A DNA stretch of 64,000 nt, taken from NCBI GenBank assembly GCA_017466365.1, contig JAFTUG010000012.1, positions 159,545 through 223,544 on the forward strand, given 5' to 3'. The translations under genes and the position numbers were made by a program. This DNA comes from Clostridia bacterium. Lineage in GTDB: Bacteria; Bacillota; Clostridia; Oscillospirales; Acutalibacteraceae. Every line of letters begins with the position of its first letter. Position 1 is the first letter of the stretch. Positions 1 through 64,000 of the stretch are shown here, in pieces. The notes under the pieces were generated by a model. The model was not told the DNA's origin. It saw nothing but the letters and a program-made list of their open reading frames with translations, and ran no database searches.

Positions 1-1617
1 CTGCGATGACTCTCTGCCGCCGCTGTGATATGCCGCAAGTATCGCCGCCTGACGGCAGGTAAGCTCCGGTATTATATCTCCGTTGCCGATAACAACAACA
101 TGAGAGCCGGGAATTTTTTGAGTATGGAACCATGAATCGTCTTTTGCCGCTGTTTTAAATGTCAGCATATCGTTCTGAACATTGTTTCTGCCAACCAAAA
201 TCGTGTATCCGTCATCCGAAACGTATTCCATTGGAGGCATTGGTTTTGTCTTTTTTGTTTTATCGTTTTTAGCACGCTTTAAATAACCCTGCTCATAAAG
301 CTCATTGCGAATTTCTGCAAGCTCTGTATAGCCGTCCGCACGGTTTACCGAATCAATAACCGTTTCGAGATACGCAAGCTCCTGCTCACTTTGCTCGATT
401 AATTCACCGAGCATTTGCTCTGCAGTTTTTGCCTTGCGGTATTCCTTGAAGTATTTTTGTGCATTGGCGGCAGGGGAGAGTGCAGGATCTGCGGCAATTC
501 TGATAACTTCGTTATTGTTATAAAAATTTTCAAGGTCATAGAAAACGGAGCCTTTTTCAAGACGGTATTGATTTGCAAGAATAAGCTCTGCGTTTATTCG
601 TAATTTATCCTTGTCTGCACAAGCTTCAAGCTCTGCCTGTCGGCTCTGAAGCTTTCTTGCCGCTCTTGCCGCTGCGTTGTTAAGAAGTTTAAGAAGCGAC
701 TGGCTGCGCTGTTTTGTTCTTTCAAAACGGTCTTTTTCGTAATAAAAATCGTCAAGAAGCTGAGAAAAGCTTTCAAAGGTTTTTGATGAAACCGCGAAAC
801 CGTATTGTGTTATATCTGTAAATGTAAAGTCGTATGGCTTTACAGCATCACGCATGAGCATGGTCGGAATTCCGCTTCCGCCGATAAGTGTTTCTCTTAT
901 TTCGGTAAGCTTTTTAAGAAGCCTTTGACCGAACATATCGTTTATTTCGGAAACAGCTATATCACCGCCGCAGACAAAAGACGCAATCTCACGGCTTATC
1001 AAGGGTGAGACACCTTCAAGAGTGTCGAGAATCGCACCTGAAAGTCTTTTACCGGTGCAATTTTTTATCAGGTTAACGGCGGTTTCGGGGTCAGTTTCGG
1101 TAAGATTTGCCTTGCCTTGACGTGGCGGGAACTCATATTTGAACATAGGTAAAATTTGTCTTACCGAGGATTGTGTAAAGTCAACTCGCTTTACAGAATC
1201 AACAATATTTCCTTCAGAGTTGATAAGAATAATATTGCTGTGTTTCGCCATTATTTCAACGCAAAGAGTAAAGGTTACCGCATCCCCGATTTCGTTTGTG
1301 CCCGCAAGGTCAATAAAAACCACACGGTCGAGACCGAGTTGGCGTATATCGGTAATAACCGCACCCGTAAGATGCTTTCTGAAAAGCATACAGAGCATGG
1401 GCGGTGTTGCGGGGTTTTCGGGAGCATTTGCCGTCAGGTGCAGCCTCGGACTGTTTGCCGATGCTGATATCAGCAGACGGTATGCGCCTTCTCTCGAACG
1501 CAGATGAAACACCAGCTCATCTTTCGACGGCTGATGGATTTTTTCAATTCTGCTTCCTATGATGTATTCCGAAAGCTCTTGCTTTAATAAATTTAGTGTA
1601 ATTCCGTCAAGGGGCAT
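1..1617 (-). CDS. rqcH: Ribosome quality control protein RqcH (NFACT/Rqc2 family), 3' part outside window
   Basis: RqcH binds stalled, split 50S subunits carrying a peptidyl-tRNA and recruits tRNA-Ala, so that C-terminal alanine tails mark the nascent chain for ClpXP. The visible 539 residues start MPLDGITLNL, the usual NFACT-N opening. They contain LGLDRVVF, with Asp97-Arg98 at exactly the positions of the functionally essential Asp-Arg pair of Bacillus RqcH. A long charged coiled-coil region follows, then the start of the NFACT-R domain with DSWFHTQ. The ATG at 1617 has a GAGGAA site 6 bases upstream and lies 25 bases inside the preceding nif3 gene, so the two are translationally coupled. 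The gene is intact where visible; the C-terminus lies beyond position 1. Identity is confident. Confidence 0.93.
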   Translation of the reverse strand, partial: MPLDGITLNLLKQELSEYIIGSRIEKIHQPSKDELVFHLRSREGAYRLLISASANSPRLHLTANAPENPATPPMLCMLFRKHLTGAVITDIRQLGLDRVVFIDLAGTNEIGDAVTFTLCVEIMAKHSNIILINSEGNIVDSVKRVDFTQSSVRQILPMFKYEFPPRQGKANLTETDPETAVNLIKNCTGKRLSGAILDTLEGVSPLISREIASFVCGGDIAVSEINDMFGQRLLKKLTEIRETLIGGSGIPTMLMRDAVKPYDFTFTDITQYGFAVSSKTFESFSQLLDDFYYEKDRFERTKQRSQSLLKLLNNAAARAARKLQSRQAELEACADKDKLRINAELILANQYRLEKGSVFYDLENFYNNNEVIRIAADPALSPAANAQKYFKEYRKAKTAEQMLGELIEQSEQELAYLETVIDSVNRADGYTELAEIRNELYEQGYLKRAKNDKTKKTKPMPPMEYVSDDGYTILVGRNNVQNDMLTFKTAAKDDSWFHTQKIPGSHVVVIGNGDIIPELTCRQAAILAAYHSGGRESSQ

Positions 1618-2393
1618 AATAATTCCTCGTTAACAAAGTATTCTGCAGGTGATTCCTGCGGTATAATTTCAACATCACAGTCAAAATTATCTTTAAGCTT
1701 TTTTGCCAAAACCGCAACAACGGGATTTTCTGTTTCAAAATGTCCTGCTGAAATAAGTGTTATTCCCATTGCTTTTGCATCGAGAAACTCGTGATGCTTT
1801 GCTTCTCCGGTAATATAGGCATCGCAGCCTGAATTTGCTGCATCGTGAATAAAATCTGTTCCTGCGCCGCCGCAGAGAGCAACTTTTTTGATTATCTTTC
1901 CGCTGTCAGCCATTGCAGCACATGTTGAAAGCTTTTCAGAACAAAGCTTTGCAAGCTCTGCACCTGAAATGGCGCTGATTTCCGCAACCCTGACCATTTC
2001 TGTTTCGCCGTTTTCGGAAAGAGGATATGCATTTTTAAATCCGAGTGCCTCCGCAAGGGCATCGTTTACTCCGCCTTTTGCAATATCAAGTGATGTGTGT
2101 GTACATATTGCGGAAATTCCGTTTTTGATAAGCAGATATGTCGGGTCGCTTGAAAAAACGGTTTTTATTCCCCTGAAAATAACAGGATGATGGCTTACAA
2201 TAAGCTCAATACTTTTTTCGGCCGCATAATTAACAGCCTCCGCCGTTATGTCAAGCACAACGCCGATTTTGGCGATTTTGCTGCTTTTATCACCTATGAT
2301 AAGTCCGCTGTTATCCCATTCGCATTGCTTTTCAAAGGGGGCAATACTGTTTATATATTCAAAAACCTCATTAACAGTCGGTTTGCATTTCAT
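1593..2393 (-). CDS. Nif3-like dinuclear metal centre protein (YqfO/YbgI family)
   Basis: This 266-residue protein belongs to the Nif3/YqfO family, which folds into a toroidal hexamer with a two-metal site. The family is often labelled GTP cyclohydrolase 1 type 2, but its true role is unsettled. Metal-binding histidine motifs are visible: SHHPVIFRG near residue 66, HTSLDIAKGG near residue 98 and GHFETENP near residue 218. GGAGG lies 9 bases before the ATG. The first 23 bases overlap the end of trmK, and the 3' end overlaps rqcH. The trmK-nif3 pairing is the standard Firmicutes arrangement (yqfN-yqfO in Bacillus). It is complete, of normal length for the short (no PII-like insert) subfamily. 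Confidence 0.9.
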   Translation of the reverse strand: MKCKPTVNEVFEYINSIAPFEKQCEWDNSGLIIGDKSSKIAKIGVVLDITAEAVNYAAEKSIELIVSHHPVIFRGIKTVFSSDPTYLLIKNGISAICTHTSLDIAKGGVNDALAEALGFKNAYPLSENGETEMVRVAEISAISGAELAKLCSEKLSTCAAMADSGKIIKKVALCGGAGTDFIHDAANSGCDAYITGEAKHHEFLDAKAMGITLISAGHFETENPVVAVLAKKLKDNFDCDVEIIPQESPAEYFVNEELLCPLTELH

Positions 2394-3066
2394 TTATAAT
2401 TTCCTCCGTTTCGGAAGTAACTTTTTTAATATATTCGGCTTTTTCGGATGTGCCGTGAAGTCTTTCTGCCTCAAGCTTTGTTATCAGTCTTGATAAAATA
2501 TTTTTAAGAAAAAGCTTTGCTTCAGGCTTTCTGCATTTGGGCAATTCACCCGTATATATATAAGAAACGGGTCTTTCTTTAATGCAGCCCGTATACTCGG
2601 CTGCCATGGCACAGTAAATTTTTCCCGAGTCAATGCATGCATCTTCAAACAGAATTTCAAATCCGTTTTCAATAAAATATCTGCGTATATCCTCTGCGTG
2701 CGATTGCGGCTGAACGATGAGCCTTTTTGATGAATCTTTAAGCCAATCCGTTCTTGAAACAAGCTCCTCCATGAGAGTGCCGCCCATGCCGCACATTATA
2801 AAATCCTGAGCTTCAAACGGCTCGATTTCATCAAAACCGTCTGATAAACGGAGGGTGATTTTGTCATTTATGCCGTATTGTTCAACCGTTTTCAGAGCAT
2901 TATTAAGCGGACCCTTGCGAACATCGCACGCAAGAGCCTTTGGTGAAATGCTGTTTAAAACAAGAAAGGCGGGGAGATAGGCGTGGTCCGTGCCGATATC
3001 GGCAACGGTATTACCCTGACGCACCATTCTCGCCGCCATGAGCATTCTTTCTGAAAGATTAAGCAT
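2371..3066 (-). CDS. trmK: tRNA (adenine(22)-N(1))-methyltransferase TrmK
   Basis: TrmK methylates N1 of A22 in tRNA using S-adenosylmethionine. The Rossmann methyltransferase motif I is VADIGTDHAYLP, followed by ACDVRKGPLNNA (motif II region), DFIMCGMGG (motif IV) and LIVQPQSH. I chose the start at 3066, giving 231 residues that begin MLNLSERMLMAARMV, because this matches the family N-terminus. A longer reading to 3111 would run through the end of the upstream DUF1858 gene. The chosen ATG overlaps that gene's stop codon by 8 bases, so translation is probably coupled; there is no clear ribosome binding site of its own. The C-terminal third is helical and charged, as expected for the tRNA-binding coiled coil. 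Confidence 0.9.
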   Translation of the reverse strand: MLNLSERMLMAARMVRQGNTVADIGTDHAYLPAFLVLNSISPKALACDVRKGPLNNALKTVEQYGINDKITLRLSDGFDEIEPFEAQDFIMCGMGGTLMEELVSRTDWLKDSSKRLIVQPQSHAEDIRRYFIENGFEILFEDACIDSGKIYCAMAAEYTGCIKERPVSYIYTGELPKCRKPEAKLFLKNILSRLITKLEAERLHGTSEKAEYIKKVTSETEEIINEMQTDC

Positions 3067-3265
3067 TCTGTGCAAGGAAAGCGTTGATTTTTGCGATAAG
3101 CTCGTCAGCATTTACACCGTGAACCATGCAAGCCTGTGCAACGGATTCGTTTCTTGCGGAAGGGCAGCCGAGGCAATGCATTCCCATTTCAAGGAAGAAG
3201 GGAGCAACCTCACGGTTTGCATCGAGAATTTCGCCGATTTTCATATCTTTTGTGATTTCAGTCAT
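3059..3265 (-). CDS. DUF1858 domain-containing protein
   Basis: This 68-residue protein consists of one DUF1858 domain, the small helical domain found alone or attached to hybrid-cluster-protein-associated reductases and ScdA/RIC-type iron-sulfur proteins. The key motif is MGMHCLGCPSARNESVAQA, with a CxxC pair that may bind metal or act in redox. The start at ATG 3265 is favoured by AAAGGA 8 bases upstream; a TTG further out at 3283 has no such site. It is the first gene of the operon with trmK, nif3 and rqcH and overlaps trmK by 8 bases. No specific function is known. Confidence 0.85.
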   Translation of the reverse strand: MTEITKDMKIGEILDANREVAPFFLEMGMHCLGCPSARNESVAQACMVHGVNADELIAKINAFLAQNA

Positions 3266-3335
3266 TGTAAAACATCCTTTCAATATAAATTTACATCAAT
3301 ATCTTATCATAAATTTTTTTGAATATCAATAGTAT

Positions 3336-3364
3336 TTGACATTCTTGTTATAACATTGTAAAAT
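3336..3364 (+). promoter_or_regulatory. sigma-A promoter for the oxidoreductase gene at 3399
   Basis: TTGACA (3336-3341), a 17-base spacer, and TAAAAT (3359-3364) form a near-consensus sigma-A promoter about 30 bases upstream of an AAAGGAGG ribosome binding site and the GTG start at 3399. Confidence 0.8.
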
Positions 3365-3398
3365 ATATATTCAGTAAAAATACAAAGGAGGCGCAGAT

Positions 3399-4613
3399 GT
3401 GAAAAGCTATGATCTGATTGTTGTCGGCGGATGCTCTGCGGGTATAGTTGCTGCAATAACCGCAAAACGCAGAAATCCCGAAATGAAAATTGCAATTCTC
3501 GAAAAACTGCCGAGAATAGGGAAAAAGCTGCTTGCTACAGGTAACGGCAAATGCAATCTTACCAACGAGAATGCGCCGGAGCATGATTATGTCGGAAAAG
3601 AATTTGCCTCCTTTGCTTTTGAAAAATACAGCCCCGAAAAGGTGAAAGAATTTTTCTGCTCGCTCGGATTGCTTTGCTATACCGATTCTTGCGGCAGAGT
3701 TTATCCCGAAAGTAATACGGCGGCTTCTGTTGTTGATGCTTTGAGATTTGAGCTTGAGCGGCTTAAAATCGATGTATACTGCGAGACTGCAGTTACAGAT
3801 ATAAAGCATAAAAAGGATTTCATTATTAACGGCGAATTTGTCTCTAAAAAGCTGATTATTGCCGCAGGAGGAAAATCATCACCGTCTCAAGGCTCTGACG
3901 GCAGCGGATATGCACTTGCTAAAATGCTCGGTCATTCGGTTACAAGGCTTTATCCCGCTCTCGTGCCTTTGTGTGTTTCTCCCGAAATAACAAAGCCTAT
4001 GAAGGGCATCAGGGTCAGAAATGTTAATCTGACTCTTAAAGGAGAAAAGAAAATTGCACAGACAAGCGGTGAAATACTTTTTACCGATTACGGACTATCG
4101 GGAATAGCCGCAATGGAGCTTGCCGCATCGGCACAGAAATACATTGATACTGTCAAGTCAAATCCCTTTACTTATATTGATTTTATGCCCGATATGACAT
4201 ATGATAAGATTGTTGATTACCTTATAAATCTCAATAATATCAAGGGGTTTGCCAATATTGATAATTTGCTTACGGGATTTCTACCCAAAGCTGTCGGAAT
4301 AGCAATTTGTAAAGCTTCAAAACTTTACAAATCAGATAAGCTTATATCCGACCTGAATGAAAAGGATATCAGAAAAATCGCCGAAAAAATAAAGAGCTTT
4401 CCGCTTGAAGTGACAGGCTCAAAGGGATTTAAGGATGCTCAGGTTACAAGCGGCGGTGTTAAAACCGATGAAGCAGATGAAAAAACCATGCAATCAAAAA
4501 TTTGCAAAGATTTATATTTTGCAGGTGAGATATTTGATGTTGACGGTGGCTGCGGAGGTTTTAATCTCCAATGGGCTTGGGCGTCGGGTATGCTTGCAGG
4601 TGAACTGAATTAA
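3399..4613 (+). CDS. BaiN/HI0933-family flavoprotein (NAD(P)/FAD-dependent oxidoreductase)
   Basis: This 404-residue flavoprotein belongs to the BaiN/RdsA (HI0933-like) family, some members of which reduce bile-acid intermediates; most are uncharacterised. The start is GTG at 3399, 7 bases after AAAGGAGG; the nearby ATG at 3397 runs straight into a stop. The N-terminal FAD-binding segment reads DLIVVGGCSAGIVAAITA, followed by the family hallmark KKLLATGNGKCNLTN and, near the C-terminus, GEIFDVDGGCGGFNLQWAW, which closes the FAD site. An oddity is GGCSAG, with Cys in place of the middle Gly of GxGxxG. It is followed after 12 bases by a second FAD protein, so they are probably co-transcribed. 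The substrate cannot be inferred. Confidence 0.88.
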   Translation: MKSYDLIVVGGCSAGIVAAITAKRRNPEMKIAILEKLPRIGKKLLATGNGKCNLTNENAPEHDYVGKEFASFAFEKYSPEKVKEFFCSLGLLCYTDSCGRVYPESNTAASVVDALRFELERLKIDVYCETAVTDIKHKKDFIINGEFVSKKLIIAAGGKSSPSQGSDGSGYALAKMLGHSVTRLYPALVPLCVSPEITKPMKGIRVRNVNLTLKGEKKIAQTSGEILFTDYGLSGIAAMELAASAQKYIDTVKSNPFTYIDFMPDMTYDKIVDYLINLNNIKGFANIDNLLTGFLPKAVGIAICKASKLYKSDKLISDLNEKDIRKIAEKIKSFPLEVTGSKGFKDAQVTSGGVKTDEADEKTMQSKICKDLYFAGEIFDVDGGCGGFNLQWAWASGMLAGELN

Positions 4614-4625
4614 CGAGGAATAGTT

Positions 4626-6233
4626 ATGATTAAAATTAACGAAATTAAATTGCCGCTGGATAGTAACGAGGGCGCACTTCGCACTGCTGCGGCAAAGGCA
4701 TTGAGATGCAGAGAGGATAAAATAAAATCCTTGCAAATAACCAAAAAAGCGGTTGACTGCAGAAAAAAAGATAATATTTTTTTTGTTTATAATGTTGCGG
4801 TTGAGGTGGATTCGGATGAAAATTCCGTTGTTTCCCATGCAAAAAATTCAAAGGTTGAAATTGGAGTTCCGTATAAATATGAAATGCCTGAAATCCGAAG
4901 AACAAGCACCTTACGCCCCGTAATTGCAGGCTTCGGACCTGCGGGCTTTTATGCGGCACTTATTCTTGCAAGAGCAGGGTTTAAGCCTCTTGTTATTGAA
5001 CGCGGTGCCGATGTTGATACGAGAACAAAGGATGTAAATAATTTCTGGACAACTAAAAAGCTTAATACCGAAAGCAATGTTCAGTTCGGTGAAGGCGGTG
5101 CAGGCACATTTTCGGACGGTAAACTGACAACGGGAATCAAAGACCCGCTTTGCAGAAAGGTTGTTGAGGAACTTGTTGCACACGGTGCGCCTCCCGAAAT
5201 CGCTTATTCATCAACTCCGCATATCGGAACTGATAAGCTCGGTGCGGTTGTCAAAGCATTCCGTGAAGAAATCATTTCACTCGGCGGTGAAGTTCGCTTC
5301 GGTTGGAAGCTGACTGATTTGATAATTGCAAACGGTGTTATTCAGGGTGTAACCTGTCGAAATTCCGATGGCGGAATTGAGGATATAGAAACGGATACTC
5401 TTCTTCTTTGCATCGGTCATTCGGCAAGAGATACGGTTGAAATGCTTCACGGAAAGGGAGTAAATATTATTCAGAAGCCCTTTTCTGTCGGTGTCCGTAT
5501 TGAGCATCCCAGAGAGATGATAGATAAAGCGCAGTACGGCTCTTTTGCAGGTCATCCCGCACTCGGAGCCGCAAACTATAAGCTTGCATGCCATCCCGAA
5601 CATGGCAGAGGTGCCTATACTTTTTGTATGTGCCCCGGAGGAACGGTTGTTGCGGCAGCATCGGAAGAAGGTCATGTTGTTGTTAACGGCATGAGCGAAT
5701 ATGCCCGAGACGGCGAAAATTCAAATGCCGCTTTACTTGTCGGAATTGAACCCGAGCATTTCGGCAGCGACCATCCTCTTGCAGGTATGGAGCTTCAAAG
5801 AAAAATTGAGAAAACCGCATTTGAGCTTGGCGGAGGGGACTACAGTGCACCATGCCAGACTATCGGCGATTTTCTAAATAATACTCCCTCAAAAAAACTT
5901 TCCTATGTTAAGCCTACTTGCGCAACGGGTGTAACTCCCGGTGATATCCGAAAGGTTCTCCCCGAAAAGGTTACGGATATCATGGCAAAGGCTATTGTTA
6001 AAATGGATAAAAGCCTCAACGGATTTGCACTTCCCGACGGTGTACTCACGGCTCCCGAAACCCGTTCTTCCGCACCCGTCAGAATCCTGCGTGATGACCT
6101 TTATCAGTCAAATATCAGAGGACTTTATCCATGCGGTGAGGGTGCGGGATATGCAGGTGGCATTGTTTCTGCGGCAGTTGACGGAATAAGATGTGCTCAT
6201 GCAGTTCTGATTGACGAAAGCGATGAGTGGTGA
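4626..6233 (+). CDS. Uncharacterised FAD-dependent dehydrogenase (COG2509 family)
   Basis: This 535-residue protein belongs to the COG2509 family of uncharacterised FAD-dependent dehydrogenases. It has an N-terminal alpha/beta cap of about 90 residues, then a canonical FAD motif AGFGPAGFYAALILARAG. The family signature NVQFGEGGAGTFSDGKLTTG and the C-terminal FAD-contact motif GLYPCGEGAGYAGGIVSAA follow. There are no membrane segments, so it is probably cytoplasmic. It follows the BaiN-like gene by 12 bases (stop TAA, then AACGAGGAATAGTT and ATG) and is followed by a small gene 4 bases later. The native substrate is unknown; the fold is confident. Confidence 0.88.
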   Translation: MIKINEIKLPLDSNEGALRTAAAKALRCREDKIKSLQITKKAVDCRKKDNIFFVYNVAVEVDSDENSVVSHAKNSKVEIGVPYKYEMPEIRRTSTLRPVIAGFGPAGFYAALILARAGFKPLVIERGADVDTRTKDVNNFWTTKKLNTESNVQFGEGGAGTFSDGKLTTGIKDPLCRKVVEELVAHGAPPEIAYSSTPHIGTDKLGAVVKAFREEIISLGGEVRFGWKLTDLIIANGVIQGVTCRNSDGGIEDIETDTLLLCIGHSARDTVEMLHGKGVNIIQKPFSVGVRIEHPREMIDKAQYGSFAGHPALGAANYKLACHPEHGRGAYTFCMCPGGTVVAAASEEGHVVVNGMSEYARDGENSNAALLVGIEPEHFGSDHPLAGMELQRKIEKTAFELGGGDYSAPCQTIGDFLNNTPSKKLSYVKPTCATGVTPGDIRKVLPEKVTDIMAKAIVKMDKSLNGFALPDGVLTAPETRSSAPVRILRDDLYQSNIRGLYPCGEGAGYAGGIVSAAVDGIRCAHAVLIDESDEW

Positions 6234-6237
6234 GATT

Positions 6238-6633
6238 ATGGAAATAAAGCTTGAAAAACTCACCGATGAACAGCTTGCAAAGCGAATGTCAAAATATATT
6301 GCAACTTTGCAGAGTATAACCGTAAGAGCCGAATATTATTCGATGGGTCAATGCCCCGAAAAGGAACGCAAGGAGCTTAATGCTGATTATTCGTGGGTCA
6401 GGGATTCTATTCGCGGGGATTTGAACTATCTTAACTATAACAAGGATAAAAAAGGCAGTAAGCTTTTGTGGGATAAATATTATCCCTCGGTCAATGAAGC
6501 GGCGGCATGGGGACTTTACGCAGACCACGAGGGTGGTTTTGACGATGAATATTTCAAAAGCATTGCAGTTGCAGAAGAAAAGCTGACAAAGTATTATTCT
6601 TATGACTTTTGGAGAATAATTGCAGAGGAATAA
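6238..6633 (+). CDS. Hypothetical protein, 131 residues
   Basis: I do not recognise this protein. It is soluble, highly charged and rich in Tyr and Lys, with segments such as LTDEQLAKRMSKYI near the start and KYYSYDFWRIIAEE at the end. No signal peptide, membrane segment or cysteine cluster is visible. The ATG at 6238 lies 4 bases after the stop of the COG2509 gene, with GGTGAG just before it; an upstream in-frame ATG at 6211 would overlap the previous gene and has no ribosome binding site. Position suggests it is the last gene of the FAD-oxidoreductase operon. Codon use matches its neighbours. Confidence 0.7.
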   Translation: MEIKLEKLTDEQLAKRMSKYIATLQSITVRAEYYSMGQCPEKERKELNADYSWVRDSIRGDLNYLNYNKDKKGSKLLWDKYYPSVNEAAAWGLYADHEGGFDDEYFKSIAVAEEKLTKYYSYDFWRIIAEE

Positions 6634-6848
6634 AAAGGACTGCTTCACAAAGCGAAGAACAAAAGAAACTGAATTAATAAAAGTTTGGCTTGCGAAGGTA
6701 GGTAACCTCTGCAAGCCATTTTAAAATTGTGCCGATAATGAAAAGTAATCTTTATGTTTCTTTTAGCTCTTTTTCTGAACTCGACGTATAGTACACACGC
6801 CTGTCGTTCGGAGAAAAGAGCTTCTTCATCTCCGTGAAACAGCTCTTT
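6634..6848 (+). other. Structured intergenic region with nested hairpins
   Basis: No gene is visible here. GGCTTGC (6688-6694) pairs with GCAAGCC (6711-6717), a possible terminator for the preceding operon without a clear T-run. AGCTCTTTTTCTGAAC (from 6765) pairs with GTTCGGAGAAAAGAGCT (ending 6821). The segment AAAGAGCT near 6814-6821 can instead pair with AGCTCTTT (6841-6848), so the two larger hairpins are mutually exclusive. Confidence 0.5.
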
Positions 6849-6877
6849 GCATAATTAATGCTTCGCATTCATATAAT
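6849..6877 (+). promoter_or_regulatory. Putative sigma-E (sporulation) promoter for the spoIVFA/B-like pair
   Basis: GCATAATT (6849-6856), a 13-base spacer and CATATAAT (6870-6877) fit the sigma-E pattern described in Bacillus (KMATAWWT, then CATACAMT), with one mismatch in the -10 element. The element is upstream of genes whose Bacillus counterparts are sigma-E dependent. The same -10 bases could also serve sigma-A, but no well-spaced sigma-A -35 is present. Confidence 0.5.
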
Positions 6878-6905
6878 TAACCAAAACTTTTTCGGGGGAA
6901 TTATA

Positions 6906-7832
6906 ATGGACTATGATTTTCAGCAGCCGCAAAGAGAAGAACGTGATGAATACAGAAACAGATTCAAGTTTACCGATGAAGATGCACCGAAAAGAAACGG
7001 CCCATCCAAATCAAAGCCAAAAACAAAAACCGATTATCTGATAAGACTTATTCTGCTTCAAGGTATTTTGAGCATTCTAATAGTTTCGGGCGTTTTCCTT
7101 GCCTCAAAAATCAGCCCGAATTTTTTTGCTGAAATGAAAGAAGATTACGGCAGAATTATGCAAACGGATATGTCGGCAGGGGATATAGCGAGTCAGCTTA
7201 AAGAGGCGGCGGAATTTGTTCTCAAACCCGTTCAGTCAACCGAGACGGATGAAGAAATTCGGGCTGTTATGGCGCAGACTTCGGAAAATATTTCCGTCAC
7301 TTCATATGAAGTAACAAGCGATGAAACGGGAGAAACAATTGCCGTTGGCGAAATGGTGAACGGTTCGGGTGGCGATGATACCGAATCCGCAAAAGGCACT
7401 TCTTTTGCAAGCTATTTTGTAAACGCTGATCCGATTATACCCGTTCAGGGCGCAAGAATAACCTCACGATTCGGCTACAGAACCCATCCCATAACAGGCA
7501 AATACGGATTTCATACCGGTCTTGACCTTGCGGCTGCAGAGGGTACACCGATATCCTCCGTCTTTTACGGCAAAGTAACCAAAACAGGTGAGGATGATTC
7601 ATGGGGCAAGTATGTTCTTGTTGAACATTCCGACGGCTTTGAAACCTTCTATTGCCATCTTTCGGAGATTTACGTTGAAAATGGAGCTGTTATAAGGCAG
7701 GGCGAAACGGTTGGTCTTGTCGGTTCAACGGGAATGTCAACGGGTCCGCACCTTCATTTTGAAGTGAGAATAAACGGCATAAGGGTCGACCCCGAATTGC
7801 TTCTCTATCCCGAAAATGCCGATGAAGCTTGA
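6906..7832 (+). CDS. Membrane-anchored M23 (LytM) protein, SpoIVFA-like
   Basis: This 308-residue protein has a charged cytoplasmic N-terminus, one membrane segment near residues 38-58 (IRLILLQGILSILIVSGVFL), an acidic Ser/Thr-rich linker and a C-terminal M23 domain. The domain has SRFGYRTHPITG, GFHTGLDLAA and TGPHLHFEV, so the Zn ligands (H..D, HLH) look intact. I chose ATG 6906, 5 bases after GGGGGAA. A site-2 protease gene follows with a 17-base overlap; this pairing matches spoIVFA-spoIVFB, where SpoIVFA holds the protease inactive in the outer forespore membrane. Bacillus SpoIVFA has a degenerate LytM domain, so an intact one is notable. A general cell-wall hydrolase is the alternative. 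Confidence 0.75.
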   Translation: MDYDFQQPQREERDEYRNRFKFTDEDAPKRNGPSKSKPKTKTDYLIRLILLQGILSILIVSGVFLASKISPNFFAEMKEDYGRIMQTDMSAGDIASQLKEAAEFVLKPVQSTETDEEIRAVMAQTSENISVTSYEVTSDETGETIAVGEMVNGSGGDDTESAKGTSFASYFVNADPIIPVQGARITSRFGYRTHPITGKYGFHTGLDLAAAEGTPISSVFYGKVTKTGEDDSWGKYVLVEHSDGFETFYCHLSEIYVENGAVIRQGETVGLVGSTGMSTGPHLHFEVRINGIRVDPELLLYPENADEA

Positions 7833-8433
7833 TTTCGGTAAAACAACATTAAAAATAAATGTATCATTTGCCGTTGCCGTTACTCTGACTCTGATTATCG
7901 ATGAAAGCGGAGTAGGTGCAATTGCGCTGCTTTGCTGCATTATACACGAAGCAGGTCACATAATCTGCCTGCTGATTTTGGGTGAAAAGCCTAAAAAAAT
8001 CGAGCTGTCATTTTACGGAATCAAGCTTGAACGTTTTCCTATGTACGCTCAAGACACGGAAGGAGATTTAACGGTTTATGTATCGGGACCTGCGGCAAAT
8101 CTGTTGTTTTCGGCTGCGGTTTTTCTTTTGAGCAATTTTTTTGTAACTCTGCGCATTGCGGCGATAATCAGCCTTTGTATAGGAATATTCAACCTTATAC
8201 CTTGCAGACCTCTTGACGGCGGAAACATACTTTATACAGTTCTTTGCAGAAATACAAAACACAAAACGGCGGATAAGATATGCCTTGCAGTAACAATTGC
8301 CGTGCTTATTCCTATGGCTGTTGCGGGAATTTTTCTGTTGACACGAAACGGCAACATAACTCTGCTTGCGGTTACGGTATATGTTGCGGCTGCGAGTATA
8401 TTTGAACATAAAAAAACCGCTCTTGAAGCATAA
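7816..8433 (+). CDS. Site-2 protease family M50 metalloprotease, SpoIVFB-like
   Basis: This 205-residue polytopic membrane protein carries the M50 zinc motif HEAGH (in CCIIHEAGHIICLLIL) and the second ligand motif NLIPCRPLDGGNIL, which corresponds to the NPDG motif of SpoIVFB. About six hydrophobic segments are visible. SpoIVFB cleaves pro-sigma-K inside the membrane during sporulation. No CBS domain is visible, and the protein is shorter than Bacillus SpoIVFB (288). The start overlaps the M23 gene by 17 bases; ATG 7822 is an alternative, and neither has a good ribosome binding site, so coupling is likely. Identification as the sporulation protease rests on motif plus the upstream M23 partner. 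Confidence 0.75.
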   Translation: MPMKLDFGKTTLKINVSFAVAVTLTLIIDESGVGAIALLCCIIHEAGHIICLLILGEKPKKIELSFYGIKLERFPMYAQDTEGDLTVYVSGPAANLLFSAAVFLLSNFFVTLRIAAIISLCIGIFNLIPCRPLDGGNILYTVLCRNTKHKTADKICLAVTIAVLIPMAVAGIFLLTRNGNITLLAVTVYVAAASIFEHKKTALEA

Positions 8434-8446
8434 CTTCAGGAGCGGT
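8416..8446. terminator. Terminator between convergent spoIVFB-like and BspA-like genes
   Basis: ACCGCTCTTGAAG pairs with CTTCAGGAGCGGT around a CATAA loop. On the minus strand the stem is followed by seven T residues, so it mainly terminates the BspA-like gene ending at 8455; it overlaps the end of the M50 gene. Confidence 0.8.
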
Positions 8447-8454
8447 AATTCTGT

Positions 8455-10581
8455 TTAGTACCAAAGGAAACCGAGAAGGAAAATTCGGATTAACCATTGC
8501 CACCATGCATAAGAAACCGTGATTTCGCATGAATCTGAAATATCTGTGCCTTCAATTGTTGCAGTGATTGTTGTTGTACCCGAACCTACTGCGGTAATGT
8601 TGCCGTTTTCGTCAACGGTTGCAACCTCAGGGTTGGAGGATTCCCAAAGAATTGACTCATCTGAATCCTCTGACAATGTTGCGGATAATTTAAAAGAAGT
8701 CTTATAGGTGATATTTGCTTGATTCTGACTTAAATTTAAAAATTCAACGGAAGATGTGATGATTTCATAATCGACACCATAAGTGATTGCATATTCTAAT
8801 CCGGCGGAGTCGGCAAAACAATACATTTTAAAGCCTATAATTTTGTTCGCACCTTCTGCAATACCGCCTCTAGTGAATGAGGTGTTGGTAAATCCAAATG
8901 CAAACTCTCCGATATTTGTTACGCTTTTAGGAATGGTTATTTTTTTCATGCTGTCACAAGAATCGAAAGCATAATTTCCAATGCTTAACAAATTGGTTGG
9001 CAGTTTTACATCGGTAATATTATAACAATCACTGAAAGCACCGCTTTTTATATTGGTAACGCTGTTTGGAATAATAACATTTTCTAAATTACAGCATCCT
9101 GAAAATGCGTTAACGCCTATTGCTGTTACTCCGTTGGGAATGGGGTATTTTGTATTGCTGTTCTCGCAAGGGAATTTTAGTATCTCGCTTTTATTTTTAT
9201 TAAATAAGACACCGTATTCATCGTTTGAGAAATAATTGTTTTCATCTGATACCGTTATCGTTTTTATTGTTTTACTTTGCCAAAGACTACTGTTTTCATT
9301 ATTGACTGATTTTCCGATTGTAATATGCTCACAGTTTCCTAATGTGTTATATACGGTAATAACGCTGTCGGGAATATAATATTCTGTTAGACTGCATCCA
9401 TAAGGAAATTGAATAAGCTCGGTTTTTTCTTTGTTAAATAATACGCCGTATTCATCGTTTGAATAAAATTTGTTGTCGGGAGAAACAGTGAATTCATTTA
9501 TATTTGTGCATTCTGAAAAAGCGTAGGTTCCGATTCCTTCAACAGAAGATGGAATCGCAATTGAAAGCAAGCTTTCACATCCAGAAAAAGCATTTTCATC
9601 TATTGACTTTACCGAATTGCCGATGATTGCTTCTTTTAGGTTGCAGCAATCATAAAATGCATGTCGACTGATTTTATTTACACTGTTGCCGATTATAACT
9701 TTGGTCAATTCATCACAGCATCTGAATGCTTCTGTGCCGATATCAACAACACTGTCAGATATAATTAAAAAAACAAGGTTTTGGTTTTCATAGAACGCTT
9801 TATCTGAAACTGATAAAACTGTTTCGGGGATTTCGTATTCTGTTTCTTTGTTTTGTTTGGGGCAGAAAAGCAGTTTTGTTTTTTCTCTGTTAAATAATAT
9901 TCCGCAGGAATCGCTTGAAAAGTGCTCGTTTTCGTTCGATACTGTTATTACTTCAAGATTATTTGTTTTTCTAAAGTAATCTGTGTCAAGGTTTTTTACC
10001 GATTTTCCGATTGTAATATGAGTAAGTTTGTCACAGTCATCGAAAGCGGTATCTGCGATGGTTACAACTGTATCGGGAATAGCATATTTGTTATTGCTTT
10101 TTCCTGAAGGATAATGAATAAGTTCTGTTTTATCTTTATTGAAAAGCACACCTTGTTCATCGTTTGAAAAACAAGGATTTTTAGAGTCAACAATTATTTT
10201 TTCAAGACTTGATGCACCCGAAAAAACGCCATCACCGATGCTTTTAACGGTTTCAGGTATGGTTATGCTTGTAAGCTCTGTACAGTTTCTAAATGCGCTG
10301 TGCATAATGGAAGTTACGGGATACCCTTCTATTTCGTTGGGTATTGTAATATCTCCGGTTACCGATGAGCGTGCAGTAATAGCAGCTTCTTCATCTATTA
10401 TTTTGTATCTAAATCCATTATAGGTTAAATTTCCGATAGGTATGGTTGTTAATCGTTTGCGTGTTGTAGAAACGCTTTGTGCACCCGGTGTAGAGAATGC
10501 CGAAACACTCGATATTCCTAATCCGAGCACCAATAACAAAATGGTGATTAGAACAATGTTTTCTTTAAAATTTTTCTTCAT
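8455..10581 (-). CDS. BspA-type leucine-rich repeat surface protein with Big_2 domain
   Basis: This 708-residue exported protein begins with a signal peptide (MKKNFKEN, then IVLITILLLVLGLGISSVSA). Many BspA/LRR_5 repeats follow, of the form IPxSVxxIGxxAFxxCxxL. They are interrupted by spacers reading GVLFNKDKTELIxYP. Near residue 600 a Big_2 Ig-like domain starts (SNPEVATVDENGNITAVGSG). The C-terminus is an aromatic tail, WWQWLIRIFLLGFLWY. There is no LPXTG motif. ATG 10581 has GGAGG 8 bases upstream; a longer reading to 10659 would extend into the leader. Such proteins act as adhesins or as substrate-binding surface proteins in gut bacteria. It is transcribed from 10751-10779 through a structured leader. 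Confidence 0.88.
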   Translation of the reverse strand: MKKNFKENIVLITILLLVLGLGISSVSAFSTPGAQSVSTTRKRLTTIPIGNLTYNGFRYKIIDEEAAITARSSVTGDITIPNEIEGYPVTSIMHSAFRNCTELTSITIPETVKSIGDGVFSGASSLEKIIVDSKNPCFSNDEQGVLFNKDKTELIHYPSGKSNNKYAIPDTVVTIADTAFDDCDKLTHITIGKSVKNLDTDYFRKTNNLEVITVSNENEHFSSDSCGILFNREKTKLLFCPKQNKETEYEIPETVLSVSDKAFYENQNLVFLIISDSVVDIGTEAFRCCDELTKVIIGNSVNKISRHAFYDCCNLKEAIIGNSVKSIDENAFSGCESLLSIAIPSSVEGIGTYAFSECTNINEFTVSPDNKFYSNDEYGVLFNKEKTELIQFPYGCSLTEYYIPDSVITVYNTLGNCEHITIGKSVNNENSSLWQSKTIKTITVSDENNYFSNDEYGVLFNKNKSEILKFPCENSNTKYPIPNGVTAIGVNAFSGCCNLENVIIPNSVTNIKSGAFSDCYNITDVKLPTNLLSIGNYAFDSCDSMKKITIPKSVTNIGEFAFGFTNTSFTRGGIAEGANKIIGFKMYCFADSAGLEYAITYGVDYEIITSSVEFLNLSQNQANITYKTSFKLSATLSEDSDESILWESSNPEVATVDENGNITAVGSGTTTITATIEGTDISDSCEITVSYAWWQWLIRIFLLGFLWY

Positions 10582-10600
10582 TAATAAATCCTCCATAACT

Positions 10601-10627
10601 AAAAAGTGCGCAGCCGAAGCCACGCAC
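10601..10627 (-). terminator. Leader terminator/attenuator hairpin upstream of BspA-like gene
   Basis: Reading the minus strand, GTGCGTGGC, a TTCG loop and GCTGCGCAC form a 9-bp stem followed directly by TTTTT. It lies only about 7 bases before the GGAGG of the gene, so it would stop transcription before the coding region. An upstream GGCTGCG (about 10634-10640) can pair with CGTGGC of the 5' arm, forming a competing antiterminator. Confidence 0.65.
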
Positions 10628-10744
10628 CGAAAAACGCAGCCTCGTTCTTGTTGCAACACAATTCAAACCGACATAGGAATGACAAACTAAGCATACGTTT
10701 TTACCAAACGCATACCTATGCCGTAATTTTAAAAATTGTGTTGC
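10628..10744 (-). ncRNA. Structured 5' leader RNA of unknown class (riboswitch-like)
   Basis: The predicted transcript start is near 10744. The leader can fold into a stacked three-part stem: GCAACACAATT (10744-10734) pairs perfectly with AATTGTGTTGC (10663-10653); CGGCATAGG (10723-10715) pairs with CCTATGTCG (10677-10669) with one G-U; and TATGCGTTT (10714-10706) pairs with AAACGTATG (10700-10692). Internal loops separate the stems. With the terminator hairpin at 10601-10627 this has the layout of a transcriptional riboswitch or protein-controlled attenuator. I do not recognise the aptamer class. Confidence 0.55.
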
Positions 10745-10750
10745 GCAAAT

Positions 10751-10779
10751 ATTATATCACAGAGAAATTCCATAATCAA
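10751..10779 (-). promoter_or_regulatory. sigma-A promoter for the BspA-like gene at 10581
   Basis: On the minus strand: TTGATT (10779-10774), 17-base spacer, and TATAAT (10756-10751) preceded by TG (extended -10). It would start transcription near 10744, leaving a leader of about 160 bases. Confidence 0.8.
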
Positions 10780-10796
10780 GCAGAAATAAATTTTCT

Positions 10797-10970
10797 GTTG
10801 CTTGTACAACCACCTCATCCGTCGCTATGCGACACCTTCTCCTCAAGGAGAAGGCTGATCGGCAAGCAAAATTACAGATGAATATTTGGTTTAAAAGAAG
10901 CTTTTTGTTATGGCTTCCCCTTGAGGGGAAGCTCCGTCATAGACGGTGATGAGGTGGTTGCGTAAGCAAC
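10797..10970. repeat. MITE-like non-coding repeat with 23-bp terminal inverted repeats
   Basis: The ends are inverted repeats: GTTGCTTGTACAACCACCTC starts the left copy (10797-10819), and the right copy (10948-10970) matches its complement at 20 of 23 positions. Inside are perfect small hairpins: GTCGC/GCGAC, CCTTCTCC-TCAA-GGAGAAGG, GCTTCCCC-TTGA-GGGGAAGC and CCGTC/GACGG. No coding potential is visible. I see no convincing target-site duplication. It fills most of the 466-base gap between the BspA-like gene and the radical SAM gene; the rest of that gap is the BspA leader and promoter, and the start region of the radical SAM gene. Confidence 0.75.
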
Positions 10971-11005
10971 AATTAAAATCTCCTGTAGATTTTTTGGAAA
11001 ACTTA

Positions 11006-11014
11006 TGCTATTAT
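11006..11014 (+). promoter_or_regulatory. Possible extended -10 promoter for the radical SAM operon
   Basis: TGCTATTAT is an extended -10 element about 34 bases upstream of the ATG at 11048. Only a weak -35 (TAGATT at 10986) is present at the right distance. Confidence 0.45.
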
Positions 11015-11047
11015 ATATTAGTTAAATTAATTTTCAGGAGAATTTGT

Positions 11048-12904
11048 ATGTATCCGAAAGAACTTGAAAAATTTTTGCTTAAGGTTCAGAAGCCCGGCAG
11101 ATATACGGGCGGTGAGCTTAACAGCATTGTGAAAGACAAATCAAAAATCGATATCCGCTATGCATTCTGTTTTCCCGATACCTATGAAATCGGTATGTCG
11201 CATCTCGGCATGAAAATTCTTTACTCTCTTGTAAATGCAAGGGAGGATGCTTGGTGCGAAAGAGTTTTTGCTCCGTGGGTTGATATGGAAGAGGTAATGC
11301 GTGAAAACAATATTCCTCTTTATGCACTTGAAAGCGGAGATGCAATAAAGAATTTCGATATTCTCGGTTTTACCATGCAGTATGAATTGAGTTACACCAA
11401 TGTTCTTAATATGCTCGATCTTGCAGGCTTGCCCGTAAGATCAAAGGACAGAACCGCTCTCACTCCTATTGTAATTGCAGGCGGTACATGTGTATGCAAT
11501 TCAGAACCCATGGCTGAATTCTTTGATATCACTCTTCCCGGTGACGGCGAAGAGGTTACAAATGAGCTTATCGATTTGCTTAAAGAATATAAGGCAAAGG
11601 GCGCAACAAAGCAGGAATTCCTTGTTGCCGCTGCACAGATTAAGGGCGTTTATGTTCCTTCGCTTTACGAGGTTGAATATAATGATGATAAAACCGTTAA
11701 ATCCGTAACTCCCACAAACGGCGCACCCGAAAAGGTGGTTAAAAGAAACGTTGCGAATCTTGATGAAATGTTTTCACCCACGGAATTCGTTGTCCCGTTT
11801 CTTGAAGTTGTTCACGACAGAACAACGGTTGAAATTTTCAGAGGCTGCATAAGAGGCTGCCGTTTCTGTCAGGCAGGATTCCTGAACAGACCTTTAAGAA
11901 GCAAATCCCCCGAGGTTGTTGAAGCGCAGTGCAAAGCTATCTGCGACAGCACGGGTTATGATGAAATTTCGCTTTGCTCATTAAGCACGAGCGACTACAG
12001 GGGTCTTGAAACTCTTATAAAAAACATGCTTCCGTGGACAATCGATGAAAAAATCAATATTGCTTTGCCTTCTTTGCGTGCGGATAATTTCCCGAAGGAG
12101 CTTATGGAAAAGCTCAATGCAGTCAGAAGAAGCGGACTTACTTTTGCACCCGAAGCAGGTACACAGCGTTTGCGTGACGTTATCAACAAGAATATAACCG
12201 AAGAAGAGGTTTTGCATACTGCTGCACAGGCGTTTTCGGGCGGTTGGACTGCCGTGAAGCTCTATTTTATGATAGGCTTGCCTACCGAAACGGAGGAGGA
12301 TATCCGCGGCATTTCGAACCTTGCCCAAGCGGTTGTTGACGAATTCTATAAGAATCCCGATAAACCCAAGGGCAAGAGTGTAAGCGTAAGCATAAGCCTC
12401 GCTTCGCTTGTTCCCAAGCCCTTCACCCCCTTCCAATGGGAGCCGCAGGATAAACCCGATACCCTTATCGAAAAGCAGGATTTCCTTGTTTCCTGCGTAA
12501 CAACAAGAAAGGTCAATGTTTCAAGGCATGTTCCCTGGACAAGCTTCCTTGAGGGCGTTTTTGCAAGAGGTGACAGACGCCTTGCCGATGTTATTGAAAC
12601 AGCATGGCGCAAGGGCTGCAAGCTTGACGGCTGGTCGGAGCATCTTAAAAAAGAAGCCTGGGAAGAAAGCTTTGAAGAAAACGGAATTGATCCGTTCTTT
12701 TATACTGCAAGACGCCGTGATTATGATGAAATTCTCCCCTGGGAGCATATGGATTACGGTGTTACAAAAAAATTCCTCATCAGTGAAAATAAAAAAGCCC
12801 ATGAAGGCGTAACAACTGCTTGCTGCCGTGAAAAATGTGCAGGCTGCGGCGCAAATAAACTCAACGGAGGTGCATGCGATGAAATCGGTAAGACTGTGGT
12901 TTAA
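11048..12904 (+). CDS. B12-binding domain radical SAM protein (TIGR03960 family)
   Basis: This 618-residue protein belongs to the TIGR03960 family. It has an N-terminal cobalamin-binding-like region (FPDTYEIGMSHLGMKILYSL) and a radical SAM core with the iron-sulfur motif FRGCIRGCRFCQAG (CxxxCxxC). The core also shows SLSTSDYRGLETL and PSLRAD. The C-terminus carries a Cys-rich stretch, CCREKCAGCGANKLNGGAC, suggesting a second cluster or metal site. The start at ATG 11048 follows AGGAG by 7 bases; earlier in-frame ATGs lie inside the upstream repeat. The partner DUF2344 gene overlaps its 3' end by 26 bases, the usual arrangement of this pair. The reaction is unknown. Confidence 0.88.
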   Translation: MYPKELEKFLLKVQKPGRYTGGELNSIVKDKSKIDIRYAFCFPDTYEIGMSHLGMKILYSLVNAREDAWCERVFAPWVDMEEVMRENNIPLYALESGDAIKNFDILGFTMQYELSYTNVLNMLDLAGLPVRSKDRTALTPIVIAGGTCVCNSEPMAEFFDITLPGDGEEVTNELIDLLKEYKAKGATKQEFLVAAAQIKGVYVPSLYEVEYNDDKTVKSVTPTNGAPEKVVKRNVANLDEMFSPTEFVVPFLEVVHDRTTVEIFRGCIRGCRFCQAGFLNRPLRSKSPEVVEAQCKAICDSTGYDEISLCSLSTSDYRGLETLIKNMLPWTIDEKINIALPSLRADNFPKELMEKLNAVRRSGLTFAPEAGTQRLRDVINKNITEEEVLHTAAQAFSGGWTAVKLYFMIGLPTETEEDIRGISNLAQAVVDEFYKNPDKPKGKSVSVSISLASLVPKPFTPFQWEPQDKPDTLIEKQDFLVSCVTTRKVNVSRHVPWTSFLEGVFARGDRRLADVIETAWRKGCKLDGWSEHLKKEAWEESFEENGIDPFFYTARRRDYDEILPWEHMDYGVTKKFLISENKKAHEGVTTACCREKCAGCGANKLNGGACDEIGKTVV

Positions 12905-13541
12905 AAAAGACGGACTTGCCGTCTATATCTCTCACCTCGATATGAACCGCTGCATGACAAGAGCGGTGCGCCGTGCGAATATTCCGCTTTGGTATACAGA
13001 AGGCTTCAATCCTCATCCGTATATGACATTTCTTATGCCTCTTCCTCTCGGTCAGTCAGGTATGCGTGAACCGCTTGATATAAGAATCGAGGAGGAACTT
13101 TCGTTCAAAGAAATAAAGAACAGACTCAATTCTGTTATGCCAGAAGGAATAGAAATTGTAGATGTTGCAAAACCGATTTGCAAACCCAATGAAATTGCTG
13201 CAGGTGAATATGAAATCGATGTTGAATTTTCATCCGAAGGTGAAGCGGAGGGCTTTGCGGCAGGTGCCGCATCGGTAATTGAAAGCGGAGTTCTCAATGC
13301 TGAAAAACGAAGCAAGAGGGGAATAAAAACCGTCAATCTTTGCGAGCTTATCCGTTCGTTTGAGATTTGCTCCGACGGAAATTTCGTTCGTGTAAAAACC
13401 GTTCTTGCTGCAGGTAACTCCGTTAATCTTAATGCAGAGCTGCTTATGAGCGCGCTATGCAATGAATTTTCCGCAGAACCCGAAAAGACGGAGATAGTCA
13501 GAACAAAGCTTTTAAGGGAAGATTTAAGCATATTTGAATAA
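12879..13541 (+). CDS. TIGR03936/DUF2344 radical SAM-associated protein
   Basis: This 220-residue protein is the usual partner of the TIGR03960 radical SAM protein; in some bacteria the two are fused. The opening RLWFKKDGLAVYISHLDMNR and the following WYTEGFNPHPYMTFLMPLPL are typical of DUF2344. The start at 12879 has CGGAGGTG 6 bases upstream and overlaps the radical SAM gene by 26 bases. It lacks membrane segments and obvious catalytic motifs. The pair is inferred to modify an RNA or a ribosome-related target, because it is often found beside ribosomal protein genes (here rplS); this is not proven. Confidence 0.85.
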   Translation: MKSVRLWFKKDGLAVYISHLDMNRCMTRAVRRANIPLWYTEGFNPHPYMTFLMPLPLGQSGMREPLDIRIEEELSFKEIKNRLNSVMPEGIEIVDVAKPICKPNEIAAGEYEIDVEFSSEGEAEGFAAGAASVIESGVLNAEKRSKRGIKTVNLCELIRSFEICSDGNFVRVKTVLAAGNSVNLNAELLMSALCNEFSAEPEKTEIVRTKLLREDLSIFE

Positions 13542-13618
13542 TATCAAACCCGCCAAAATGCAAAATCCCGTCATTTTGTTTAAATTCTCAAAAACTTGCG
13601 AATTTAACAAAAAAATGC

Positions 13619-13647
13619 TTGCATTCCTTTAAAAGATATGATATTAT
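13619..13647 (+). promoter_or_regulatory. sigma-A promoter for rplS
   Basis: TTGCAT (13619-13624), 17-base spacer and TATTAT (13642-13647), preceded by TG (extended -10). Confidence 0.75.
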
Positions 13648-13654
13648 ATTACTC

Positions 13655-13782
13655 GCATTTGTGCCGTCAGTTGCGGCTTCGGCTCTCAAAGACGGGGTTT
13701 AATGCCAATAACATTAAAGCGGATGTTCCTCTTTTAGATAAAATCTATTATGAACACCTGAAAAAATCGGAGGAAAATAACA
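13655..13782 (+). ncRNA. Possible structured leader of rplS
   Basis: About 130 bases separate the predicted start of transcription from the rplS ATG. CCGTC (13664-13668) can pair with GACGG (13692-13696) around an inner GCGGCTTCGGCT segment. Leaders that autoregulate ribosomal proteins, including L19, are known in Firmicutes, but I cannot match this one to a consensus by eye. Confidence 0.35.
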
Positions 13783-14127
13783 ATGGATGCACTCAAATTG
13801 ATCGCACAGGATTCACTCAAATCCGAAGTTCCCGCAATCGAAATCGGTGATACCGTTAAGGTTCACGTTAAGATTCGCGAAGGTGACAAAGAAAGAATTC
13901 AGGTTTTTGAAGGCACTGTAATCGCTCGCAAGGGTTCAGGCATTTCCGAAACCTTCACAGTTCGCCGCCTTTCATACGGTGTAGGTGTTGAAAGGGTATT
14001 CCCCCTTCATTCCCCCAACGTTGCAAAGGTTGAGGTTGTAAGACACGGTCGTGTCCGCAGAAGCAAGCTTTATTACCTCAGAGACAGAGTCGGTAAGGCT
14101 GCTAAAGTTAAGGAACAGATCAGATAA
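13783..14127 (+). CDS. rplS: 50S ribosomal protein L19
   Basis: L19 is a large-subunit protein at the 30S-50S interface. The 114-residue sequence shows the family motifs [39 protein letters not shown] and [18 protein letters not shown]. Normal length. GGAGG lies 10 bases upstream of the ATG. It has its own promoter and a terminator follows, so it is probably monocistronic although it heads the conserved Firmicutes order rplS-lepB-rbgA-rnhB-yraN. Confidence 0.97.
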
Positions 14128-14137
14128 TGAGCATGAG

Positions 14138-14166
14138 GGTGTAACAATTTTAGGGTTGTTACACCT
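14138..14166 (+). terminator. Terminator after rplS
   Basis: GGTGTAACAA and TTGTTACACC form a 10-bp perfect stem around a TTTTAGGG loop, followed by TTTATTGTTATTT. Confidence 0.8.
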
Positions 14167-14229
14167 TTATTGTTATTTCTTTAATTAATTACTTCATAAT
14201 CAAATTATTATTGCGAAAGGGGGAATACC

Positions 14230-14820
14230 ATGAGAAGAATTGAAGAATTCTGGATTGAATTCAATCCGCCTGCAGTTCAGGAAGAAGTGAAAACCTCGGG
14301 AGCGCTTCAATTGGTCTATGATATGGTCGATTCCCTGAAAGGCGCAATTATAGTTGTATTTCTTGTTTTCGCTTTCATATTCAGAGCGATAGGCGTTGAC
14401 GGCGAATCAATGGTTCCTACGTTAAATGACGGTGACTGGGTTGCAATTTCGGGTGTTACAACAAGCATCGAACGGGGCGATATAGTTGTTGTTACTCAAC
14501 CGTGGGAAAGAAACGTTCCGATTATAAAGCGTGTTATTGCTGTCGGCGGTGATACGGTATATATTGATTTTGACAGCAGCAAGGTTTATGTTAACGGCAC
14601 TGAAATTTATGAGCCTTATATCAAAGAGCCTACAAAAACAAGCTACGATGTTGAATTTCCGCTGACTGTTGAGGAAGGCAAGATTTTTGTCATGGGCGAT
14701 AACCGCAATGTTTCGCTTGACAGCCGTTCAAGTAAAATCGGTCTTATTGATGAGGGATATGTTCTCGGTAAGGCGCTTGTAAGGCTTCATCCCGCAGCGG
14801 AATGGAAAATTTACGACTGA
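14230..14820 (+). CDS. lepB: Signal peptidase I (first of two)
   Basis: This type I signal peptidase of 196 residues removes signal peptides from exported proteins. It has one membrane segment near residues 36-55 (KGAIIVVFLVFAFIFRAIGV). The catalytic Ser is in GESMVPTL, the Lys base in IIKRVIAVGGD, and box E reads MGDNRNVSLDSR. AAAGGGGGA lies before ATG 14230. It is followed 14 bases later by a second signal peptidase gene; the two are close paralogues. The active-site Ser lies just outside the membrane segment, as in SipS-type enzymes. Confidence 0.95.
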   Translation: MRRIEEFWIEFNPPAVQEEVKTSGALQLVYDMVDSLKGAIIVVFLVFAFIFRAIGVDGESMVPTLNDGDWVAISGVTTSIERGDIVVVTQPWERNVPIIKRVIAVGGDTVYIDFDSSKVYVNGTEIYEPYIKEPTKTSYDVEFPLTVEEGKIFVMGDNRNVSLDSRSSKIGLIDEGYVLGKALVRLHPAAEWKIYD

Positions 14821-14834
14821 AAGAGGTGCTTTTG

Positions 14835-15398
14835 ATGTCTGAAAATATAAATGACAAAAAGGAACAAGGCGGTTTTGTCCGCACATGCTTTGACGTTGTT
14901 TCAATAATTGCATCGGCAATAGCGGCGGTTGCAATAGTTTTTATTTTTCTTTTCAGAACGGTCGGTGTTGTAGGCGATTCCATGTATCCCACTCTTCATA
15001 ATACTGACAGAATTATTCTTTCCGCGTTTTATGATGAATCGGAAAACGGCGATATTGTTGTTACCTGTCAGCCGTCCAAGTCACCTGTTATTCCCGATGT
15101 TCTTGTTAAAAGAGTAATTGCCACAGAGGGTCAGACGGTTGATATTGATTTTGAAAAGGGTGTTGTTTACGTTGACGGTGTTGCTCTTGACGAGCCGTAC
15201 ATCAACGAACCCACGCATGACAGAGAGAATTTCTATGAACCCGTAACCGTTCCCGAAGGATATGTTTTTGTTATGGGTGATAACCGAAATCATTCAACGG
15301 ATAGCCGTGATAACCGAGTAGGACTCATCAGAGAAGAATATATACTCGGAGAGGCACTTTTCAGAATTGTGCCTTTCGGACAGTTTAAGATAGGTTAA
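14835..15398 (+). CDS. lepB: Signal peptidase I (second of two)
   Basis: This 187-residue type I signal peptidase is a paralogue of the preceding gene. It has one membrane segment (residues 20-42, ending FLFRTVGVVG), catalytic Ser in GDSMYPTL, Lys in VLVKRVIATEGQ and box E in MGDNRNHSTDSRD. The ATG at 14835 is supported by AGAGGTG upstream; an earlier ATG at 14802 lies within the previous gene. It is followed by rbgA after 4 bases, so the two lepB genes and rbgA are one operon. Different substrate preferences for the two are possible but not visible. Confidence 0.94.
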   Translation: MSENINDKKEQGGFVRTCFDVVSIIASAIAAVAIVFIFLFRTVGVVGDSMYPTLHNTDRIILSAFYDESENGDIVVTCQPSKSPVIPDVLVKRVIATEGQTVDIDFEKGVVYVDGVALDEPYINEPTHDRENFYEPVTVPEGYVFVMGDNRNHSTDSRDNRVGLIREEYILGEALFRIVPFGQFKIG

Positions 15399-15402
15399 AA
15401 TT

Positions 15403-16254
15403 ATGAATGAAAATATGACGGTTCAGTGGTTTCCCGGCCATATGGCGAAAACCCGCAGACTAATAAAAGAAAGCCTGCATCTTGTTGATGCGGTTTGCGA
15501 AATAGTTGATGCAAGAATTCCCGAAAGCAGCAGAAATCCCGAGATTGATGAAATTGTGGGCTCAAAGCCGAGAATAGTTTTGCTCAACAAGTGTGACCTT
15601 GCAGATGATAATGCAACTGCAAGAAAAATAAAAGAGCTTGCTTCAAAGGGCATAACCGCATTGCCTGTTGACTGCAGAAGCGGCAAGGGGCTTGATAAAT
15701 TTCAAACTGCCGTAAGAGAGGTTCTTAAAGATAAAATAAAAGCCAATACCGAAAAGGGCATGGCGGGTAAATCTCTCCGTGTTATGGTAGTCGGAATACC
15801 CAACACGGGCAAATCCTCATTCATTAACAGGATGGCGGGTAAGAACCGTGCAAAGGTTGCCGATAAGCCCGGTGTTACAAGGAGCAATCAATGGTTTACA
15901 ATCGGCTCTGGAATAGAGCTTCTTGATACTCCCGGTGTTCTTTGGCCCAAATTTGAGGACCCAGAGGTAGGCTTTAAGCTTGCTTTTATCGGTTCGGTTA
16001 AGGATGAAATCCTTGACAGCCAGGAAATTGCGGTAAGACTCCTTCTTGTTATGCAGAAGAATTATCCTCAAAGGCTCACTGAAAGATATAAAATAAGCGA
16101 TTTTGAAGATATTGAGCCCTATGAGCTTTTGGAGCTTATAGGTGCAAAAAGAGGAATGCTTATAAAGGGCGGAGAAACGGATACGGAAAGAGCGGCGGTT
16201 ATGCTGCTTGATGAGTATCGTTCAGGAAAGCTCGGGAAGCTTACTCTTGATTAA
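15403..16254 (+). CDS. rbgA: Ribosome biogenesis GTPase RbgA (YlqF)
   Basis: RbgA is a circularly permuted GTPase needed for late assembly of the 50S subunit. In the 283 residues the G motifs come in permuted order: G4 LNKCDL near residue 64, G5 region, then G1 GIPNTGKSSF near residue 126, G2 PGVTRS and G3 DTPGVLWP. The N-terminus QWFPGHMAKT is family-typical. The C-terminal ANTAR-like helical domain is present. Spacing of 4 bases after lepB suggests coupling; the ribosome binding site (ATAGG) is weak. An alternative start is at 15415. Confidence 0.95.
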   Translation: MNENMTVQWFPGHMAKTRRLIKESLHLVDAVCEIVDARIPESSRNPEIDEIVGSKPRIVLLNKCDLADDNATARKIKELASKGITALPVDCRSGKGLDKFQTAVREVLKDKIKANTEKGMAGKSLRVMVVGIPNTGKSSFINRMAGKNRAKVADKPGVTRSNQWFTIGSGIELLDTPGVLWPKFEDPEVGFKLAFIGSVKDEILDSQEIAVRLLLVMQKNYPQRLTERYKISDFEDIEPYELLELIGAKRGMLIKGGETDTERAAVMLLDEYRSGKLGKLTLD

Positions 16255-16255
16255 C

Positions 16256-16278
16256 AAACGGCGGATTGTCCGCTGTTT
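16256..16278 (+). terminator. Weak hairpin after rbgA
   Basis: AAACGGCGGA pairs with TCCGCTGTTT around a TTG loop. Only a short T stretch ends the stem, so it may reduce rather than stop transcription into the capA-like gene. Confidence 0.4.
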
Positions 16279-16295
16279 AAGTTAGAGGTGTTGTT

Positions 16296-17480
16296 ATGAG
16301 AAAAAAGATGGCGGTTTTTCTTGCAGTAATTATCGCCCTTGACGTTATAGCACTCGGCGTTATTTTCTTTACAAGGAATTCCGATAACAGGCTTGATATC
16401 AGCGCAGATGCCGTTCCCGGTGCAGATCCGACCACTACCGAGGAACAGATATTGTTTTCATCTGTCAGCTTTGTTGCCGTCGGTGATAATCTTATCCACA
16501 AGCCGATTTATAATCAGGCGGCGGCAAGAACGAGCGAGGGCTATGATTTTTCCTATGCTTATGAAAATTTTGAGGAAATAATATCGGAGCCCGATGTTGC
16601 CATTCTTAATCAGGAAACAATTATTTCAACCGAGCATAATGTTTCAACCTACCCCATGTTCAATTCGCCCGTTGAGGTTGGCGAAGAAATGCTTGAGCTC
16701 GGTTTTGATGTTTTCAATATAGCGACCAATCATTCAATCGACTGTGGCGAAAAGGGCTTGATTTCCGCAATTAATTTCTGGAAAAGCAAGAACGCAATAA
16801 CCTGCGGTGCTTATCTCAACAGAGAGGATTATTCAAATATCCCAATGCACGAGGTAAACGGAGTTAAAATTGCTTATCTCGGCTTTACGGATTCCACAAA
16901 CGGTCTATCTCTTCCCGAGGATTCGGAGGTCATTCTTGTCCGTGCAGCGGAGGAAACCCGCCTGCAGCAGAGAATTATTGATGCAAAGGCAATTGCGGAT
17001 GTTGTTGTTGTGAGCGCTCATTGGGGCAATGAATATACACATGAGCCTACCGACGGTCAGCGCCTGCTTGCTGAAAAGCTTGCGTCATGGGGTGCGGATG
17101 TAATTATCGGCACTCATCCCCACGTTATTCAGCCTGTTGAATATATATATAATGAGGACGGCAGCAAAACTCTTGTTGCCTATTCACTCGGTAATTTCAT
17201 TTCTGCACAAAACAGAGGTCCGAGGATGCTCGGCGGAGTTCTGAATTTTGAAATTGTAAAAAACAACGCAACAGGTGAGTTAAGCTTTGAAAATGTTAAG
17301 TTTTCAGGTGCCGTAACCCATTACGGTCAGAGTTACTCAAATCTTCGTATTTATCCTCTTGATGAGTATACGGAAGAGCTTGCATCCAAGCATGGAGTAT
17401 TAAGCAAAACCTCCGAGTTCAGCTTGCAGTATCTTTATGATATTATAAATAACGTTATAGATAAACAGTTTCTTATATAA
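16296..17480 (+). CDS. CapA family protein (PGA-capsule-type metallophosphatase fold)
   Basis: This 394-residue protein has an N-terminal membrane anchor (MAVFLAVIIALDVIALGVIF) and an extracytoplasmic CapA/PGA_cap domain. The domain contains VAVGDNLIHK, NQETIIS, FNIATNHSIDCGEKG, VVSAHWGNEY and IIGTHPHVIQPVE, all metal-site motifs of the family. CapA takes part in poly-gamma-glutamate export or anchoring in some bacteria. No capBC partners are present here, so the substrate is unknown; many clostridia carry such stand-alone CapA-like genes. AGAGGTG lies before the ATG. A terminator follows. Confidence 0.88.
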   Translation: MRKKMAVFLAVIIALDVIALGVIFFTRNSDNRLDISADAVPGADPTTTEEQILFSSVSFVAVGDNLIHKPIYNQAAARTSEGYDFSYAYENFEEIISEPDVAILNQETIISTEHNVSTYPMFNSPVEVGEEMLELGFDVFNIATNHSIDCGEKGLISAINFWKSKNAITCGAYLNREDYSNIPMHEVNGVKIAYLGFTDSTNGLSLPEDSEVILVRAAEETRLQQRIIDAKAIADVVVVSAHWGNEYTHEPTDGQRLLAEKLASWGADVIIGTHPHVIQPVEYIYNEDGSKTLVAYSLGNFISAQNRGPRMLGGVLNFEIVKNNATGELSFENVKFSGAVTHYGQSYSNLRIYPLDEYTEELASKHGVLSKTSEFSLQYLYDIINNVIDKQFLI

Positions 17481-17485
17481 ATAAC

Positions 17486-17530
17486 AAGCTGCGGCGGTAA
17501 ACAGTCTGACTGATTGCCGTGCAGCTTTTT
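17486..17530 (+). terminator. Terminator after the capA-like gene
   Basis: AAGCTGC (17486-17492) pairs with GCAGCTT (17521-17527), extended by GGCGGTAA with TTGCCGT including wobble pairs, followed by TTTTTG. Confidence 0.7.
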
Positions 17531-17547
17531 GTAATAGGTGGTAAATT

Positions 17548-18150
17548 ATGGATTATCAATACGAATTAAGTGCAAAAAACATGGGGTACAAAGCGGTTTG
17601 CGGAGTTGATGAGGCAGGCAGAGGACCTTTGGCCGGTCCTGTTTTTGCTGCGGCGGTTATTCTTCCCGAAAACTGCGAAATAGATGGTCTCAATGATTCA
17701 AAAAAGCTTTCCGAAAAGAAGAGAGAAGCTCTTTTTGAAATTATAAAGGAAAAGGCAATAAGTTGGAGTGTTGCAAGTGTTGATGAAAAAGTAATTGATG
17801 AAATCAATATTCTTCAGGCAACCTATCTTGCAATGAAGAATGCCGTTGAAGGTCTTGATATTGCTGCGGATTACGCCTTGATTGACGGCAACAGAATGCC
17901 CCCGATTGAAATTGAAGGCGAAACTATTGTTAAAGGTGATGCAAAGAGCATGTCTGTTGCGGCGGCATCAATTCTTGCGAAGGTAAGCAGAGACAGATTT
18001 ATGCTTGAACTCGATAAACAGTATCCGCAGTATCAGTTTGCAAAGCATAAGGGCTACGGCACAAAGCTTCATTACGAAATGCTTACGGAACACGGAATTT
18101 CACCGTGCCATCGTATGACCTTTCTTAAATCGTTTACGGGTGAAAAATAA
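17548..18150 (+). CDS. rnhB: Ribonuclease HII
   Basis: RNase HII cleaves RNA in RNA-DNA hybrids and nicks at single ribonucleotides in DNA. The 200 residues show the catalytic motifs GVDEAGRGPLAGPV (two acidic residues), LNDSKKLSEKKRE, ADYALIDGN and KGDAKSMSVAAASILAKVSRD. The length is normal and no N-terminal extension is present. AGGTGG lies 6 bases upstream of the ATG. The stop codon overlaps the yraN start by one base (TAATG), a conserved arrangement in Firmicutes. Confidence 0.96.
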   Translation: MDYQYELSAKNMGYKAVCGVDEAGRGPLAGPVFAAAVILPENCEIDGLNDSKKLSEKKREALFEIIKEKAISWSVASVDEKVIDEINILQATYLAMKNAVEGLDIAADYALIDGNRMPPIEIEGETIVKGDAKSMSVAAASILAKVSRDRFMLELDKQYPQYQFAKHKGYGTKLHYEMLTEHGISPCHRMTFLKSFTGEK

Positions 18151-18512
18151 TGATTAAGAACAAAACGGGTGTGTGGGGAGAGATTTTTGCGGCAAGATAT
18201 CTGCGTGATAACGGCTATGATATTCTTTCTTCAAACTATGTATGCCGCTTTGGTGAGCTTGATATTGTTGCCGAAAAAGACGGTATATTCTGCTTTGTTG
18301 AAGTGAAAACAAGAAATCAAAGCACAAAAATCAGACCCATGGAAGCTGTTGACGAAGGAAAACAGAAGAGGCTTGAAATGGCGGCTAAAAGCTTTTTATC
18401 CTCCGCAAAAATCAGCGGTGAATCACGCTTTGATGTCTGTGAGGTTTACCTTGATGATAACAACGCGCTTTGCAGCATAAACTATATAAAAAATGCGTTT
18501 CAGGTGATGTGA
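18150..18512 (+). CDS. YraN family protein (UPF0102)
   Basis: This 120-residue endonuclease-fold protein of unknown role shows the restriction-like motif: GELDIVAEKDGIFCFVEVKTR, in which GELDIV, E and VEVK correspond to the D-ExK site. The start GEIFAARYLRDNGYDILSSN is family-typical. It overlaps rnhB by one base and the following dipeptidase by three bases (ATGA-type junction), so the three are co-translated. A DNA recombination or repair role is often assumed for the family from its fold; there is no direct evidence here. Confidence 0.92.
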   Translation: MIKNKTGVWGEIFAARYLRDNGYDILSSNYVCRFGELDIVAEKDGIFCFVEVKTRNQSTKIRPMEAVDEGKQKRLEMAAKSFLSSAKISGESRFDVCEVYLDDNNALCSINYIKNAFQVM

Positions 18513-19477
18513 TGAGGCTTTTTGATTTGCATTGTGATACGGCAGGGGAGTGCTGTAACAGAAAAATTCCTTTGTATAGAAACAATCTTCATATAAGTTT
18601 GTGTAAAGGTGAATTACTTGACGAATGGTGTCAGGTTTTTGCAATCTGGATACCTGATGAGCTTCGGGGCAAAAATGCTTTTGAGTATTTTGTTAATGTT
18701 ATTAAAAACCATAAAAGTGAAATAAATCAAAATGCGGACAAAATTCAATTATGTCAACGATTTTCGGACATAGAAGAAGCTTTGAAAAACCGCAGATGCG
18801 CTGCAATAACCGCCGTTGAGGGCGCTTCTCCTTTTGCTGAAAAAGATGCAGTTTTTGTTGCAAAAGATTATGGTGTAAAGCTTATCACCTTGACATGGAA
18901 CGGCGAAAATGAAGTCGGTTACGGCTGTCAGTCAGGCGTTGATTCGGGACTCAAGGAATGCGGAAAAGCACTTTTGCGGGATATGCGTGAGCTTAATATT
19001 GCCGCTGATGTATCTCATCTCAACAGGGCAGGCTTTTATGATGTGATTTCGAGCGGTGCGAGAGTTATTGCATCGCATTCAAACTGTGAAAGCGTGCTTC
19101 TCAAAACTCGAGAAGACAGCGAGGATAAATTTTTTTCCTGTCGCCGAAGTCTTAATGATGAACAGATAAAACTGCTGATTGAGTGCGGCGGATTAATTGG
19201 AGTAAATTTTTGTAAAAGCTTTCTCGGAGATGAGGGCGATGACGGCTTTGAGGCTGTTTATCGGCATATATCTCACATTCTCGAATTGGGCGGCGAAAAT
19301 GCTCTTGCAATCGGTTCAGATTTTGACGGATGCGAGATTAATCCAGATATTGCGGGGGTTGATAAAATTCCCGATTTAGCCGCTTTTTTGACCGAAAAAG
19401 GCATGAGTTTAGCTTTAATTGATAAGATTTTTTTCTTCAACTCACAAAATTTCTTTAAAAATGTTTTACAAGTGTGA
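18512..19477 (+). CDS. Membrane-dipeptidase-type M19 peptidase
   Basis: This 321-residue metallopeptidase of family M19 hydrolyses dipeptides, often with D-residues. The first zinc ligands lie in FDLHCDT at the very start; the bridging Glu is in AVEGASPF, and further His ligands are in DVSHLN and ASHSNCE. The segment AIGSDFDGC is also typical. The ATG at 18512 overlaps the yraN stop (TGATG). No signal peptide is visible, so it acts in the cytoplasm. The thrC promoter lies within its last codons. A role in using peptides or wall fragments is plausible. Confidence 0.9.
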   Translation: MRLFDLHCDTAGECCNRKIPLYRNNLHISLCKGELLDEWCQVFAIWIPDELRGKNAFEYFVNVIKNHKSEINQNADKIQLCQRFSDIEEALKNRRCAAITAVEGASPFAEKDAVFVAKDYGVKLITLTWNGENEVGYGCQSGVDSGLKECGKALLRDMRELNIAADVSHLNRAGFYDVISSGARVIASHSNCESVLLKTREDSEDKFFSCRRSLNDEQIKLLIECGGLIGVNFCKSFLGDEGDDGFEAVYRHISHILELGGENALAIGSDFDGCEINPDIAGVDKIPDLAAFLTEKGMSLALIDKIFFFNSQNFFKNVLQV

Positions 19478-19493
19478 AATAATATGTTATAAT
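19465..19493 (+). promoter_or_regulatory. sigma-A promoter for thrC
   Basis: TTTACA (19465-19470), 17-base spacer, TATAAT (19488-19493). It overlaps the end of the dipeptidase gene; the leader of about 35 bases is too short for a riboswitch or T-box. Confidence 0.85.
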
Positions 19494-19536
19494 ACCATGA
19501 ATGTTTTTAAATTATTTCCGAAAAGGATGATGTTAA

Positions 19537-21021
19537 ATGAACTATGTAAGTACCAGAGATACCGCGGTTAGGGTTTCTGCTTCGCAGGCAATTACCAAGG
19601 GAATTTCATCAGAAGGCGGTCTTTTTGTTCCCGAAAACCTTCCTAAAGTTTCGATGAGCGAAATCGAAAAGATTGCAGGTCTTGATTATATCAGCAGAGC
19701 AAAGTCAATACTTTCTTTGTTCCTTACCGATTTCACCGAAGCAGAGGTTGACTCATGTGTTAAGGGTGCATATGAAACAGGCTTCTCAAGCGAGAAGGTT
19801 GCACCTCTCGAAAAAATCGAGGAAGGCGTACATATTCTTGAGCTTTTTAAGGGTCCCACCTGTGCATTCAAGGATATGGCTCTTCAGATTCTTCCCAGAC
19901 TCCTTACCGTTTCCAGCGGCAAGGCTGCTCCCGGAACAAAAATCGTTATTCTTGTTGCAACCTCGGGTGATACCGGCAAGGCTGCCCTTGAAGGCTTCAA
20001 GGATGTTGAAAATACACAGATTCTTGTTTTCTATCCCAGCGACGGCGTAAGCCCCATGCAGAAGCTTCAGATGTGCACTCAAGAAGGTGCGAATGTTTCG
20101 GTAAGTGCAATTGAAGGTAATTTTGACGATGCACAGAGCGGTGTTAAGAGAATTTTTACCGATAAATCAATTGCAGAAAAGCTTGCCGCTAATTCAATGG
20201 CATTCTCATCCGCAAACTCAATTAACTGGGGCAGACTTTGCCCGCAGATTGTATATTATTTCTCTGCTTACTGCGATTTGCTTGCCAACGGCGAAATCAA
20301 AGCAGGCGACGAAATCAATGTTGTTGTTCCTACGGGTAACTTCGGCAATATTCTTGCAGCTTACTATGCCAAGGAAATGGGACTTCCCGTTAAGAAGCTT
20401 ATCTGCGCTTCCAACAGCAACTCCGTTCTTACCGAGTTCCTTACAACGGGTGTTTATAACAGAAACCGTGAGTTCTTCACAACCATTTCACCTTCAATGG
20501 ATATCCTCATCTCGAGCAATCTTGAAAGACTTCTCTATTCAATTGCAGGCAGCGAAAAGGTGACCGATTGGATGAAGCAGCTTTCCGAAAACGGCAAGTA
20601 TGAGGTTGATGCGGATACTCTTTCTGCAATCAAGGCTCAATTTGCGGCAGGTTGCTGCGATGATGATGCAACAAAGGCAACTATTGCAAAGGTGTTTAAG
20701 GAAAAGAACTATCTTTGCGATACTCATACCGCTGTTGCAGTTAAGGTTTTCTATGATTATAAAGCAGAAACAGGTGACAACACTCCCGCTGTTATTGCTT
20801 CAACCGCAAGCCCCTTCAAATTCAGCGCTGCCGTTCTTGAAGCTGTTGACGGAAAGAACGATAATCTTGATGAATTTGAAATGGTTGAACGTCTTGCTGC
20901 CGTAACAGGCAAAAGCTGCCCCGAGCAGCTTGCAAATCTCCGCGATAAGGCTGTGAGATTCGACGGCTGCTGCTCAAAGGACAGCATGGACGGCGTAGTA
21001 TTCGATATGCTCGGTATCTGA
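19537..21021 (+). CDS. thrC: Threonine synthase
   Basis: Threonine synthase converts O-phosphohomoserine to threonine with pyridoxal phosphate. The 494-residue length and the opening NYVSTRDTAVRVSASQAI place it in the longer, yeast/E. coli-like subgroup. The PLP lysine is in GPTCAFKDMALQ; the phosphate-binding segment is VATSGDTGKAALEGF. Also visible are PTGNFGNILAAYYAKEMG and SSNLERLLY. AAGGATG precedes the ATG. It is a single gene with its own promoter and ends against a convergent DUF1540 gene, 1 base away. Confidence 0.95.
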   Translation: MNYVSTRDTAVRVSASQAITKGISSEGGLFVPENLPKVSMSEIEKIAGLDYISRAKSILSLFLTDFTEAEVDSCVKGAYETGFSSEKVAPLEKIEEGVHILELFKGPTCAFKDMALQILPRLLTVSSGKAAPGTKIVILVATSGDTGKAALEGFKDVENTQILVFYPSDGVSPMQKLQMCTQEGANVSVSAIEGNFDDAQSGVKRIFTDKSIAEKLAANSMAFSSANSINWGRLCPQIVYYFSAYCDLLANGEIKAGDEINVVVPTGNFGNILAAYYAKEMGLPVKKLICASNSNSVLTEFLTTGVYNRNREFFTTISPSMDILISSNLERLLYSIAGSEKVTDWMKQLSENGKYEVDADTLSAIKAQFAAGCCDDDATKATIAKVFKEKNYLCDTHTAVAVKVFYDYKAETGDNTPAVIASTASPFKFSAAVLEAVDGKNDNLDEFEMVERLAAVTGKSCPEQLANLRDKAVRFDGCCSKDSMDGVVFDMLGI

Positions 21022-21022
21022 T

Positions 21023-21196
21023 TTACATTGTGCTGGTTGCGTTATCGTTGAGTTTAAAGGTTGAACACTGTGTTTCGCCGCACTTACAGGCTGATGAATT
21101 GCCCACTTCAATGCTGCCTGCGGTGCAAGCAGTTTCGCCCTTGTGATAAACGCAGTTCTTTGCAAAACATGTTATTTCGCTGATTTTCTTATCCAT
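21023..21196 (-). CDS. DUF1540 domain-containing protein
   Basis: This 57-residue protein has the DUF1540 cysteine pattern: ITCFAKNCVYHKGETACTAG, then SACKCGETQCSTF, giving seven cysteines. The family is common in spore-forming Firmicutes and probably binds metal; its function is unknown. The ATG at 21196 has AAAGGAG 8 bases upstream; a longer ORF to 21214 lacks a better site. It is convergent with thrC and divergent from the phosphoesterase gene. Confidence 0.85.
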   Translation of the reverse strand: MDKKISEITCFAKNCVYHKGETACTAGSIEVGNSSACKCGETQCSTFKLNDNATSTM

Positions 21197-21284
21197 TGAT
21201 GTTTCTCCTTTCATTTTTTACGGAGAATATCCGCAATGATATTATGAGCGAATTTATCTGAATTATTTAAGAAAGGAAATGTCT

Positions 21285-21971
21285 ATGGCTCTTTTTGCAA
21301 TCGGAGATACGCATCTTTCGCTTGCTACGGGTAAGTCAATGAATATTTTCGGCGGCTGGACGGATTATGAACAGCGGCTTGAAAAAAATTGGCGCAGACT
21401 TGTAAGCGATAATGATACGGTTGTAATAGCGGGAGATATTTCCTGGTGCATGAATCTTGAGCAGGGTCTTGAGGATTTCCGTTTTCTTGATTCTCTGCCG
21501 GGCAGAAAAATAATTCTCAAAGGCAACCACGATTATTGGTGGGCAACCAAGAAAAAATCGGACGAGTTTTTTGAAAAATATTCTTTGTCTACCCTCAATA
21601 TCCTTCATAATAATACATACACAGAGGGCAAATTTGCAATATGCGGCACAAGGGGCTGGTTTTTCGATGCGGAAAGCGATGCCGATAAAAAGGTAGTGCT
21701 TCGTGAAGCGGGCAGACTGCGTGCCTCAATCGCCGCTGCAAAGGAAACCGGGCTTGAACCCGTTGTGTTTCTTCACTATCCGCCGATTAACATAATTCAG
21801 AAGTGCGATGAAATATATAATGTTCTTGTTGAAGAAAACATTACACGCTGTTATTACGGTCATTTGCATTCATATTCCCATGCAGGTGCGTTTATCGGAG
21901 AGAATGATGGAATAAGATTTTCTCTGATATCAAGCGATTATCTTGAGTTTTGCCCTGTGTTGGTGTATTAA
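21285..21971 (+). CDS. Metallophosphoesterase family protein
   Basis: This 228-residue calcineurin-like phosphoesterase has all metal-site motifs: AIGDTHLS, VIAGDISW, ILKGNHDYWW, FLHYPP and YYGHLHSYSH. It is cytoplasmic. The substrate is not known; the family includes broad-specificity and cyclic-nucleotide enzymes. I chose ATG 21285 because AAAGGA lies 7 bases upstream; the in-frame ATG at 21279 is too close to it. It is a single gene, followed by an AT-rich stretch containing the tig promoter. Confidence 0.88.
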   Translation: MALFAIGDTHLSLATGKSMNIFGGWTDYEQRLEKNWRRLVSDNDTVVIAGDISWCMNLEQGLEDFRFLDSLPGRKIILKGNHDYWWATKKKSDEFFEKYSLSTLNILHNNTYTEGKFAICGTRGWFFDAESDADKKVVLREAGRLRASIAAAKETGLEPVVFLHYPPINIIQKCDEIYNVLVEENITRCYYGHLHSYSHAGAFIGENDGIRFSLISSDYLEFCPVLVY

Positions 21972-22079
21972 CCTTTGGCATTATTACCAAAAATACGGCA
22001 AAAAAACCGTAAAAATTAACCGAACATAAGAATTTATAAATATATATAAATAAATATAGAAATTTCAAAAAATATTTGT

Positions 22080-22085
22080 TATAAT
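22080..22085 (+). promoter_or_regulatory. -10 element of probable tig promoter
   Basis: TATAAT at 22080-22085 in a very AT-rich region; the -35 at the right distance (TAGAAA) is poor. Confidence 0.45.
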
Positions 22086-22138
22086 CTATTGCGTTAAAAT
22101 ATCAATCGGCAGAATTTGCCGAAACGGAGGAATTCTAA

Positions 22139-23557
22139 ATGAGCTTAGTATCAGCTAACAAAACAGAAACCAACACCTATGCAGTTGAAATCGCTGTTTC
22201 CGCAGAGGATTTCAGAGCTGCAATTCAGCAGGCTTATCTCAAGCAGAGAAAGTCAATTCAGATTCCCGGTTTCCGTAAGGGCAAGGCTCCTCTAATGATG
22301 ATTGAGAAGCTTTACGGCAAGGAAGTTTTCTTTGAAGATGCACTTGACATCGTTTTCCCCGAAACAGTTCAGGCTGCTTATGAAGAAGCAGGCATTATTC
22401 CCGTTGATCAGCCTCGTGATTTCGACGTTAAGACAATGAGCAAAGAAGAAGGCGTTGTTATGTCCTTCAACGTAACAGTTAAGCCCGAAATCACTCTTAA
22501 GGCTTACAAGGGTCTTACCGCTGAAAAGGCAGAGGTTAAGGTTACTGCGGAAGAAATCGATCACGAAATCGAGCATATGCTTGACAGAGGCGCAAGAATC
22601 GTTAATGTTGACGACAGAGCAGTTAAAGACGGCGATATTACCGTTATCGATTTTGAAGGCTTTGTTGACGGCGTAGCATTTGACGGCGGCAAGGCAGAAA
22701 AGTATGAACTCACAATCGGTTCAGGTTCATTCATTCCCGGTTTTGAAGAGCAGATTATCGGCCACTCAATCGGCGAAGAATTTGACGTAAACGTTACATT
22801 CCCCGAAGCATATGCTCCCGAGCTTGCTTCAAAGGCAGCAGTTTTCAAGATTAAGCTTCACGAAATCAAGGTTAAGGAGCTTCCCGAGCTTGATGACGAA
22901 TTCGCAAAGGATATGGGCGAATACGAAACAGTTGCTGACCTTAAGAAGGGCATTGAAGAGGATATGCTCAAGAGAAAGCAGGACAGCGCACAGCATGCAT
23001 TTGAAGATGCAGTTATTGATGCACTCTGCCAGAATGTTGAAGGCGAAATTCCCGAATGCATGTATGAAAACAAGGCAAAGGAAAACATTGATTCCTTCGC
23101 ACAGAGAGTTGGCCAGCAGGGCATCGACCTTGATACTTACCTCATGTATATGGGTATGGACAAGGCAACCTTCGAGGGTCAGATGAGAGAGCGTGCAGTT
23201 GCAGATGTTAAGATTGAGCTTGCAGTTGAAAAGATTATCGAGCTTGAAGGTCTTAAGGCTTCCGACGAAAAGGTTGAGGAAGAATATGCAAAGATGGCTG
23301 AAATGTATCAGCTTGATGTTGAAAAGATTAAGGAACTTGTTCCTGCAGAAACAATCGCTGCTGAGCTTGTAAGACAGGATGCTCTTAAGCTTGTTATTGA
23401 TGCTGCAAAGGCAAAGAAGCCCGTAGCAAAGAAGGCAACAAAGAAGGCTGCCGAAAAGAAAGAAGAAGACGAAGCTGAAGAAAAGCCCGCAAAGAAGCCT
23501 GCAGCAAAGAAGACAACAAAGAAAGCAGCAGAAAAGAAGGAAGAAGCTGCTGAATAA
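22139..23557 (+). CDS. tig: Trigger factor with Lys/Ala-rich C-terminal tail
   Basis: Trigger factor is the ribosome-bound chaperone and prolyl isomerase that meets nascent chains. The 472 residues contain the ribosome-binding loop signature PGFRKGKAPLMMIEK near residues 42-56. The FKBP-type isomerase domain follows (VIDFEGFVDG, FIPGFEEQIIGHSIGEEF), then the helical C-terminal domain. The last 50 residues are an added low-complexity tail of Lys, Ala, Glu and Pro, with the near-duplicate KKATKKAAEKKEE and KKTTKKAAEKKEE. Such histone-H1-like tails are not part of the standard protein (about 430 residues). CGGAGGA precedes the ATG. clpP and clpX follow, the conserved order. Confidence 0.95.
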   Translation: MSLVSANKTETNTYAVEIAVSAEDFRAAIQQAYLKQRKSIQIPGFRKGKAPLMMIEKLYGKEVFFEDALDIVFPETVQAAYEEAGIIPVDQPRDFDVKTMSKEEGVVMSFNVTVKPEITLKAYKGLTAEKAEVKVTAEEIDHEIEHMLDRGARIVNVDDRAVKDGDITVIDFEGFVDGVAFDGGKAEKYELTIGSGSFIPGFEEQIIGHSIGEEFDVNVTFPEAYAPELASKAAVFKIKLHEIKVKELPELDDEFAKDMGEYETVADLKKGIEEDMLKRKQDSAQHAFEDAVIDALCQNVEGEIPECMYENKAKENIDSFAQRVGQQGIDLDTYLMYMGMDKATFEGQMRERAVADVKIELAVEKIIELEGLKASDEKVEEEYAKMAEMYQLDVEKIKELVPAETIAAELVRQDALKLVIDAAKAKKPVAKKATKKAAEKKEEDEAEEKPAKKPAAKKTTKKAAEKKEEAAE

Positions 23558-23600
23558 TTCTTTCATATTTTAACTATACTTGAATATGAGCATAAAGAGT

Positions 23601-23630
23601 AAACCGGTTTTAATACCGGTTTATTCATTC
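23601..23630 (+). terminator. Terminator between tig and clpP
   Basis: AAACCGGT (23601-23608) and ACCGGTTT (23615-23622) form a perfect 8-bp stem, followed by ATTCATTCT. The T-run is imperfect, so some read-through into clpP is possible. Confidence 0.65.
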
Positions 23631-23671
23631 TAAAAATCCATTATTTATTGCGGAGAAAGGATTGAATTTTT

Positions 23672-24253
23672 ATGGCATTAGTACCCTATGTTGTTGAACA
23701 GACAAACCGAGGCGAGCGTTCTTATGATATTTTCTCCCGCCTTCTTAACGACAGAATTATCGTTCTTTCCGACGAGGTAAACGACACAACCGCAAGCATC
23801 GTTGTTGCACAGCTCCTTTTCCTTGAGGGTCAGGATCCCGATAAGGATATCAGCCTTTATATCAACAGCCCCGGCGGTTCGGTTACCGCAGGCATGGCAA
23901 TTTATGATACAATGCAGTATATCAAGTGCGATGTTTCAACCATCTGCATGGGTATGGCTGCTTCCATGGGCGCATTCCTGCTCTCATCCGGTGCCAAGGG
24001 TAAGAGATTTGCTCTCCCCAACAGCGAAATTATGATTCATCAGCCTCTCGGCGGTGCAAGAGGTCAGGCAACCGAAATCAAGATTGTTGCAGACCATATT
24101 CTTAAGACCAGAGAAAAGCTTAACAGAATTCTTGCTGAAAATACAGGCAGAAGCATTGAGGAAATCGCAAGAGATACAGAAAGAGATAACTACCTCACAG
24201 CTCAAGAGGCTATGGAGTATGGCCTTGTTGATAAGGTAATCGACAGAAGATAA
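23672..24253 (+). CDS. clpP: ATP-dependent Clp protease proteolytic subunit
   Basis: ClpP forms the double-heptamer protease chamber used by ClpX. The 193 residues have the catalytic Ser in [15 protein letters not shown], His in IMIHQPLGG and Asp in [15 protein letters not shown]. The N-terminal segment [20 protein letters not shown] is typical, with no long propeptide. AGAAAGG precedes the ATG. clpX follows 42 bases later, and the two are probably co-transcribed. Confidence 0.97.
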
Positions 24254-24295
24254 CAGTTAATTATATTTTTAGTATAATCCCACAGGAGGCAAACC

Positions 24296-25582
24296 ATGCC
24301 CAGAGATGACGAAAAACGTGTATCATGCTCGTTTTGCTATAAAACACAGGATCAGGTTGATAAGCTTATTGCAGGTCCCAATGTTTATATCTGCAACGAA
24401 TGCATCGACCTTTGCTGCTCGATAATAGAATCCGAGCCTTCGCATAAGCGCCGCTCGGCAGATTTATCAACCCTTCCAAAGCCCGTAGAAATCAAGGCAA
24501 AGCTTGATGAATACGTAATCGGTCAGGATGCGGCAAAAATCGCATTGAGCGTTGCGGTGTATAATCATTATAAAAGGATAGAGAGCAAGGGCGTTTCCGA
24601 GGTCGAGATTCAGAAGAGCAACATTCTTCTTCTCGGACCCACGGGTGTAGGCAAAACCATGCTTGCACAAACTCTTGCCAAAATTCTTGATGTACCTTTT
24701 GCAATTGCAGATGCAACAACTCTTACCGAGGCAGGATATGTAGGTGAGGACGTTGAAAATATCCTTTTAAGAATAATTCAGGCTGCTGATTTTGATATTG
24801 AAAGAGCCGAAAGAGGAATTATCTATGTTGATGAGATTGATAAAATCGCCCGCAAGAGCGAAAATCCGTCAATAACAAGAGATGTAAGCGGCGAAGGCGT
24901 TCAGCAGGCACTCCTTAAGATTATTGAAGGCACGGTTGCAAATGTACCTCCCCAGGGCGGCAGAAAGCATCCGCAGCAGGAGTTTATTCAGATTGATACA
25001 TCGAATATTCTTTTTATTTGCGGCGGTGCGTTTGACGGCATTGAAAAGATAATCGAAAAACGTTCTGAAGGCTCAACTCTCGGCTTCGGTGCACAGATAA
25101 AGAGCAAATCCGAGGCTGCAAAAGAGAATCTTATGGAAAAGGTTATTCAGCAGGACCTTGTGAAGTTCGGTCTTATTCCCGAATTGGTCGGCAGAATGCC
25201 CGTTGTAACAACTCTGCGTGAGCTTGATAAGGATGCGCTTGTTAAAATACTTACAACGCCTAAAAACGCAATCGTAAAGCAGTATAAGGAGCTTTTCAAA
25301 CTTGATGGTGTTGAGCTTGAATTTGACGATACAGCACTTGAAGCAATTGCCGATAAGGCGCTTGAAAAGAAAACGGGTGCAAGAGGACTTCGCTCAATTA
25401 TCGAAAGTGTTCTTATGCCGATTATGTATACCGTTCCTTCCGATTCAACGGTTGAAAGAGTGTGCATAACTGCAGCTTGCGTTAATGACGGTACAACACC
25501 GCTTATCGAACGCAACCCCGAAAAGAAAAAGGTTAAAGTATCTCCTCCGCCGAAGGTAACAAAATCAGGCAAGGTTGGGTAA
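24296..25582 (+). CDS. clpX: ATP-dependent Clp protease ATP-binding subunit ClpX
   Basis: ClpX unfolds tagged proteins and feeds them to ClpP. The 428 residues begin with the C4 zinc-binding domain ([10 protein letters not shown] and [10 protein letters not shown]). The AAA+ motor follows, with Walker [13 protein letters not shown], Walker [12 protein letters not shown], pore and sensor motifs, and ARGLRSIIE. The tail is basic. AGGAGG precedes the ATG. A strong terminator closes the tig-clpP-clpX block. RqcH, encoded at the window's left edge, makes alanine tails that are degraded by ClpXP. Confidence 0.97.
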
Positions 25583-25588
25583 AAATTA

Positions 25589-25620
25589 ACGGACTGTTCA
25601 TAATGAACAGTCCGTTTTTT
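25589..25620. terminator. Strong bidirectional terminator between clpX and MATE gene
   Basis: ACGGACTGTTCA and TGAACAGTCCGT form a perfect 12-bp stem with a TAA loop and a T6 run on the plus strand; on the minus strand the stem is followed by TTAATTTTT. Confidence 0.92.
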
Positions 25621-26977
25621 AATCTCTTGTGACCGTTTTAACCCAATTGAAGCTGTTGACTTTGACCAGTGCAACGGCACATTTTAATATCTGGTCTGCT
25701 TTTAGGCAAGCGAAGGTAACAACAACGGGAAACTTGAATACAAATGCGCTCAACGCACTCAAGGGCAAAACGATAAGCCACATAAAAATGATATCATTTT
25801 TTAAAACAAATGAGGTTTCGCCGCCGCCTGACACTATTCCGCAAAGCGCAGGTGCTTCATACGCCGTGCCGATAATCGTTACCGAAAGCACCCATATAAA
25901 CTGATTGGTGATTTCGATTGTTTCGGGTGAAGCATCATAAAAATCAATAATGAGATTTTTGGTCAGAAGCAGAATGCCGCTCGATATAACACCGATACCT
26001 AGGAAAATAAGCTGCAAATTCTTGCTTCTTTTCTTTATTATCTCCATGGGCTTGTTTTCGCCTATAGTTTTTCCTATCAGCACGCAGGCAACATTGCTCG
26101 ATGCATAGCAGATAACCGTTGCAACCTGAAAAATCGTTGTTGCAATGCTGTTTGCCGCAATTGCGCTTTCAATCAGTCTGCCTATGATTGCACCCTGTAT
26201 GCTCATTGCAATACCCCATGAAACGCTGCTCATCATAAGCGGTAAGCCCGTTTTGAAATAGTCCTTTACCATTTGTTTATCCGTGACAAACAAATCTTTT
26301 ATCTTCATTTTAAGCTTTTTATCAATGAATAAGAGGTAAATAACGGTAACAATAAGTTCAATCAATCTTGAAACGAGAGTTGCAATTGCCGCACCTCTGA
26401 TTCCCATTTCAGGCGCACCGAATTTGCCATAAATGAGTGCATAATTGAGCAAAATATTGATTGCGAATGATGAAAGTGAAACATAAAAACCGATTTTTAC
26501 CGTTTCAACACTTCTTAAGATTGAAAGGATAATTGTTGAAAGAGTAAACATTAAATATGTATGCTTTATTATATCAAGATAAAGAACCGCCTGCTCAATT
26601 ACGGCTTCTTTATCCGTAAAAAGGCGGATAAGTGCTTCGGGGGCAACTGCCGCAAAGGCAAAAATCAATATTGTGAAAATTATTCCGAGCCATATCGCAA
26701 CGGCTGAAACTTTGTGTATGGGCTTCGTTTCCTTTTTCCCCCAATATTGCGATGCGATAACCGCCATGCCCGAGGAAACACCCGATGCAGCCATGTTGAG
26801 AAAAAACTGAATGTTGTTGCAGATTCCTACGCCGCTTAACGCAGTCTCGCTGTAAGCGCCCATCATAACAGAGTCTGCAAGGTTAACTCCGAATGCAATG
26901 AGATTTTGACCTGCCATTGAAAGGGTCATGGTTATAAATGCTTTGTAAAAGCTTTTATCCGATAGCTTCTTTTCCAT
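25619..26977 (-). CDS. MATE family multidrug/cation efflux transporter
   Basis: This 452-residue integral membrane protein belongs to the MATE/NorM family, which exports drugs or metabolites in exchange for Na+ or H+. About twelve hydrophobic segments are visible, in two six-helix halves. The motif MTLSMAGQNLIAFGVNLADS at the start and SGVSSGMAVIASQYWGKKE are typical of the clostridial group. It is monocistronic with its own promoter. CGGAGACG precedes the ATG. The substrate is unknown. Confidence 0.9.
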   Translation of the reverse strand: MEKKLSDKSFYKAFITMTLSMAGQNLIAFGVNLADSVMMGAYSETALSGVGICNNIQFFLNMAASGVSSGMAVIASQYWGKKETKPIHKVSAVAIWLGIIFTILIFAFAAVAPEALIRLFTDKEAVIEQAVLYLDIIKHTYLMFTLSTIILSILRSVETVKIGFYVSLSSFAINILLNYALIYGKFGAPEMGIRGAAIATLVSRLIELIVTVIYLLFIDKKLKMKIKDLFVTDKQMVKDYFKTGLPLMMSSVSWGIAMSIQGAIIGRLIESAIAANSIATTIFQVATVICYASSNVACVLIGKTIGENKPMEIIKKRSKNLQLIFLGIGVISSGILLLTKNLIIDFYDASPETIEITNQFIWVLSVTIIGTAYEAPALCGIVSGGGETSFVLKNDIIFMWLIVLPLSALSAFVFKFPVVVTFACLKADQILKCAVALVKVNSFNWVKTVTRD

Positions 26978-27007
26978 ATTTCGTCTCCGTATAAAATAGT
27001 AAAATAA

Positions 27008-27036
27008 AGTATATCACCATAAAATTTGAAATACAA
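27008..27036 (-). promoter_or_regulatory. sigma-A promoter for the MATE gene
   Basis: On the minus strand: TTGTAT (27036-27031), 17-base spacer, TATACT (27013-27008) preceded by TG. A palindrome TTTTCTTAAGAAAA lies just upstream and could be an operator for either divergent gene. Confidence 0.7.
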
Positions 27037-27108
27037 GAAAAATTAGTGTTTTCTTAAGAAAATGATAAGAAATTTATTCTTATTCAGAATAATGCGGAGA
27101 TATGCAGG

Positions 27109-27117
27109 TGCTATAAT
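27109..27117 (+). promoter_or_regulatory. Extended -10 promoter for the HAD gene
   Basis: TGCTATAAT, an extended -10 element, 35 bases upstream of the start at 27153; the -35 is poor. Confidence 0.55.
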
Positions 27118-27152
27118 TCAAACAGAGATAAAATATAATAAGGAGAGCGAAA

Positions 27153-27719
27153 ATGAACGTTTATGATTTTGATAATACGATTTATAAAGGTGAATCGGGT
27201 GTTGACCTGTTTCTCTATTTTTTAAAGCGTGACCCTAAACTTATAACTGCGCTCCCGTGGGCGATAAGCTGCATTGCGAGATATAAAGCAACAAAAATGA
27301 CCCTTGATGAGGCGCTCAATAAATATGCAGGGGTTATTGAGAGCTACGCGGCAAAGATTGATGATATCGAAGGAAATGTTACAAAATTCTGGGATAAAAA
27401 CATCAAAAAAATTAAGCCGTTTTATTTAGAGCAGAGGCGGGATGACGATATAATCATTTCGGCGTGCGTTGATGTTGTGCTTGAAGAAATATGCAAAAGA
27501 ATCGGTATCAAGAATTATGTAGGCTCTGCAGTTGACCTTGAAAAAAGAAAGCTTCTCAATTTCTGTTACAGAGAAAACAAAGTGAAGGTATTTAAAGAAA
27601 AATTCCCCGATGCGGTTATTGATAATTTTTATACGGATTCATATAACGATCAGCCCATGATTGACCTTGCAAAGAATGCATATCTCGTCAAGGGCGATAA
27701 AATAACAAAGATAAAGTAA
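27153..27719 (+). CDS. HAD-family phosphatase (phosphoserine-phosphatase-like)
   Basis: This 188-residue HAD-superfamily hydrolase has the nucleophile motif YDFDNTIYKGES (DxD), motif II at DIIISAC (Ser) and the acidic motif YTDSYNDQPMIDLA. This order and the small helical cap between residues 20 and 80 resemble the HAD-IB group that includes phosphoserine phosphatase. The substrate is unknown. AAGGAGAG precedes the ATG. It is a single gene ending in a hairpin shared with the convergent ABC transporter. Confidence 0.82.
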   Translation: MNVYDFDNTIYKGESGVDLFLYFLKRDPKLITALPWAISCIARYKATKMTLDEALNKYAGVIESYAAKIDDIEGNVTKFWDKNIKKIKPFYLEQRRDDDIIISACVDVVLEEICKRIGIKNYVGSAVDLEKRKLLNFCYRENKVKVFKEKFPDAVIDNFYTDSYNDQPMIDLAKNAYLVKGDKITKIK

Positions 27720-27727
27720 AAAGCAGC

Positions 27728-27770
27728 ATACCCTCCTCAAAAATCGTAAGCGATTTTCAGGGAGGGTATG
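27728..27770. terminator. Long hairpin between HAD and ABC transporter genes
   Basis: CATACCCTCC (27728-27737) pairs perfectly with GGAGGGTATG (27761-27770), with an inner AAAATCG/CGATTTT stem and TAAG loop. On the minus strand it is followed by CTGCTTTTTAC, so it probably terminates both convergent genes. Confidence 0.7.
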
Positions 27771-27771
27771 G

Positions 27772-29580
27772 TTATTCTTGTTGATATTTTTCTGCCTGGA
27801 GATTGAACATATAAGCATATTTTCCGCCCAATGCCATGAGCTCATCATGTGAGCCGCTTTCAACTATTTCACCGTTTTCAAGCATGTAAATAACGTCTGC
27901 CATAACGGTTGTTGAAAGCCTGTGAGAAATAAAGATAACTGTTTTATCCTCGGCGGCTCTCGACATAGCCTCATTGAGAGCATATTCGGAAACGGGGTCG
28001 AGATTTGCGCTGGGTTCATCAAGAATTGCAAACGGGCATTTTTTGTAGAATGCTCTTGCAACAGCGACCTTCTGACCTTCACCGCCGGAAAGCGAAAGAC
28101 CGTTATCATCGAATTCGCGGAGCAAAATTGTATCAGTACCGTTCTTAAGTTCTTTGTTGAAGCTGCTTTCCTTAAGTGCGGCAAGAACTCTTTCTTTGTC
28201 GGGATGATCATTCATCGCAACGTTTTCTCCGATTGTTGCGCCGAAAAGAGAGAAATCCTGGAAAACGGCGGCGTAGTTTTCGTGATAAGAGTGGATATCC
28301 CATTCTTTTATATCCGTGCCGTCAACGGTTATTTTGCCTTCCGTCACATCATAAAGCCTTAAAAGCAGGTTTGTAAGAGTTGTTTTTCCTGCACCGTTAT
28401 ATCCTACAAGCGCAATTTTCTGATAAGGCTTGATTTCAAGATTTATATTCTTGAGAGTAGGTTTATCATTTCCGGGATAGGTGAATGAAACATTCTCCAG
28501 CTTTATGGTTGCAGGCTTTTTAAATACCGTTTTAACATTTCCGCCGATAATTTTTTCTTTGGCACTCATAAACTTACGGAATTTATCGATATAAAGTCCG
28601 TTTTCACGAAGATTAATCGAAAACCAGCTTGTCAAGTCAAAAACACATCGGCTTACTGCATTTGCGCCGTTGAAGGTTGCGGCAAATTCGCCGAGGGTGA
28701 TTTCCTTTGTTACAATTGCTTTGTAGCCCATGTAAAGGGCAATTCCGAGATAAACAAGTAATGTCATCGGGAGAGCTTCCTGGCAGAAATAGAGCTGCCA
28801 CTGTCTTCTTAAAAACGGAGCGATTGTAACAAGTCTGTCGATGATGTTTTTGTTATATCTTCTTTCAATCATTTCTCCGGCAGGATTGAGTCTTAATTCC
28901 TTGGCGTAATCCTGGAGATAGAAAACTCTGCTGAAATAAAGATTCTTTCTGTCAAGAGGAGTCATTGCTTCCGTGCGTTTAAAATTAACCTTTGCAATGA
29001 GTCTGCCAATCGGAATCATAATTCCTACGCAGAGGAAAATGAAAACAAGGCAGAGAGGGTCAATCGTTGCAATAACAGCGGTTATCGAAATAATCGAGGT
29101 GAGCAGTCTTGTGATGTCCTGCGCATCGGTAAGAACTCTTTCGACTCTTTCGTTCATTGACGTCATCGCAAGAACGAGGTCGTTATAGTAGGCGGGGTTA
29201 TCGTATGCCTCAAAATCCATTTTTGCCGCTTTATCGTAAATCTGTGAATAGAGCTTATAATTGAGTCTTTCACGCTGCTTCGGAAGGAAGATTTCATAGA
29301 AAACCGTGCTTCCGACCGTGCCGATGATTACTATTAATGCAAAGATGCCGCAGGCAACTCCCGCTCTGTAATAATCAACGCCCGAGGTTACAACATCTAT
29401 AATATATTTGAGCAGAACAACGTTTGAAAGTATCCACGGAACGTTCGATAAAACATCGAAGAAGATATAGAAGAAAAGAAGACCGGGGGCATTCTTTGCA
29501 ATAAAGCCGAGCATGTAAAGATTATTGCGGAATGTATGGGAGCTTTCAACTGATTTTTTGTTTTTCTTATTCTTATTCAT
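27772..29580 (-). CDS. ABC exporter subunit (fused membrane and ATPase domains), second of pair
   Basis: This 602-residue ABC half-transporter has an N-terminal six-helix membrane domain and a C-terminal ATPase. The ATPase shows Walker A GYNGAGKTTLTN, signature LSGGEGQKVAVARA, Walker B FAILDEPSANLD and H-loop FISHRL. The start at 29580 has AGGAGGTG upstream and overlaps the upstream ABC gene by 8 bases (ATGAATAA), so the two subunits are probably made in equal amounts and form a heterodimer. The signature LSGGE differs from the canonical LSGGQ. There is no peptidase domain, so a bacteriocin-processing role is unlikely. The substrate is unknown. Confidence 0.9.
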   Translation of the reverse strand: MNKNKKNKKSVESSHTFRNNLYMLGFIAKNAPGLLFFYIFFDVLSNVPWILSNVVLLKYIIDVVTSGVDYYRAGVACGIFALIVIIGTVGSTVFYEIFLPKQRERLNYKLYSQIYDKAAKMDFEAYDNPAYYNDLVLAMTSMNERVERVLTDAQDITRLLTSIISITAVIATIDPLCLVFIFLCVGIMIPIGRLIAKVNFKRTEAMTPLDRKNLYFSRVFYLQDYAKELRLNPAGEMIERRYNKNIIDRLVTIAPFLRRQWQLYFCQEALPMTLLVYLGIALYMGYKAIVTKEITLGEFAATFNGANAVSRCVFDLTSWFSINLRENGLYIDKFRKFMSAKEKIIGGNVKTVFKKPATIKLENVSFTYPGNDKPTLKNINLEIKPYQKIALVGYNGAGKTTLTNLLLRLYDVTEGKITVDGTDIKEWDIHSYHENYAAVFQDFSLFGATIGENVAMNDHPDKERVLAALKESSFNKELKNGTDTILLREFDDNGLSLSGGEGQKVAVARAFYKKCPFAILDEPSANLDPVSEYALNEAMSRAAEDKTVIFISHRLSTTVMADVIYMLENGEIVESGSHDELMALGGKYAYMFNLQAEKYQQE

Positions 29581-31393
29581 GCTCCGACACCTCCTCTTTA
29601 TATCCCGATGCCTGAAGAGTGAACATCTCGTTGTATTCTCCGCCGAGAGCCATAAGCTCATCGTGAGTTCCGGATTCTATAAGCTGACCCTTTGCAAAAA
29701 CAAGAATTTTGTCGGAACGGGTTGCGCTGGAAAGACGGTGGGAAATATAGAAAACGGTCTTTCCTTGAGTTCCCTCCATTAGTGCATCATACATCTTGCT
29801 TTCTGCGACGGGGTCCAATGCAGATGAAGGCTCATCAAGAATGGCAATCTCAAATTCTTTCGCAAACATTCTTGCAATTGTAACCTTCTGGGATTCGCCG
29901 CCCGAAAGAAGGGCGCCGTTATTGTCAAATTCCCTTGTGAGAAGGGTGTTTTCTTTTTTGTGAAGAGTCTGTATTTTTTCATAAACACCGCTTTGTATGA
30001 GAGCTTTGTTTGCATTTGCGATATTGTTTTCATCAACCTCTTTGATAAGTACGTTTTCTGCAACCGTCATTGCAAAAATTCTGTAATCCTGGAAAACACT
30101 TGCGAATTTATCGCGGTATTTGAGAAGGTCATACTCTTTAATGTTGATTCCGTTATAAAGAATTTCGCCTTCAGTAACATCATAAAGTCGCATGATGAGC
30201 TTGGAAAGAGTGGTTTTGCCTGCGCCGTTATGACCGACTACCGCAAAGGTTTCACCCTTGTTAATTTTAAATGAAACATTGTTAAGAGTATTTTTATCGT
30301 TGCCCTCATATCTGAATGAAACGTTTCTGAATTCAAGGCTTTCAAAATCGCTTGGCTCAATTTCGCCGCCTACAAGCTTCGGCTCATAATCAAGGAAATC
30401 TCTCATGTTCTGAACCCATAAGCAATGCTTTTGCTGCATGGCAAAGTAACGTGCAAGCTGATTTAGCTTGTTTCTGGTTGTTGTGATTGCCGAAATAAGA
30501 ACGGAAAAGTCCGCAATTTCAAGATTTTCAAGCACCATGAGTCTGTAACATCCGTAGCCGAAACCGCCGCCTACGGGAATGATTTCGCCGAGGAAATCGG
30601 CAAGAGCTTCAATAAGCGCAACTCTCCAGCCGTATTTTCTGATAACGCCGATTTTTCCTTCAACGGCATTGCTGAATCGGGTTTTGACAACATCGAATAT
30701 TCCCGTTGTTTTGATTTCTTTTGCAAAATCCTTGAGAAGAATTGTTCTTTTGGTGTAGTCCTTCTGTCTTTCAAAAGGAGTCCATTCCTTTTCCTCTTCA
30801 AGCTCAAGGTTGTTTTTCTTGACTCTCAATGCAATAACAATAATTGGGCAGAGGATGAAAAAGAGCAGGAAGGGGTCGATTGAAATAAGATACATAACAA
30901 GGAAAACAATGCTCACAACCGAACCGATTGTCCACGCAGAGCCTTCGATTATTCTCTTGAAACCGCCCTTTTCAACAACCCAGGTTGCTCTGTTGTAGTT
31001 ATCGAAGAAATCGGGGTTTTCGTAACATCCAAGTTCAACCTCTTGAGCTTTTTTAAAAATGAGGCTGTTTATGTAGCTTTCGCATTTGATTTCAAATTTT
31101 ATTCTGACCGTATACATATCGATATATGCAAGCAGGTCAACAAACACCTTGCCGAAAACGATAATACACATCTTGATTGCAAATTCTTTGAATGTGCCGT
31201 TGCCTTCGATAATAGAAAGGGCGGTCTGCAGAAACATAATGTTTATGACAACGGAATAATAAACATTCTCGAGAATATATGCCAGATATATTATTATCAG
31301 CGACAAAGGTGCGCTTTTCCATGCACATTTGAGCATGAAGGCGGTGTTTCGGAAAATATGTGCCTTCTGCTTTTGTTTTTTGTCTTTTCTCAT
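29573..31393 (-). CDS. ABC exporter subunit (fused membrane and ATPase domains), first of pair
   Basis: This 606-residue ABC half-transporter is a paralogue of the downstream gene. The membrane domain occupies roughly residues 20-310. The ATPase has Walker A GHNGAGKTTLSK, signature LSGGESQKVTIARM, Walker B IAILDEPSSALD and H-loop YISHRLSS. ATG 31393 follows GGAGGAAAAA; a longer ORF to 31444 would start upstream of the promoter's -10 element. It has a good sigma-A promoter and forms a two-gene operon. The pair resembles heterodimeric multidrug or peptide exporters of Firmicutes. Confidence 0.9.
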   Translation of the reverse strand: MRKDKKQKQKAHIFRNTAFMLKCAWKSAPLSLIIIYLAYILENVYYSVVINIMFLQTALSIIEGNGTFKEFAIKMCIIVFGKVFVDLLAYIDMYTVRIKFEIKCESYINSLIFKKAQEVELGCYENPDFFDNYNRATWVVEKGGFKRIIEGSAWTIGSVVSIVFLVMYLISIDPFLLFFILCPIIVIALRVKKNNLELEEEKEWTPFERQKDYTKRTILLKDFAKEIKTTGIFDVVKTRFSNAVEGKIGVIRKYGWRVALIEALADFLGEIIPVGGGFGYGCYRLMVLENLEIADFSVLISAITTTRNKLNQLARYFAMQQKHCLWVQNMRDFLDYEPKLVGGEIEPSDFESLEFRNVSFRYEGNDKNTLNNVSFKINKGETFAVVGHNGAGKTTLSKLIMRLYDVTEGEILYNGINIKEYDLLKYRDKFASVFQDYRIFAMTVAENVLIKEVDENNIANANKALIQSGVYEKIQTLHKKENTLLTREFDNNGALLSGGESQKVTIARMFAKEFEIAILDEPSSALDPVAESKMYDALMEGTQGKTVFYISHRLSSATRSDKILVFAKGQLIESGTHDELMALGGEYNEMFTLQASGYKEEVSEHE

Positions 31394-31422
31394 TTTTTCC
31401 TCCAAAATTCGCAGATATAAAA

Positions 31423-31451
31423 ATTCTATCCCATGAAAATCCAATTGTCAA
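31423..31451 (-). promoter_or_regulatory. sigma-A promoter for the ABC exporter operon
   Basis: On the minus strand: TTGACA (31451-31446), 17-base spacer, TAGAAT (31428-31423). Confidence 0.8.
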
Positions 31452-31488
31452 GAATGTATTAGTGCTTATTATATACAATTAAAAAATG

Positions 31489-31517
31489 TTGACATGGATT
31501 TAATTTTGCTTTATTCT
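31489..31517 (+). promoter_or_regulatory. sigma-A promoter for the propeller/toroid gene
   Basis: TTGACA (31489-31494), 17-base spacer, TATTCT (31512-31517), followed by AGGAG 5-8 bases before ATG 31560. Confidence 0.8.
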
Positions 31518-31559
31518 ATTAGTGTATAGTCAAAAATAAAAAATCACAGGAGAAAAAAC

Positions 31560-33734
31560 ATGAAAAAACCCAATTTTTATTTCGGCGAATTCAAGCAGTA
31601 TGACAAGATTTTTATCACGGCAGATAACGGCGTTGATGTTGAAAACGTAACATCTGTTGCATTTGAGGGCGAAACTCTCTATATTGCACAGCCCGATTGC
31701 CTTGTTGAATATGCCGACGGAAAATATAAAAAACATAATGCAAGGGTATCAAAGCTTTTTACAAGGAGCGGAAAGCTTTATGCCGCTGCAGGTAATTCAC
31801 TTGCAGAGGTAAAAAAAGGTAAAATCAAGAAGCTTGCAGACTTTGATTCTCCCGTTATCGATATATCCGTTGCTCTTGATAATTCCGTATGGCTTATCAC
31901 CGAAACAAAGCTTTATCTTATGGATAACGGCGAATTCAAGAGCATAGTTGATCTTCCCGAAAACACAGTTTGCCTTGCCGCACTCGATAATAAATCAAGA
32001 TACGGCGAAACGGTTTATATCGGATGCACGGAAGAAGGTCTTCTTTCAATGAAGGGCAAACGCCGCCATTGGGCAGAGCTTACCCCCGATATGTCGGGTG
32101 TTTTAAGCAAGAAAATCAACTGCGCCGCAATCGATGGTCTCGGACATCTTTGGGTCGGTTCCGATGAAGGTCTTAATATCTACGACGGCAGAAATTATTG
32201 GTTCAACGGCAATGATTTCTATTCCGTGCCTGACGGCTCATTCAACGATATGTATTTTGCTGCTGACGGCAAAAAATATTTTGCAACAAATACAGGTGTT
32301 ATAACTCTTATCGAAGGTAAGATATCCTATTTCTCATACGGTGCATGGCTTATGCATCCTACGGTAACAAAGCTTGCCGTTTCCGATAAAGGCACTATTG
32401 CTGCCGTTACTCCCGAAGGCATCAGCCTCATCACTTCAAAATATATGACTCTTGCGGAAAAAGCAAAGCATTATGATGACTATGCCGTTAAATATTACAC
32501 AAGAAACGAAGGCTATCAGGTATCAAGACAGCTTCGCAAATACGGCGATATTGAATCCGGCTGGCTTCCCAATTCCGATAATGACGGGCTTTTTACAGGT
32601 CTTTACTGTGCAAGCCAGTGCTTCCGTTATGCCGTGACAGGTGATGCTGAAGCAAAGGCAAACGCAAAGAAGGCAGTTGAAGCCATGATTAAGCTCACCG
32701 AAATTACGGGCAGAAAAGGCTTCACCGCAAGAGCAACAAGATATTCCCACGAAGAAAACTTCGGCACGGGTAACAGAGAAGAATGGCATTATTGTGAGAA
32801 TAATTCCGATTGCGAATGGCTTGGCGAAACTTCAAGCGACGAAATGACGGGTCATTATTTTGCTTACGGTATTTATTTCGACCTTGTTGCAGATAAGAAG
32901 GAAAAGAAGAAAATCGCAGAGGTTGTAAAGAACATTACCGACCATATCCTTGAAAATAATTTTCATCTTACAGATGTTGACGGTGTACCTACCACTTGGG
33001 CAAACTGGGAACCTGACCTTCTCAACAACGATGACAGATGGTACTACGAAAGAGGAACAAATTCCCTTGAAATTCTTTCATTCCTCAAGACTACATATCA
33101 TGTAACGGGCGAAGAAAAGTATAACGAAGTTTTCGATATGCTTATTAAAAAGCACCATTACGCAATGAACTGCATGCAGTATAAAGTTGAGGACGGCCAC
33201 GTTGCTCATATTGATGACCAGCTTGATTTCACCAACATTTATCCTCTTGTTGTTTACACCGAAAACGAAGCACATAAAGAAATATTCAAGATGGGTCTTA
33301 CCCACCATTGGGAATATGAAAGAGTTGAGCGCTCACCCATGTTTAATATTGTTTACGGTGCGCTCACAAATAATTGCTGTGACATTGAAAATGCGGTAAA
33401 GTCGCTTGCCGAAATGAATCTCGACCTCGTAAGATGGCCTATGTATAACAGCTACAGAAAGGATATTGTATGGGATACAGAGCAGGAAGAAATGGGTATT
33501 CCCGCACAGCTCAAATATCCGGTTGAATATTCATCGAGAGTTCTTGTTCACTATGACGGCAATCAGTTTGTCTGTGATTCTGGTGCGGAAAGATTTGTTG
33601 ATATCAATAAAAAAGAGGTTAACCGCACTTCAACTCTTCCCGGCACGGGTGCAAACGGCATGAGATCCGAAATGCCTTATATTTATCTTCTTCCCTATTG
33701 GATGGGCAGATATCACGGTCTCATCGGCGATTAA
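31560..33734 (+). CDS. Beta-propeller plus alpha/alpha-toroid protein, function unknown
   Basis: This 724-residue protein has no signal peptide. Residues 1 to about 300 form short repeated beta blades like the two-component-regulator propeller (LGHLWVGSDEGLNIYDG is a typical blade). From about residue 320 the sequence is helical and rich in Trp, Tyr and His (EMTGHYFAYGIYFDLVAD, ERGTNSLEILSFLK, TNIYPLVVY). This is typical of six-hairpin alpha/alpha toroids found in glycosidases and lyases. I recall similar two-part proteins in other bacteria, usually unnamed. A carbohydrate-active role is inferred from fold only. A lipoprotein and a glycerophosphodiesterase gene follow with short gaps. Confidence 0.7.
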   Translation: MKKPNFYFGEFKQYDKIFITADNGVDVENVTSVAFEGETLYIAQPDCLVEYADGKYKKHNARVSKLFTRSGKLYAAAGNSLAEVKKGKIKKLADFDSPVIDISVALDNSVWLITETKLYLMDNGEFKSIVDLPENTVCLAALDNKSRYGETVYIGCTEEGLLSMKGKRRHWAELTPDMSGVLSKKINCAAIDGLGHLWVGSDEGLNIYDGRNYWFNGNDFYSVPDGSFNDMYFAADGKKYFATNTGVITLIEGKISYFSYGAWLMHPTVTKLAVSDKGTIAAVTPEGISLITSKYMTLAEKAKHYDDYAVKYYTRNEGYQVSRQLRKYGDIESGWLPNSDNDGLFTGLYCASQCFRYAVTGDAEAKANAKKAVEAMIKLTEITGRKGFTARATRYSHEENFGTGNREEWHYCENNSDCEWLGETSSDEMTGHYFAYGIYFDLVADKKEKKKIAEVVKNITDHILENNFHLTDVDGVPTTWANWEPDLLNNDDRWYYERGTNSLEILSFLKTTYHVTGEEKYNEVFDMLIKKHHYAMNCMQYKVEDGHVAHIDDQLDFTNIYPLVVYTENEAHKEIFKMGLTHHWEYERVERSPMFNIVYGALTNNCCDIENAVKSLAEMNLDLVRWPMYNSYRKDIVWDTEQEEMGIPAQLKYPVEYSSRVLVHYDGNQFVCDSGAERFVDINKKEVNRTSTLPGTGANGMRSEMPYIYLLPYWMGRYHGLIGD

Positions 33735-33768
33735 TTTGCGTAATTTTTCTGAATAAAGGGGTATCGAA

Positions 33769-34644
33769 ATGAAAAAAAGAAATATTTTTGCGGCATTAAC
33801 TTCCCTTGTTCTCGTTTTTTCAATTTTAGTGTTTAACGGTTGCGGCAAAGAAGATCAGCCTGAATCGTCGCTTGCCGATGCAACGGCTGTTTATTCAGAG
33901 GCAACAAAATATGCAGAGGTTACATATGTTACTCCAATAACATCTGTAAACTCCGAAGAAGAAACAACGGCGGTTTCTCAAAGCGTGAGCGAAACAGTTT
34001 CGCAGACTGCTGCCGAAGAAACAACGGCGGCATCTGCTCTTGTATCAGTTGAAGAGATAGTTGAATATTTCAACGCAAGCGCAAATAAGATAAAGCCTGC
34101 CGCAAAAAAGGTTGTCAAGAACTATGAAAAGCGAACGGTAAACGAAGAAAAGCTTGTTTTTCCAAAATCGCTTGAATCTACGGCACGCAGCCTTATCGGA
34201 ACATTTATGAAGGATGATACAGAACCCATTGTTTATGAAACAAGAGAGGATATCACCAATGAATTTCTTGTTCCGAATCAGAGCTATGTAAGCAGGCTTA
34301 AGCCCGAATGGGTAAAGAGCGCAACGTGCAAGGATAACGGAAAAGAATATATTATTCATATCAGGTTAAAAGACCAGAAAAATCCCACATCGGGAAACGG
34401 TGTAGGTGCCGTATGTGATGTTATTGAGGCGGCAGAGGTTGCGGAAAAGGCTTCATTTGTTGAAAAATTTACAACCGATTATTATAACTGCGAGGTTATT
34501 GCAACTGTTGATAAGGCGAGCGGAAATGTTGTTCACATAAGATATATCACTCCCGTTGCCCTTGAATTAACAGTTAATCTGTTCGGAACCCACGATGTTG
34601 CGGCAGGTCTGACCTTTGAAAAAGACTACACAATAACTTATTAA
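33769..34644 (+). CDS. Lipoprotein of unknown function
   Basis: This 291-residue protein has a lipoprotein signal peptide with lipobox FNGC (Cys at about residue 25). A Thr/Ser/Glu-rich linker covers about residues 30-90, and a folded domain without a recognisable family follows (RLKPEWVKSATCKDNGKEY, HIRLKDQKNPTSGNGVG). AAGGGG precedes the ATG. It lies between the propeller/toroid gene and a glycerophosphodiesterase, all on the same strand with gaps of 34 and 9 bases, so the three are probably co-transcribed. No function can be given. Confidence 0.75.
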   Translation: MKKRNIFAALTSLVLVFSILVFNGCGKEDQPESSLADATAVYSEATKYAEVTYVTPITSVNSEEETTAVSQSVSETVSQTAAEETTAASALVSVEEIVEYFNASANKIKPAAKKVVKNYEKRTVNEEKLVFPKSLESTARSLIGTFMKDDTEPIVYETREDITNEFLVPNQSYVSRLKPEWVKSATCKDNGKEYIIHIRLKDQKNPTSGNGVGAVCDVIEAAEVAEKASFVEKFTTDYYNCEVIATVDKASGNVVHIRYITPVALELTVNLFGTHDVAAGLTFEKDYTITY

Positions 34645-34653
34645 GGTGAAATT

Positions 34654-35673
34654 ATGTCTGCATTATTTTTATCACTTAAAAATATTTTTCACGGTGTTGT
34701 TGCTGTTTTTATGCTTATCCCGATTATGCTTACAATGGGTGATGCAGGCGATCCTGACACACCTGTTGAAACGTATCCCGACTCAATGAACCCCTATATA
34801 ACCGAGTATCTTGACCCCGATATTGCTGCTCACCGTTCGGGTGCGGGTCTTGCCCCGCAGAATACGCTTATGGCATTTGAAAATATTGTTGAGCAGTCGG
34901 AGACCTTCGGTGTTGATACTCTTGAATTTGATGTTCAGATTACGAAAGACGGAGAGCTTGTTCTTCTCCATGACCTCACTTATGACGGAACAACAAATGC
35001 CGAAGAAGCTTTCGGCAGAAAATTCGTTACCGTTTCGTCAATAACTCTTGAAGAAGCCCGAGTGCTCAATCTCGGCGAGAATTTCAAGAAAGACGGCGAA
35101 TATCCTTACAGAAGCTTGAGAGGGGAGGATATCCCCTATAATCTTAAGGTCGTTACCTGCGATGAGGTAATTGATTATGTTGAGGAAAACAGCAAAGGCA
35201 AAAAATATAATTATGTAATTGAAATAAAGAGCATAGGCGTTAACAGTTATAAAGCTGTTGATAAGCTCTATTCGATTATTACCGAGAGAAATCTTCAGGG
35301 CAGAGTAATTTGGTCAACCTTTGCGCCGGATACCTCATCGTATATGAAGCTCAAATATCCCGAGATTTCGCGCACAGCAGATGCAATTGAAGCCATCCAG
35401 TTCTATTTCTATTTCAGAATGAATTGGGATTTGCAGGATGTAAGTCCTTCTTATGTTGCTTTGCAGATTCCATACGGCTCGAGCGCACTTGATAATATTA
35501 TCAATCTCGGCACAAGAGAGCTGCTCAATTATGCCCATAAAAATGATATTGCCGTTCAGTATTGGACAATTAACACCGAGGAGGAAGTAAAGCTTCTTAC
35601 CGAAAACGGTGCGGACTGCATTATGACCGATTATCCGCAGACGGCATATGAAACCGTAAAATCATGTAAATAA
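34654..35673 (+). CDS. Glycerophosphodiester phosphodiesterase family protein
   Basis: This 339-residue protein has an N-terminal hydrophobic segment (FLSLKNIFHGVVAVFMLIPI) likely to anchor it outside the membrane. A GDPD TIM barrel follows. Catalytic motifs are AAHRSGAGLAPQNTLMAF, TLEFDVQITKDGELVLLHD and, at the C-terminal end, NGADCIMTDYP. These enzymes release sn-glycerol 3-phosphate from glycerophosphodiesters or from teichoic-acid-like polymers. It ends the three-gene unit starting at 31560; a bidirectional terminator follows. Confidence 0.9.
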   Translation: MSALFLSLKNIFHGVVAVFMLIPIMLTMGDAGDPDTPVETYPDSMNPYITEYLDPDIAAHRSGAGLAPQNTLMAFENIVEQSETFGVDTLEFDVQITKDGELVLLHDLTYDGTTNAEEAFGRKFVTVSSITLEEARVLNLGENFKKDGEYPYRSLRGEDIPYNLKVVTCDEVIDYVEENSKGKKYNYVIEIKSIGVNSYKAVDKLYSIITERNLQGRVIWSTFAPDTSSYMKLKYPEISRTADAIEAIQFYFYFRMNWDLQDVSPSYVALQIPYGSSALDNIINLGTRELLNYAHKNDIAVQYWTINTEEEVKLLTENGADCIMTDYPQTAYETVKSCK

Positions 35674-35688
35674 CACGGTAAAAAAATA

Positions 35689-35734
35689 AAGGCTTGCATG
35701 GATTTATAATTTCCGTGCAAGCCTTATTTTGTTT
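35689..35734. terminator. Bidirectional terminator between GDPD gene and ACS-like gene
   Basis: AAGGCTTGCATGGA pairs with TTCCGTGCAAGCCTT (ending 35725) with one wobble. The plus strand continues ATTTTGTTT and the minus strand TTATTTTTTTACC, so both convergent operons end here. Confidence 0.88.
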
Positions 35735-36413
35735 AGTTTGTTCTTTTGAAGTGCAGCTCCTTCATGCCTTCAACCTCGTCACAAATTGCTTTGAGATTGC
35801 AGGTATCGCAGTCAAAGTTTATGCTGTTCATAATGTGGTTGAGTGTTTCTGCAATTTCGGAATTCCTGCATGCAGCTTTTTCTGCCGCTTCATAATTTGC
35901 CAGAGGATGCGTTATAAACAAAATCCTGACTCCTTTTACTGCCGGATTCTCTTTGTATTTATTAATCAGCAGAGAGCCTACCGAACGAAAATCAATTCCG
36001 TTTTTTACCGCTGTTTTTGAAACACGAACAGCCTCTTTGTGAGAACGGGAGGTGCTCCGCATCATAAAACCGTCGGGAAAGCAATGGTATTTCACATATT
36101 CGATTTTTTTAATCAGGTTATATGACTTTTGTTCATCGCCGATGTCCTCAATCTGCACTATTGAAATGCGTGCAAATGAACGGTTATCTTTGATATCACC
36201 GAGGTCATCCCCGATAACCGTAATACCGTCGCTGATTTCTCTTGAAGTCACAAGGTTAAAGCCTGTTCCTTCAAGCTCGCAGGCAGTATCACGGCGCATA
36301 ATAACCTGATTTGTGCCTGCATCCTTCCAAGGCTCACCTTTATCAAAGCTTTTTTGTTCAAGCGATGAAAACAGGTCGGAAACGGTATCAATTAACGAAT
36401 CAAAAAATTTCAT
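35733..36413 (-). CDS. Stand-alone protein resembling the middle domain of acetyl-CoA synthase (CO dehydrogenase beta-subunit family)
   Basis: This 226-residue protein resembles, by eye, the middle (CoA-binding) domain of acetyl-CoA synthase AcsB/CdhC. LVTSREISDGITVIGDDLGD corresponds to the part of AcsB around its VVGPDLDEL motif. SKTAVKNGIDFRSVGSLL corresponds to the segment SKDAVAKGFRFKNYGEIL. It ends in C202-x2-C205-x5-C211, the place where the A-cluster [4Fe-4S] cysteines of AcsB begin; the nickel-binding CGC region is absent. It is the last gene of the operon and overlaps the preceding small gene by one base (TAATG). A CoA-binding or electron-transfer subunit is inferred. Confidence 0.65.
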   Translation of the reverse strand: MKFFDSLIDTVSDLFSSLEQKSFDKGEPWKDAGTNQVIMRRDTACELEGTGFNLVTSREISDGITVIGDDLGDIKDNRSFARISIVQIEDIGDEQKSYNLIKKIEYVKYHCFPDGFMMRSTSRSHKEAVRVSKTAVKNGIDFRSVGSLLINKYKENPAVKGVRILFITHPLANYEAAEKAACRNSEIAETLNHIMNSINFDCDTCNLKAICDEVEGMKELHFKRTN

Positions 36414-36568
36414 TACAGTTTTTTATCCCTTTTCATGGTGTCATAATGCTTGCCGAGAAGGTCATAAACCTTGCGGATAAGCTTCATATCAAGATTGAAA
36501 AAATAAATTGTGAACGTTATCAGAAACAGTGCAAGAATAACGCCGAGAATTATTAAAATAATTTCCAT
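36413..36568 (-). CDS. Small single-helix membrane protein, 51 residues
   Basis: This short protein starts MEIILIILGVILALFLITF, one membrane helix with almost no N-terminal tail. A basic cytoplasmic tail follows (KLIRKVYDLLGKHYDTMKR). The start at 36568 is decided by AAAGGAG, which overlaps the stop codon of the activase gene. Its stop overlaps the next start by one base, so all three are translationally coupled. I do not recognise a family. A membrane tether for the neighbouring enzyme is a guess. Confidence 0.7.
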   Translation of the reverse strand: MEIILIILGVILALFLITFTIYFFNLDMKLIRKVYDLLGKHYDTMKRDKKL

Positions 36569-36572
36569 ATTA

Positions 36573-37370
36573 TTACTCCTTTGCAAGACCCTTCTGGCGA
36601 GCATATTCTGCAGCACCGAGCGCACCCATAAGCTGCGGGTCGGTTGAAAGCTCAACTACCTTGATTTTGAGAACTTTTTCTATTGCTTTCTTAAGACCGT
36701 CGTTCTTTGCGCAGCCGCCTGTAAGTGTTATGCTGTCGGTTGCGCCTGCTTTTTTAGCCATAACAAAGCATCTTTTTGCAACGGCAAGCTGGATGCCTGC
36801 AGCAATTTCATCCATGGGCTTGCCTTCGCCTACAAGCGAAATAACCTCACTTTCCGCAAAAACGGTGCACTGTGCGGTGATGGGAATTGTGTTTTTTGCC
36901 TCAAGTGAAAGCTTTGAAAATTCGGGCAAGGTCATTTCAAATGCATTTGCCATTGCTTCATAGAATCTGCCTGTTCCTGCGGCGCATTTATCGTTCATTG
37001 CAAAATTCTTAACCGTGCCGTCTGTATCGATTGAAATACCTTTAACGTCCTGACCGCCGATATCAATAATTGCCTTTACTTCGGGGTTTGTTACATGAAC
37101 GCCCATTGCGTGGCAGCTTATTTCCGAAATGTTTTCATCGGCAAAGGGTACTTTGTTTCTGCCGTAGCCCGTGCCGATAAGATATGTAAGCTCCTGTGCG
37201 GAGTTGAGTCCGTCTACCTGTGAAATTGCATCGCTCAACGCAATTTCAGCACTTGCAACGGGATTTATTTTGCTTCTGTTTGTAACGTTGGCAACCATTT
37301 TGCCGTTTTCATCAAGAATAACGCATTTTGTATAGGTTGAGCCTACGTCACATCCGCCGAAATATTTCAT
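36573..37370 (-). CDS. Acyl-CoA dehydratase activase (HgdC/BadF family)
   Basis: This 265-residue ASKHA-fold ATPase belongs to the family that activates 2-hydroxyacyl-CoA dehydratases. It passes one electron to the dehydratase at very low potential, driven by ATP. Motifs: CDVGSTYTKCVILD (phosphate 1), AIIDIGGQD (connect/phosphate 2) and TLTGGCAKNDGL (adenosine). The two cysteines that hold the [4Fe-4S] cluster between the two monomers are C129 (NDKCAAGTGRF) and C168 (TAQCTVFAESEV). It lies 25 bases after the alpha-like subunit, so it is in the same operon as its presumed partner. Confidence 0.93.
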   Translation of the reverse strand: MKYFGGCDVGSTYTKCVILDENGKMVANVTNRSKINPVASAEIALSDAISQVDGLNSAQELTYLIGTGYGRNKVPFADENISEISCHAMGVHVTNPEVKAIIDIGGQDVKGISIDTDGTVKNFAMNDKCAAGTGRFYEAMANAFEMTLPEFSKLSLEAKNTIPITAQCTVFAESEVISLVGEGKPMDEIAAGIQLAVAKRCFVMAKKAGATDSITLTGGCAKNDGLKKAIEKVLKIKVVELSTDPQLMGALGAAEYARQKGLAKE

Positions 37371-37395
37371 AATAATTATCTCCTTTACTCACACA

Positions 37396-38925
37396 TTACC
37401 ATGCAAGGTCATCTTCAAAGTCTACAAGCGAGGGGTCGAGAGGCTCCTCTTGAAGAACTGTTTGCATATATTTATTGACCTGCTCACGCATATCGCGTCT
37501 TGAAATTGTTCTGGGATCCATAAGGTCCTGCTTAACCCAGATGAAATTGACGTTACGTTCTCTTGCCTGGTCGTCAAATATACCCGAAAGACCGTCCATG
37601 CCCTTGCAGGAAATCTGGTCATACATGATAACCGTATCGGCATCGTATTCTTCAACGATCCTCCAAAGCTCATCAACAACGTTTCTGTAGCCGCCCTTTG
37701 TATGCTTACGCATGATTGAACGCTGATATGTTTTGGCAACATCTTTGAGAGCCTGCTCTTTATCTTCTGTGTTATATTTGATATAGGAAATCATGGTTTC
37801 CATATCCATAACAACATTTATACCCCAGCAGTTTTCAAGCCAGTTTGCAAAGCTTGTATAATAGTTTGCGGGGCATGACCACACAACCGCACGGTGACGC
37901 ATTTCCTTTGAAACGGGAGCTTTGTTTTCGTATGCCTTAAGCATAAGCTTATTAACCTTTTTATCAACCTTAAGGAAACGCTTGTCTACACCGCCGGAAA
38001 GATTGAAATAATATATTCTGTAAAGCCAGAATGCAGCACCCGTCATCTGAGGATAGGGAGTTTTGTTGATATCCCATTTTTCAAGCTCATATCCGAGCTG
38101 TTCGTTGCTTGTTTTGAGAGCTGCAAAAAATGCATCCCAATCAAACTTTTCGCCCGTCTGTTCTTCAATGAACTTTATAAGCTCCTTAACTTCTTCAACC
38201 GCATATTCCTGAACATCCTCATCGTTATAACGCAGAGGTATATTAAAAAGATGAACGGGAAGGTTGAGGCGACGGTCAAGGAAGGTTGAATTCATAACCG
38301 AGCCATCGCAAGGCATGTTGGTTGCAATCATACAGCAACCCATTTTGGGGTAATCGTCGTCAATTGCAACACCTGCTTCCGCACTCGGAAGAGGGCAAAC
38401 ATCGGCAGGCACGCCGAAGCTTTCCGTAACTTCAAGATACGGCGGAGTTATCTGCTGGTCAACCATTGAGGTAAGGAAAATGGGTATTGTCTGTAAGGGA
38501 ATAACCGTAAGATTCGGAAATCCCGAGAATATTTCATTTGGTATAATCTCATCGGTGAGAACAATTTTCTTTGAAAACTTATTGTTGGGATTTATCTTTT
38601 CATCGGCAACAAAGGATTTATGTATGAGACCCGTTGCGTGCTTGACAATCATATTGAAATGAAGATGTACAATGCGCAGATGAGTTCCTCTTAATCCTGC
38701 GGTATGTCTGTCAACAAACGAAGGTGTTGAAAGATATGATGCCATCCAGCGGTATTTCCAAAGACCTTTAACGGTTGAAACAGGCGCTTTAAGCACCATG
38801 ACTATCATGTCTTTCCAAGTGACAAGCCAGCGGTAATAGTCATACATCGTATCCTTGAAGCCTCGCCATTCTCTGTGCTTGAGTATGGCGGTGTGTTTTT
38901 TATAAAGCTTGCCGTAATCAGCCAT
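37396..38925 (-). CDS. 2-hydroxyacyl-CoA dehydratase family protein, alpha-like subunit
   Basis: This 509-residue protein is a divergent member of the HgdA/BcrC-type family. Cysteines in conserved-looking places are MGCCMIATNMPCDGS, VWSCPANYY and MYDQISCKGMDGL. The C-terminal segment ISRRDMREQVNKYMQ corresponds to the family's final helix. It has an N-terminal extension of about 90 basic, aromatic residues not usual in HgdA. The start at 38925 overlaps the beta-like gene by 8 bases (ATGGCTGA). Known relatives dehydrate 2-hydroxyacyl-CoAs, reduce benzoyl-CoA or, as double-cubane proteins, reduce small molecules. The substrate here is unknown. Confidence 0.85.
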   Translation of the reverse strand: MADYGKLYKKHTAILKHREWRGFKDTMYDYYRWLVTWKDMIVMVLKAPVSTVKGLWKYRWMASYLSTPSFVDRHTAGLRGTHLRIVHLHFNMIVKHATGLIHKSFVADEKINPNNKFSKKIVLTDEIIPNEIFSGFPNLTVIPLQTIPIFLTSMVDQQITPPYLEVTESFGVPADVCPLPSAEAGVAIDDDYPKMGCCMIATNMPCDGSVMNSTFLDRRLNLPVHLFNIPLRYNDEDVQEYAVEEVKELIKFIEEQTGEKFDWDAFFAALKTSNEQLGYELEKWDINKTPYPQMTGAAFWLYRIYYFNLSGGVDKRFLKVDKKVNKLMLKAYENKAPVSKEMRHRAVVWSCPANYYTSFANWLENCWGINVVMDMETMISYIKYNTEDKEQALKDVAKTYQRSIMRKHTKGGYRNVVDELWRIVEEYDADTVIMYDQISCKGMDGLSGIFDDQARERNVNFIWVKQDLMDPRTISRRDMREQVNKYMQTVLQEEPLDPSLVDFEDDLAW

Positions 38926-40123
38926 TGTTCTTCGCCTGCCTTTCCTTCTGAATCTTCTTGATTTCAAGGCTTTCAACAAAAGCCTGAACACGGGTGCGCA
39001 GCTGACCTGATGCCGAAGCGGTATACTGTCTGTCAACCGCAGCAGTGGGTACGCCGTAATCCTCGCTCATAACATAAGAAGCAAGAGCTCTTTCATAGCC
39101 CCAGTATTCGCAGAATTTGAGCTGCTCATACATAACTCCGTCTGCATGGTATTCATCAACAAGCTTCTTTACATAATCTCTGCGTTCCTGAACCTTTTCG
39201 TGGCTCATATATCTCGGGCATTGACTTGTTTTAAGATAATGCGTACAAATCTGTGTAAGAATATCCTCATCGGGATTAATCTTTATTTCTTCTCTGCCGG
39301 GCATTGCACCGAAGCAGAATCTGTCCGCAACTACAAGTGCGCCGCTGTCCTCAATAAGAGCGGTAAAATCGGGGTCGTCCATTTCCGAGCCGACTACAAC
39401 AATTTTTGCTCTGAATTTCTTTTTTGTATCGGGTTCACGGGTTTTAAGCTCTTCTGCCGTTTCGCGAAGCTTCGGAAGAATAAGAGCCTTCGGGCAGCAA
39501 TATGTAATGAGATTGAGAATATGATATTCATATCCTGTTATGCGAGGATTATCTTCTTTGCGGTAATTGCCGATTTCCGTCATAAGACGGCACACCTCGT
39601 TATGCTCCTCAACAGCCTTAAGCAGTGCTTCGTCGGAAGTGTCGATGCCGTAAACCTCGGAAAGCTTATCAAGAATTTTGAGCCTTGTCTGGTTAACGTA
39701 ATGCTTTACGGTATGATCGGCAATTTTAAAAGGCATATCAAGGAAGGTTAAGAAAAATTTATCGTTTTCAACAAGATTGAGAAGTTCAAAATGCTCTGCC
39801 GTTCTGTTCATTTCAGAACAGGTTTCAGAAGCAAGAAGAGCATTGAGGAAATTATATCCGCCCTCAATTGCACGCTCAAGAATTGCCTTTGAAAAACCGC
39901 AGAGGAAGTTGCTCATATAATAAGTGGCAATATCCATTGAGCCTGTTCTCGGTGCGCGAAGCTTTACGGAAAAACAGTTTCCGCAGTTTAAAAGAACCTC
40001 GGGAATATGGTAGCAGGTATAGCCGAGAGCAATACCGCCGTTTGCCTTTGCCTGCTGAACAAGAGCGTTGTTTGCTTCCTGCAGCAGGTTCTCAAATTCA
40101 TAAAGATGTTTTAAATCTCTCAC
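38918..40123 (-). CDS. 2-hydroxyacyl-CoA dehydratase family protein, beta-like subunit
   Basis: This 401-residue protein belongs to the HgdB/FldC family. The three cysteines expected to bind the [4Fe-4S] cluster are C37 (LGYTCYHIPEVLL), C102 (SETCSEMNR) and C338 (QLKFCEYWGYE). Additional cysteines at C47 and C50 (NCGNC) and C75 are unusual and could hold a second metal site. The C-terminus (GQLRTRVQAFVESLE) is family-typical. Its start overlaps the CooC-like gene by 4 bases, and its end overlaps the alpha-like gene by 8. It is part of the operon 41455 to 35733. Confidence 0.88.
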   Translation of the reverse strand: MRDLKHLYEFENLLQEANNALVQQAKANGGIALGYTCYHIPEVLLNCGNCFSVKLRAPRTGSMDIATYYMSNFLCGFSKAILERAIEGGYNFLNALLASETCSEMNRTAEHFELLNLVENDKFFLTFLDMPFKIADHTVKHYVNQTRLKILDKLSEVYGIDTSDEALLKAVEEHNEVCRLMTEIGNYRKEDNPRITGYEYHILNLITYCCPKALILPKLRETAEELKTREPDTKKKFRAKIVVVGSEMDDPDFTALIEDSGALVVADRFCFGAMPGREEIKINPDEDILTQICTHYLKTSQCPRYMSHEKVQERRDYVKKLVDEYHADGVMYEQLKFCEYWGYERALASYVMSEDYGVPTAAVDRQYTASASGQLRTRVQAFVESLEIKKIQKERQAKNNG

Positions 40124-40887
40124 TTTAATATCTCCATTTCAACAAGTGCTTTTCTTGCACCTTTAACAACATTTGAATCATCGGGAAGTTTGGTTATGTT
40201 CTTGCCCTCAATATCATAAATAGCAAGGTTTGAGTCTGTCGGGATATATGACAAAACGGGAATTCCGTTTGTGTTGATATGCTCAATAATGCTTTCATCG
40301 GGAATTCTGTTAACGATTGCACCGATTTTTTTATACATAACAAGCTCGTCGGCAACGCTCTTGATGGTCGAAATAACCTGCGTGCCCTTTTTGCTTGCAT
40401 CGGTTATAAGAAGAAGATGCGAAACCTTTTCCATGACACGGCGGTTTATCTGCTCAATGCCTGCTTCGCCGTCAATCACAACATAATCAAAATCGCTTGA
40501 AAGAATACTGATAACCTCTTTAAGGTATGTATTGATTTTGCAGTAGCAGCCTGCACTTTCGGGTCTGCCTACTGCAATGAATGCAAAGCCGTCGGTTTCA
40601 ACAAGGGCATCAAAAATTTTGTATCTTGCATCGCCGAGAAGCTCTATAGCAGCTTTTGTCTGACCGTCCTCAACGGTTTCAACGATTTCCTTGCGGATAT
40701 CGTCTATTGTCATTTTAACGTCAATTCCGAGTGCGGTTGAAAGACCTACTGCCGGGTCGGCATCAATTGCAAGGATTTTTTTATCGGGGAAATTCTGTAC
40801 CAGAAGTTTTACTATTGCGGCGGAAATTGAGGTTTTTCCTACTCCGCCCTTACCTGACAGTGCTATTATTGTTGCATTTTTGTCCAT
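40120..40887 (-). CDS. CooC-like P-loop ATPase (MinD/SIMIBI family)
   Basis: This 255-residue ATPase has the deviant Walker A SGKGGVGKTSI (residues 11-21) and LAIDADPAVGLSTALG. It also has the CooC hallmark CxC in SAGCYCKINTY (C114, C116). CooC uses ATP to insert nickel into carbon monoxide dehydrogenase, and the CxC pair binds metal in the CooC dimer. Here no CODH gene is present; the gene overlaps the 2-hydroxyacyl-CoA dehydratase beta-like gene by 4 bases. That suggests a role in maturing the metal centre of this enzyme or of the ACS-like protein. CGGAGAGAATG precedes the ATG. Confidence 0.85.
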   Translation of the reverse strand: MDKNATIIALSGKGGVGKTSISAAIVKLLVQNFPDKKILAIDADPAVGLSTALGIDVKMTIDDIRKEIVETVEDGQTKAAIELLGDARYKIFDALVETDGFAFIAVGRPESAGCYCKINTYLKEVISILSSDFDYVVIDGEAGIEQINRRVMEKVSHLLLITDASKKGTQVISTIKSVADELVMYKKIGAIVNRIPDESIIEHINTNGIPVLSYIPTDSNLAIYDIEGKNITKLPDDSNVVKGARKALVEMEILK

Positions 40888-40918
40888 AACATTCTCTCCG
40901 TTTTAGTTTGAAAGTTCT

Positions 40919-41455
40919 CTAAATATTTGTGTTGTGTTTTGTGTTTTTAAGAAGCATTACAAGTACGGGAACAACGATTACCTGAATGATTATTCCCGGT
41001 ATTGCGTTTGTTATTGCTCCTGCAAAAAAGGCTTCAAAGCCGAATTTTGAAGCATCAAAGCCCATGCATGCAAGCTGAACGAGTCCCCATAACAAACGAC
41101 CCGATACCATTGCAATAAGCAGCGAACAATATATGTATCCCTTCTTTTTTGGGAAAACACGGTAAAGCAATCCCGAAACAAAGCCGTATACGGCAAGCTC
41201 AAACGCCATTGAAACAGCATTGGGGAAAAGAATAGGCATTCCGAGTGTTGCCGAGCGCAGAAGAGGTGCAATAAACCCGACAAGAAGTCCCCAAGGTGCG
41301 CCGCATATGAATCCGCAAAGAATAACCGGTATGTGCATCGGGCAGAGCATTGCGCCGATTTGCTGAATCTGACCTGTGATAAACGGCAAAACGTATGCGA
41401 GCGCCAGAAACATTGCGGACAATGCAGGATTTATTATTTTTCTTTGCTTTTGCAT
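40919..41455 (-). CDS. ECF transporter S component
   Basis: This 178-residue membrane protein has five to six hydrophobic segments and motifs of ECF-type vitamin/cofactor uptake S components (LAYVLPFITGQIQQIG, CPMHIPVILCGFICGAPWG, SMAFELAVYGFVSGLLYR). S components bind the substrate and share a common EcfA/EcfT energy module, which is not in this window. GGAGG lies 6 bases upstream of the ATG. The gene is 31 bases upstream of the CooC-like gene and is probably the first gene of that operon. Substrate unknown; position suggests a cofactor or substrate of the operon's enzyme. Confidence 0.85.
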   Translation of the reverse strand: MQKQRKIINPALSAMFLALAYVLPFITGQIQQIGAMLCPMHIPVILCGFICGAPWGLLVGFIAPLLRSATLGMPILFPNAVSMAFELAVYGFVSGLLYRVFPKKKGYIYCSLLIAMVSGRLLWGLVQLACMGFDASKFGFEAFFAGAITNAIPGIIIQVIVVPVLVMLLKNTKHNTNI

Positions 41456-41495
41456 GATTTTTCCTCCTGCAATTTACTGATTTGAGAAACAATTG

Positions 41496-43475
41496 TTATT
41501 TTGAGAATTTATTATAAAGCTTTCTCAAATCCGCATAAGCGGTTTCAAGCCAATGAATAAGGTCTTTTATAAAACTGAAGGGCTCTTCGATTTCTTCTTC
41601 TGCCGTTTCACCCGTTGCCGTGCTGTCAAATACAAATGCAAAGCGTCCGCCGGGTGCTGCGTCGCCGTTAACATAAAATGCGGTTGCATCTGCACCGAGT
41701 AAATTATCGGACCATTTGAAATTAAATCTGATTTCTTCTTCTGTAAGTCCGAGTGCATTTCTCGGAACGGAAATCTGAAGAATATTGCCGTTGACAGTAT
41801 AATCAACCTTGCAAACTTCTTCAAATTCTATTCCGCCGAGGGATTTTTCAAGAGAGGCTTTTCCGTCTTTCGGGGATTCTCTGTTTATAACGAATTCAAA
41901 GCCTTCCCAATTTGCCGAAACACCGCTTGTATCGGTATCTATAAGCAGTCGCATCCAGTCGGTATCGGTTGAAGGGGTGAGATTATCTGCTGTTTTTACA
42001 AAGAAATAAATATTATCATCGTCATAAGCAACCTTTGACTGAACGATATCGTTGCGGAAGGTGTTGTTTGTGTAATAATATCCCTTCCAGCCTGCGCTGC
42101 TGCGGTTTTTGCCGCCTTCATAGTGGTTATATTCCGGAAGAACGCTGTCCCATTGGGAAAGCGGACCGCTGATGTTGATTGTTTTTTGTGCATCGGTTTT
42201 CGGCAGAGGATCGGTACCCTTGAAACGTCGCACATTCTCAACAAGCTGATAATAGTAGTGGTCTTTAAGAATTCCGGAAGAAGGCTCAATATCACGGCTG
42301 TATTCGGCATTATACTGATCAGGGAAGGCGTTTTCTGTTCCGCACCAGCTTTCCCACCTGCCGGCTATCCATTCGTTAAAGCCCGTTACAAATATGATTT
42401 CGGGGTCCTGCGATATCGCATAGTCCCATTGCTGTTGGAAGTTAAGTCCGTAAAGCAGAGAATTTTCCGTGTTTTTATCAACAACAACATTTTTACCTGC
42501 ATAGGTGTAACTGTAAGAATAGTTGCCGTCTGTAAAGCTTCTTCCCTGAACCGTTCCTTCAGGGCTGTTCATAGCGATAAGACCGTTTTCGTTGGCATTC
42601 TGTGCAACCGATACGCACATTTCTTCAACGCCGCCGAATAGTCTTTTTCCGAATTTTGTCTGTTTATAGTCGGAGCACCAGCCCCATGTATCTTCGTAAT
42701 AATTGGTGTCCGATGCAAAATATGTAGGTTCATTATCTCTGAAGGTGAAGAAATTGAAAATTTCTTTGTCCTTTTCAACCGAAATGTCAAGTGCATTTAT
42801 ATCAGCCATGAGCATGGGCTTGCCGTCCCATATGAACCAAAAATCGCTGTATCTGTTTTTACTGTAGAGATTATCGTAAATATCATAAAGCTGCGTGCGT
42901 GTATCTTCTGCGCCTCCGAAATTAAGGATGAACGAGATATCGGGTGTGTCAACACCGTCTGCCCTCGCTTCGCTCCATACCTTAAGCAATGCTTCATATC
43001 CCTCGGTGAAAACCTGTGTACCGTTTGTTGTGTCAAAGAATACAACGTCAATATCGGCATCAGCAAGAAGCTCTGCATGCTTGCGGAGAATATATTCATC
43101 TGTGTTGGTGTAGAAGCCGTAAAGAGGCTCACCCCAGAAATATGGTCTGCCGTCATATGTACCTCCCCAAGCGGGATGGTTCCAATCGTTTACCGCCTCG
43201 GGATACTTTTCAAGCACACTGCCTGATGTGATAGGCTCATGGTCGTGTATCCAGGGATAATGCCATGTCCAGTAAAACATTGCAACATATTTTTCATTGT
43301 TTTTATTGCCTGTTTCGGTGTTTAAAGAAAGAGTACGCCCGAGTCCGTCAACGGCTGCCCAGGTTGAGGGGGAGATTTTGTTTTCCGTATCTGCGGAATC
43401 TGTTGCGGCCGTTGCCGAAAGACCGAATATGAGAACCAGACACAAAGCAAAAGCAATAAGTTTTTTGATTTTCAT
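41496..43475 (-). CDS. Secreted glycoside-hydrolase-like protein with C-terminal carbohydrate-binding-like domain
   Basis: This 659-residue exported protein has a signal peptide (MKIKKLIAFALCLVLIFGL, ending ATAA). Residues 60 to about 420 look like a TIM-barrel domain of the GH71/GH99-like type: YVAMFYWTWHYPWIHDHEP, GEPLYGFYTN, LLADADIDVVFFDTTNG, DGKPMLMADI and FVTGFNEWIAGRW. From about residue 440 a beta-rich domain resembles CBM9/DOMON sugar-binding domains (DDDNIYFFVKTADN). The C-terminus is a helical aromatic tail (FSFIKDLIHWLETAYADL). GAGGAG precedes the ATG. The substrate cannot be told; a family number is tentative. Confidence 0.75.
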   Translation of the reverse strand: MKIKKLIAFALCLVLIFGLSATAATDSADTENKISPSTWAAVDGLGRTLSLNTETGNKNNEKYVAMFYWTWHYPWIHDHEPITSGSVLEKYPEAVNDWNHPAWGGTYDGRPYFWGEPLYGFYTNTDEYILRKHAELLADADIDVVFFDTTNGTQVFTEGYEALLKVWSEARADGVDTPDISFILNFGGAEDTRTQLYDIYDNLYSKNRYSDFWFIWDGKPMLMADINALDISVEKDKEIFNFFTFRDNEPTYFASDTNYYEDTWGWCSDYKQTKFGKRLFGGVEEMCVSVAQNANENGLIAMNSPEGTVQGRSFTDGNYSYSYTYAGKNVVVDKNTENSLLYGLNFQQQWDYAISQDPEIIFVTGFNEWIAGRWESWCGTENAFPDQYNAEYSRDIEPSSGILKDHYYYQLVENVRRFKGTDPLPKTDAQKTINISGPLSQWDSVLPEYNHYEGGKNRSSAGWKGYYYTNNTFRNDIVQSKVAYDDDNIYFFVKTADNLTPSTDTDWMRLLIDTDTSGVSANWEGFEFVINRESPKDGKASLEKSLGGIEFEEVCKVDYTVNGNILQISVPRNALGLTEEEIRFNFKWSDNLLGADATAFYVNGDAAPGGRFAFVFDSTATGETAEEEIEEPFSFIKDLIHWLETAYADLRKLYNKFSK

Positions 43476-43518
43476 AGCGTATCTCCTCTATCCTTAAATT
43501 AAAAGGTTTTATGTTGAT

Positions 43519-43547
43519 ATTATACCGCACACGAAATGCATTTGCAA
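43519..43547 (-). promoter_or_regulatory. sigma-A promoter for the glycoside-hydrolase-like gene
   Basis: On the minus strand: TTGCAA (43547-43542), 17-base spacer, TATAAT (43524-43519). Confidence 0.8.
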
Positions 43548-43613
43548 TATAAACATTCATTTATTGATGCAGATGAAAATTATACAAATTTTTAACCAAT
43601 TATCCTTTTTGGA

Positions 43614-43642
43614 TTGCATTTGAAGAAAGCGGATGATATTAT
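43614..43642 (+). promoter_or_regulatory. sigma-A promoter for the giant BspA-like gene
   Basis: TTGCAT (43614-43619), 17-base spacer, TATTAT (43637-43642) preceded by TG. It is divergent from the promoter at 43519-43547; the two -35 elements are about 66 bases apart. Confidence 0.8.
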
Positions 43643-43679
43643 ATATTCTGTATAAATATGACTGTTCGGAGGTATACCG

Positions 43680-46600
43680 ATGAAAAGAATTGTTGTTAAG
43701 GCAATATCAGTTTTGCTTGCGGCGGCAATTATAATCTGCTCTGCACCGCTTACGGGATTTTTGAACCTTGAACTGCCTGAAATAGGCAAACTGTTTTATG
43801 ATAAAGCGGAGGCTTCGGAAACTTATACAAGCGGATATTTTACCTACTCCGTTGATGAAAACGGCAATGCAACCGTTACCCGTTGCGATACTTCAGTCAG
43901 CGGAGATATCGTCATTCCGCCAACCATAGACGGTTATCCCGTAACAGCAATAGGCACGAGTGCATTTTTAAACTGCAGTTCTATTGTTTCAGTAACTCTC
44001 CCTTACGGATTAGCGTCATTGGGAAACGCTGCATTCAGAAACTGCAGTGCTCTTGAATATATAAATATCCCCGAAAGTGTAACAACTCTCGGGTCTGCAG
44101 CATTTCAAATGTGTACAAGTCTCAAATCAATAACTCTTCCGGACAGCGTTGTTTCTGTCGGAGTAACTCTTTTTATGGGATGTTCGGCACTTACGGATGT
44201 AATCCTCAGCAAGAGTCTTACGGCATTAACGGCGAACATGTTCAGAAACTGTACGTCTCTTACAACCGTTATTATTCCTGACGGCATAACAACTTTAGGT
44301 GGAGCGATTTTTTATGGCTGTTCATCTCTTAACGAAATAGTTATTCCTGCTTCAATAACAAGTATTCCTTCGGGTGTGTTCAGCGGCTGCACAGCACTTA
44401 CCGATGTCTGTTACAGAGGTACCGAGGAGGAATGGAGCGGAATCTCAATATCCGAAACAAACAACGAATACTTCATCAATTCAATTATTCATTATAATAT
44501 TTTTACGGTAACATGGAATATCGGCGACGAAAAAATTGTTGACTGCTATCAGAGCGGAGACGAAATCGTTGTGCCTTCTTCACCGATAAAAACAGGATAT
44601 AGATTTGCCGGATGGGATTCCGAAATTCCTGCAAACATGCCCGATGAGGATTTGATGTTTACGGCACAATGGAAAACAGAACAATTCACCGTAACATGGA
44701 ATATTGAAGGTATCGAAACCGTGGTTGAATATTACTACGGTGACGAAATTGTTATTCCCGATGTTCCCGAAAAAGAGTTTTATGCATTTGTCGGCTGGGA
44801 TGCCGAAATTCCCTCAACAATGCCTGATAAAGACCTTGTTTTTACTGCATTATATGAATTGACTGGCGGTTCATGCGGCGAAAGCGTAACCTTTGATTTC
44901 GATAAAGAAACAGGTATGCTCATAATAAGCGGAGAAGGGGAGATAACCTCTTTGCCGTGGGCAGATGAAAAAGAAAACATAACAGCCGTTTCAATTGAGG
45001 AGGGTATTACGGCAATACCCGAGTCTGCATTTGACGGCTGCTCAAATCTTGCGAGTGCAGCATTTCCCGCAAGTCTTGTTTCAATCGGGAATTCCGCATT
45101 TACAAACTGTGAATCGCTCAACGATATCTATTATTCCGATGACGATACCGCATGGAGTGCCGTAGCAATCGGTACGGGTAATGACAGCCTTGAAGCGGCG
45201 GATATGCACTATACATATGCTCCCGAGGATTACTTTACATACGAAATCACAAACGGCACGGCAACGGTTACGGGCTATAATTCGGCGATTATAAAAGACG
45301 GCATTATCGAAATACCGTCTGTGCTTGAAAACTGTCCCGTTACCGCAATAGGCGAAAAGGCGTTCTATGAAAAAACGGAAATAGTTTCCGTAAAAATTCC
45401 CGCATGCGTTAAAACTATCGGTGTTTCCGCTTTTGCAAAATGTACCTCACTCAATTCTGTTTCAATGGCTGACGGTGTTGAAACTATCGGCAAAACCGCA
45501 TTCAACGGATGTACCGCTTTAACCGAAATCACCTTGTCTGAAGGCGTAACTTCAATCGGTGCTTCGGCGTTTATGAATTGTTCCGCACTTACTGCAGTTA
45601 ATGTTTCTTCAACCGTAGCCGATTTGAGTGCAGGTATGTTTACGGGCTGCTCTGCTTTGTCTGCGATTAACGTCAGCGAAAACAGCTCTGTGTTTTCAAG
45701 CGATGAAAACGGCGTTGTTTTTAATAAAGATAAAACGGAGCTTGTTATTTATCCCGTCGGCAAAGCGGATGGAAGCTATACCGTTCCGAGCGGAGTAATA
45801 GCTATCGGAACATCGGCTTTTAAAAATGCAAAAAATCTTACAAGTGTTACTATGCCCGAGGGCGTAACCTCAATAGGCACAACGGCGTTTGCGATTTGCT
45901 CCTCACTTACAACGGTTTATCTCCCTTTGAGCTTGACCGAAATCAAAAACGGTGCATTCAACGGCTGTTCGGCATTGACGGATGTTTATTACGTCGGAAT
46001 GGCTTCGGAATATAATACAATTGAAATCGGTTCAGGCAACGATGCACTTGCTTCTGCAACACTTCACCATGCACCCGACCCGGAAGATATTTTTTATTAC
46101 GTTATATCTGACGGCTATGCTGTTATAGACGGATGCGATGAATCAAAGCTTGCTGACGGCAGACTTGTTATTCCTGAAACTCTTGAAGGTTATCCGGTAA
46201 AGGTAATCTGTGATTATGCGTTTTTTGATAAAATATCCATAACGGAAATTATTCTTCCCGATATACCGCTCGATATCGGTAACAGTGCATTTTACGGCAC
46301 GGGATATTATTACGATACTGAAAACTGGGAGAATGATGCACTTTATATCGGCAAACATCTCATCAAAACAAATTTGATTGCCAATAATGCTTTTACGGTT
46401 AAAGAGGATACTGTTTCCATTGCCGATTATGCAATAAATATGACTGAACTTTATACCGTTCATCTTCCTGAAAGCATAAAATATATCGGATATAACGGTA
46501 TAGGCTATAACGATTATCTTGACCACATTTTTTATGGCGGAACACGCAGTCAGTGGTCTGAAGTTGAAACTGAAATCAATTATTACAATGCAACCGTTTT

Positions 46601-49600
46601 TTACGGTTATGTGGACAGCGGATATGAAAACGGATATATCTACTATATTACAACCCGCGGCAATGCAATTATAACCGAATGCGAAAACAACGTTTCGGGT
46701 ATTCTTGAAATCCCCGCAACTCTCGGCGGATATCCCGTTGCTGAAATAGATAACAGCGTGTTTTACGGTTTCTCAAATATAACCGAGGTTGTTTTTCCGG
46801 AAACCTTGACAGTCATCGGCGAAGATGCTTTTAATTACTGCAGTAATCTTAAAACGGCGTATCTTCCGGAATCTCTGGAATATATCGGCGAAAGAGCTTT
46901 TTATGACTGTTATTACTTGACAACGGCAAATTTACCCGAGACCTTGAAGTTTATCGGAGATTATGCTTTCGCTTATTGCAGTAACCTTGAAAGTGTTGTT
47001 ATTCCCGACAGTGTGGAGACCGTAAGCTGCGGAGCATTCAGCGGCTGCAACGATTTGGTATCCCTTACAATCGGAAACAGTGTGAAGTCAATCGAAGATT
47101 ATGCTTTCGCTTATTGCAGAAACATCGAAAGCGTTAATATTCCCGCAAGCGTAGAATATATAGGCAATCATGCTTTCCGGAGCTGTGATGATTTGCAAGA
47201 TATCACAATCGGTAACGGTGTGAAAGCAATCAGAAGCTATGCATTCGCTTATTGCGACAGTCTCAAAAGTGTTGATATTCTCGACAGTGTGGAAATTATA
47301 GGCTACAGCGTATTTGTCGGATGCGGCATTTTGTCATCGGTTACAATTGGCAGCGGACTGAAAACGATAGGAGAAGATGTTTTTATGGACTGCGTTTCTC
47401 TCACATCGTTTGAGGTTTCGCAGGATAACCCATATTATTCGAGTGAAAACGGTATAATTTTCAGCAAGGATAAAACTGCTCTTGTTCTTTATCCGTGCGG
47501 AAAACCGGAAACAAGCTATGAGATTCCGTCTCAAGTTGAAAAAATCGAGGCGGGTGCATTCGATTATGCCAAAAATCTTCAGGAATTTACCGTTAACGAA
47601 GAAAATGCAAGCTTTTCAAGCCTCGACGGTGTTTTGTTAAGTGCTGATAAAACAGTTCTTGTTTGCTATCCTTATGCTAAATCGGACAAGTTTTATACAA
47701 TACCCGAAAGTATAACAACCGTTGCAACAGGTGCGTTCTGCCGTAATAAGTATCTTAATATAATCTCTATCGGAAAAACCGTAACATTGCTTGAAAACCT
47801 TGCCTTTGATGTTTCTTTGTTATCTCTGTTTTATGGAGGAACATCTGAAGAATGGAGCAATCTCGTCAGCTACGGCCAATCAATAAACTGCTCTAATATC
47901 TATTATGAGTCGACAAGTAAGATTGATGAAACGGGATTCATTTATACGGTTAATGAGGATTCTGAAGCCGCAATTGTAGGTTATGCCGACATGCCGGAAG
48001 GAAGATTTGTTATTCCGTCGGAGATTGAAGGCTGTACCGTTGTTGAGATAGGCGGCAACGCATTTTATGATTGTGCATTTATAACGGAGCTTGTCCTTCC
48101 CGAAAGCCTTGTAACAATAGGAGACGGAGCCTTCCGATCCTGTTATAATCTTGAAAAGGTTGAGCTTTTCGATTCGGTTGAATCAATCGGAAACTATGCG
48201 TTTCAATACTGCGATCTGCTTGAAAGTTTTGATATTCCCGAAAGCGTAACATCAATCGGTTCCTATGCTTTTTACGGTTGCTATATGCTTTCACAGGTTG
48301 TAATTCCCTCCGGTGTTAATTCAATAAAAAACGGTACATTTTCCTGTTCCGGCATAGAAAGCATTGATATTCCCGACAGTGTGGAAACCATAGGTTATGA
48401 AGCTTTTTATGGCTGCAACAGCTTATCATCTGTCACGATCGGCAGCGGAGTAACTTCTATAGGCAGCTATGCTTTTTATAACTGCTACAACCTTAAAACG
48501 ATTACATTCGGCAACGGAGTGACTTCTATAGGCAGCAGTGCTTTCAAATACTGCAGAAAGCTCGAAGAAATAGCAGTTCCTCCCAAGGTTGAAATTATAG
48601 ACGAATATACCTTCTATGGTTGCAATAACCTTAAAACCGTTACATTCGGCAGCGGTGTAAGCGCAATCGCTTCAAATGCTTTTGAAGGCTGCGGTTCCCT
48701 TGTCTCATTTGAGGTTTCGCAGGATAATCAGAGCTTTTCTTCGGATAACGGGATCCTTTTCAATAAAGATAAAACCACACTTATGTTATATCCCTGCGGA
48801 AAGCCCGAAACAAGCTATGAAATTCCTGAAAGTGTTCAGTCTGTTGCGTCAGACGCCTTTTTAGCTACCGCAAATTTAAAGGAATTTACGGTTAATGCCG
48901 ATAATGAATATTTCACAAGTATTGACGGTGTGCTTTTCAGCAAGGATAAGACCACTCTTGTGTGTTATCCCTACGGCTGTGAGAATAGCTTTTATTTCAT
49001 TCCCGAAAATACAACCACCGTTGCTGCAGGTGCGTTCTATGAAACGGAGCATAAAATCACAATTCTTTCAATTCCGAAATCCGTAACGTTATTTGAAACC
49101 GGTTCTTTTGTCGGCTATTATTATTTTGAAACTGTTTTTTATGGCGGTTCACAGGATGAATGGAATTCAATAGGTTATAATCCGTTAAATTATTCAACCG
49201 TTCATTATAATTCTCAAGCTTATATAGATGACGGCGGATTGCTTTATTATGTCGATGCAAACTCCAATGCTGTTATAATTGGCTGTAAAGAAAATGTTAC
49301 GGGCGATTTGCTTATTCCCGAGGCTCTCGGAGGATATCCCGTAACAGTAATCGGAAACGGTGCTTTTTCAAATTGCGAAAGTCTTACGAGCGTTGTTATA
49401 CCCGACAGTGTGGTAACAATCGGAAACAGTGCATTTGCCGATTGCTACCACATGACGAGCCTTACAATCGGAAACGGCGTAACCACAATAGGGGAAAATG
49501 CCTTCGATAGTTGTTATAATATTGAAAGTGTTGCTATACCCGACAGCGTGGTTACAATCGGAAACAGTGCGTTTAATAATTGCTCTGCAATAACGGATTT

Positions 49601-52600
49601 GACAATCGGAAACGGCGTAACATCAATAGGAGAATATGCATTCCGTTATTGCGGAAAGCTTAATAGCGCTGTTATTCCCGAAGGAGTTGAATTAATCGGC
49701 TACGGAGCGTTTTATTGCTGCCATAAACTGAATAATGCTGTTATACCCGACAGCGTAACCGCCCTCGGAGAAGCAGCGTTTTACAATTGCGAAGAGCTTG
49801 AAACGGTAAAAATCGGCAGCGGCGTTAAAGAAATACCTGATAACTCCTTTGCAAACTGTTATGAATTGAAGTCATACGAAGTTTCGGAGAATAACACTGC
49901 ATACTCAAATGACGAAAACGGAGTTCTTTTCAATAAGGATAAGACCCGACTCATTTCATATCCCATGGGCAAAACCGAGGAAAGCTATGAAATTCCCGCC
50001 TGTGTTATTTCGGTTGCTCCCTATGCTTTGCAGGGTAACGATAATCTTAAGGCAATAACTGTTAATGAGAATAACGGATATTTTGCAAGTGTTGACGGTG
50101 TTCTTTTTTCAAAGGATTTAACAACTCTGGTTTGTTTATCTGTAGGTTCGGTAAATAAGCTGTATATAATTCCCGATACCGTAACAACAGTTGCCACGGG
50201 TGCCGTTCTCACCGATAACGATTTTTATTATATTTCAATCCCGAAAACCGTTACAACGCTCAACGAAAGGGCAATCGTAACGAGCAGCAGCTTCAGGTCA
50301 ATTTATTTCGGCGGCACTCAAGAAGAATGGAATGCTCTCTATCAGCAAAACAATAATTATATCAGCTATTATGATATATATTTCAACTCTTTCGCTTCCG
50401 AAGACCCTTGCGGATTGACTTATTTTATCAATAATGATGAGTCAGCGGCGGTTGTTATTGATGCCGATAAAACTGTTAAGGGAGATTTTGTTATTCCCGA
50501 AACTCTCGGCGGCTGTCCGGTTGCGGCAATTGATGATAATGTATTCTTCTGCAACGAAAACCTTACAAGCATCACCATTCCCGATAGCGTAGTTTATATC
50601 GGAGAAGAAGCTTTTTATCTTTGCTCGCAGCTTGAAAATATTGTTTTTCCCGAAAGTCTGAAAGAAATAGAATCAGCGGCATTTGGCGGTTGTGTGAAGC
50701 TTGAATCCATTCATATTCCCGCAAGCGTAACTTCAATAGGATACGCTGCATTTATGGATTGCACGGGTATTACGAAAATTACCGTTGATGATGATAATGA
50801 GTGCTATATCGCCGATGAAAACGGTGTGCTTTATAATGCGGATAAAACCGAGATTATTCAGTATCCTCTTAATTCCGCCGCAGCCGAATTTGTTATTCCC
50901 GATACTGTAACAACTTTTGATTTCGAGGCTTTTATGAATGCACAAAACCTTAAAACTCTTACCATTCCCGCAAGTGTAGATAATTTGGACGGCGAGTTTT
51001 GCTGGATAGGAAAGAATTTTGAAAAGTTCATCGTGGATGAAAATAATCTTATGCTTTCCGGCGATGAGCAGGGCGTGCTTTATGATAAGGAAAAAACTTA
51101 TCTTCTTTCCTGCCCGCCTGCAATCCGTGATAAAAATTTGGTGATTCCGGATACGGTTGTTGAAGTTTATGACCTTGCATTTATGTTCTGCAGTGAGCTT
51201 ACAATCACTATTCCCGACAGCTTGAACCTCTCGGTTGCTCTTGATGTTTTTGCATTCGGTTCGGCAAAAGAATATATCGTCAGCGAAACCCATCCCGATT
51301 TGGCAGCCTATAAAGGAGCACTTTATACAAAGGATAAGACTGTTCTTATCAAGTATCCTTCAGACAGCGGTAATGATATCCATGTTGCACCCGAAACCCT
51401 TGAATCGGTTTGTGGCTTTGCGTTCATGTCATCTGATTTTATGCTTGTTCAGGTTTTGCCGTCAATGCTTTTGCTTAATGAATATAATGCAAGTGATTTG
51501 ATGAGGATGTGCGGTGATCTGACTTTGCATGCTCCGAAGCCTGTTTTTGCTTACGGTATAAAGCAGATTTGTGTTGCACAAGCCGATGAAACCGAGCTGT
51601 GTGATGCAAACAGGGATATTGCAGACTTTTATAATGAAATCAGGGATTATCGTGATTATTATGATCAAATGCTTAAAGAAGAAAATATAGATTATTTTGA
51701 GAAGATTGAGTGTTTGTTATTTATCCCTGTTTACAATGAAGTTCTTTCAGGTGCCGACCAAATTACAGTCTGCGGAGGAGACCATTCCGATGTCCATACC
51801 CATGTTTGGGTTGAAACTACGGTAAACGAAACCTGCACGGCTGACGGAAGCATAACAAATGCTTGCTCAATCTGCGATGAAGAAACAGTGACTGTTATTC
51901 CCGCCTCACATAAGCCGGGTGAATGGGTAACGGCAATAGAGCCTACAACCGAGCATGACGGAAAAAAGGCAAAATACTGTACCGTGTGTGAGGAGTTGCT
52001 TGAAGAAGAAATACTTCCGCAGCTTGATATTCCCGTAACGGGCATTGACCTTAAGGAAACCGAAGCTGAAATTCAGCATTATTCTTCACTTCAGCTTAAT
52101 GCAGCAACTGTTCCCGCTGTTGCAAATAACACAAAAATTCTCTGGTCATCAAGCGATGAAAGCATCGCAACCGTTGATGAAAACGGCGTTGTTACCGCAG
52201 TTTCCGTCGGTGATGCAATAATTACCGCAACAACCGAGGAGGGCGGCTTTGCGGCCGAGTGTGCCGTTACGGTTACTCCTGCCGACTTTACCGTAACTCT
52301 CAATATCGACGGCGTTCAGAGTGTTCTTACCGTAACCGAGGGCACAAAAATGAATATCGATGACCCCTTAAAGGAAGGATATTCCTTCATCGGATGGTCA
52401 CCTGAAATGCCTGACATAATGCCTCCTGAAAACCTCGAATTTACGGCGGTTTTCGAGATTAACAGCTATACGGTTGAATGGAATATCGACGGTCTTACCA
52501 TGCACGAAACGTATCAGTTCGGTGCAAAGATTGATAAGTCAAAAACATTTACAAAGAAGGGTTATACCTTCGCAGGCTGGACTCCCGAAATTCCCGACAC

Positions 52601-53630
52601 TATGCCCGCTCAAAACATGGTGTTCAATGCGGTCTGGACGGCAAATCTTTATGATGCAATGTTCAGCGCAAACGGCGGCATATTCCCTGACGGCGATTCC
52701 ATCAAAAAGCTTCCCACCGCATATAATTCTGAAATTGCAGTTCCCGAAAGCCCCGAAAGAGCAGGCTACGAATTCGCAGGTTGGGCATATAACGGCAAAA
52801 ATATCGGAACCGATGCGGGAATTATGGACAGCATTGAAGGAAAAACCTTTGAAGCAATCTGGGCTTCAAACAACACCGCCAAATACAGAATTGAAACCTA
52901 CACCATGAACACAATCGGCGAATACGAAAAAACATCGATAACTCTCAATGCCGATGTTTATGATAATGTTTCTCTTAATCCCGAGGTTGAAACAGGCTTT
53001 ATTCTCAATGAAGAAAAGAGCGTTCTCGACGGAACGGTGCTTGCTGATGAAATTCTTGTTCTCAAGGTTTATTATGACAGAGCCTCTTATTCATTTACCG
53101 TAAATATTGACGGTGAAACAGAGACTGTTGAATATTATTACGGCGCAATTATTTCGCCTCTTGAAAACCCCGTAAAGGACGGATATGAATTTGTAGGCTG
53201 GAACACGGAAATTCCTTTAACAATGCCTGCAAATGATGTTACGGTAACTGCGGTGTTCAAGGTTAAGGCGGCAGATAAAAAAGCCGCAAAAATATCGATT
53301 GTTACTCCCGAAAAGCGTACTCTTTATTACGGCGAATCAATAACCCTTCAGGCAAGCACTTCAAATCTTCCTGAGGGAGCGGTTATTAAGTGGTATGTTG
53401 ACGGAGACGGCGTATCGATAAAGCCCTCCGCAAGCGGAAAAACCTGCAAGGTAACATCTACCTCAAACGGAAATGTTATAGTAAGGGCGGTTGTTCTTGA
53501 TACAAAAGGAAACACGGTGAAGGGGGCAGACGGTAAGCCTGTTTCGGATTATGAATATTTGTATTCCGAGGTTAACCTTTGGCAGATGATAGTGGCCTTC
53601 TTCCGCAACCTTTTCGGCACAAAAATTTAA
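43680..53630 (+). CDS. Giant BspA-type leucine-rich repeat surface protein (3316 residues)
   Basis: The protein has a signal peptide (RIVVKAISVLLAAAIIICSA) and then about 2700 residues of BspA/LRR_5 repeats in seven modules. Modules start near residues 53, 515, 800, 982, 1417, 1850 and 2242. Each opens with a strand such as YFTYEITNGTATVTGY and IPxxLxGYPVxxIG, and usually closes with FYGGTxxEWxxI. Two InlB-type (Flg_new) repeats interrupt at residues 276-395 (GYRFAGWDSEIPANMP). The C-terminal part has a Cys-pair motif (TNACSICDEETV, KYCTVCEE), a Big_2 domain (SSDESIATVDENGVVTAVS), several InlB-type repeats and the tail LWQMIVAFFRNLFGTKI. CGGAGG precedes the ATG. It probably binds host or plant surfaces. 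Confidence 0.92.
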   Translation: MKRIVVKAISVLLAAAIIICSAPLTGFLNLELPEIGKLFYDKAEASETYTSGYFTYSVDENGNATVTRCDTSVSGDIVIPPTIDGYPVTAIGTSAFLNCSSIVSVTLPYGLASLGNAAFRNCSALEYINIPESVTTLGSAAFQMCTSLKSITLPDSVVSVGVTLFMGCSALTDVILSKSLTALTANMFRNCTSLTTVIIPDGITTLGGAIFYGCSSLNEIVIPASITSIPSGVFSGCTALTDVCYRGTEEEWSGISISETNNEYFINSIIHYNIFTVTWNIGDEKIVDCYQSGDEIVVPSSPIKTGYRFAGWDSEIPANMPDEDLMFTAQWKTEQFTVTWNIEGIETVVEYYYGDEIVIPDVPEKEFYAFVGWDAEIPSTMPDKDLVFTALYELTGGSCGESVTFDFDKETGMLIISGEGEITSLPWADEKENITAVSIEEGITAIPESAFDGCSNLASAAFPASLVSIGNSAFTNCESLNDIYYSDDDTAWSAVAIGTGNDSLEAADMHYTYAPEDYFTYEITNGTATVTGYNSAIIKDGIIEIPSVLENCPVTAIGEKAFYEKTEIVSVKIPACVKTIGVSAFAKCTSLNSVSMADGVETIGKTAFNGCTALTEITLSEGVTSIGASAFMNCSALTAVNVSSTVADLSAGMFTGCSALSAINVSENSSVFSSDENGVVFNKDKTELVIYPVGKADGSYTVPSGVIAIGTSAFKNAKNLTSVTMPEGVTSIGTTAFAICSSLTTVYLPLSLTEIKNGAFNGCSALTDVYYVGMASEYNTIEIGSGNDALASATLHHAPDPEDIFYYVISDGYAVIDGCDESKLADGRLVIPETLEGYPVKVICDYAFFDKISITEIILPDIPLDIGNSAFYGTGYYYDTENWENDALYIGKHLIKTNLIANNAFTVKEDTVSIADYAINMTELYTVHLPESIKYIGYNGIGYNDYLDHIFYGGTRSQWSEVETEINYYNATVFYGYVDSGYENGYIYYITTRGNAIITECENNVSGILEIPATLGGYPVAEIDNSVFYGFSNITEVVFPETLTVIGEDAFNYCSNLKTAYLPESLEYIGERAFYDCYYLTTANLPETLKFIGDYAFAYCSNLESVVIPDSVETVSCGAFSGCNDLVSLTIGNSVKSIEDYAFAYCRNIESVNIPASVEYIGNHAFRSCDDLQDITIGNGVKAIRSYAFAYCDSLKSVDILDSVEIIGYSVFVGCGILSSVTIGSGLKTIGEDVFMDCVSLTSFEVSQDNPYYSSENGIIFSKDKTALVLYPCGKPETSYEIPSQVEKIEAGAFDYAKNLQEFTVNEENASFSSLDGVLLSADKTVLVCYPYAKSDKFYTIPESITTVATGAFCRNKYLNIISIGKTVTLLENLAFDVSLLSLFYGGTSEEWSNLVSYGQSINCSNIYYESTSKIDETGFIYTVNEDSEAAIVGYADMPEGRFVIPSEIEGCTVVEIGGNAFYDCAFITELVLPESLVTIGDGAFRSCYNLEKVELFDSVESIGNYAFQYCDLLESFDIPESVTSIGSYAFYGCYMLSQVVIPSGVNSIKNGTFSCSGIESIDIPDSVETIGYEAFYGCNSLSSVTIGSGVTSIGSYAFYNCYNLKTITFGNGVTSIGSSAFKYCRKLEEIAVPPKVEIIDEYTFYGCNNLKTVTFGSGVSAIASNAFEGCGSLVSFEVSQDNQSFSSDNGILFNKDKTTLMLYPCGKPETSYEIPESVQSVASDAFLATANLKEFTVNADNEYFTSIDGVLFSKDKTTLVCYPYGCENSFYFIPENTTTVAAGAFYETEHKITILSIPKSVTLFETGSFVGYYYFETVFYGGSQDEWNSIGYNPLNYSTVHYNSQAYIDDGGLLYYVDANSNAVIIGCKENVTGDLLIPEALGGYPVTVIGNGAFSNCESLTSVVIPDSVVTIGNSAFADCYHMTSLTIGNGVTTIGENAFDSCYNIESVAIPDSVVTIGNSAFNNCSAITDLTIGNGVTSIGEYAFRYCGKLNSAVIPEGVELIGYGAFYCCHKLNNAVIPDSVTALGEAAFYNCEELETVKIGSGVKEIPDNSFANCYELKSYEVSENNTAYSNDENGVLFNKDKTRLISYPMGKTEESYEIPACVISVAPYALQGNDNLKAITVNENNGYFASVDGVLFSKDLTTLVCLSVGSVNKLYIIPDTVTTVATGAVLTDNDFYYISIPKTVTTLNERAIVTSSSFRSIYFGGTQEEWNALYQQNNNYISYYDIYFNSFASEDPCGLTYFINNDESAAVVIDADKTVKGDFVIPETLGGCPVAAIDDNVFFCNENLTSITIPDSVVYIGEEAFYLCSQLENIVFPESLKEIESAAFGGCVKLESIHIPASVTSIGYAAFMDCTGITKITVDDDNECYIADENGVLYNADKTEIIQYPLNSAAAEFVIPDTVTTFDFEAFMNAQNLKTLTIPASVDNLDGEFCWIGKNFEKFIVDENNLMLSGDEQGVLYDKEKTYLLSCPPAIRDKNLVIPDTVVEVYDLAFMFCSELTITIPDSLNLSVALDVFAFGSAKEYIVSETHPDLAAYKGALYTKDKTVLIKYPSDSGNDIHVAPETLESVCGFAFMSSDFMLVQVLPSMLLLNEYNASDLMRMCGDLTLHAPKPVFAYGIKQICVAQADETELCDANRDIADFYNEIRDYRDYYDQMLKEENIDYFEKIECLLFIPVYNEVLSGADQITVCGGDHSDVHTHVWVETTVNETCTADGSITNACSICDEETVTVIPASHKPGEWVTAIEPTTEHDGKKAKYCTVCEELLEEEILPQLDIPVTGIDLKETEAEIQHYSSLQLNAATVPAVANNTKILWSSSDESIATVDENGVVTAVSVGDAIITATTEEGGFAAECAVTVTPADFTVTLNIDGVQSVLTVTEGTKMNIDDPLKEGYSFIGWSPEMPDIMPPENLEFTAVFEINSYTVEWNIDGLTMHETYQFGAKIDKSKTFTKKGYTFAGWTPEIPDTMPAQNMVFNAVWTANLYDAMFSANGGIFPDGDSIKKLPTAYNSEIAVPESPERAGYEFAGWAYNGKNIGTDAGIMDSIEGKTFEAIWASNNTAKYRIETYTMNTIGEYEKTSITLNADVYDNVSLNPEVETGFILNEEKSVLDGTVLADEILVLKVYYDRASYSFTVNIDGETETVEYYYGAIISPLENPVKDGYEFVGWNTEIPLTMPANDVTVTAVFKVKAADKKAAKISIVTPEKRTLYYGESITLQASTSNLPEGAVIKWYVDGDGVSIKPSASGKTCKVTSTSNGNVIVRAVVLDTKGNTVKGADGKPVSDYEYLYSEVNLWQMIVAFFRNLFGTKI

Positions 53631-53638
53631 AATGGCAA

Positions 53639-53670
53639 ACGGGCTGACCAAAGCGGTCAGTCCGTTTTTT
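53639..53670 (+). terminator. Terminator of the giant BspA-like gene
   Basis: ACGGGCTGACC and GGTCAGTCCGT form an 11-bp stem (one G-U) around AAAGC, followed by T6. Confidence 0.92.
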
Positions 53671-53716
53671 AATAAACTCTTAATAATCCTTAACGGTATC
53701 TTAATAAATTGCCGAG

Positions 53717-53745
53717 TTGAATCTTAATAATATAAAATTTATAAT
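53717..53745 (+). promoter_or_regulatory. sigma-A promoter for the phosphotransferase-like gene
   Basis: TTGAAT (53717-53722), 17-base spacer, TATAAT (53740-53745). The leader is about 65 bases and contains GCTCCGAACAGAGC, a small hairpin. Confidence 0.8.
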
Positions 53746-53816
53746 TAATTCAAGCTCCGAACAGAGCGGTATATTTCAGGGGGAAATATATAAACAATAA
53801 AAAGGGGACAAAAGAA

Positions 53817-56180
53817 ATGACACTCGGAAGCAAAATTGAAAATCTTACCGTTATGAGAAACGCAAATCTGCCTGTACCTGAATTCGAGGCCATACCGTTT
53901 GAAGAATTGATTGTTTCAAATAAGAAAATTAACGAAGCACTTGAAGCCTGCAAAGGAAAAACCGTTGCCGAAAAGAGCAGACTGCTTAAAGAAGCGGTCA
54001 AGGCATCTGTTATAAGCCATCGAGATATAAAGCTTAAGGGCGATTTGTTTTCGGTTCGCTCATCTTCGTGTGTTGAAGATTCATCCGAAAACAGCTTTGC
54101 AGGTCAGTTTGACACGTTTCTGAATGTTGAACGCAGAGATATCATGGAAAAAATAACCGATTGCGTTTGCTCACTGTATAATGAAAACGTTTTGACATAT
54201 ATGGAAAAGGTCGGGCTTGATATCAGCCTTCTTAAAATGAATGTTATCGTTCAGAGAATGGTGAATGCGGATATTTCCGGAATTCTTTTTACCGCAAATC
54301 CTCAGGGAATACTTAACGAAAGCGTGATTGTTGCAGGGCGCGGACTCGGTGAAAATGTTGTATCGGACAGAATTGATACAACGTCATATTATTATTCATT
54401 AACAGACGATATTTATTATTATGACGGCAAAGAGAATTTGCTTACTGATGAAAAGGTTCGCGAATTGATAGCTGCTTCAAAAAAAATCTGCAGCCATATC
54501 GGAAAATATCTTGATATTGAATTTGCCATTGAAAATAATAAGCTGTTCATTCTTCAGGCAAGACCGATTACCACGATTACGGATGAAACACCGCTTTTGT
54601 TTGATAACAGCAATATTGTTGAAAGCTATCCCGGTTTGAGTCTGCCTCTGACCGTTTCTTTTGTGGAAATGGTTTTCGCAGGCGTTTTTAAGGATACGGC
54701 ACGCAGACTTCTTAAAAATGAAAATGAACTGAAAAAACACTATGACATACTTGAAAATACCGTCGGCACCTCAAACGGCAGATTATACTATAACCTGAAC
54801 AGTTGGTATTCGGCTATAAAATTTTTGCCCTTCAGCAAGAAAATCATTGCCATATGGCAGGAGCTTGTAGGCGTGAAATACAAGGAGTATGACGAAAGCG
54901 AAAACAAAATAAATCCGTTAGTGAAAGCCTCTGTATATCTGAATACTTTTACGGAGCTTATCAGAACACCTGCCAACATGAAGAAACTTAATGACAGGTT
55001 TATCGAAATAAAAAATTATGTTTATCGCAGATTTGAAGAGGAAATGACGGAAAAGGAAATTCTTGCTCTGTTTGATAAAATACAGGATCAGCTGCTGTCG
55101 TGCTGGGGTATTACGCTTCTGAATGACGTTTATGCGTTTGTTTTTACGGGAATGCTTAAAAGCCGACTCAAAAAGAAGTATAAGAATCACGAGCAAATCG
55201 CAAATTCATATATTTCCGGAATTTCAAATATAGAAAGCATGAAGCCTGTCAAGGAAATGATTCGCATTGCTCTTGAAAAAGATAAAATGACTTCGGAGGA
55301 ATACAGCAGACGTGCCGAAAAATATATCGATGTTTACGGCGACAGATGCCTCGAAGAGCTGAAGCTTGAAACTGAAACCTTCAGAACAAATCCCGAATTG
55401 TTTGAAAGGAAAATACTTGAGTTTGCAGAAGATAAAGAAAAGCTTGCACCTCTGCTTCAGGAGCAAAAGCAGGAAACCGATTTCGATATAAAATGCGATC
55501 CTATCACAAAGTTTTTAAGCAAAAGATGTATGCTCGGTATAGGCAACAGAGAGATTCAGCGCCTTAACAGAAGCAGAATTTTCGGCATGGTGAGAGAAGC
55601 GGTTTTACGCCTCGGCGATATTTATTCACAGAAAAACTACATAGAAGAAAAGCGAGATGTTTTTTATCTTACGCTTTATGAAATACGCTCGCTTGCGGAT
55701 AATCCGTGCAATATGAAAGAAACGGTATATAAGCGTAAGAAAAAATATGAAATGTTTGATTTGCTTCCTGCTTATTCCAGAATTGTTTTCAGCGGAAAAG
55801 CATTCGATAAAAACCATCGAAACATCAATATGACTGCAGTTTCATGTGCAAAGGATGAAATGCTGGGTGTTCCCTGCTCAAACGGAGTGGTTGAGGGCGA
55901 AGCATATGTAGTTACAGACGTTAAAAAAGCAGGCAGCGTAAAAGATAAAATTCTTATTACAAAAATGACCGATCCCGGCTGGGTATTTCTTCTTGCAGAG
56001 GCTAAAGGTGTTGTGAGTGAAAAGGGTTCTTTGCTTTCACACACGGCGATTATTTCAAGAGAGCTTGGCATTCCCGCGGTTGTAGGTATAGATAATCTTA
56101 TGTCAACCGTAAAGAGCGGAGATGTTGTGAGACTTGACGGCGCAACGGGCATAGTGAAAATTGTGAAAAGAGCAACTTGA
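53817..56180 (+). CDS. PEP synthase-like phosphotransferase resembling rifampicin phosphotransferase (Rph/YvkC type)
   Basis: The 787-residue protein has an N-terminal ATP-grasp PPDK/PEP-synthase domain (residues 1-250: VRSSSCVEDSSENSFAGQFD, GILFTANPQG, FILQARPITT). A large unrecognised middle domain spans about 260-680. At the C-terminus is a swivelling phosphohistidine domain with EKGSLLSHTAIISRELGIPA, where His is the phospho-acceptor. This ATP-grasp / middle / His order is that of rifampicin phosphotransferase and Bacillus YvkC, where the middle domain binds the substrate. There is no PEP-binding barrel, so it is not PPDK or PpsA. GGGGAC precedes the ATG. The real substrate is unknown. 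Confidence 0.8.
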   Translation: MTLGSKIENLTVMRNANLPVPEFEAIPFEELIVSNKKINEALEACKGKTVAEKSRLLKEAVKASVISHRDIKLKGDLFSVRSSSCVEDSSENSFAGQFDTFLNVERRDIMEKITDCVCSLYNENVLTYMEKVGLDISLLKMNVIVQRMVNADISGILFTANPQGILNESVIVAGRGLGENVVSDRIDTTSYYYSLTDDIYYYDGKENLLTDEKVRELIAASKKICSHIGKYLDIEFAIENNKLFILQARPITTITDETPLLFDNSNIVESYPGLSLPLTVSFVEMVFAGVFKDTARRLLKNENELKKHYDILENTVGTSNGRLYYNLNSWYSAIKFLPFSKKIIAIWQELVGVKYKEYDESENKINPLVKASVYLNTFTELIRTPANMKKLNDRFIEIKNYVYRRFEEEMTEKEILALFDKIQDQLLSCWGITLLNDVYAFVFTGMLKSRLKKKYKNHEQIANSYISGISNIESMKPVKEMIRIALEKDKMTSEEYSRRAEKYIDVYGDRCLEELKLETETFRTNPELFERKILEFAEDKEKLAPLLQEQKQETDFDIKCDPITKFLSKRCMLGIGNREIQRLNRSRIFGMVREAVLRLGDIYSQKNYIEEKRDVFYLTLYEIRSLADNPCNMKETVYKRKKKYEMFDLLPAYSRIVFSGKAFDKNHRNINMTAVSCAKDEMLGVPCSNGVVEGEAYVVTDVKKAGSVKDKILITKMTDPGWVFLLAEAKGVVSEKGSLLSHTAIISRELGIPAVVGIDNLMSTVKSGDVVRLDGATGIVKIVKRAT

Positions 56181-56240
56181 TTTAAAACAGAAGCATAAAA
56201 CGAATACGGATAAATCGAGAAAAATTCGTTTGGTAAAAAT

Positions 56241-56282
56241 AAAGCCCTGAAGCGCTTGATTATGAGCGTTTCAGGGCTTTTT
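56241..56282. terminator. Bidirectional terminator between phosphotransferase-like and ceramidase-like genes
   Basis: AAAGCCCTGAAGCGCT (56241-56256) pairs with AGCGTTTCAGGGCTTT (56265-56280), a 16-bp stem with wobble, T-run on the plus strand and TTTATTTTTACC on the minus. Confidence 0.9.
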
Positions 56283-56309
56283 GCAGGTATAAAAATCTTT
56301 TATAATATG

Positions 56310-57797
56310 CTATTTCTTTGTTGAGATAATCAGTTCATCCATGGCTTCAAGAAGAGTTTCTGCCGTTTTCGGACCTACTGAATTTGTTTCTTCATAATGC
56401 TTTCTTCCGAAGGAATCCACGGGAATATTGAAATACGGCAGCCACTCATGGAGCATAAAATCGTTTTCGGGTATAATGTAGCCAAGCTCATCGTTGCAAA
56501 GACCGAGAACAAAATTGTGTTCGCAGCGTGCCATTTCTGAAAGTGATTTGTAATCTGCCTCAACTCCGTTTGCCGCTTCGCCGGCTGAAAGGAAGTTGCC
56601 GCTTTCAAGCTCGGGATAAAGCTCGCCGGGTATCATGTAAACCCCTATCTGTCTGCTGCCAAGCTCCATATAAGAAACCTCGGTGATAATTGAAATTTCG
56701 GTAGTTCCCGTTTTTTGGATATCGTTGTTAAGCACTCCGAAAAGACGAACAAGAAGAAGAGCTGTATTATCGCAGACAACGCTGACTGTTTTTGACTTGA
56801 TATTGATAACGGGATCAAGCTCGGTCTCGTTAGATACGCTCATAACAACCTCGCCTACATCCTTGCCGAATTCTTTGACATATTCAAGACCAAGCTCAAA
56901 GTTGCGAAGAACATCGTCAAGCTTTTCGCAAGTGATAAGTCCTCCGATAGCACCGTTTATGAAAACAACGTTTGCACCGCCTGTTTGCTCAACAATTTCC
57001 TTTTCCATATAAGTCGGGAAATCAGCGCTGACAACGGTCGTTCTTGCTCCGAGGCATTCGGCGTGGCATGCAAAGTTTACCATATATGTATCATCACTGC
57101 CGTCTGCAGGTTCAAAACGAATTCTTGTGATTGTTGCATCGTAGTCAATGGGGGTTCTTGTGTCGGTCTGAAGACCTTCCGCTTCGGCTGTTCCGAAATA
57201 AAGCTTTCCGTTTTTGCGTGCTTTGTATGAAGCTATGATTGCATCGGCGGTTTTTTCTTTAAGGGAATTCATAAAATTCTCATTTTTACCGTCCGAATAA
57301 AAAGCAGAACCCCAAAGACCTTGTGTATCAATTGCGGAATGAGAATGAGTGGCACAGATGTTGATAGATTTAAGATTCGGAATTTCACCGCTTTCAATTA
57401 CCTTTTTTCTTATATCGTTTATGTCTGCACGGCTGATGCCTACGCTGTCAATTGCACATATAACAACACCGCCTCTGCCCGTGTTATCATCAAGGTAAAC
57501 GGCTTTTGCATTCATATCATCAAGAACATCAAGCGCAGGATTATTGGTATTATAGCCTGCGATGTAATATTTATCATCGGTTATATCATCGGGAGTAAGC
57601 ACTTCACGGGCAAAACCGACTGTCCATGCTTCTCCGGCTGTGTCGGAAAACACGCTGTCACCCGTGAGCATATATTCAGCTTCTGCCGTTTCTGTGGTGA
57701 ACATGGAATTCGGCGTGAGAATTATTATAAGAGATAAAAGACCCGATATCAGACCTCTTACCAAATCCGGCAAACGCAAAAAACGCAAAATCTCCAT
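56310..57797 (-). CDS. Neutral/alkaline ceramidase-like membrane-anchored protein (second copy)
   Basis: This 495-residue protein has an N-terminal membrane segment (residues 12-30, LVRGLISGLLSLIIILTPNS) that should anchor it outside the cell. The rest resembles the N-terminal domain of neutral ceramidases. VGFAREVLTPDD, ATHSHSAIDTQGLWG and NFACHAECLG are the zinc-histidine motifs; SADFPTYMEKEI and LGLCNDELGYIIPEND are also typical. The serine motif of known ceramidases (NxGxxSPN) is replaced by INGAIGG, so classical ceramide amidase activity is doubtful. It lies 6 bases after a paralogue and behind a GH84 gene in one operon. Confidence 0.75.
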   Translation of the reverse strand: MEILRFLRLPDLVRGLISGLLSLIIILTPNSMFTTETAEAEYMLTGDSVFSDTAGEAWTVGFAREVLTPDDITDDKYYIAGYNTNNPALDVLDDMNAKAVYLDDNTGRGGVVICAIDSVGISRADINDIRKKVIESGEIPNLKSINICATHSHSAIDTQGLWGSAFYSDGKNENFMNSLKEKTADAIIASYKARKNGKLYFGTAEAEGLQTDTRTPIDYDATITRIRFEPADGSDDTYMVNFACHAECLGARTTVVSADFPTYMEKEIVEQTGGANVVFINGAIGGLITCEKLDDVLRNFELGLEYVKEFGKDVGEVVMSVSNETELDPVINIKSKTVSVVCDNTALLLVRLFGVLNNDIQKTGTTEISIITEVSYMELGSRQIGVYMIPGELYPELESGNFLSAGEAANGVEADYKSLSEMARCEHNFVLGLCNDELGYIIPENDFMLHEWLPYFNIPVDSFGRKHYEETNSVGPKTAETLLEAMDELIISTKK

Positions 57798-57803
57798 TTA
57801 AGT

Positions 57804-59270
57804 TTATCTCCAATCTTTTATAAGTTTCTCAAATGCCTTTGAAAAGGCAGAAGCGGAGTATGAACCCGTTGAAACGGTTTCTTCATAGTGACCCTCTTCG
57901 TTTGAGGATGAATAATCGTTATCGGGAACGATGTAGCCTACCGCATCATTGCAAAGACCGAAAACAAGAATTTCATCATCTTTGTCAAAATAAGTATTGA
58001 GTGCGGCATAAGGATATTCCGTGCCGTTGTAAGCTTTATCGGCAGAGAAAAATCCGCCGTAAACAAGCTCGGGCAACACTTCGCCGGGTGCCTCAATAAT
58101 TTTTATGTTTTTGCCGATTTCAACATAGCCGATTTCGCTTGTGAGATAAATTTTGCCGTCCTCTTTGAATGCCGTTACATTGCAAAGGCCCGCACGCTCT
58201 GCAAGCAGGAAAATGAAATTGTTAACCTCAAAATCAACTTGAGCATGTGCAATATTCAAAACAGGCTCAACCGTTTTGCCTTTTTCTGCAAGCTCATAAA
58301 GAATATCTGCAACAAGAAGGCTGTATTCCTTCATTTTTTCATATGAGGTAAGCTCTTCGGCTATTCCGTTTTCGGTACCCATATTATTGTGAATGGCACC
58401 GCCGATTGCGCCTTGAATAAAGATGAAATCCGCATTCTTCTTTGAGGTTACGGCTTGTTCAATATAATAGGGGAAGTCACCTGAAATTTCGGTGTTGCTC
58501 CAGCCGAGATTAATGGGGTGAGCGCCGAAATTGGTTATGTAAATTTCCTTTTTGCTGCTGTTGTTGGGAACAAAACGGAAAAGGTGGATTTTTTCGTCAA
58601 TCGAATACGGGTCTCTGCCGTCGGAAAACATTTCGGGGCATGCTTTTGACGAATAATAAAGTGTACCCTCGGAGCGGTTATTATAAGCCTCTCTGATTGC
58701 ATCGGCAGCTTTGTTAATAATCGAATCAATATAATTCTGATTTCTTCCGCTGTAAGGTATGTTGCCCCAAAGACCCTGTGTGTCAATGCCGCTGTGTGTA
58801 TGAGTCGAGCCTATGTCAATGCTTATCAGCTTGCCGTTGCCCGTAATATCAGCGAGCTTTTCTCGGATTTCCTTGATATCGGCATTCATAAAGCCGACTC
58901 CGTCAACCCATGCGAACGCGGCGGAACCTCTGCCGGAATTATCATCAAGCACAACTGCTCTGACGCACAAATCGTCAACAACGCCTGTTGCTTCTTGAGC
59001 GGGAAATTTAAGAAAGCCGCCGAGAAAATATTTTTTGCTTTCAATATCATCTGGAGTCAGAATTCTGCGTGCATAGCCTGCCGACCAGTATTCCGCAACC
59101 GCTTCATCAACGAAATTCTTTGAACCTTCAAGAAAATTTTCGCTGATTGCCTCGGTGGGTCTTTCATCGTAACCGATTTTTGTCAAGCTCTGAAAAACTG
59201 CCGAAAAAAGAGTGGGAAGTCCTATAAGTACCGCTAAAATTGCTGAAAGCCATCTTGTAATAATTGCCAT
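57804..59270 (-). CDS. Neutral/alkaline ceramidase-like membrane-anchored protein (first copy)
   Basis: This 488-residue paralogue of the next gene shares the same order: membrane anchor (WLSAILAVLIGLPTLFSAVF), AGYARRILTPDD, DDNSGRGSAAFAWVDGVG, STHTHSGIDTQGLWG, NFGAHPINLG, SGDFPYYIEQA and FGLCNDAVGYIVPDND. The zinc histidines are present; the serine motif is again lost (IQGAIGGAI). AGGTTT precedes the ATG, 16 bases after the GH84 gene. The substrate may be an amide or ester outside the cell; calling it a ceramidase is an inference from the fold. Confidence 0.75.
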   Translation of the reverse strand: MAIITRWLSAILAVLIGLPTLFSAVFQSLTKIGYDERPTEAISENFLEGSKNFVDEAVAEYWSAGYARRILTPDDIESKKYFLGGFLKFPAQEATGVVDDLCVRAVVLDDNSGRGSAAFAWVDGVGFMNADIKEIREKLADITGNGKLISIDIGSTHTHSGIDTQGLWGNIPYSGRNQNYIDSIINKAADAIREAYNNRSEGTLYYSSKACPEMFSDGRDPYSIDEKIHLFRFVPNNSSKKEIYITNFGAHPINLGWSNTEISGDFPYYIEQAVTSKKNADFIFIQGAIGGAIHNNMGTENGIAEELTSYEKMKEYSLLVADILYELAEKGKTVEPVLNIAHAQVDFEVNNFIFLLAERAGLCNVTAFKEDGKIYLTSEIGYVEIGKNIKIIEAPGEVLPELVYGGFFSADKAYNGTEYPYAALNTYFDKDDEILVFGLCNDAVGYIVPDNDYSSSNEEGHYEETVSTGSYSASAFSKAFEKLIKDWR

Positions 59271-59286
59271 AACAAAACCTCCGTTT

Positions 59287-60843
59287 TCAGTTTATTGCCT
59301 CAAACAGACCTTTAAGCTCACCTTTAATATCGGTGTCATTTGAAAGGCGTGCAGGCATTGCGTTGTATTTATCAATCAAAGAGTAAATCTCATCCTTGAG
59401 AGACTCATCTCTGCTTTGAATGAATTTAAAAATCTTTTCAATTAAATCGCAGGCAACATAAAATTTTTCAGACCATTTTGAAATTTCACGGCAAACGGGC
59501 AAATCCTGCATGAGAAAAGCTTTGCATGCATACATTTTGCCGAGATATTCTTCTGCAAGCTCAAAAGCCTTTTGCTTATTTTCTGCTTTGAATGCATTTT
59601 CTATTTTATCAAATGCCTCATACATCCGCCTTGAATTTGTGTCCTTAAGGCAGGAGGTATAAAGATGGTCTGCAAAAACAATGAATGCATCTGCGTTTTC
59701 TTTGCCGATAACTTGCCTTATCGCATTCTCCCATGATTTCTGCGGGTTATAATTTTCACTGTCCCACAGATAATCCGCAAAGGTTATGAGCGGAATTTTT
59801 GAGCATTCGGCATATTCCATGCAGTTTGAAATTATTCCCTCGGAATATTTCCATAAATCCTTATCACGGTTGATAATTGGTGAAATATGCATCTCGTTAT
59901 ACATTGAGCAGTCATTGACGGGGTAATTATCCCAATAAAGCGGTTTATGATGAGTGCCTTCAATGAATTTGAGTGCTTCAATGCTTGTAAGCTCTCTTGA
60001 GCAGATGTCTCTGCCGGTCCAGAAAACCGAAACAAGCGGCGGAATGTTCTGACCGAGCTTTGAAATATAGTATTCGTTGCCTTTTCCGTGATAAAGAGTG
60101 GGGCAGACCGTGAGATTTATTGCAGGGTTGATTTCTTTTAAAAAAGAATAATATCGGTTGATAAGGTCAATATGTGCGTTTACCGTTTCGCCGTAAAGAG
60201 CCTTATCCTCTTCAAATTCAAGCTCCTCATCGATATCGTCAAGCAGCAGACCGAAATGAGTGATACCGATTGAATAAAGCTGCTTTGTTTTTTCGATTAG
60301 TGCGTCAAATTCTTTATCGTCGGAGTATTTCATTGAGAGTCCCGGAGCAATGCACCAGTAAAAATCCATAAAGTAATTTTTGGAGGTATCTACAAGCTCT
60401 TTTAACCTCGCAAGATCAGACTCGGGGTATTTTTCACGCCATTTTTCACGGTGGTAGAGGTCGTCTTTCGGCGCATGATAAACGGTGTTCATACGGTTCT
60501 TTGCCATAAGTGACATAACGGATTTTCGGCTTTCGTGAGTCCAAGGAGTGCCGTAAAAACCTTCGATGTAGCCTCTGACTGCAAAGGACGGAGCGCAGAT
60601 ATATTCGCCGTCACAAAGCCTGTTTTCATCAAGACGCTTTGCAATATCGCAAAGTGCATAGAATGCACTTTTTTCTCCCGAGCATTCAATATCGATTCTT
60701 TTGCCCGTTATATTAAGTGTGTATTTTTCATCGGTTAACCTGTATGATTTTTCACAATATACGGTACGCCTTGAATTAAGATGCGATATTTTTATATCAT
60801 ATTCATTCAGAGCATCGCCGAAAAGTTCTTTAAAATCAGCCAT
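59287..60843 (-). CDS. GH84 beta-N-acetylglucosaminidase (O-GlcNAcase type), cytoplasmic
   Basis: This 518-residue enzyme belongs to glycoside hydrolase family 84, which removes beta-linked GlcNAc from proteins or glycans by substrate-assisted catalysis. Residues 1-95 form a small alpha/beta domain. The TIM barrel opens with VRGYIEGFYGTPWTHESR, has YHAPKDDLYHR and the catalytic pair in GLLLDDIDEE, and continues with PLYWDNYPVND. A helical C-terminal domain follows. There is no signal peptide, unlike secreted NagJ or BtGH84. The start at 60843 has GGAGGA 6 bases upstream; the ATG at 60849 abuts it. It heads an operon with two ceramidase-like genes and is divergent from a GNAT gene. Confidence 0.9.
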   Translation of the reverse strand: MADFKELFGDALNEYDIKISHLNSRRTVYCEKSYRLTDEKYTLNITGKRIDIECSGEKSAFYALCDIAKRLDENRLCDGEYICAPSFAVRGYIEGFYGTPWTHESRKSVMSLMAKNRMNTVYHAPKDDLYHREKWREKYPESDLARLKELVDTSKNYFMDFYWCIAPGLSMKYSDDKEFDALIEKTKQLYSIGITHFGLLLDDIDEELEFEEDKALYGETVNAHIDLINRYYSFLKEINPAINLTVCPTLYHGKGNEYYISKLGQNIPPLVSVFWTGRDICSRELTSIEALKFIEGTHHKPLYWDNYPVNDCSMYNEMHISPIINRDKDLWKYSEGIISNCMEYAECSKIPLITFADYLWDSENYNPQKSWENAIRQVIGKENADAFIVFADHLYTSCLKDTNSRRMYEAFDKIENAFKAENKQKAFELAEEYLGKMYACKAFLMQDLPVCREISKWSEKFYVACDLIEKIFKFIQSRDESLKDEIYSLIDKYNAMPARLSNDTDIKGELKGLFEAIN

Positions 60844-60864
60844 ACGCATTCCTCCAACACTAAA

Positions 60865-60893
60865 ATAATACAATAATTTGCAAATGATTGCAA
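60865..60893 (-). promoter_or_regulatory. sigma-A promoter for the GH84 operon
   Basis: On the minus strand: TTGCAA (60893-60888), 17-base spacer, TATTAT (60870-60865). Confidence 0.75.
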
Positions 60894-60918
60894 TTATTAA
60901 AATAACAGATAATCCGCC

Positions 60919-60947
60919 TTGATTTTTGTGAGATTTAATGATAAACT
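60919..60947 (+). promoter_or_regulatory. sigma-A promoter for the GNAT gene
   Basis: TTGATT (60919-60924), 17-base spacer, TAAACT (60942-60947); divergent from the GH84 promoter, with the two -35 elements 25 bases apart, so both could be controlled by one regulator. Confidence 0.7.
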
Positions 60948-60969
60948 TTTTAAAACGGAAGTGATAAAA

Positions 60970-61524
60970 ATGATAATCAGACCATATGAACCGAAAGATA
61001 AAGAGAATGTACGCTTTGTTTGTCTAAACAGCGAAGGACCCTGCAAAAGCTCTGCAAGAGGAATAAATTTTTCACTTGCGGTATATTGTGATTACTATAT
61101 TGAAAAAGAGCCTGAAAATTGTTTTGTTGCGGCTGATGAAAACGATAAAGCTGTCGGATATATCATCTGCACGGAAAATTTTGATGTTTTCAAAGGTCGT
61201 TTTGTGAGTGAATATTATCCCAAAATAAAAAAATGGGAATACCGCCGCAGAAAATCCGCATTAAGGTCAATTGTTCCTCACGAGAAATATAAAGAAGAAT
61301 ATCCCGCACATCTTCACATTGATGTGCTGCCTGAATATCAGCGCATGGGTCTCGGACATAAGATGACAGATGTGTTGCTTGAACACCTTAAGAAAAAAGG
61401 CGTAAAGGGTATTATGCTCACAACATGGATAAAAAATGAAAAGGGCAGGGGTTTTTATGATAAATACGGCTTCACTCTGCTTGAAGAAACCAAAAACTGT
61501 GCCGTTTACGGCTTGAAACTGTAA
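60970..61524 (+). CDS. GNAT-fold protein resembling the HAT-like domain of O-GlcNAcase
   Basis: This 184-residue GNAT protein begins IIRPYEPKDKENVRFVCLNS and has YYIEKEPENCFVAADENDKA, then HLHIDVLPEYQRMGLGHKM. QRMGLG is the acetyl-CoA loop. A helical insertion at about residues 75-115 precedes that strand. This pattern is that of the acetyltransferase-like domain at the C-terminus of animal O-GlcNAcase and its bacterial homologues. The start at 60970 follows GGAAGTG; a longer reading to 60919 would run through the promoter. A T8 terminator follows. It is next to, but divergent from, a GH84 gene. Whether it acetylates anything is not known. Confidence 0.8.
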   Translation: MIIRPYEPKDKENVRFVCLNSEGPCKSSARGINFSLAVYCDYYIEKEPENCFVAADENDKAVGYIICTENFDVFKGRFVSEYYPKIKKWEYRRRKSALRSIVPHEKYKEEYPAHLHIDVLPEYQRMGLGHKMTDVLLEHLKKKGVKGIMLTTWIKNEKGRGFYDKYGFTLLEETKNCAVYGLKL

Positions 61525-61531
61525 CAAAACA

Positions 61532-61567
61532 ACCGACAAATCTTTAAGGTTTGTCGGTCTTTTTTTT
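61532..61567 (+). terminator. Terminator of the GNAT gene
   Basis: ACCGACAAA (61532-61540) and TTTGTCGGT (61550-61558) form a perfect stem followed by C and T8. It also abuts the end of murQ on the other strand. Confidence 0.9.
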
Positions 61568-62366
61568 ATTTCTCCGCCGCAGAACGGATATTCCATCCGC
61601 TTGCTTCAAGCGATGCCTCTGCCTCTTCTTCGGAGCAGTTGAGAATTTCGGTAACTATACCAATCATTCTTTTGCGAAGCTTTTTATTGGTAGGTTTAAG
61701 ATTTATCATCAGGTTTTCATAAACACATCCGCATTTAACCATTGATGCGGTTGAAATCATATTAAGAATTATTTTCTGCGCTGTTCCTGCCTTCATTCTT
61801 GTTGAACCGGTTATAACCTCGGGACCCGTATCTGCACAGATATCGATATCCGCAGCTTTGCCAAGCTCTGTGTCAGGGTTGTTGGTTATTGAAACCGCTG
61901 TTGCACCAATGCTTTTGGCGTAGTTTACCGCCGAAACAACATATGCTGCCGAGCCCGAAGCGGAAATTCCTATTAATATATCCTTACTGCTGAAATTTCG
62001 GCTTTTCAGATCGTTGACCGACATTTCAGCGTTATCCTCCGCATTTTCAGCTGCTTTGAACATGCAACTTTCTCCGCCTGCAATTATTCCGTTGAATAAA
62101 TCATAGGAAACACCGAAGGTAGGAGGGCATTCCGCAGCATCGCATACTCCGAGTCTGCCTGAAGTTCCGCTTCCGATATAGAAAACTCTGCCGCCTGATT
62201 TTATCGCGTCAACAGCGGCATCGCATGTTTTTTCGATTTGCGGCAATGCATTTTCAACGGCTGATGTTACCTTTGCATTTTCTTCATTGATTATTTTTAA
62301 CATTTCATATGTTGACATTTTGTCAATACCATATGTATTTTGATTTCTCATTTCGGTTTTAAGCAT
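61566..62366 (-). CDS. murQ: N-acetylmuramic acid 6-phosphate etherase
   Basis: MurQ splits the lactyl ether of MurNAc-6-phosphate to give GlcNAc-6-phosphate and D-lactate, a step of cell-wall recycling. The SIS-fold motifs are clear: IGSGTSGRLGVCDAAECPPT, IAGGESCMFKAAE, GISASGSAAYV and TGSTRMKAGTAQKIILNM. I chose ATG 62366, which overlaps the kinase stop by 8 bases and gives 266 residues with the family start (RNQNTYGIDKMSTYEML). The C-terminus ends about 30 residues early compared with E. coli MurQ (298), losing the last helices. The terminator of the convergent gene abuts the stop. Confidence 0.92.
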   Translation of the reverse strand: MLKTEMRNQNTYGIDKMSTYEMLKIINEENAKVTSAVENALPQIEKTCDAAVDAIKSGGRVFYIGSGTSGRLGVCDAAECPPTFGVSYDLFNGIIAGGESCMFKAAENAEDNAEMSVNDLKSRNFSSKDILIGISASGSAAYVVSAVNYAKSIGATAVSITNNPDTELGKAADIDICADTGPEVITGSTRMKAGTAQKIILNMISTASMVKCGCVYENLMINLKPTNKKLRKRMIGIVTEILNCSEEEAEASLEASGWNIRSAAEK

Positions 62367-63273
62367 GTTTTTCACCGCCATGTATATTTGATTTTGCAAG
62401 AGCTGCCGCACCGTTAACCATCGGCTCATCCGAGAAAATGAGCGGAGAATCATTATCGATATATTTGAGCATAAAAGGCTTTATGATTTCTTTTTGTTTG
62501 CATAAACCGCCGCAAATAACGGTTTTTTCGTTACTGTTTTTCAGATAGCTTCGGGCAGTGTTAATTATTTTTGCTGCTTCACGGATATTGCGGTCTATAA
62601 TTCTTTCGGCTTCGTTATCACCTTGTTTATATGCTTCAAAAACTACGGGAGCAAAAGAAGCAACATATGCCGCTCCGCCTGCATAAATATCAGCAACGGA
62701 ATTTTCAAGATTTTTTTCAAGGCGGTTTTCAGTAAGCTCCGATATCAGCCTGCTTCCGCCTCTGCCGTCAAGGTATTCAAATGCGCTGTTGAGGGCATCC
62801 GAACCAAAGTGAAAACCGCTTCCGCCTTTATCTATCATATAGCCGCGGCCGCCTGTGCGGTGGCATTCTCCGTCGGACTGACTGAAAGCGACAATACCGG
62901 TTCCCATGATAACGGCAACGCCGTTTTCTCCTTTTAAGGCAGCCTGCAAAACGCTGTCGGTATCGCTGCCGTTTGAAAATGCACCGAATCCAAAGCTGCC
63001 GAGAAAGTCTGAAATTGCTTTCTTGTTTACGGAAGTTCCGCCTCCTGCAATTCCTGCAAACACCGAGATTTCGCCCAAATCAATGCCGCCGCATACAGCA
63101 TGAATGCCTTCTTTAAGAATTGCTTTTGCTGCATCGAGACCTTCATTTACGGGATTTGATGAACCGAGAACCAATCTTTTGATTTCAGCGGAATGGATAT
63201 CCGTCAGCAGAAACTCGGTTTTTGTTCCGCCGCCGTCAATACCCAGGCAATATTTTATTTTGCTCTTGTTCAT
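62359..63273 (-). CDS. BadF/BadG-type sugar kinase (GlcNAc/MurNAc kinase-like)
   Basis: This 304-residue ASKHA kinase has LGIDGGGTKTEFLLTD (phosphate 1), AVIMGTGIVAFSQ, GGRGYMIDKGGSGFHFGSDAL and CGGLCKQKEIIKPF. It belongs to the BadF/N-acetylglucosamine kinase branch, which includes MurK, a clostridial kinase of MurNAc and GlcNAc. It lacks the cysteine pair of the true activases, unlike the gene at 36573. It overlaps murQ by 8 bases, so a MurK-like function (making MurNAc-6-phosphate for MurQ) is likely. GGGAGGG precedes the ATG. Confidence 0.87.
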   Translation of the reverse strand: MNKSKIKYCLGIDGGGTKTEFLLTDIHSAEIKRLVLGSSNPVNEGLDAAKAILKEGIHAVCGGIDLGEISVFAGIAGGGTSVNKKAISDFLGSFGFGAFSNGSDTDSVLQAALKGENGVAVIMGTGIVAFSQSDGECHRTGGRGYMIDKGGSGFHFGSDALNSAFEYLDGRGGSRLISELTENRLEKNLENSVADIYAGGAAYVASFAPVVFEAYKQGDNEAERIIDRNIREAAKIINTARSYLKNSNEKTVICGGLCKQKEIIKPFMLKYIDNDSPLIFSDEPMVNGAAALAKSNIHGGEKHA

Positions 63274-63300
63274 TCAATCCCTCCCTGCGGTTATGTTATC

Positions 63301-63329
63301 ATTATAGACATAAAATCGGCAAAAAGCAA
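63301..63329 (-). promoter_or_regulatory. sigma-A promoter for the kinase-murQ operon
   Basis: On the minus strand: TTGCTT (63329-63324), 17-base spacer, TATAAT (63306-63301). Confidence 0.7.
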
Positions 63330-63422
63330 CAAAAACCGAATAAAGACATTGTTTCGGTGAATTCAAATCTGTAATAATCAGAAAACATTTATTAATATGA
63401 GTTGTTTTTTTGAAAAATTTTA

Positions 63423-63450
63423 TTGATTATTATTTCTTTTATGATATAAT
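63423..63450 (+). promoter_or_regulatory. sigma-A promoter for the BspA-like gene at 63502
   Basis: TTGATT (63423-63428), 16-base spacer, TATAAT (63445-63450) preceded by TG. The region between the two divergent genes (63274-63501) holds only these promoters. Confidence 0.78.
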
Positions 63451-63501
63451 TTTATCGTATAGTTTCATGCAGAACTATCAAAAAATATAGGAGGGTTCCG
63501 A

Positions 63502-64000
63502 ATGGAAAAATCAAAACGAATTCTGGCAACGGTACTTGCAATAATTGCGGTTTTATCATTGTCCGTGGTTTGTGTCGTTGCAGCAACAGATGAAGAGGTT
63601 GAGGGTTACTATACCTACAAAAATCTTGCCGGTAGTGTAACGATAACCGATGTTGATTCTGCAATCAGCGGTAATCTGGTGATACCGTCAACACTCGGCG
63701 GAGGAACTGTAACCTCAATCGGCTCAAATGCATTCAATGGTTGCACCTCACTCAAGAGTGTTGTAATACCTGACAGTGTGGAAACAATCGAATACGGAGC
63801 ATTTGAAGGCTGCACGGGAATGACAAGCCTTACAATCGGTGAGGGAGTAACAAGTATTAACAGTTATGCATTCCGCAATTGCAAAGGTCTCACAGAGATA
63901 AACTTCAATGCAGTGAATATGTCAGATCTCGGATATTCGTACGGTTTGTTCGGTTATGCAGGCAGTGAAGGAGAAGGAATAACCGTAACAATCGGAGAAG
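63502..64000 (+). CDS. BspA-type leucine-rich repeat surface protein, 3' part outside window
   Basis: The first 166 residues are visible. They have a signal peptide (KRILATVLAIIAVLSLSVVC, ending VVAA). A strand module like those of the giant protein follows (YYTYKNLAGSVTITDVDSAI). Next come LRR_5 repeats (IPDSVETIEYGAFEGCTGM, LTIGEGVTSINSYAFRNC) and a longer insert ending GSEGEGITVTIGE. AGGAGGG lies 6 bases upstream of ATG 63502. It is the third BspA-like gene in the window; the total length is unknown. Confidence 0.88.
   Translation, partial: MEKSKRILATVLAIIAVLSLSVVCVVAATDEEVEGYYTYKNLAGSVTITDVDSAISGNLVIPSTLGGGTVTSIGSNAFNGCTSLKSVVIPDSVETIEYGAFEGCTGMTSLTIGEGVTSINSYAFRNCKGLTEINFNAVNMSDLGYSYGLFGYAGSEGEGITVTIGE

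Follow-up and report, generated by a model that had tools for sequence, protein, structure and literature searches.

Why should a fragment of acetyl-CoA synthase (ACS) and a CooC-family ATPase lie in one operon with the subunits of an ATP-driven reductase? Outside carbon fixation, to our knowledge, one would not expect to meet parts of ACS. The window analysed here, a stretch of 64,000 nucleotides from a Clostridia bacterium, brings such genes together on its minus strand at 35733..41455. The ORF list of the window places each of the seven ORFs where the preliminary description had put it:

40919..41455, minus strand: ECF transporter S component, 178 aa (PF12822, ECF_trnsprt, 66.1 bits)
40120..40887, minus strand: CooC-family ATPase, 255 aa (phmmer to CooC 3kje, E 3.6e-16)
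40540..40548, minus strand: predicted CYC metal-site motif of CooC, residues 114-116 (aligned with 3kje)
38918..40123, minus strand: HgdB/BzdN-like subunit, 401 aa (PF06050, HGD-D, 304.3 bits)
37396..38925, minus strand: HgdA/BzdO-like subunit, 509 aa from the ATG at 38925 (PF06050, HGD-D, 161.5 bits)
36573..37370, minus strand: activase, BadF/BcrA/HgdC family, 265 aa (TIGR00241, 214.2 bits)
36413..36568, minus strand: 51-aa membrane peptide, start ATG at 36568 (alignment of relatives)
35733..36413, minus strand: mini-ACS (AcsB-like protein), 226 aa, AcsB/CdhC middle domain followed by the first part of the A-cluster loop (PF03598, CdhC, 32.9 bits)
35781..35810, minus strand: CxxCx5C motif of mini-ACS, C202, C205 and C211 (33/33 rows, then 45/47 rows)

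Overlaps had been described at four junctions; the genes do overlap, at three of them, by 1 base (peptide/mini-ACS), 8 bases (HgdA/HgdB, if HgdA starts with the ATG at 38925) and 4 bases (HgdB/CooC). Gaps of 4, 25 and 31 bases separate activase from peptide, HgdA from activase and ECF S from CooC, respectively. A promoter scan gave 18 sites against a mean of 12.4 (sd 4.0) in shuffled sequence, and a terminator scan gave 4 against a shuffle mean of 7.1.

Is this arrangement more than an accident of one genome? The operon is real and conserved. In a scan of genome contigs, the genes for CooC, HgdB, HgdA, activase, 51-aa peptide and AcsB-like protein occur in the same order in 12 of 14 loci, and the arrangement therefore exceeds chance; of the other two loci, L014 ends at a contig edge and L021, whose surroundings are unrelated, matches weakly and only in part (E 7e-5). 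The expectation that all seven families would co-occur elsewhere thus held for the six genes from CooC to the AcsB-like protein and failed for the ECF S component, which is ruled out as a core part: of 27 other first-lineage loci in which 1 kb or more precedes CooC, only L016 has a relative directly upstream of it.

Full mini-ACS and strong HgdA matches fall in identical sets of 13 genomes in one family (300 genomes) and 13 in another (165), and in the same 5 genomes in each of two order samples (295 and 290 genomes, overlapping the two families). Chance co-occurrence was rejected, the naive probabilities of the identical 13-genome sets being 5.1e-23 and 1.5e-19, values that ignore the kinship of the genomes. 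For the second lineage, co-occurrence was read from the loci. One carrier with a name is the isolate Clostridium algidicarnis DSM 15099. The exceptions are G924, with a 91-aa mini-ACS fragment and no HgdA match, G1026, with divergent HgdA and CooC, and two genomes that have a motif-less mini-ACS relative in addition; a strong CooC match was not found in the fragmented assembly of G905. In G1026 the C terminus of mini-ACS is fused to a piece resembling a Y-family polymerase. Rows for the conservation counts were taken from the fetched loci on the basis of profile score and length, with duplicates removed and the window included; this choice favours family-like sequences, and an ORF truncated at a contig end shows up as a gap. 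In the locus listings, ORFs outside the named families were labelled by eye.

What kind of enzyme do HgdA and HgdB form? The best solved match of HgdB is BzdN (E 3e-25), and its six cysteines, C37, C75, C102, C270, C302 and C338, all kept in 57/57 rows, align with BzdN C36, C73, C100, C263, C293 and C327, the ligands of an [8Fe-9S] double cubane according to the available text of PMC11971306. By its sequence, HgdB carries the full six-cysteine signature predicted for such a cluster. HgdA has three invariant cysteines, C177, C206 and C440 counted from the ATG (178, 207 and 441 if translation starts one codon before 38925), found in 64, 64 and 61 of 64 rows, the other three being gaps; they align with cysteines of BzdO, MbdO, HadB and DCCP and form a predicted three-cysteine [4Fe-4S] site, as in BzdO. 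Pfam gave no match to the conserved N-terminal part of HgdA. The equivalog cut-offs of NCBIfam were missed (bzdN 95.9 against 453.8; benz_CoA_red_B 22.9 against 486.55), and the DCCP model NF040772 gave 142.9 bits (HgdB) and 57.8 bits, both below its cut-off of 350. The activase passes TIGR00241 (cut-off 125.4) and, as first described, has two cluster cysteines, C129 and C168, kept in 44/44 rows and predicted to hold the [4Fe-4S] cluster of the dimer. These results support the original view of an ATP-driven low-potential enzyme without an assigned function.

The window has one activase gene, and the second-lineage loci L079, L134, L136, L137 and L138 have at least two. The 51-aa peptide consists of a single hydrophobic stretch, by eye a probable transmembrane helix, and a tail that is conserved in the alignment of relatives (FNLDxKL...KHYD). 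It lies 3' of HgdA in 16 of the 17 dispersed first-lineage loci with downstream room, the exception being L191; no copy was detected at the loci of the second lineage, nor at L180 and L181, the divergent loci of G1026.

The last gene of the operon encodes a protein that, as the preliminary description held, resembles the middle domain of AcsB: it passes the gathering score of PF03598 (24 bits), and hhalign of the short mini-ACS family against full ACS gave a probability of 98.2 (E 4.6e-14). The local profile match ends inside the A-cluster loop. The first two cysteines of CxxCx5C align locally with A-cluster cysteines, and the third does so only when the profiles are aligned globally. The fourth has no counterpart, and no other evident fourth [4Fe-4S] ligand is present (H221 occurs in 38/47 rows). 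In the profile alignment the 226-aa protein also lacks the N-terminal CODH-binding domain and the C-terminal Cys-Gly-Cys nickel site. Without the fourth cysteine and Cys-Gly-Cys, it would have no dinickel A-cluster of the known kind. The best-conserved part is the C-terminal cysteine segment rather than the middle part. Opposite the ACS tryptophan that we take to be Trp418 of the CoA site, 45/47 rows have an arginine. In a tree with full-ACS rows thinned to 22 by taking every second, one branch (100/100) splits all short ACSBs from full ACS.

The best solved relative of the ATPase is CooC 3kje, with the CYC reported at residues 114 to 116 in register; Walker A (KGGVGK) is present and CxC is kept in 45/45 rows. 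In sequence this CooC stands nearer to its counterpart at the AcsF position in Wood-Ljungdahl clusters, presumably the gene near orf7/acsV, between acsC and acsE, than to the CODH-side CooC. AcsF-position members have profile E-values of 1e-49 to 1e-54, and CODH-side members have values of 1e-19 to 1e-28; in a 47-row tree the mini-ACS-linked CooCs lie on one side of a branch (100/99) and the CODH-side ones on one side of another (100/100). The AcsF-position assignment draws on profile scores, a midpoint-root tree and synteny. Neither the CooC tree nor the mini-ACS tree has a root (the midpoint served for drawing), and both carry long-branch flags; "sister to AcsF" and "one origin" therefore depend in part on scores. 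The A-cluster-like motif, the AcsF-side kinship and the double-cubane signature had been overlooked at first reading; the tie of a CooC-type ATPase to the reductase had not, and it recurs in the conserved gene set.

As already noted at first reading, there is no CODH: PF03063 had no match in the source genome (79.6% complete), and CODH or Wood-Ljungdahl function was rejected for it. Of 44 listed loci, 8 have a SAM methyltransferase close to mini-ACS, with best profile scores far below cut-offs, and 5 have OYE-type neighbours; contig ends limit both counts, and neither was taken as core. IsrA-like flavoproteins and HypA-like genes adjoin L074, L076 and L189. An acyl-CoA dehydrogenase gene stands beside second-lineage L138, with similar ORFs at L137 and L079. 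Regulators adjoin some dispersed reductase pairs, which suggests several different substrates.

How are the two halves of the operon related? The 13 carrier genomes in each of the two families have 1 to 7 full-length HgdA genes and one motif-bearing mini-ACS. In G1136, G1060 and G1156, CooC and mini-ACS are adjacent with no HgdAB within the roughly 5 kb examined on each side, and in G1089 the adjacent pair lies 3.2 kb from a separate HgdAB. In G1110 no CooC was found within about 5 kb of mini-ACS; G1066, G1117, G1027 and G1048 likewise have none near it, but there contig ends cut the loci (all five belong to the family of G071).

The best reading, which we hold to be evenly poised between probable and improbable, is that a BzdNO-like ATP-driven reductase has its own ACS/AcsF-derived accessory pair, acting in trans and probably as a metal or cluster activator. 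By analogy with characterised relatives, electrons would pass from a ferredoxin-type donor to the activase, with ATP, then to the [8Fe-9S] cluster of HgdB, to the [4Fe-4S] cluster of HgdA with one open iron, and on to the substrate, while the 51-aa peptide probably anchors the enzyme to the membrane. The pair probably descended from the ACS side of a Wood-Ljungdahl cluster, to judge from the homology between mini-ACS and ACS and from the AcsF-position ATPase being the one nearest to CooC. The CooC-family ATPase would load metal, by ancestry nickel, onto the [4Fe-4S]-type site of mini-ACS, which once loaded may activate the HgdAB reductases or hand them metal or cluster. The single motif-bearing mini-ACS beside up to 7 HgdA genes, and the two-gene units in four genomes, argue for an activator. 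Besides the exceptions, the mini-ACS loci that show no CooC and the limits of the trees given above, two points count against it. BzdNO was produced in E. coli MC4100 from a bzdNO plasmid (available text of PMC11971306), and thus a double cubane is not obviously in need of a dedicated maturase; and in the window, as at most related loci, the reductase operon ends with mini-ACS, so that a subunit role fits too.

A single mini-ACS beside several reductases would also be expected of a common electron donor. Perhaps, then, mini-ACS is an electron-transfer or docking Fe-S protein that feeds the activases, with CooC needed only for its assembly, and the retention of CxxCx5C in 45/47 rows fits this. 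We nevertheless regard it as unlikely: the protein has only three cysteines, the fourth ligand not being conserved; its CooC partner indicates metal handling; and at the divergent locus L180 a distinct 91-aa protein, ferredoxin-like by eye, is encoded between the activases and the second HgdAB. Decidedly doubtful is the proposal that CooC and mini-ACS work as a pair in loading nickel and assemble a nickel-containing Fe-S centre within HgdA-type subunits, in which case the reductases would be a new nickel-enzyme class, expanded into several substrate-specific reductases per genome.

The preliminary description had the AcsB-like protein bind the substrate or a partner, which would make it a stoichiometric subunit with a CoA ester or a partner as its ligand. 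Considering that one motif-bearing copy accompanies up to 7 reductase pairs, that in four genomes it travels with CooC and not HgdAB, that the presumed CoA-site tryptophan is replaced by arginine and that the cysteine segment is better conserved than the middle part, it is difficult to sustain this view, and we think it quite improbable. In its favour are the terminal position of mini-ACS in the operon, its homology to the middle domain of ACS, for which interaction with CoA is described (available text of PMC12289521), and the acyl-CoA dehydrogenase gene at L138, together with the similar ORFs at L137 and L079. The identification of the reductase as an ordinary 2-hydroxyacyl-CoA dehydratase, its neighbours being unrelated, is scarcely credible, for although the PF06050 fold family is common to both and the window has a single activase gene, the cysteine pattern already contradicts it (all six are kept in HgdB, and HadC lacks two), NCBIfam HadB and HadC score 32 and 84.4 against cut-offs of 750 and 700, and by strong matches the neighbours co-occur in 26/26 genomes of two families.

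No description of a gene set joining an ACS fragment, CooC and an ATP-driven reductase was found in the titles and abstracts of the open-access literature searched, and the available portions of the papers examined name no dedicated assembly or activation factor for the double-cubane/BCR family. If the activator reading is right, a recurring ACS-derived accessory pair gives that family a testable activation step, an ACS fragment has been domesticated for a different enzyme, and attention is drawn to a set of unassigned anaerobic reductases in gut Clostridia, of which a single genome has up to seven pairs.

How does the system compare with known ones? With BzdNOPQ, the class I benzoyl-CoA reductase of the bzd type, it shares the predicted heterodimer of double-cubane and three-cysteine subunits and an ATP-dependent activase, but it has one activase gene instead of two, an extra membrane peptide and the mini-ACS/CooC pair, and it scores far below the equivalog cut-offs. 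DCCP (NF040772) has the same six-cysteine signature and is activase-driven; it is, however, a homodimer with a double cubane in each chain (available text of PMC11971306), whereas here a second subunit, probably paired with HgdB, has three invariant cysteines at the cluster site. HadBC/HadI, the (R)-2-hydroxyisocaproyl-CoA dehydratase, agrees in fold, activase and three-cysteine alpha subunit and differs in the two cysteines that HadC lacks in the alignment. Compared with AcsB/CdhC and AcsF, mini-ACS is without the CODH-binding domain, the fourth A-cluster cysteine and Cys-Gly-Cys, but is homologous to the middle domain and to the opening portion of the A-cluster loop; the AcsF-position ATPase is the one closest to its CooC. 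Finally, the isoprene reductase cluster IsrA-HypA-HypB, of a different enzyme family and matched by neighbours in few genomes only, offers a parallel in which nickel chaperones are linked to an anaerobic reductase (available text of PMC10134865).

The seven minus-strand open reading frames (ORFs) of the preliminary description are present in the window:

35733-41455, minus strand: ECF S component, CooC-like ATPase, two PF06050 proteins, activase, 51-residue membrane peptide and CdhC-domain protein

Neighbouring frames overlap at three junctions (by 1, 8 and 4 bases) rather than the four initially described, the other three being gaps of 4, 25 and 31 bases. A genome_contigs scan with the CdhC-domain protein (226 residues, AcsB-like, here called mini-ACS) as query uncovered 14 loci. 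The order CooC-HgdB-HgdA-activase-peptide-mini-ACS, where HgdB and HgdA are the PF06050 reductase subunits, is unbroken in 12 of these; the other two are L014, truncated by the end of its contig, and L021, a weak, partial match. The 13 true loci come from 10 Clostridia MAGs with a ruminant gut site named in the title, two Oscillospiraceae MAGs with titles that give no host, and the isolate Clostridium algidicarnis DSM 15099 (L020). The ECF S component had been counted as an operon member, which comparison does not bear out: among 27 other loci of the window's lineage that have 1 kb or more of sequence in that position, one (L016) has a relative immediately 5' of CooC, and none of six loci of a second lineage, from another order, has one. 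Eight of the 44 listed loci have a class I SAM methyltransferase gene next to the operon, directly 3' of mini-ACS on the same strand in L069, L015, L016, L018 and L019, upstream of CooC in L009 and L011, and also at L071. On the window's plus strand, 43680-53630 encodes a probable surface protein of 3316 residues, in which leucine-rich (BspA-like) and InlB-like repeats can be recognised by eye.

The expectation of co-occurrence in other genomes is supported for mini-ACS and HgdA. Within the window's family (300 genomes), the mini-ACS profile matches 14 genomes, one of them (G924) through a fragment in a 91-residue frame, and the HgdA profile matches 18. Thirteen of those 18 are strong matches, with best E-values of 4.4e-219 or below, and five are weak (1.7e-14 or higher); full-length mini-ACS is present in exactly these 13 strong-HgdA genomes. 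A further family of the order, with 165 genomes, has mini-ACS matches in 14: those in 13 genomes are strong, at 2.5e-79 or below, and that in G1026 is weak (5.8e-9). HgdA matches 44 genomes there, 13 strongly (3.4e-183 or lower), G1026 at an intermediate level (1.5e-24) and 30 weakly (1.5e-14 or higher); again, the two strong sets are the same 13. Two order samples of 295 and 290 genomes, which overlap the family sets, have both genes in the same five genomes, and a sixth mini-ACS match, G111, is a full ACS (acetyl-CoA synthase) in a 714-residue frame. The related genomes behind these counts are not independent of each other, and a profile match alone makes no statement on function.

Genomes carrying both genes have one to seven full-length HgdA genes (seven in G1156, five in G1060, four in several, one in many) and a single mini-ACS with the cysteine motif CxxCx5C; G1060 and G1136 have an additional divergent relative without it. 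The motif-less second relatives lie at L182 7060-7710 and L183 7098-7751, distant from HgdAB. Five genomes tested, the window's included, have HgdB counts of 1, 4, 5, 4 and 4 (the 5 takes in a 41-residue end piece), and four of them have one close CooC relative each; none was found in G905, whose assembly is in pieces. Of 17 first-lineage loci in which a dispersed reductase pair has room downstream, 16 carry the small peptide; it was not seen in the divergent G1026 loci or the second lineage. GntR, LysR or TetR-like regulators adjoin at L122, L123 and L133. In G1156, G1136 and G1060, CooC stands with mini-ACS as a unit of two genes, with HgdAB absent from the roughly 5 kb examined on each side, and in G1089 the pair is 3.2 kb away from a separate HgdAB. 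Because some pairs stand apart in this way, CooC plus mini-ACS is read as an accessory unit that would act in trans. Elsewhere, an activase sits between the two (G1055), neither CooC nor HgdAB is near mini-ACS (G1110), or the contig stops before any CooC (G1066, G1117, G1027 and G1048).

Which kind of CooC is involved? Wood-Ljungdahl clusters in seven genomes of the phylum and in G902 each contain a CooC-type gene next to CODH and another between AcsV (or AcsC) and AcsD; by position, we take the latter to be AcsF, the nickel insertase of ACS. In a 47-row tree, the mini-ACS-linked CooCs form one side of a branch (100/99) and, with midpoint rooting and some long branches flagged by the program, group with this second type, not the CODH-side type. 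Their profile matches the second type at E 1e-49 to 1e-54, versus 1e-19 to 1e-28 for the CODH-side type. G902 carries both a CODH/ACS cluster and the mini-ACS operon, and mini-ACS is therefore no relic in that genome.

The short ACS form also occurs in 6 of 71 genomes of the other order. At L079, L137 and L138, the loci whose contigs reach far enough, its neighbours are HgdB, HgdA, CooC and two activases. L138 additionally has a confirmed acyl-CoA dehydrogenase gene next to it, and similar ORFs are seen by eye at L137 and L079, which hints at CoA esters as substrates in this lineage. A divergent cluster in G1026 (L180 5365-15797) has two HgdB-HgdA pairs, two activases, a protein that resembles a ferredoxin by eye, and CooC; CoA-transferase-like ORFs, again judged by eye, come after the cluster. 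IsrA-like flavoproteins and a HypA-like nickel chaperone adjoin HgdAB or mini-ACS loci at L074 147-7064, L076 995-4135 and L189 5130-8401; Fer4_20 and Pyr_redox_2 domains are confirmed in the L074 flavoprotein, and at L074 and L076 a putative TetR-like ORF starting MPERTR lies beside these genes.

When the profile of 33 short sequences is aligned with that of 48 full ACS sequences, the middle domain matches with a probability of 98.2, and the same local match reaches the first two A-cluster cysteines (presumably C506 and C509, with C518 the third, in Moorella numbering); the third motif cysteine lands on the third A-cluster cysteine in a forced global alignment. The motif is present in all 33 short sequences and in 45 of 47 rows of a wider set, the exceptions being divergent second copies, and conservation peaks in the C-terminal segment (mean majority fraction 0.74, versus 0.39 to 0.62). 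Mini-ACS lacks the fourth A-cluster cysteine, as well as the N-terminal domain and Cys-Gly-Cys nickel site of ACS, and a tryptophan of ACS, which we take to be Trp418 of the CoA site, aligns with an arginine kept in 45 of 47 rows. This replacement, the single motif-bearing copy beside several reductase pairs and the CooC-mini-ACS pairs apart from HgdAB do not support the suggestion that the AcsB-like protein binds the substrate or partner. In an unrooted middle-domain tree (69 rows, ACS thinned to 22), one branch (100/100) splits all short forms from ACS, and a single origin of the short forms is likely. A 235-residue ORF in G1026 (L179 1270-1977) has an N-terminus resembling Y-family DNA polymerase by eye and the mini-ACS CxxCx5C tail as its last 30 or so residues; it could be a genuine fusion, a remnant or an assembly error.

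The closest match of HgdB among solved structures is BzdN of class I benzoyl-CoA reductase (E 3e-25). Its C37, C75, C102, C270, C302 and C338, kept in all 57 rows and in the shorter L079 protein, align with BzdN C36, C73, C100, C263, C293 and C327, described as [8Fe-9S] ligands (PMC11971306). HgdA has three cysteines in 64, 64 and 61 of 64 rows (the remainder gaps), which fall on the three-cysteine site of BzdO, MbdO and HadB; in the activase, C129 and C168 are present in all 44 rows. HadC of the 2-hydroxyacyl-CoA dehydratases lacks two of the six HgdB cysteines in the same alignment, and HgdAB is very unlikely to be an ordinary dehydratase of this kind. Since the six match BzdN and the three match BzdO, the predicted cluster make-up is the one found in class I benzoyl-CoA reductase and differs from that of both a dehydratase and the homodimeric double-cubane cluster protein. 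HgdAB scores under every equivalog cut-off, and therefore no substrate is guessed from its name. BzdNO has been made in E. coli (PMC11971306), which argues against the double cubane requiring a maturase of its own in general. CooC and mini-ACS may thus contribute something different, for instance a second metal, or influence electron transfer.
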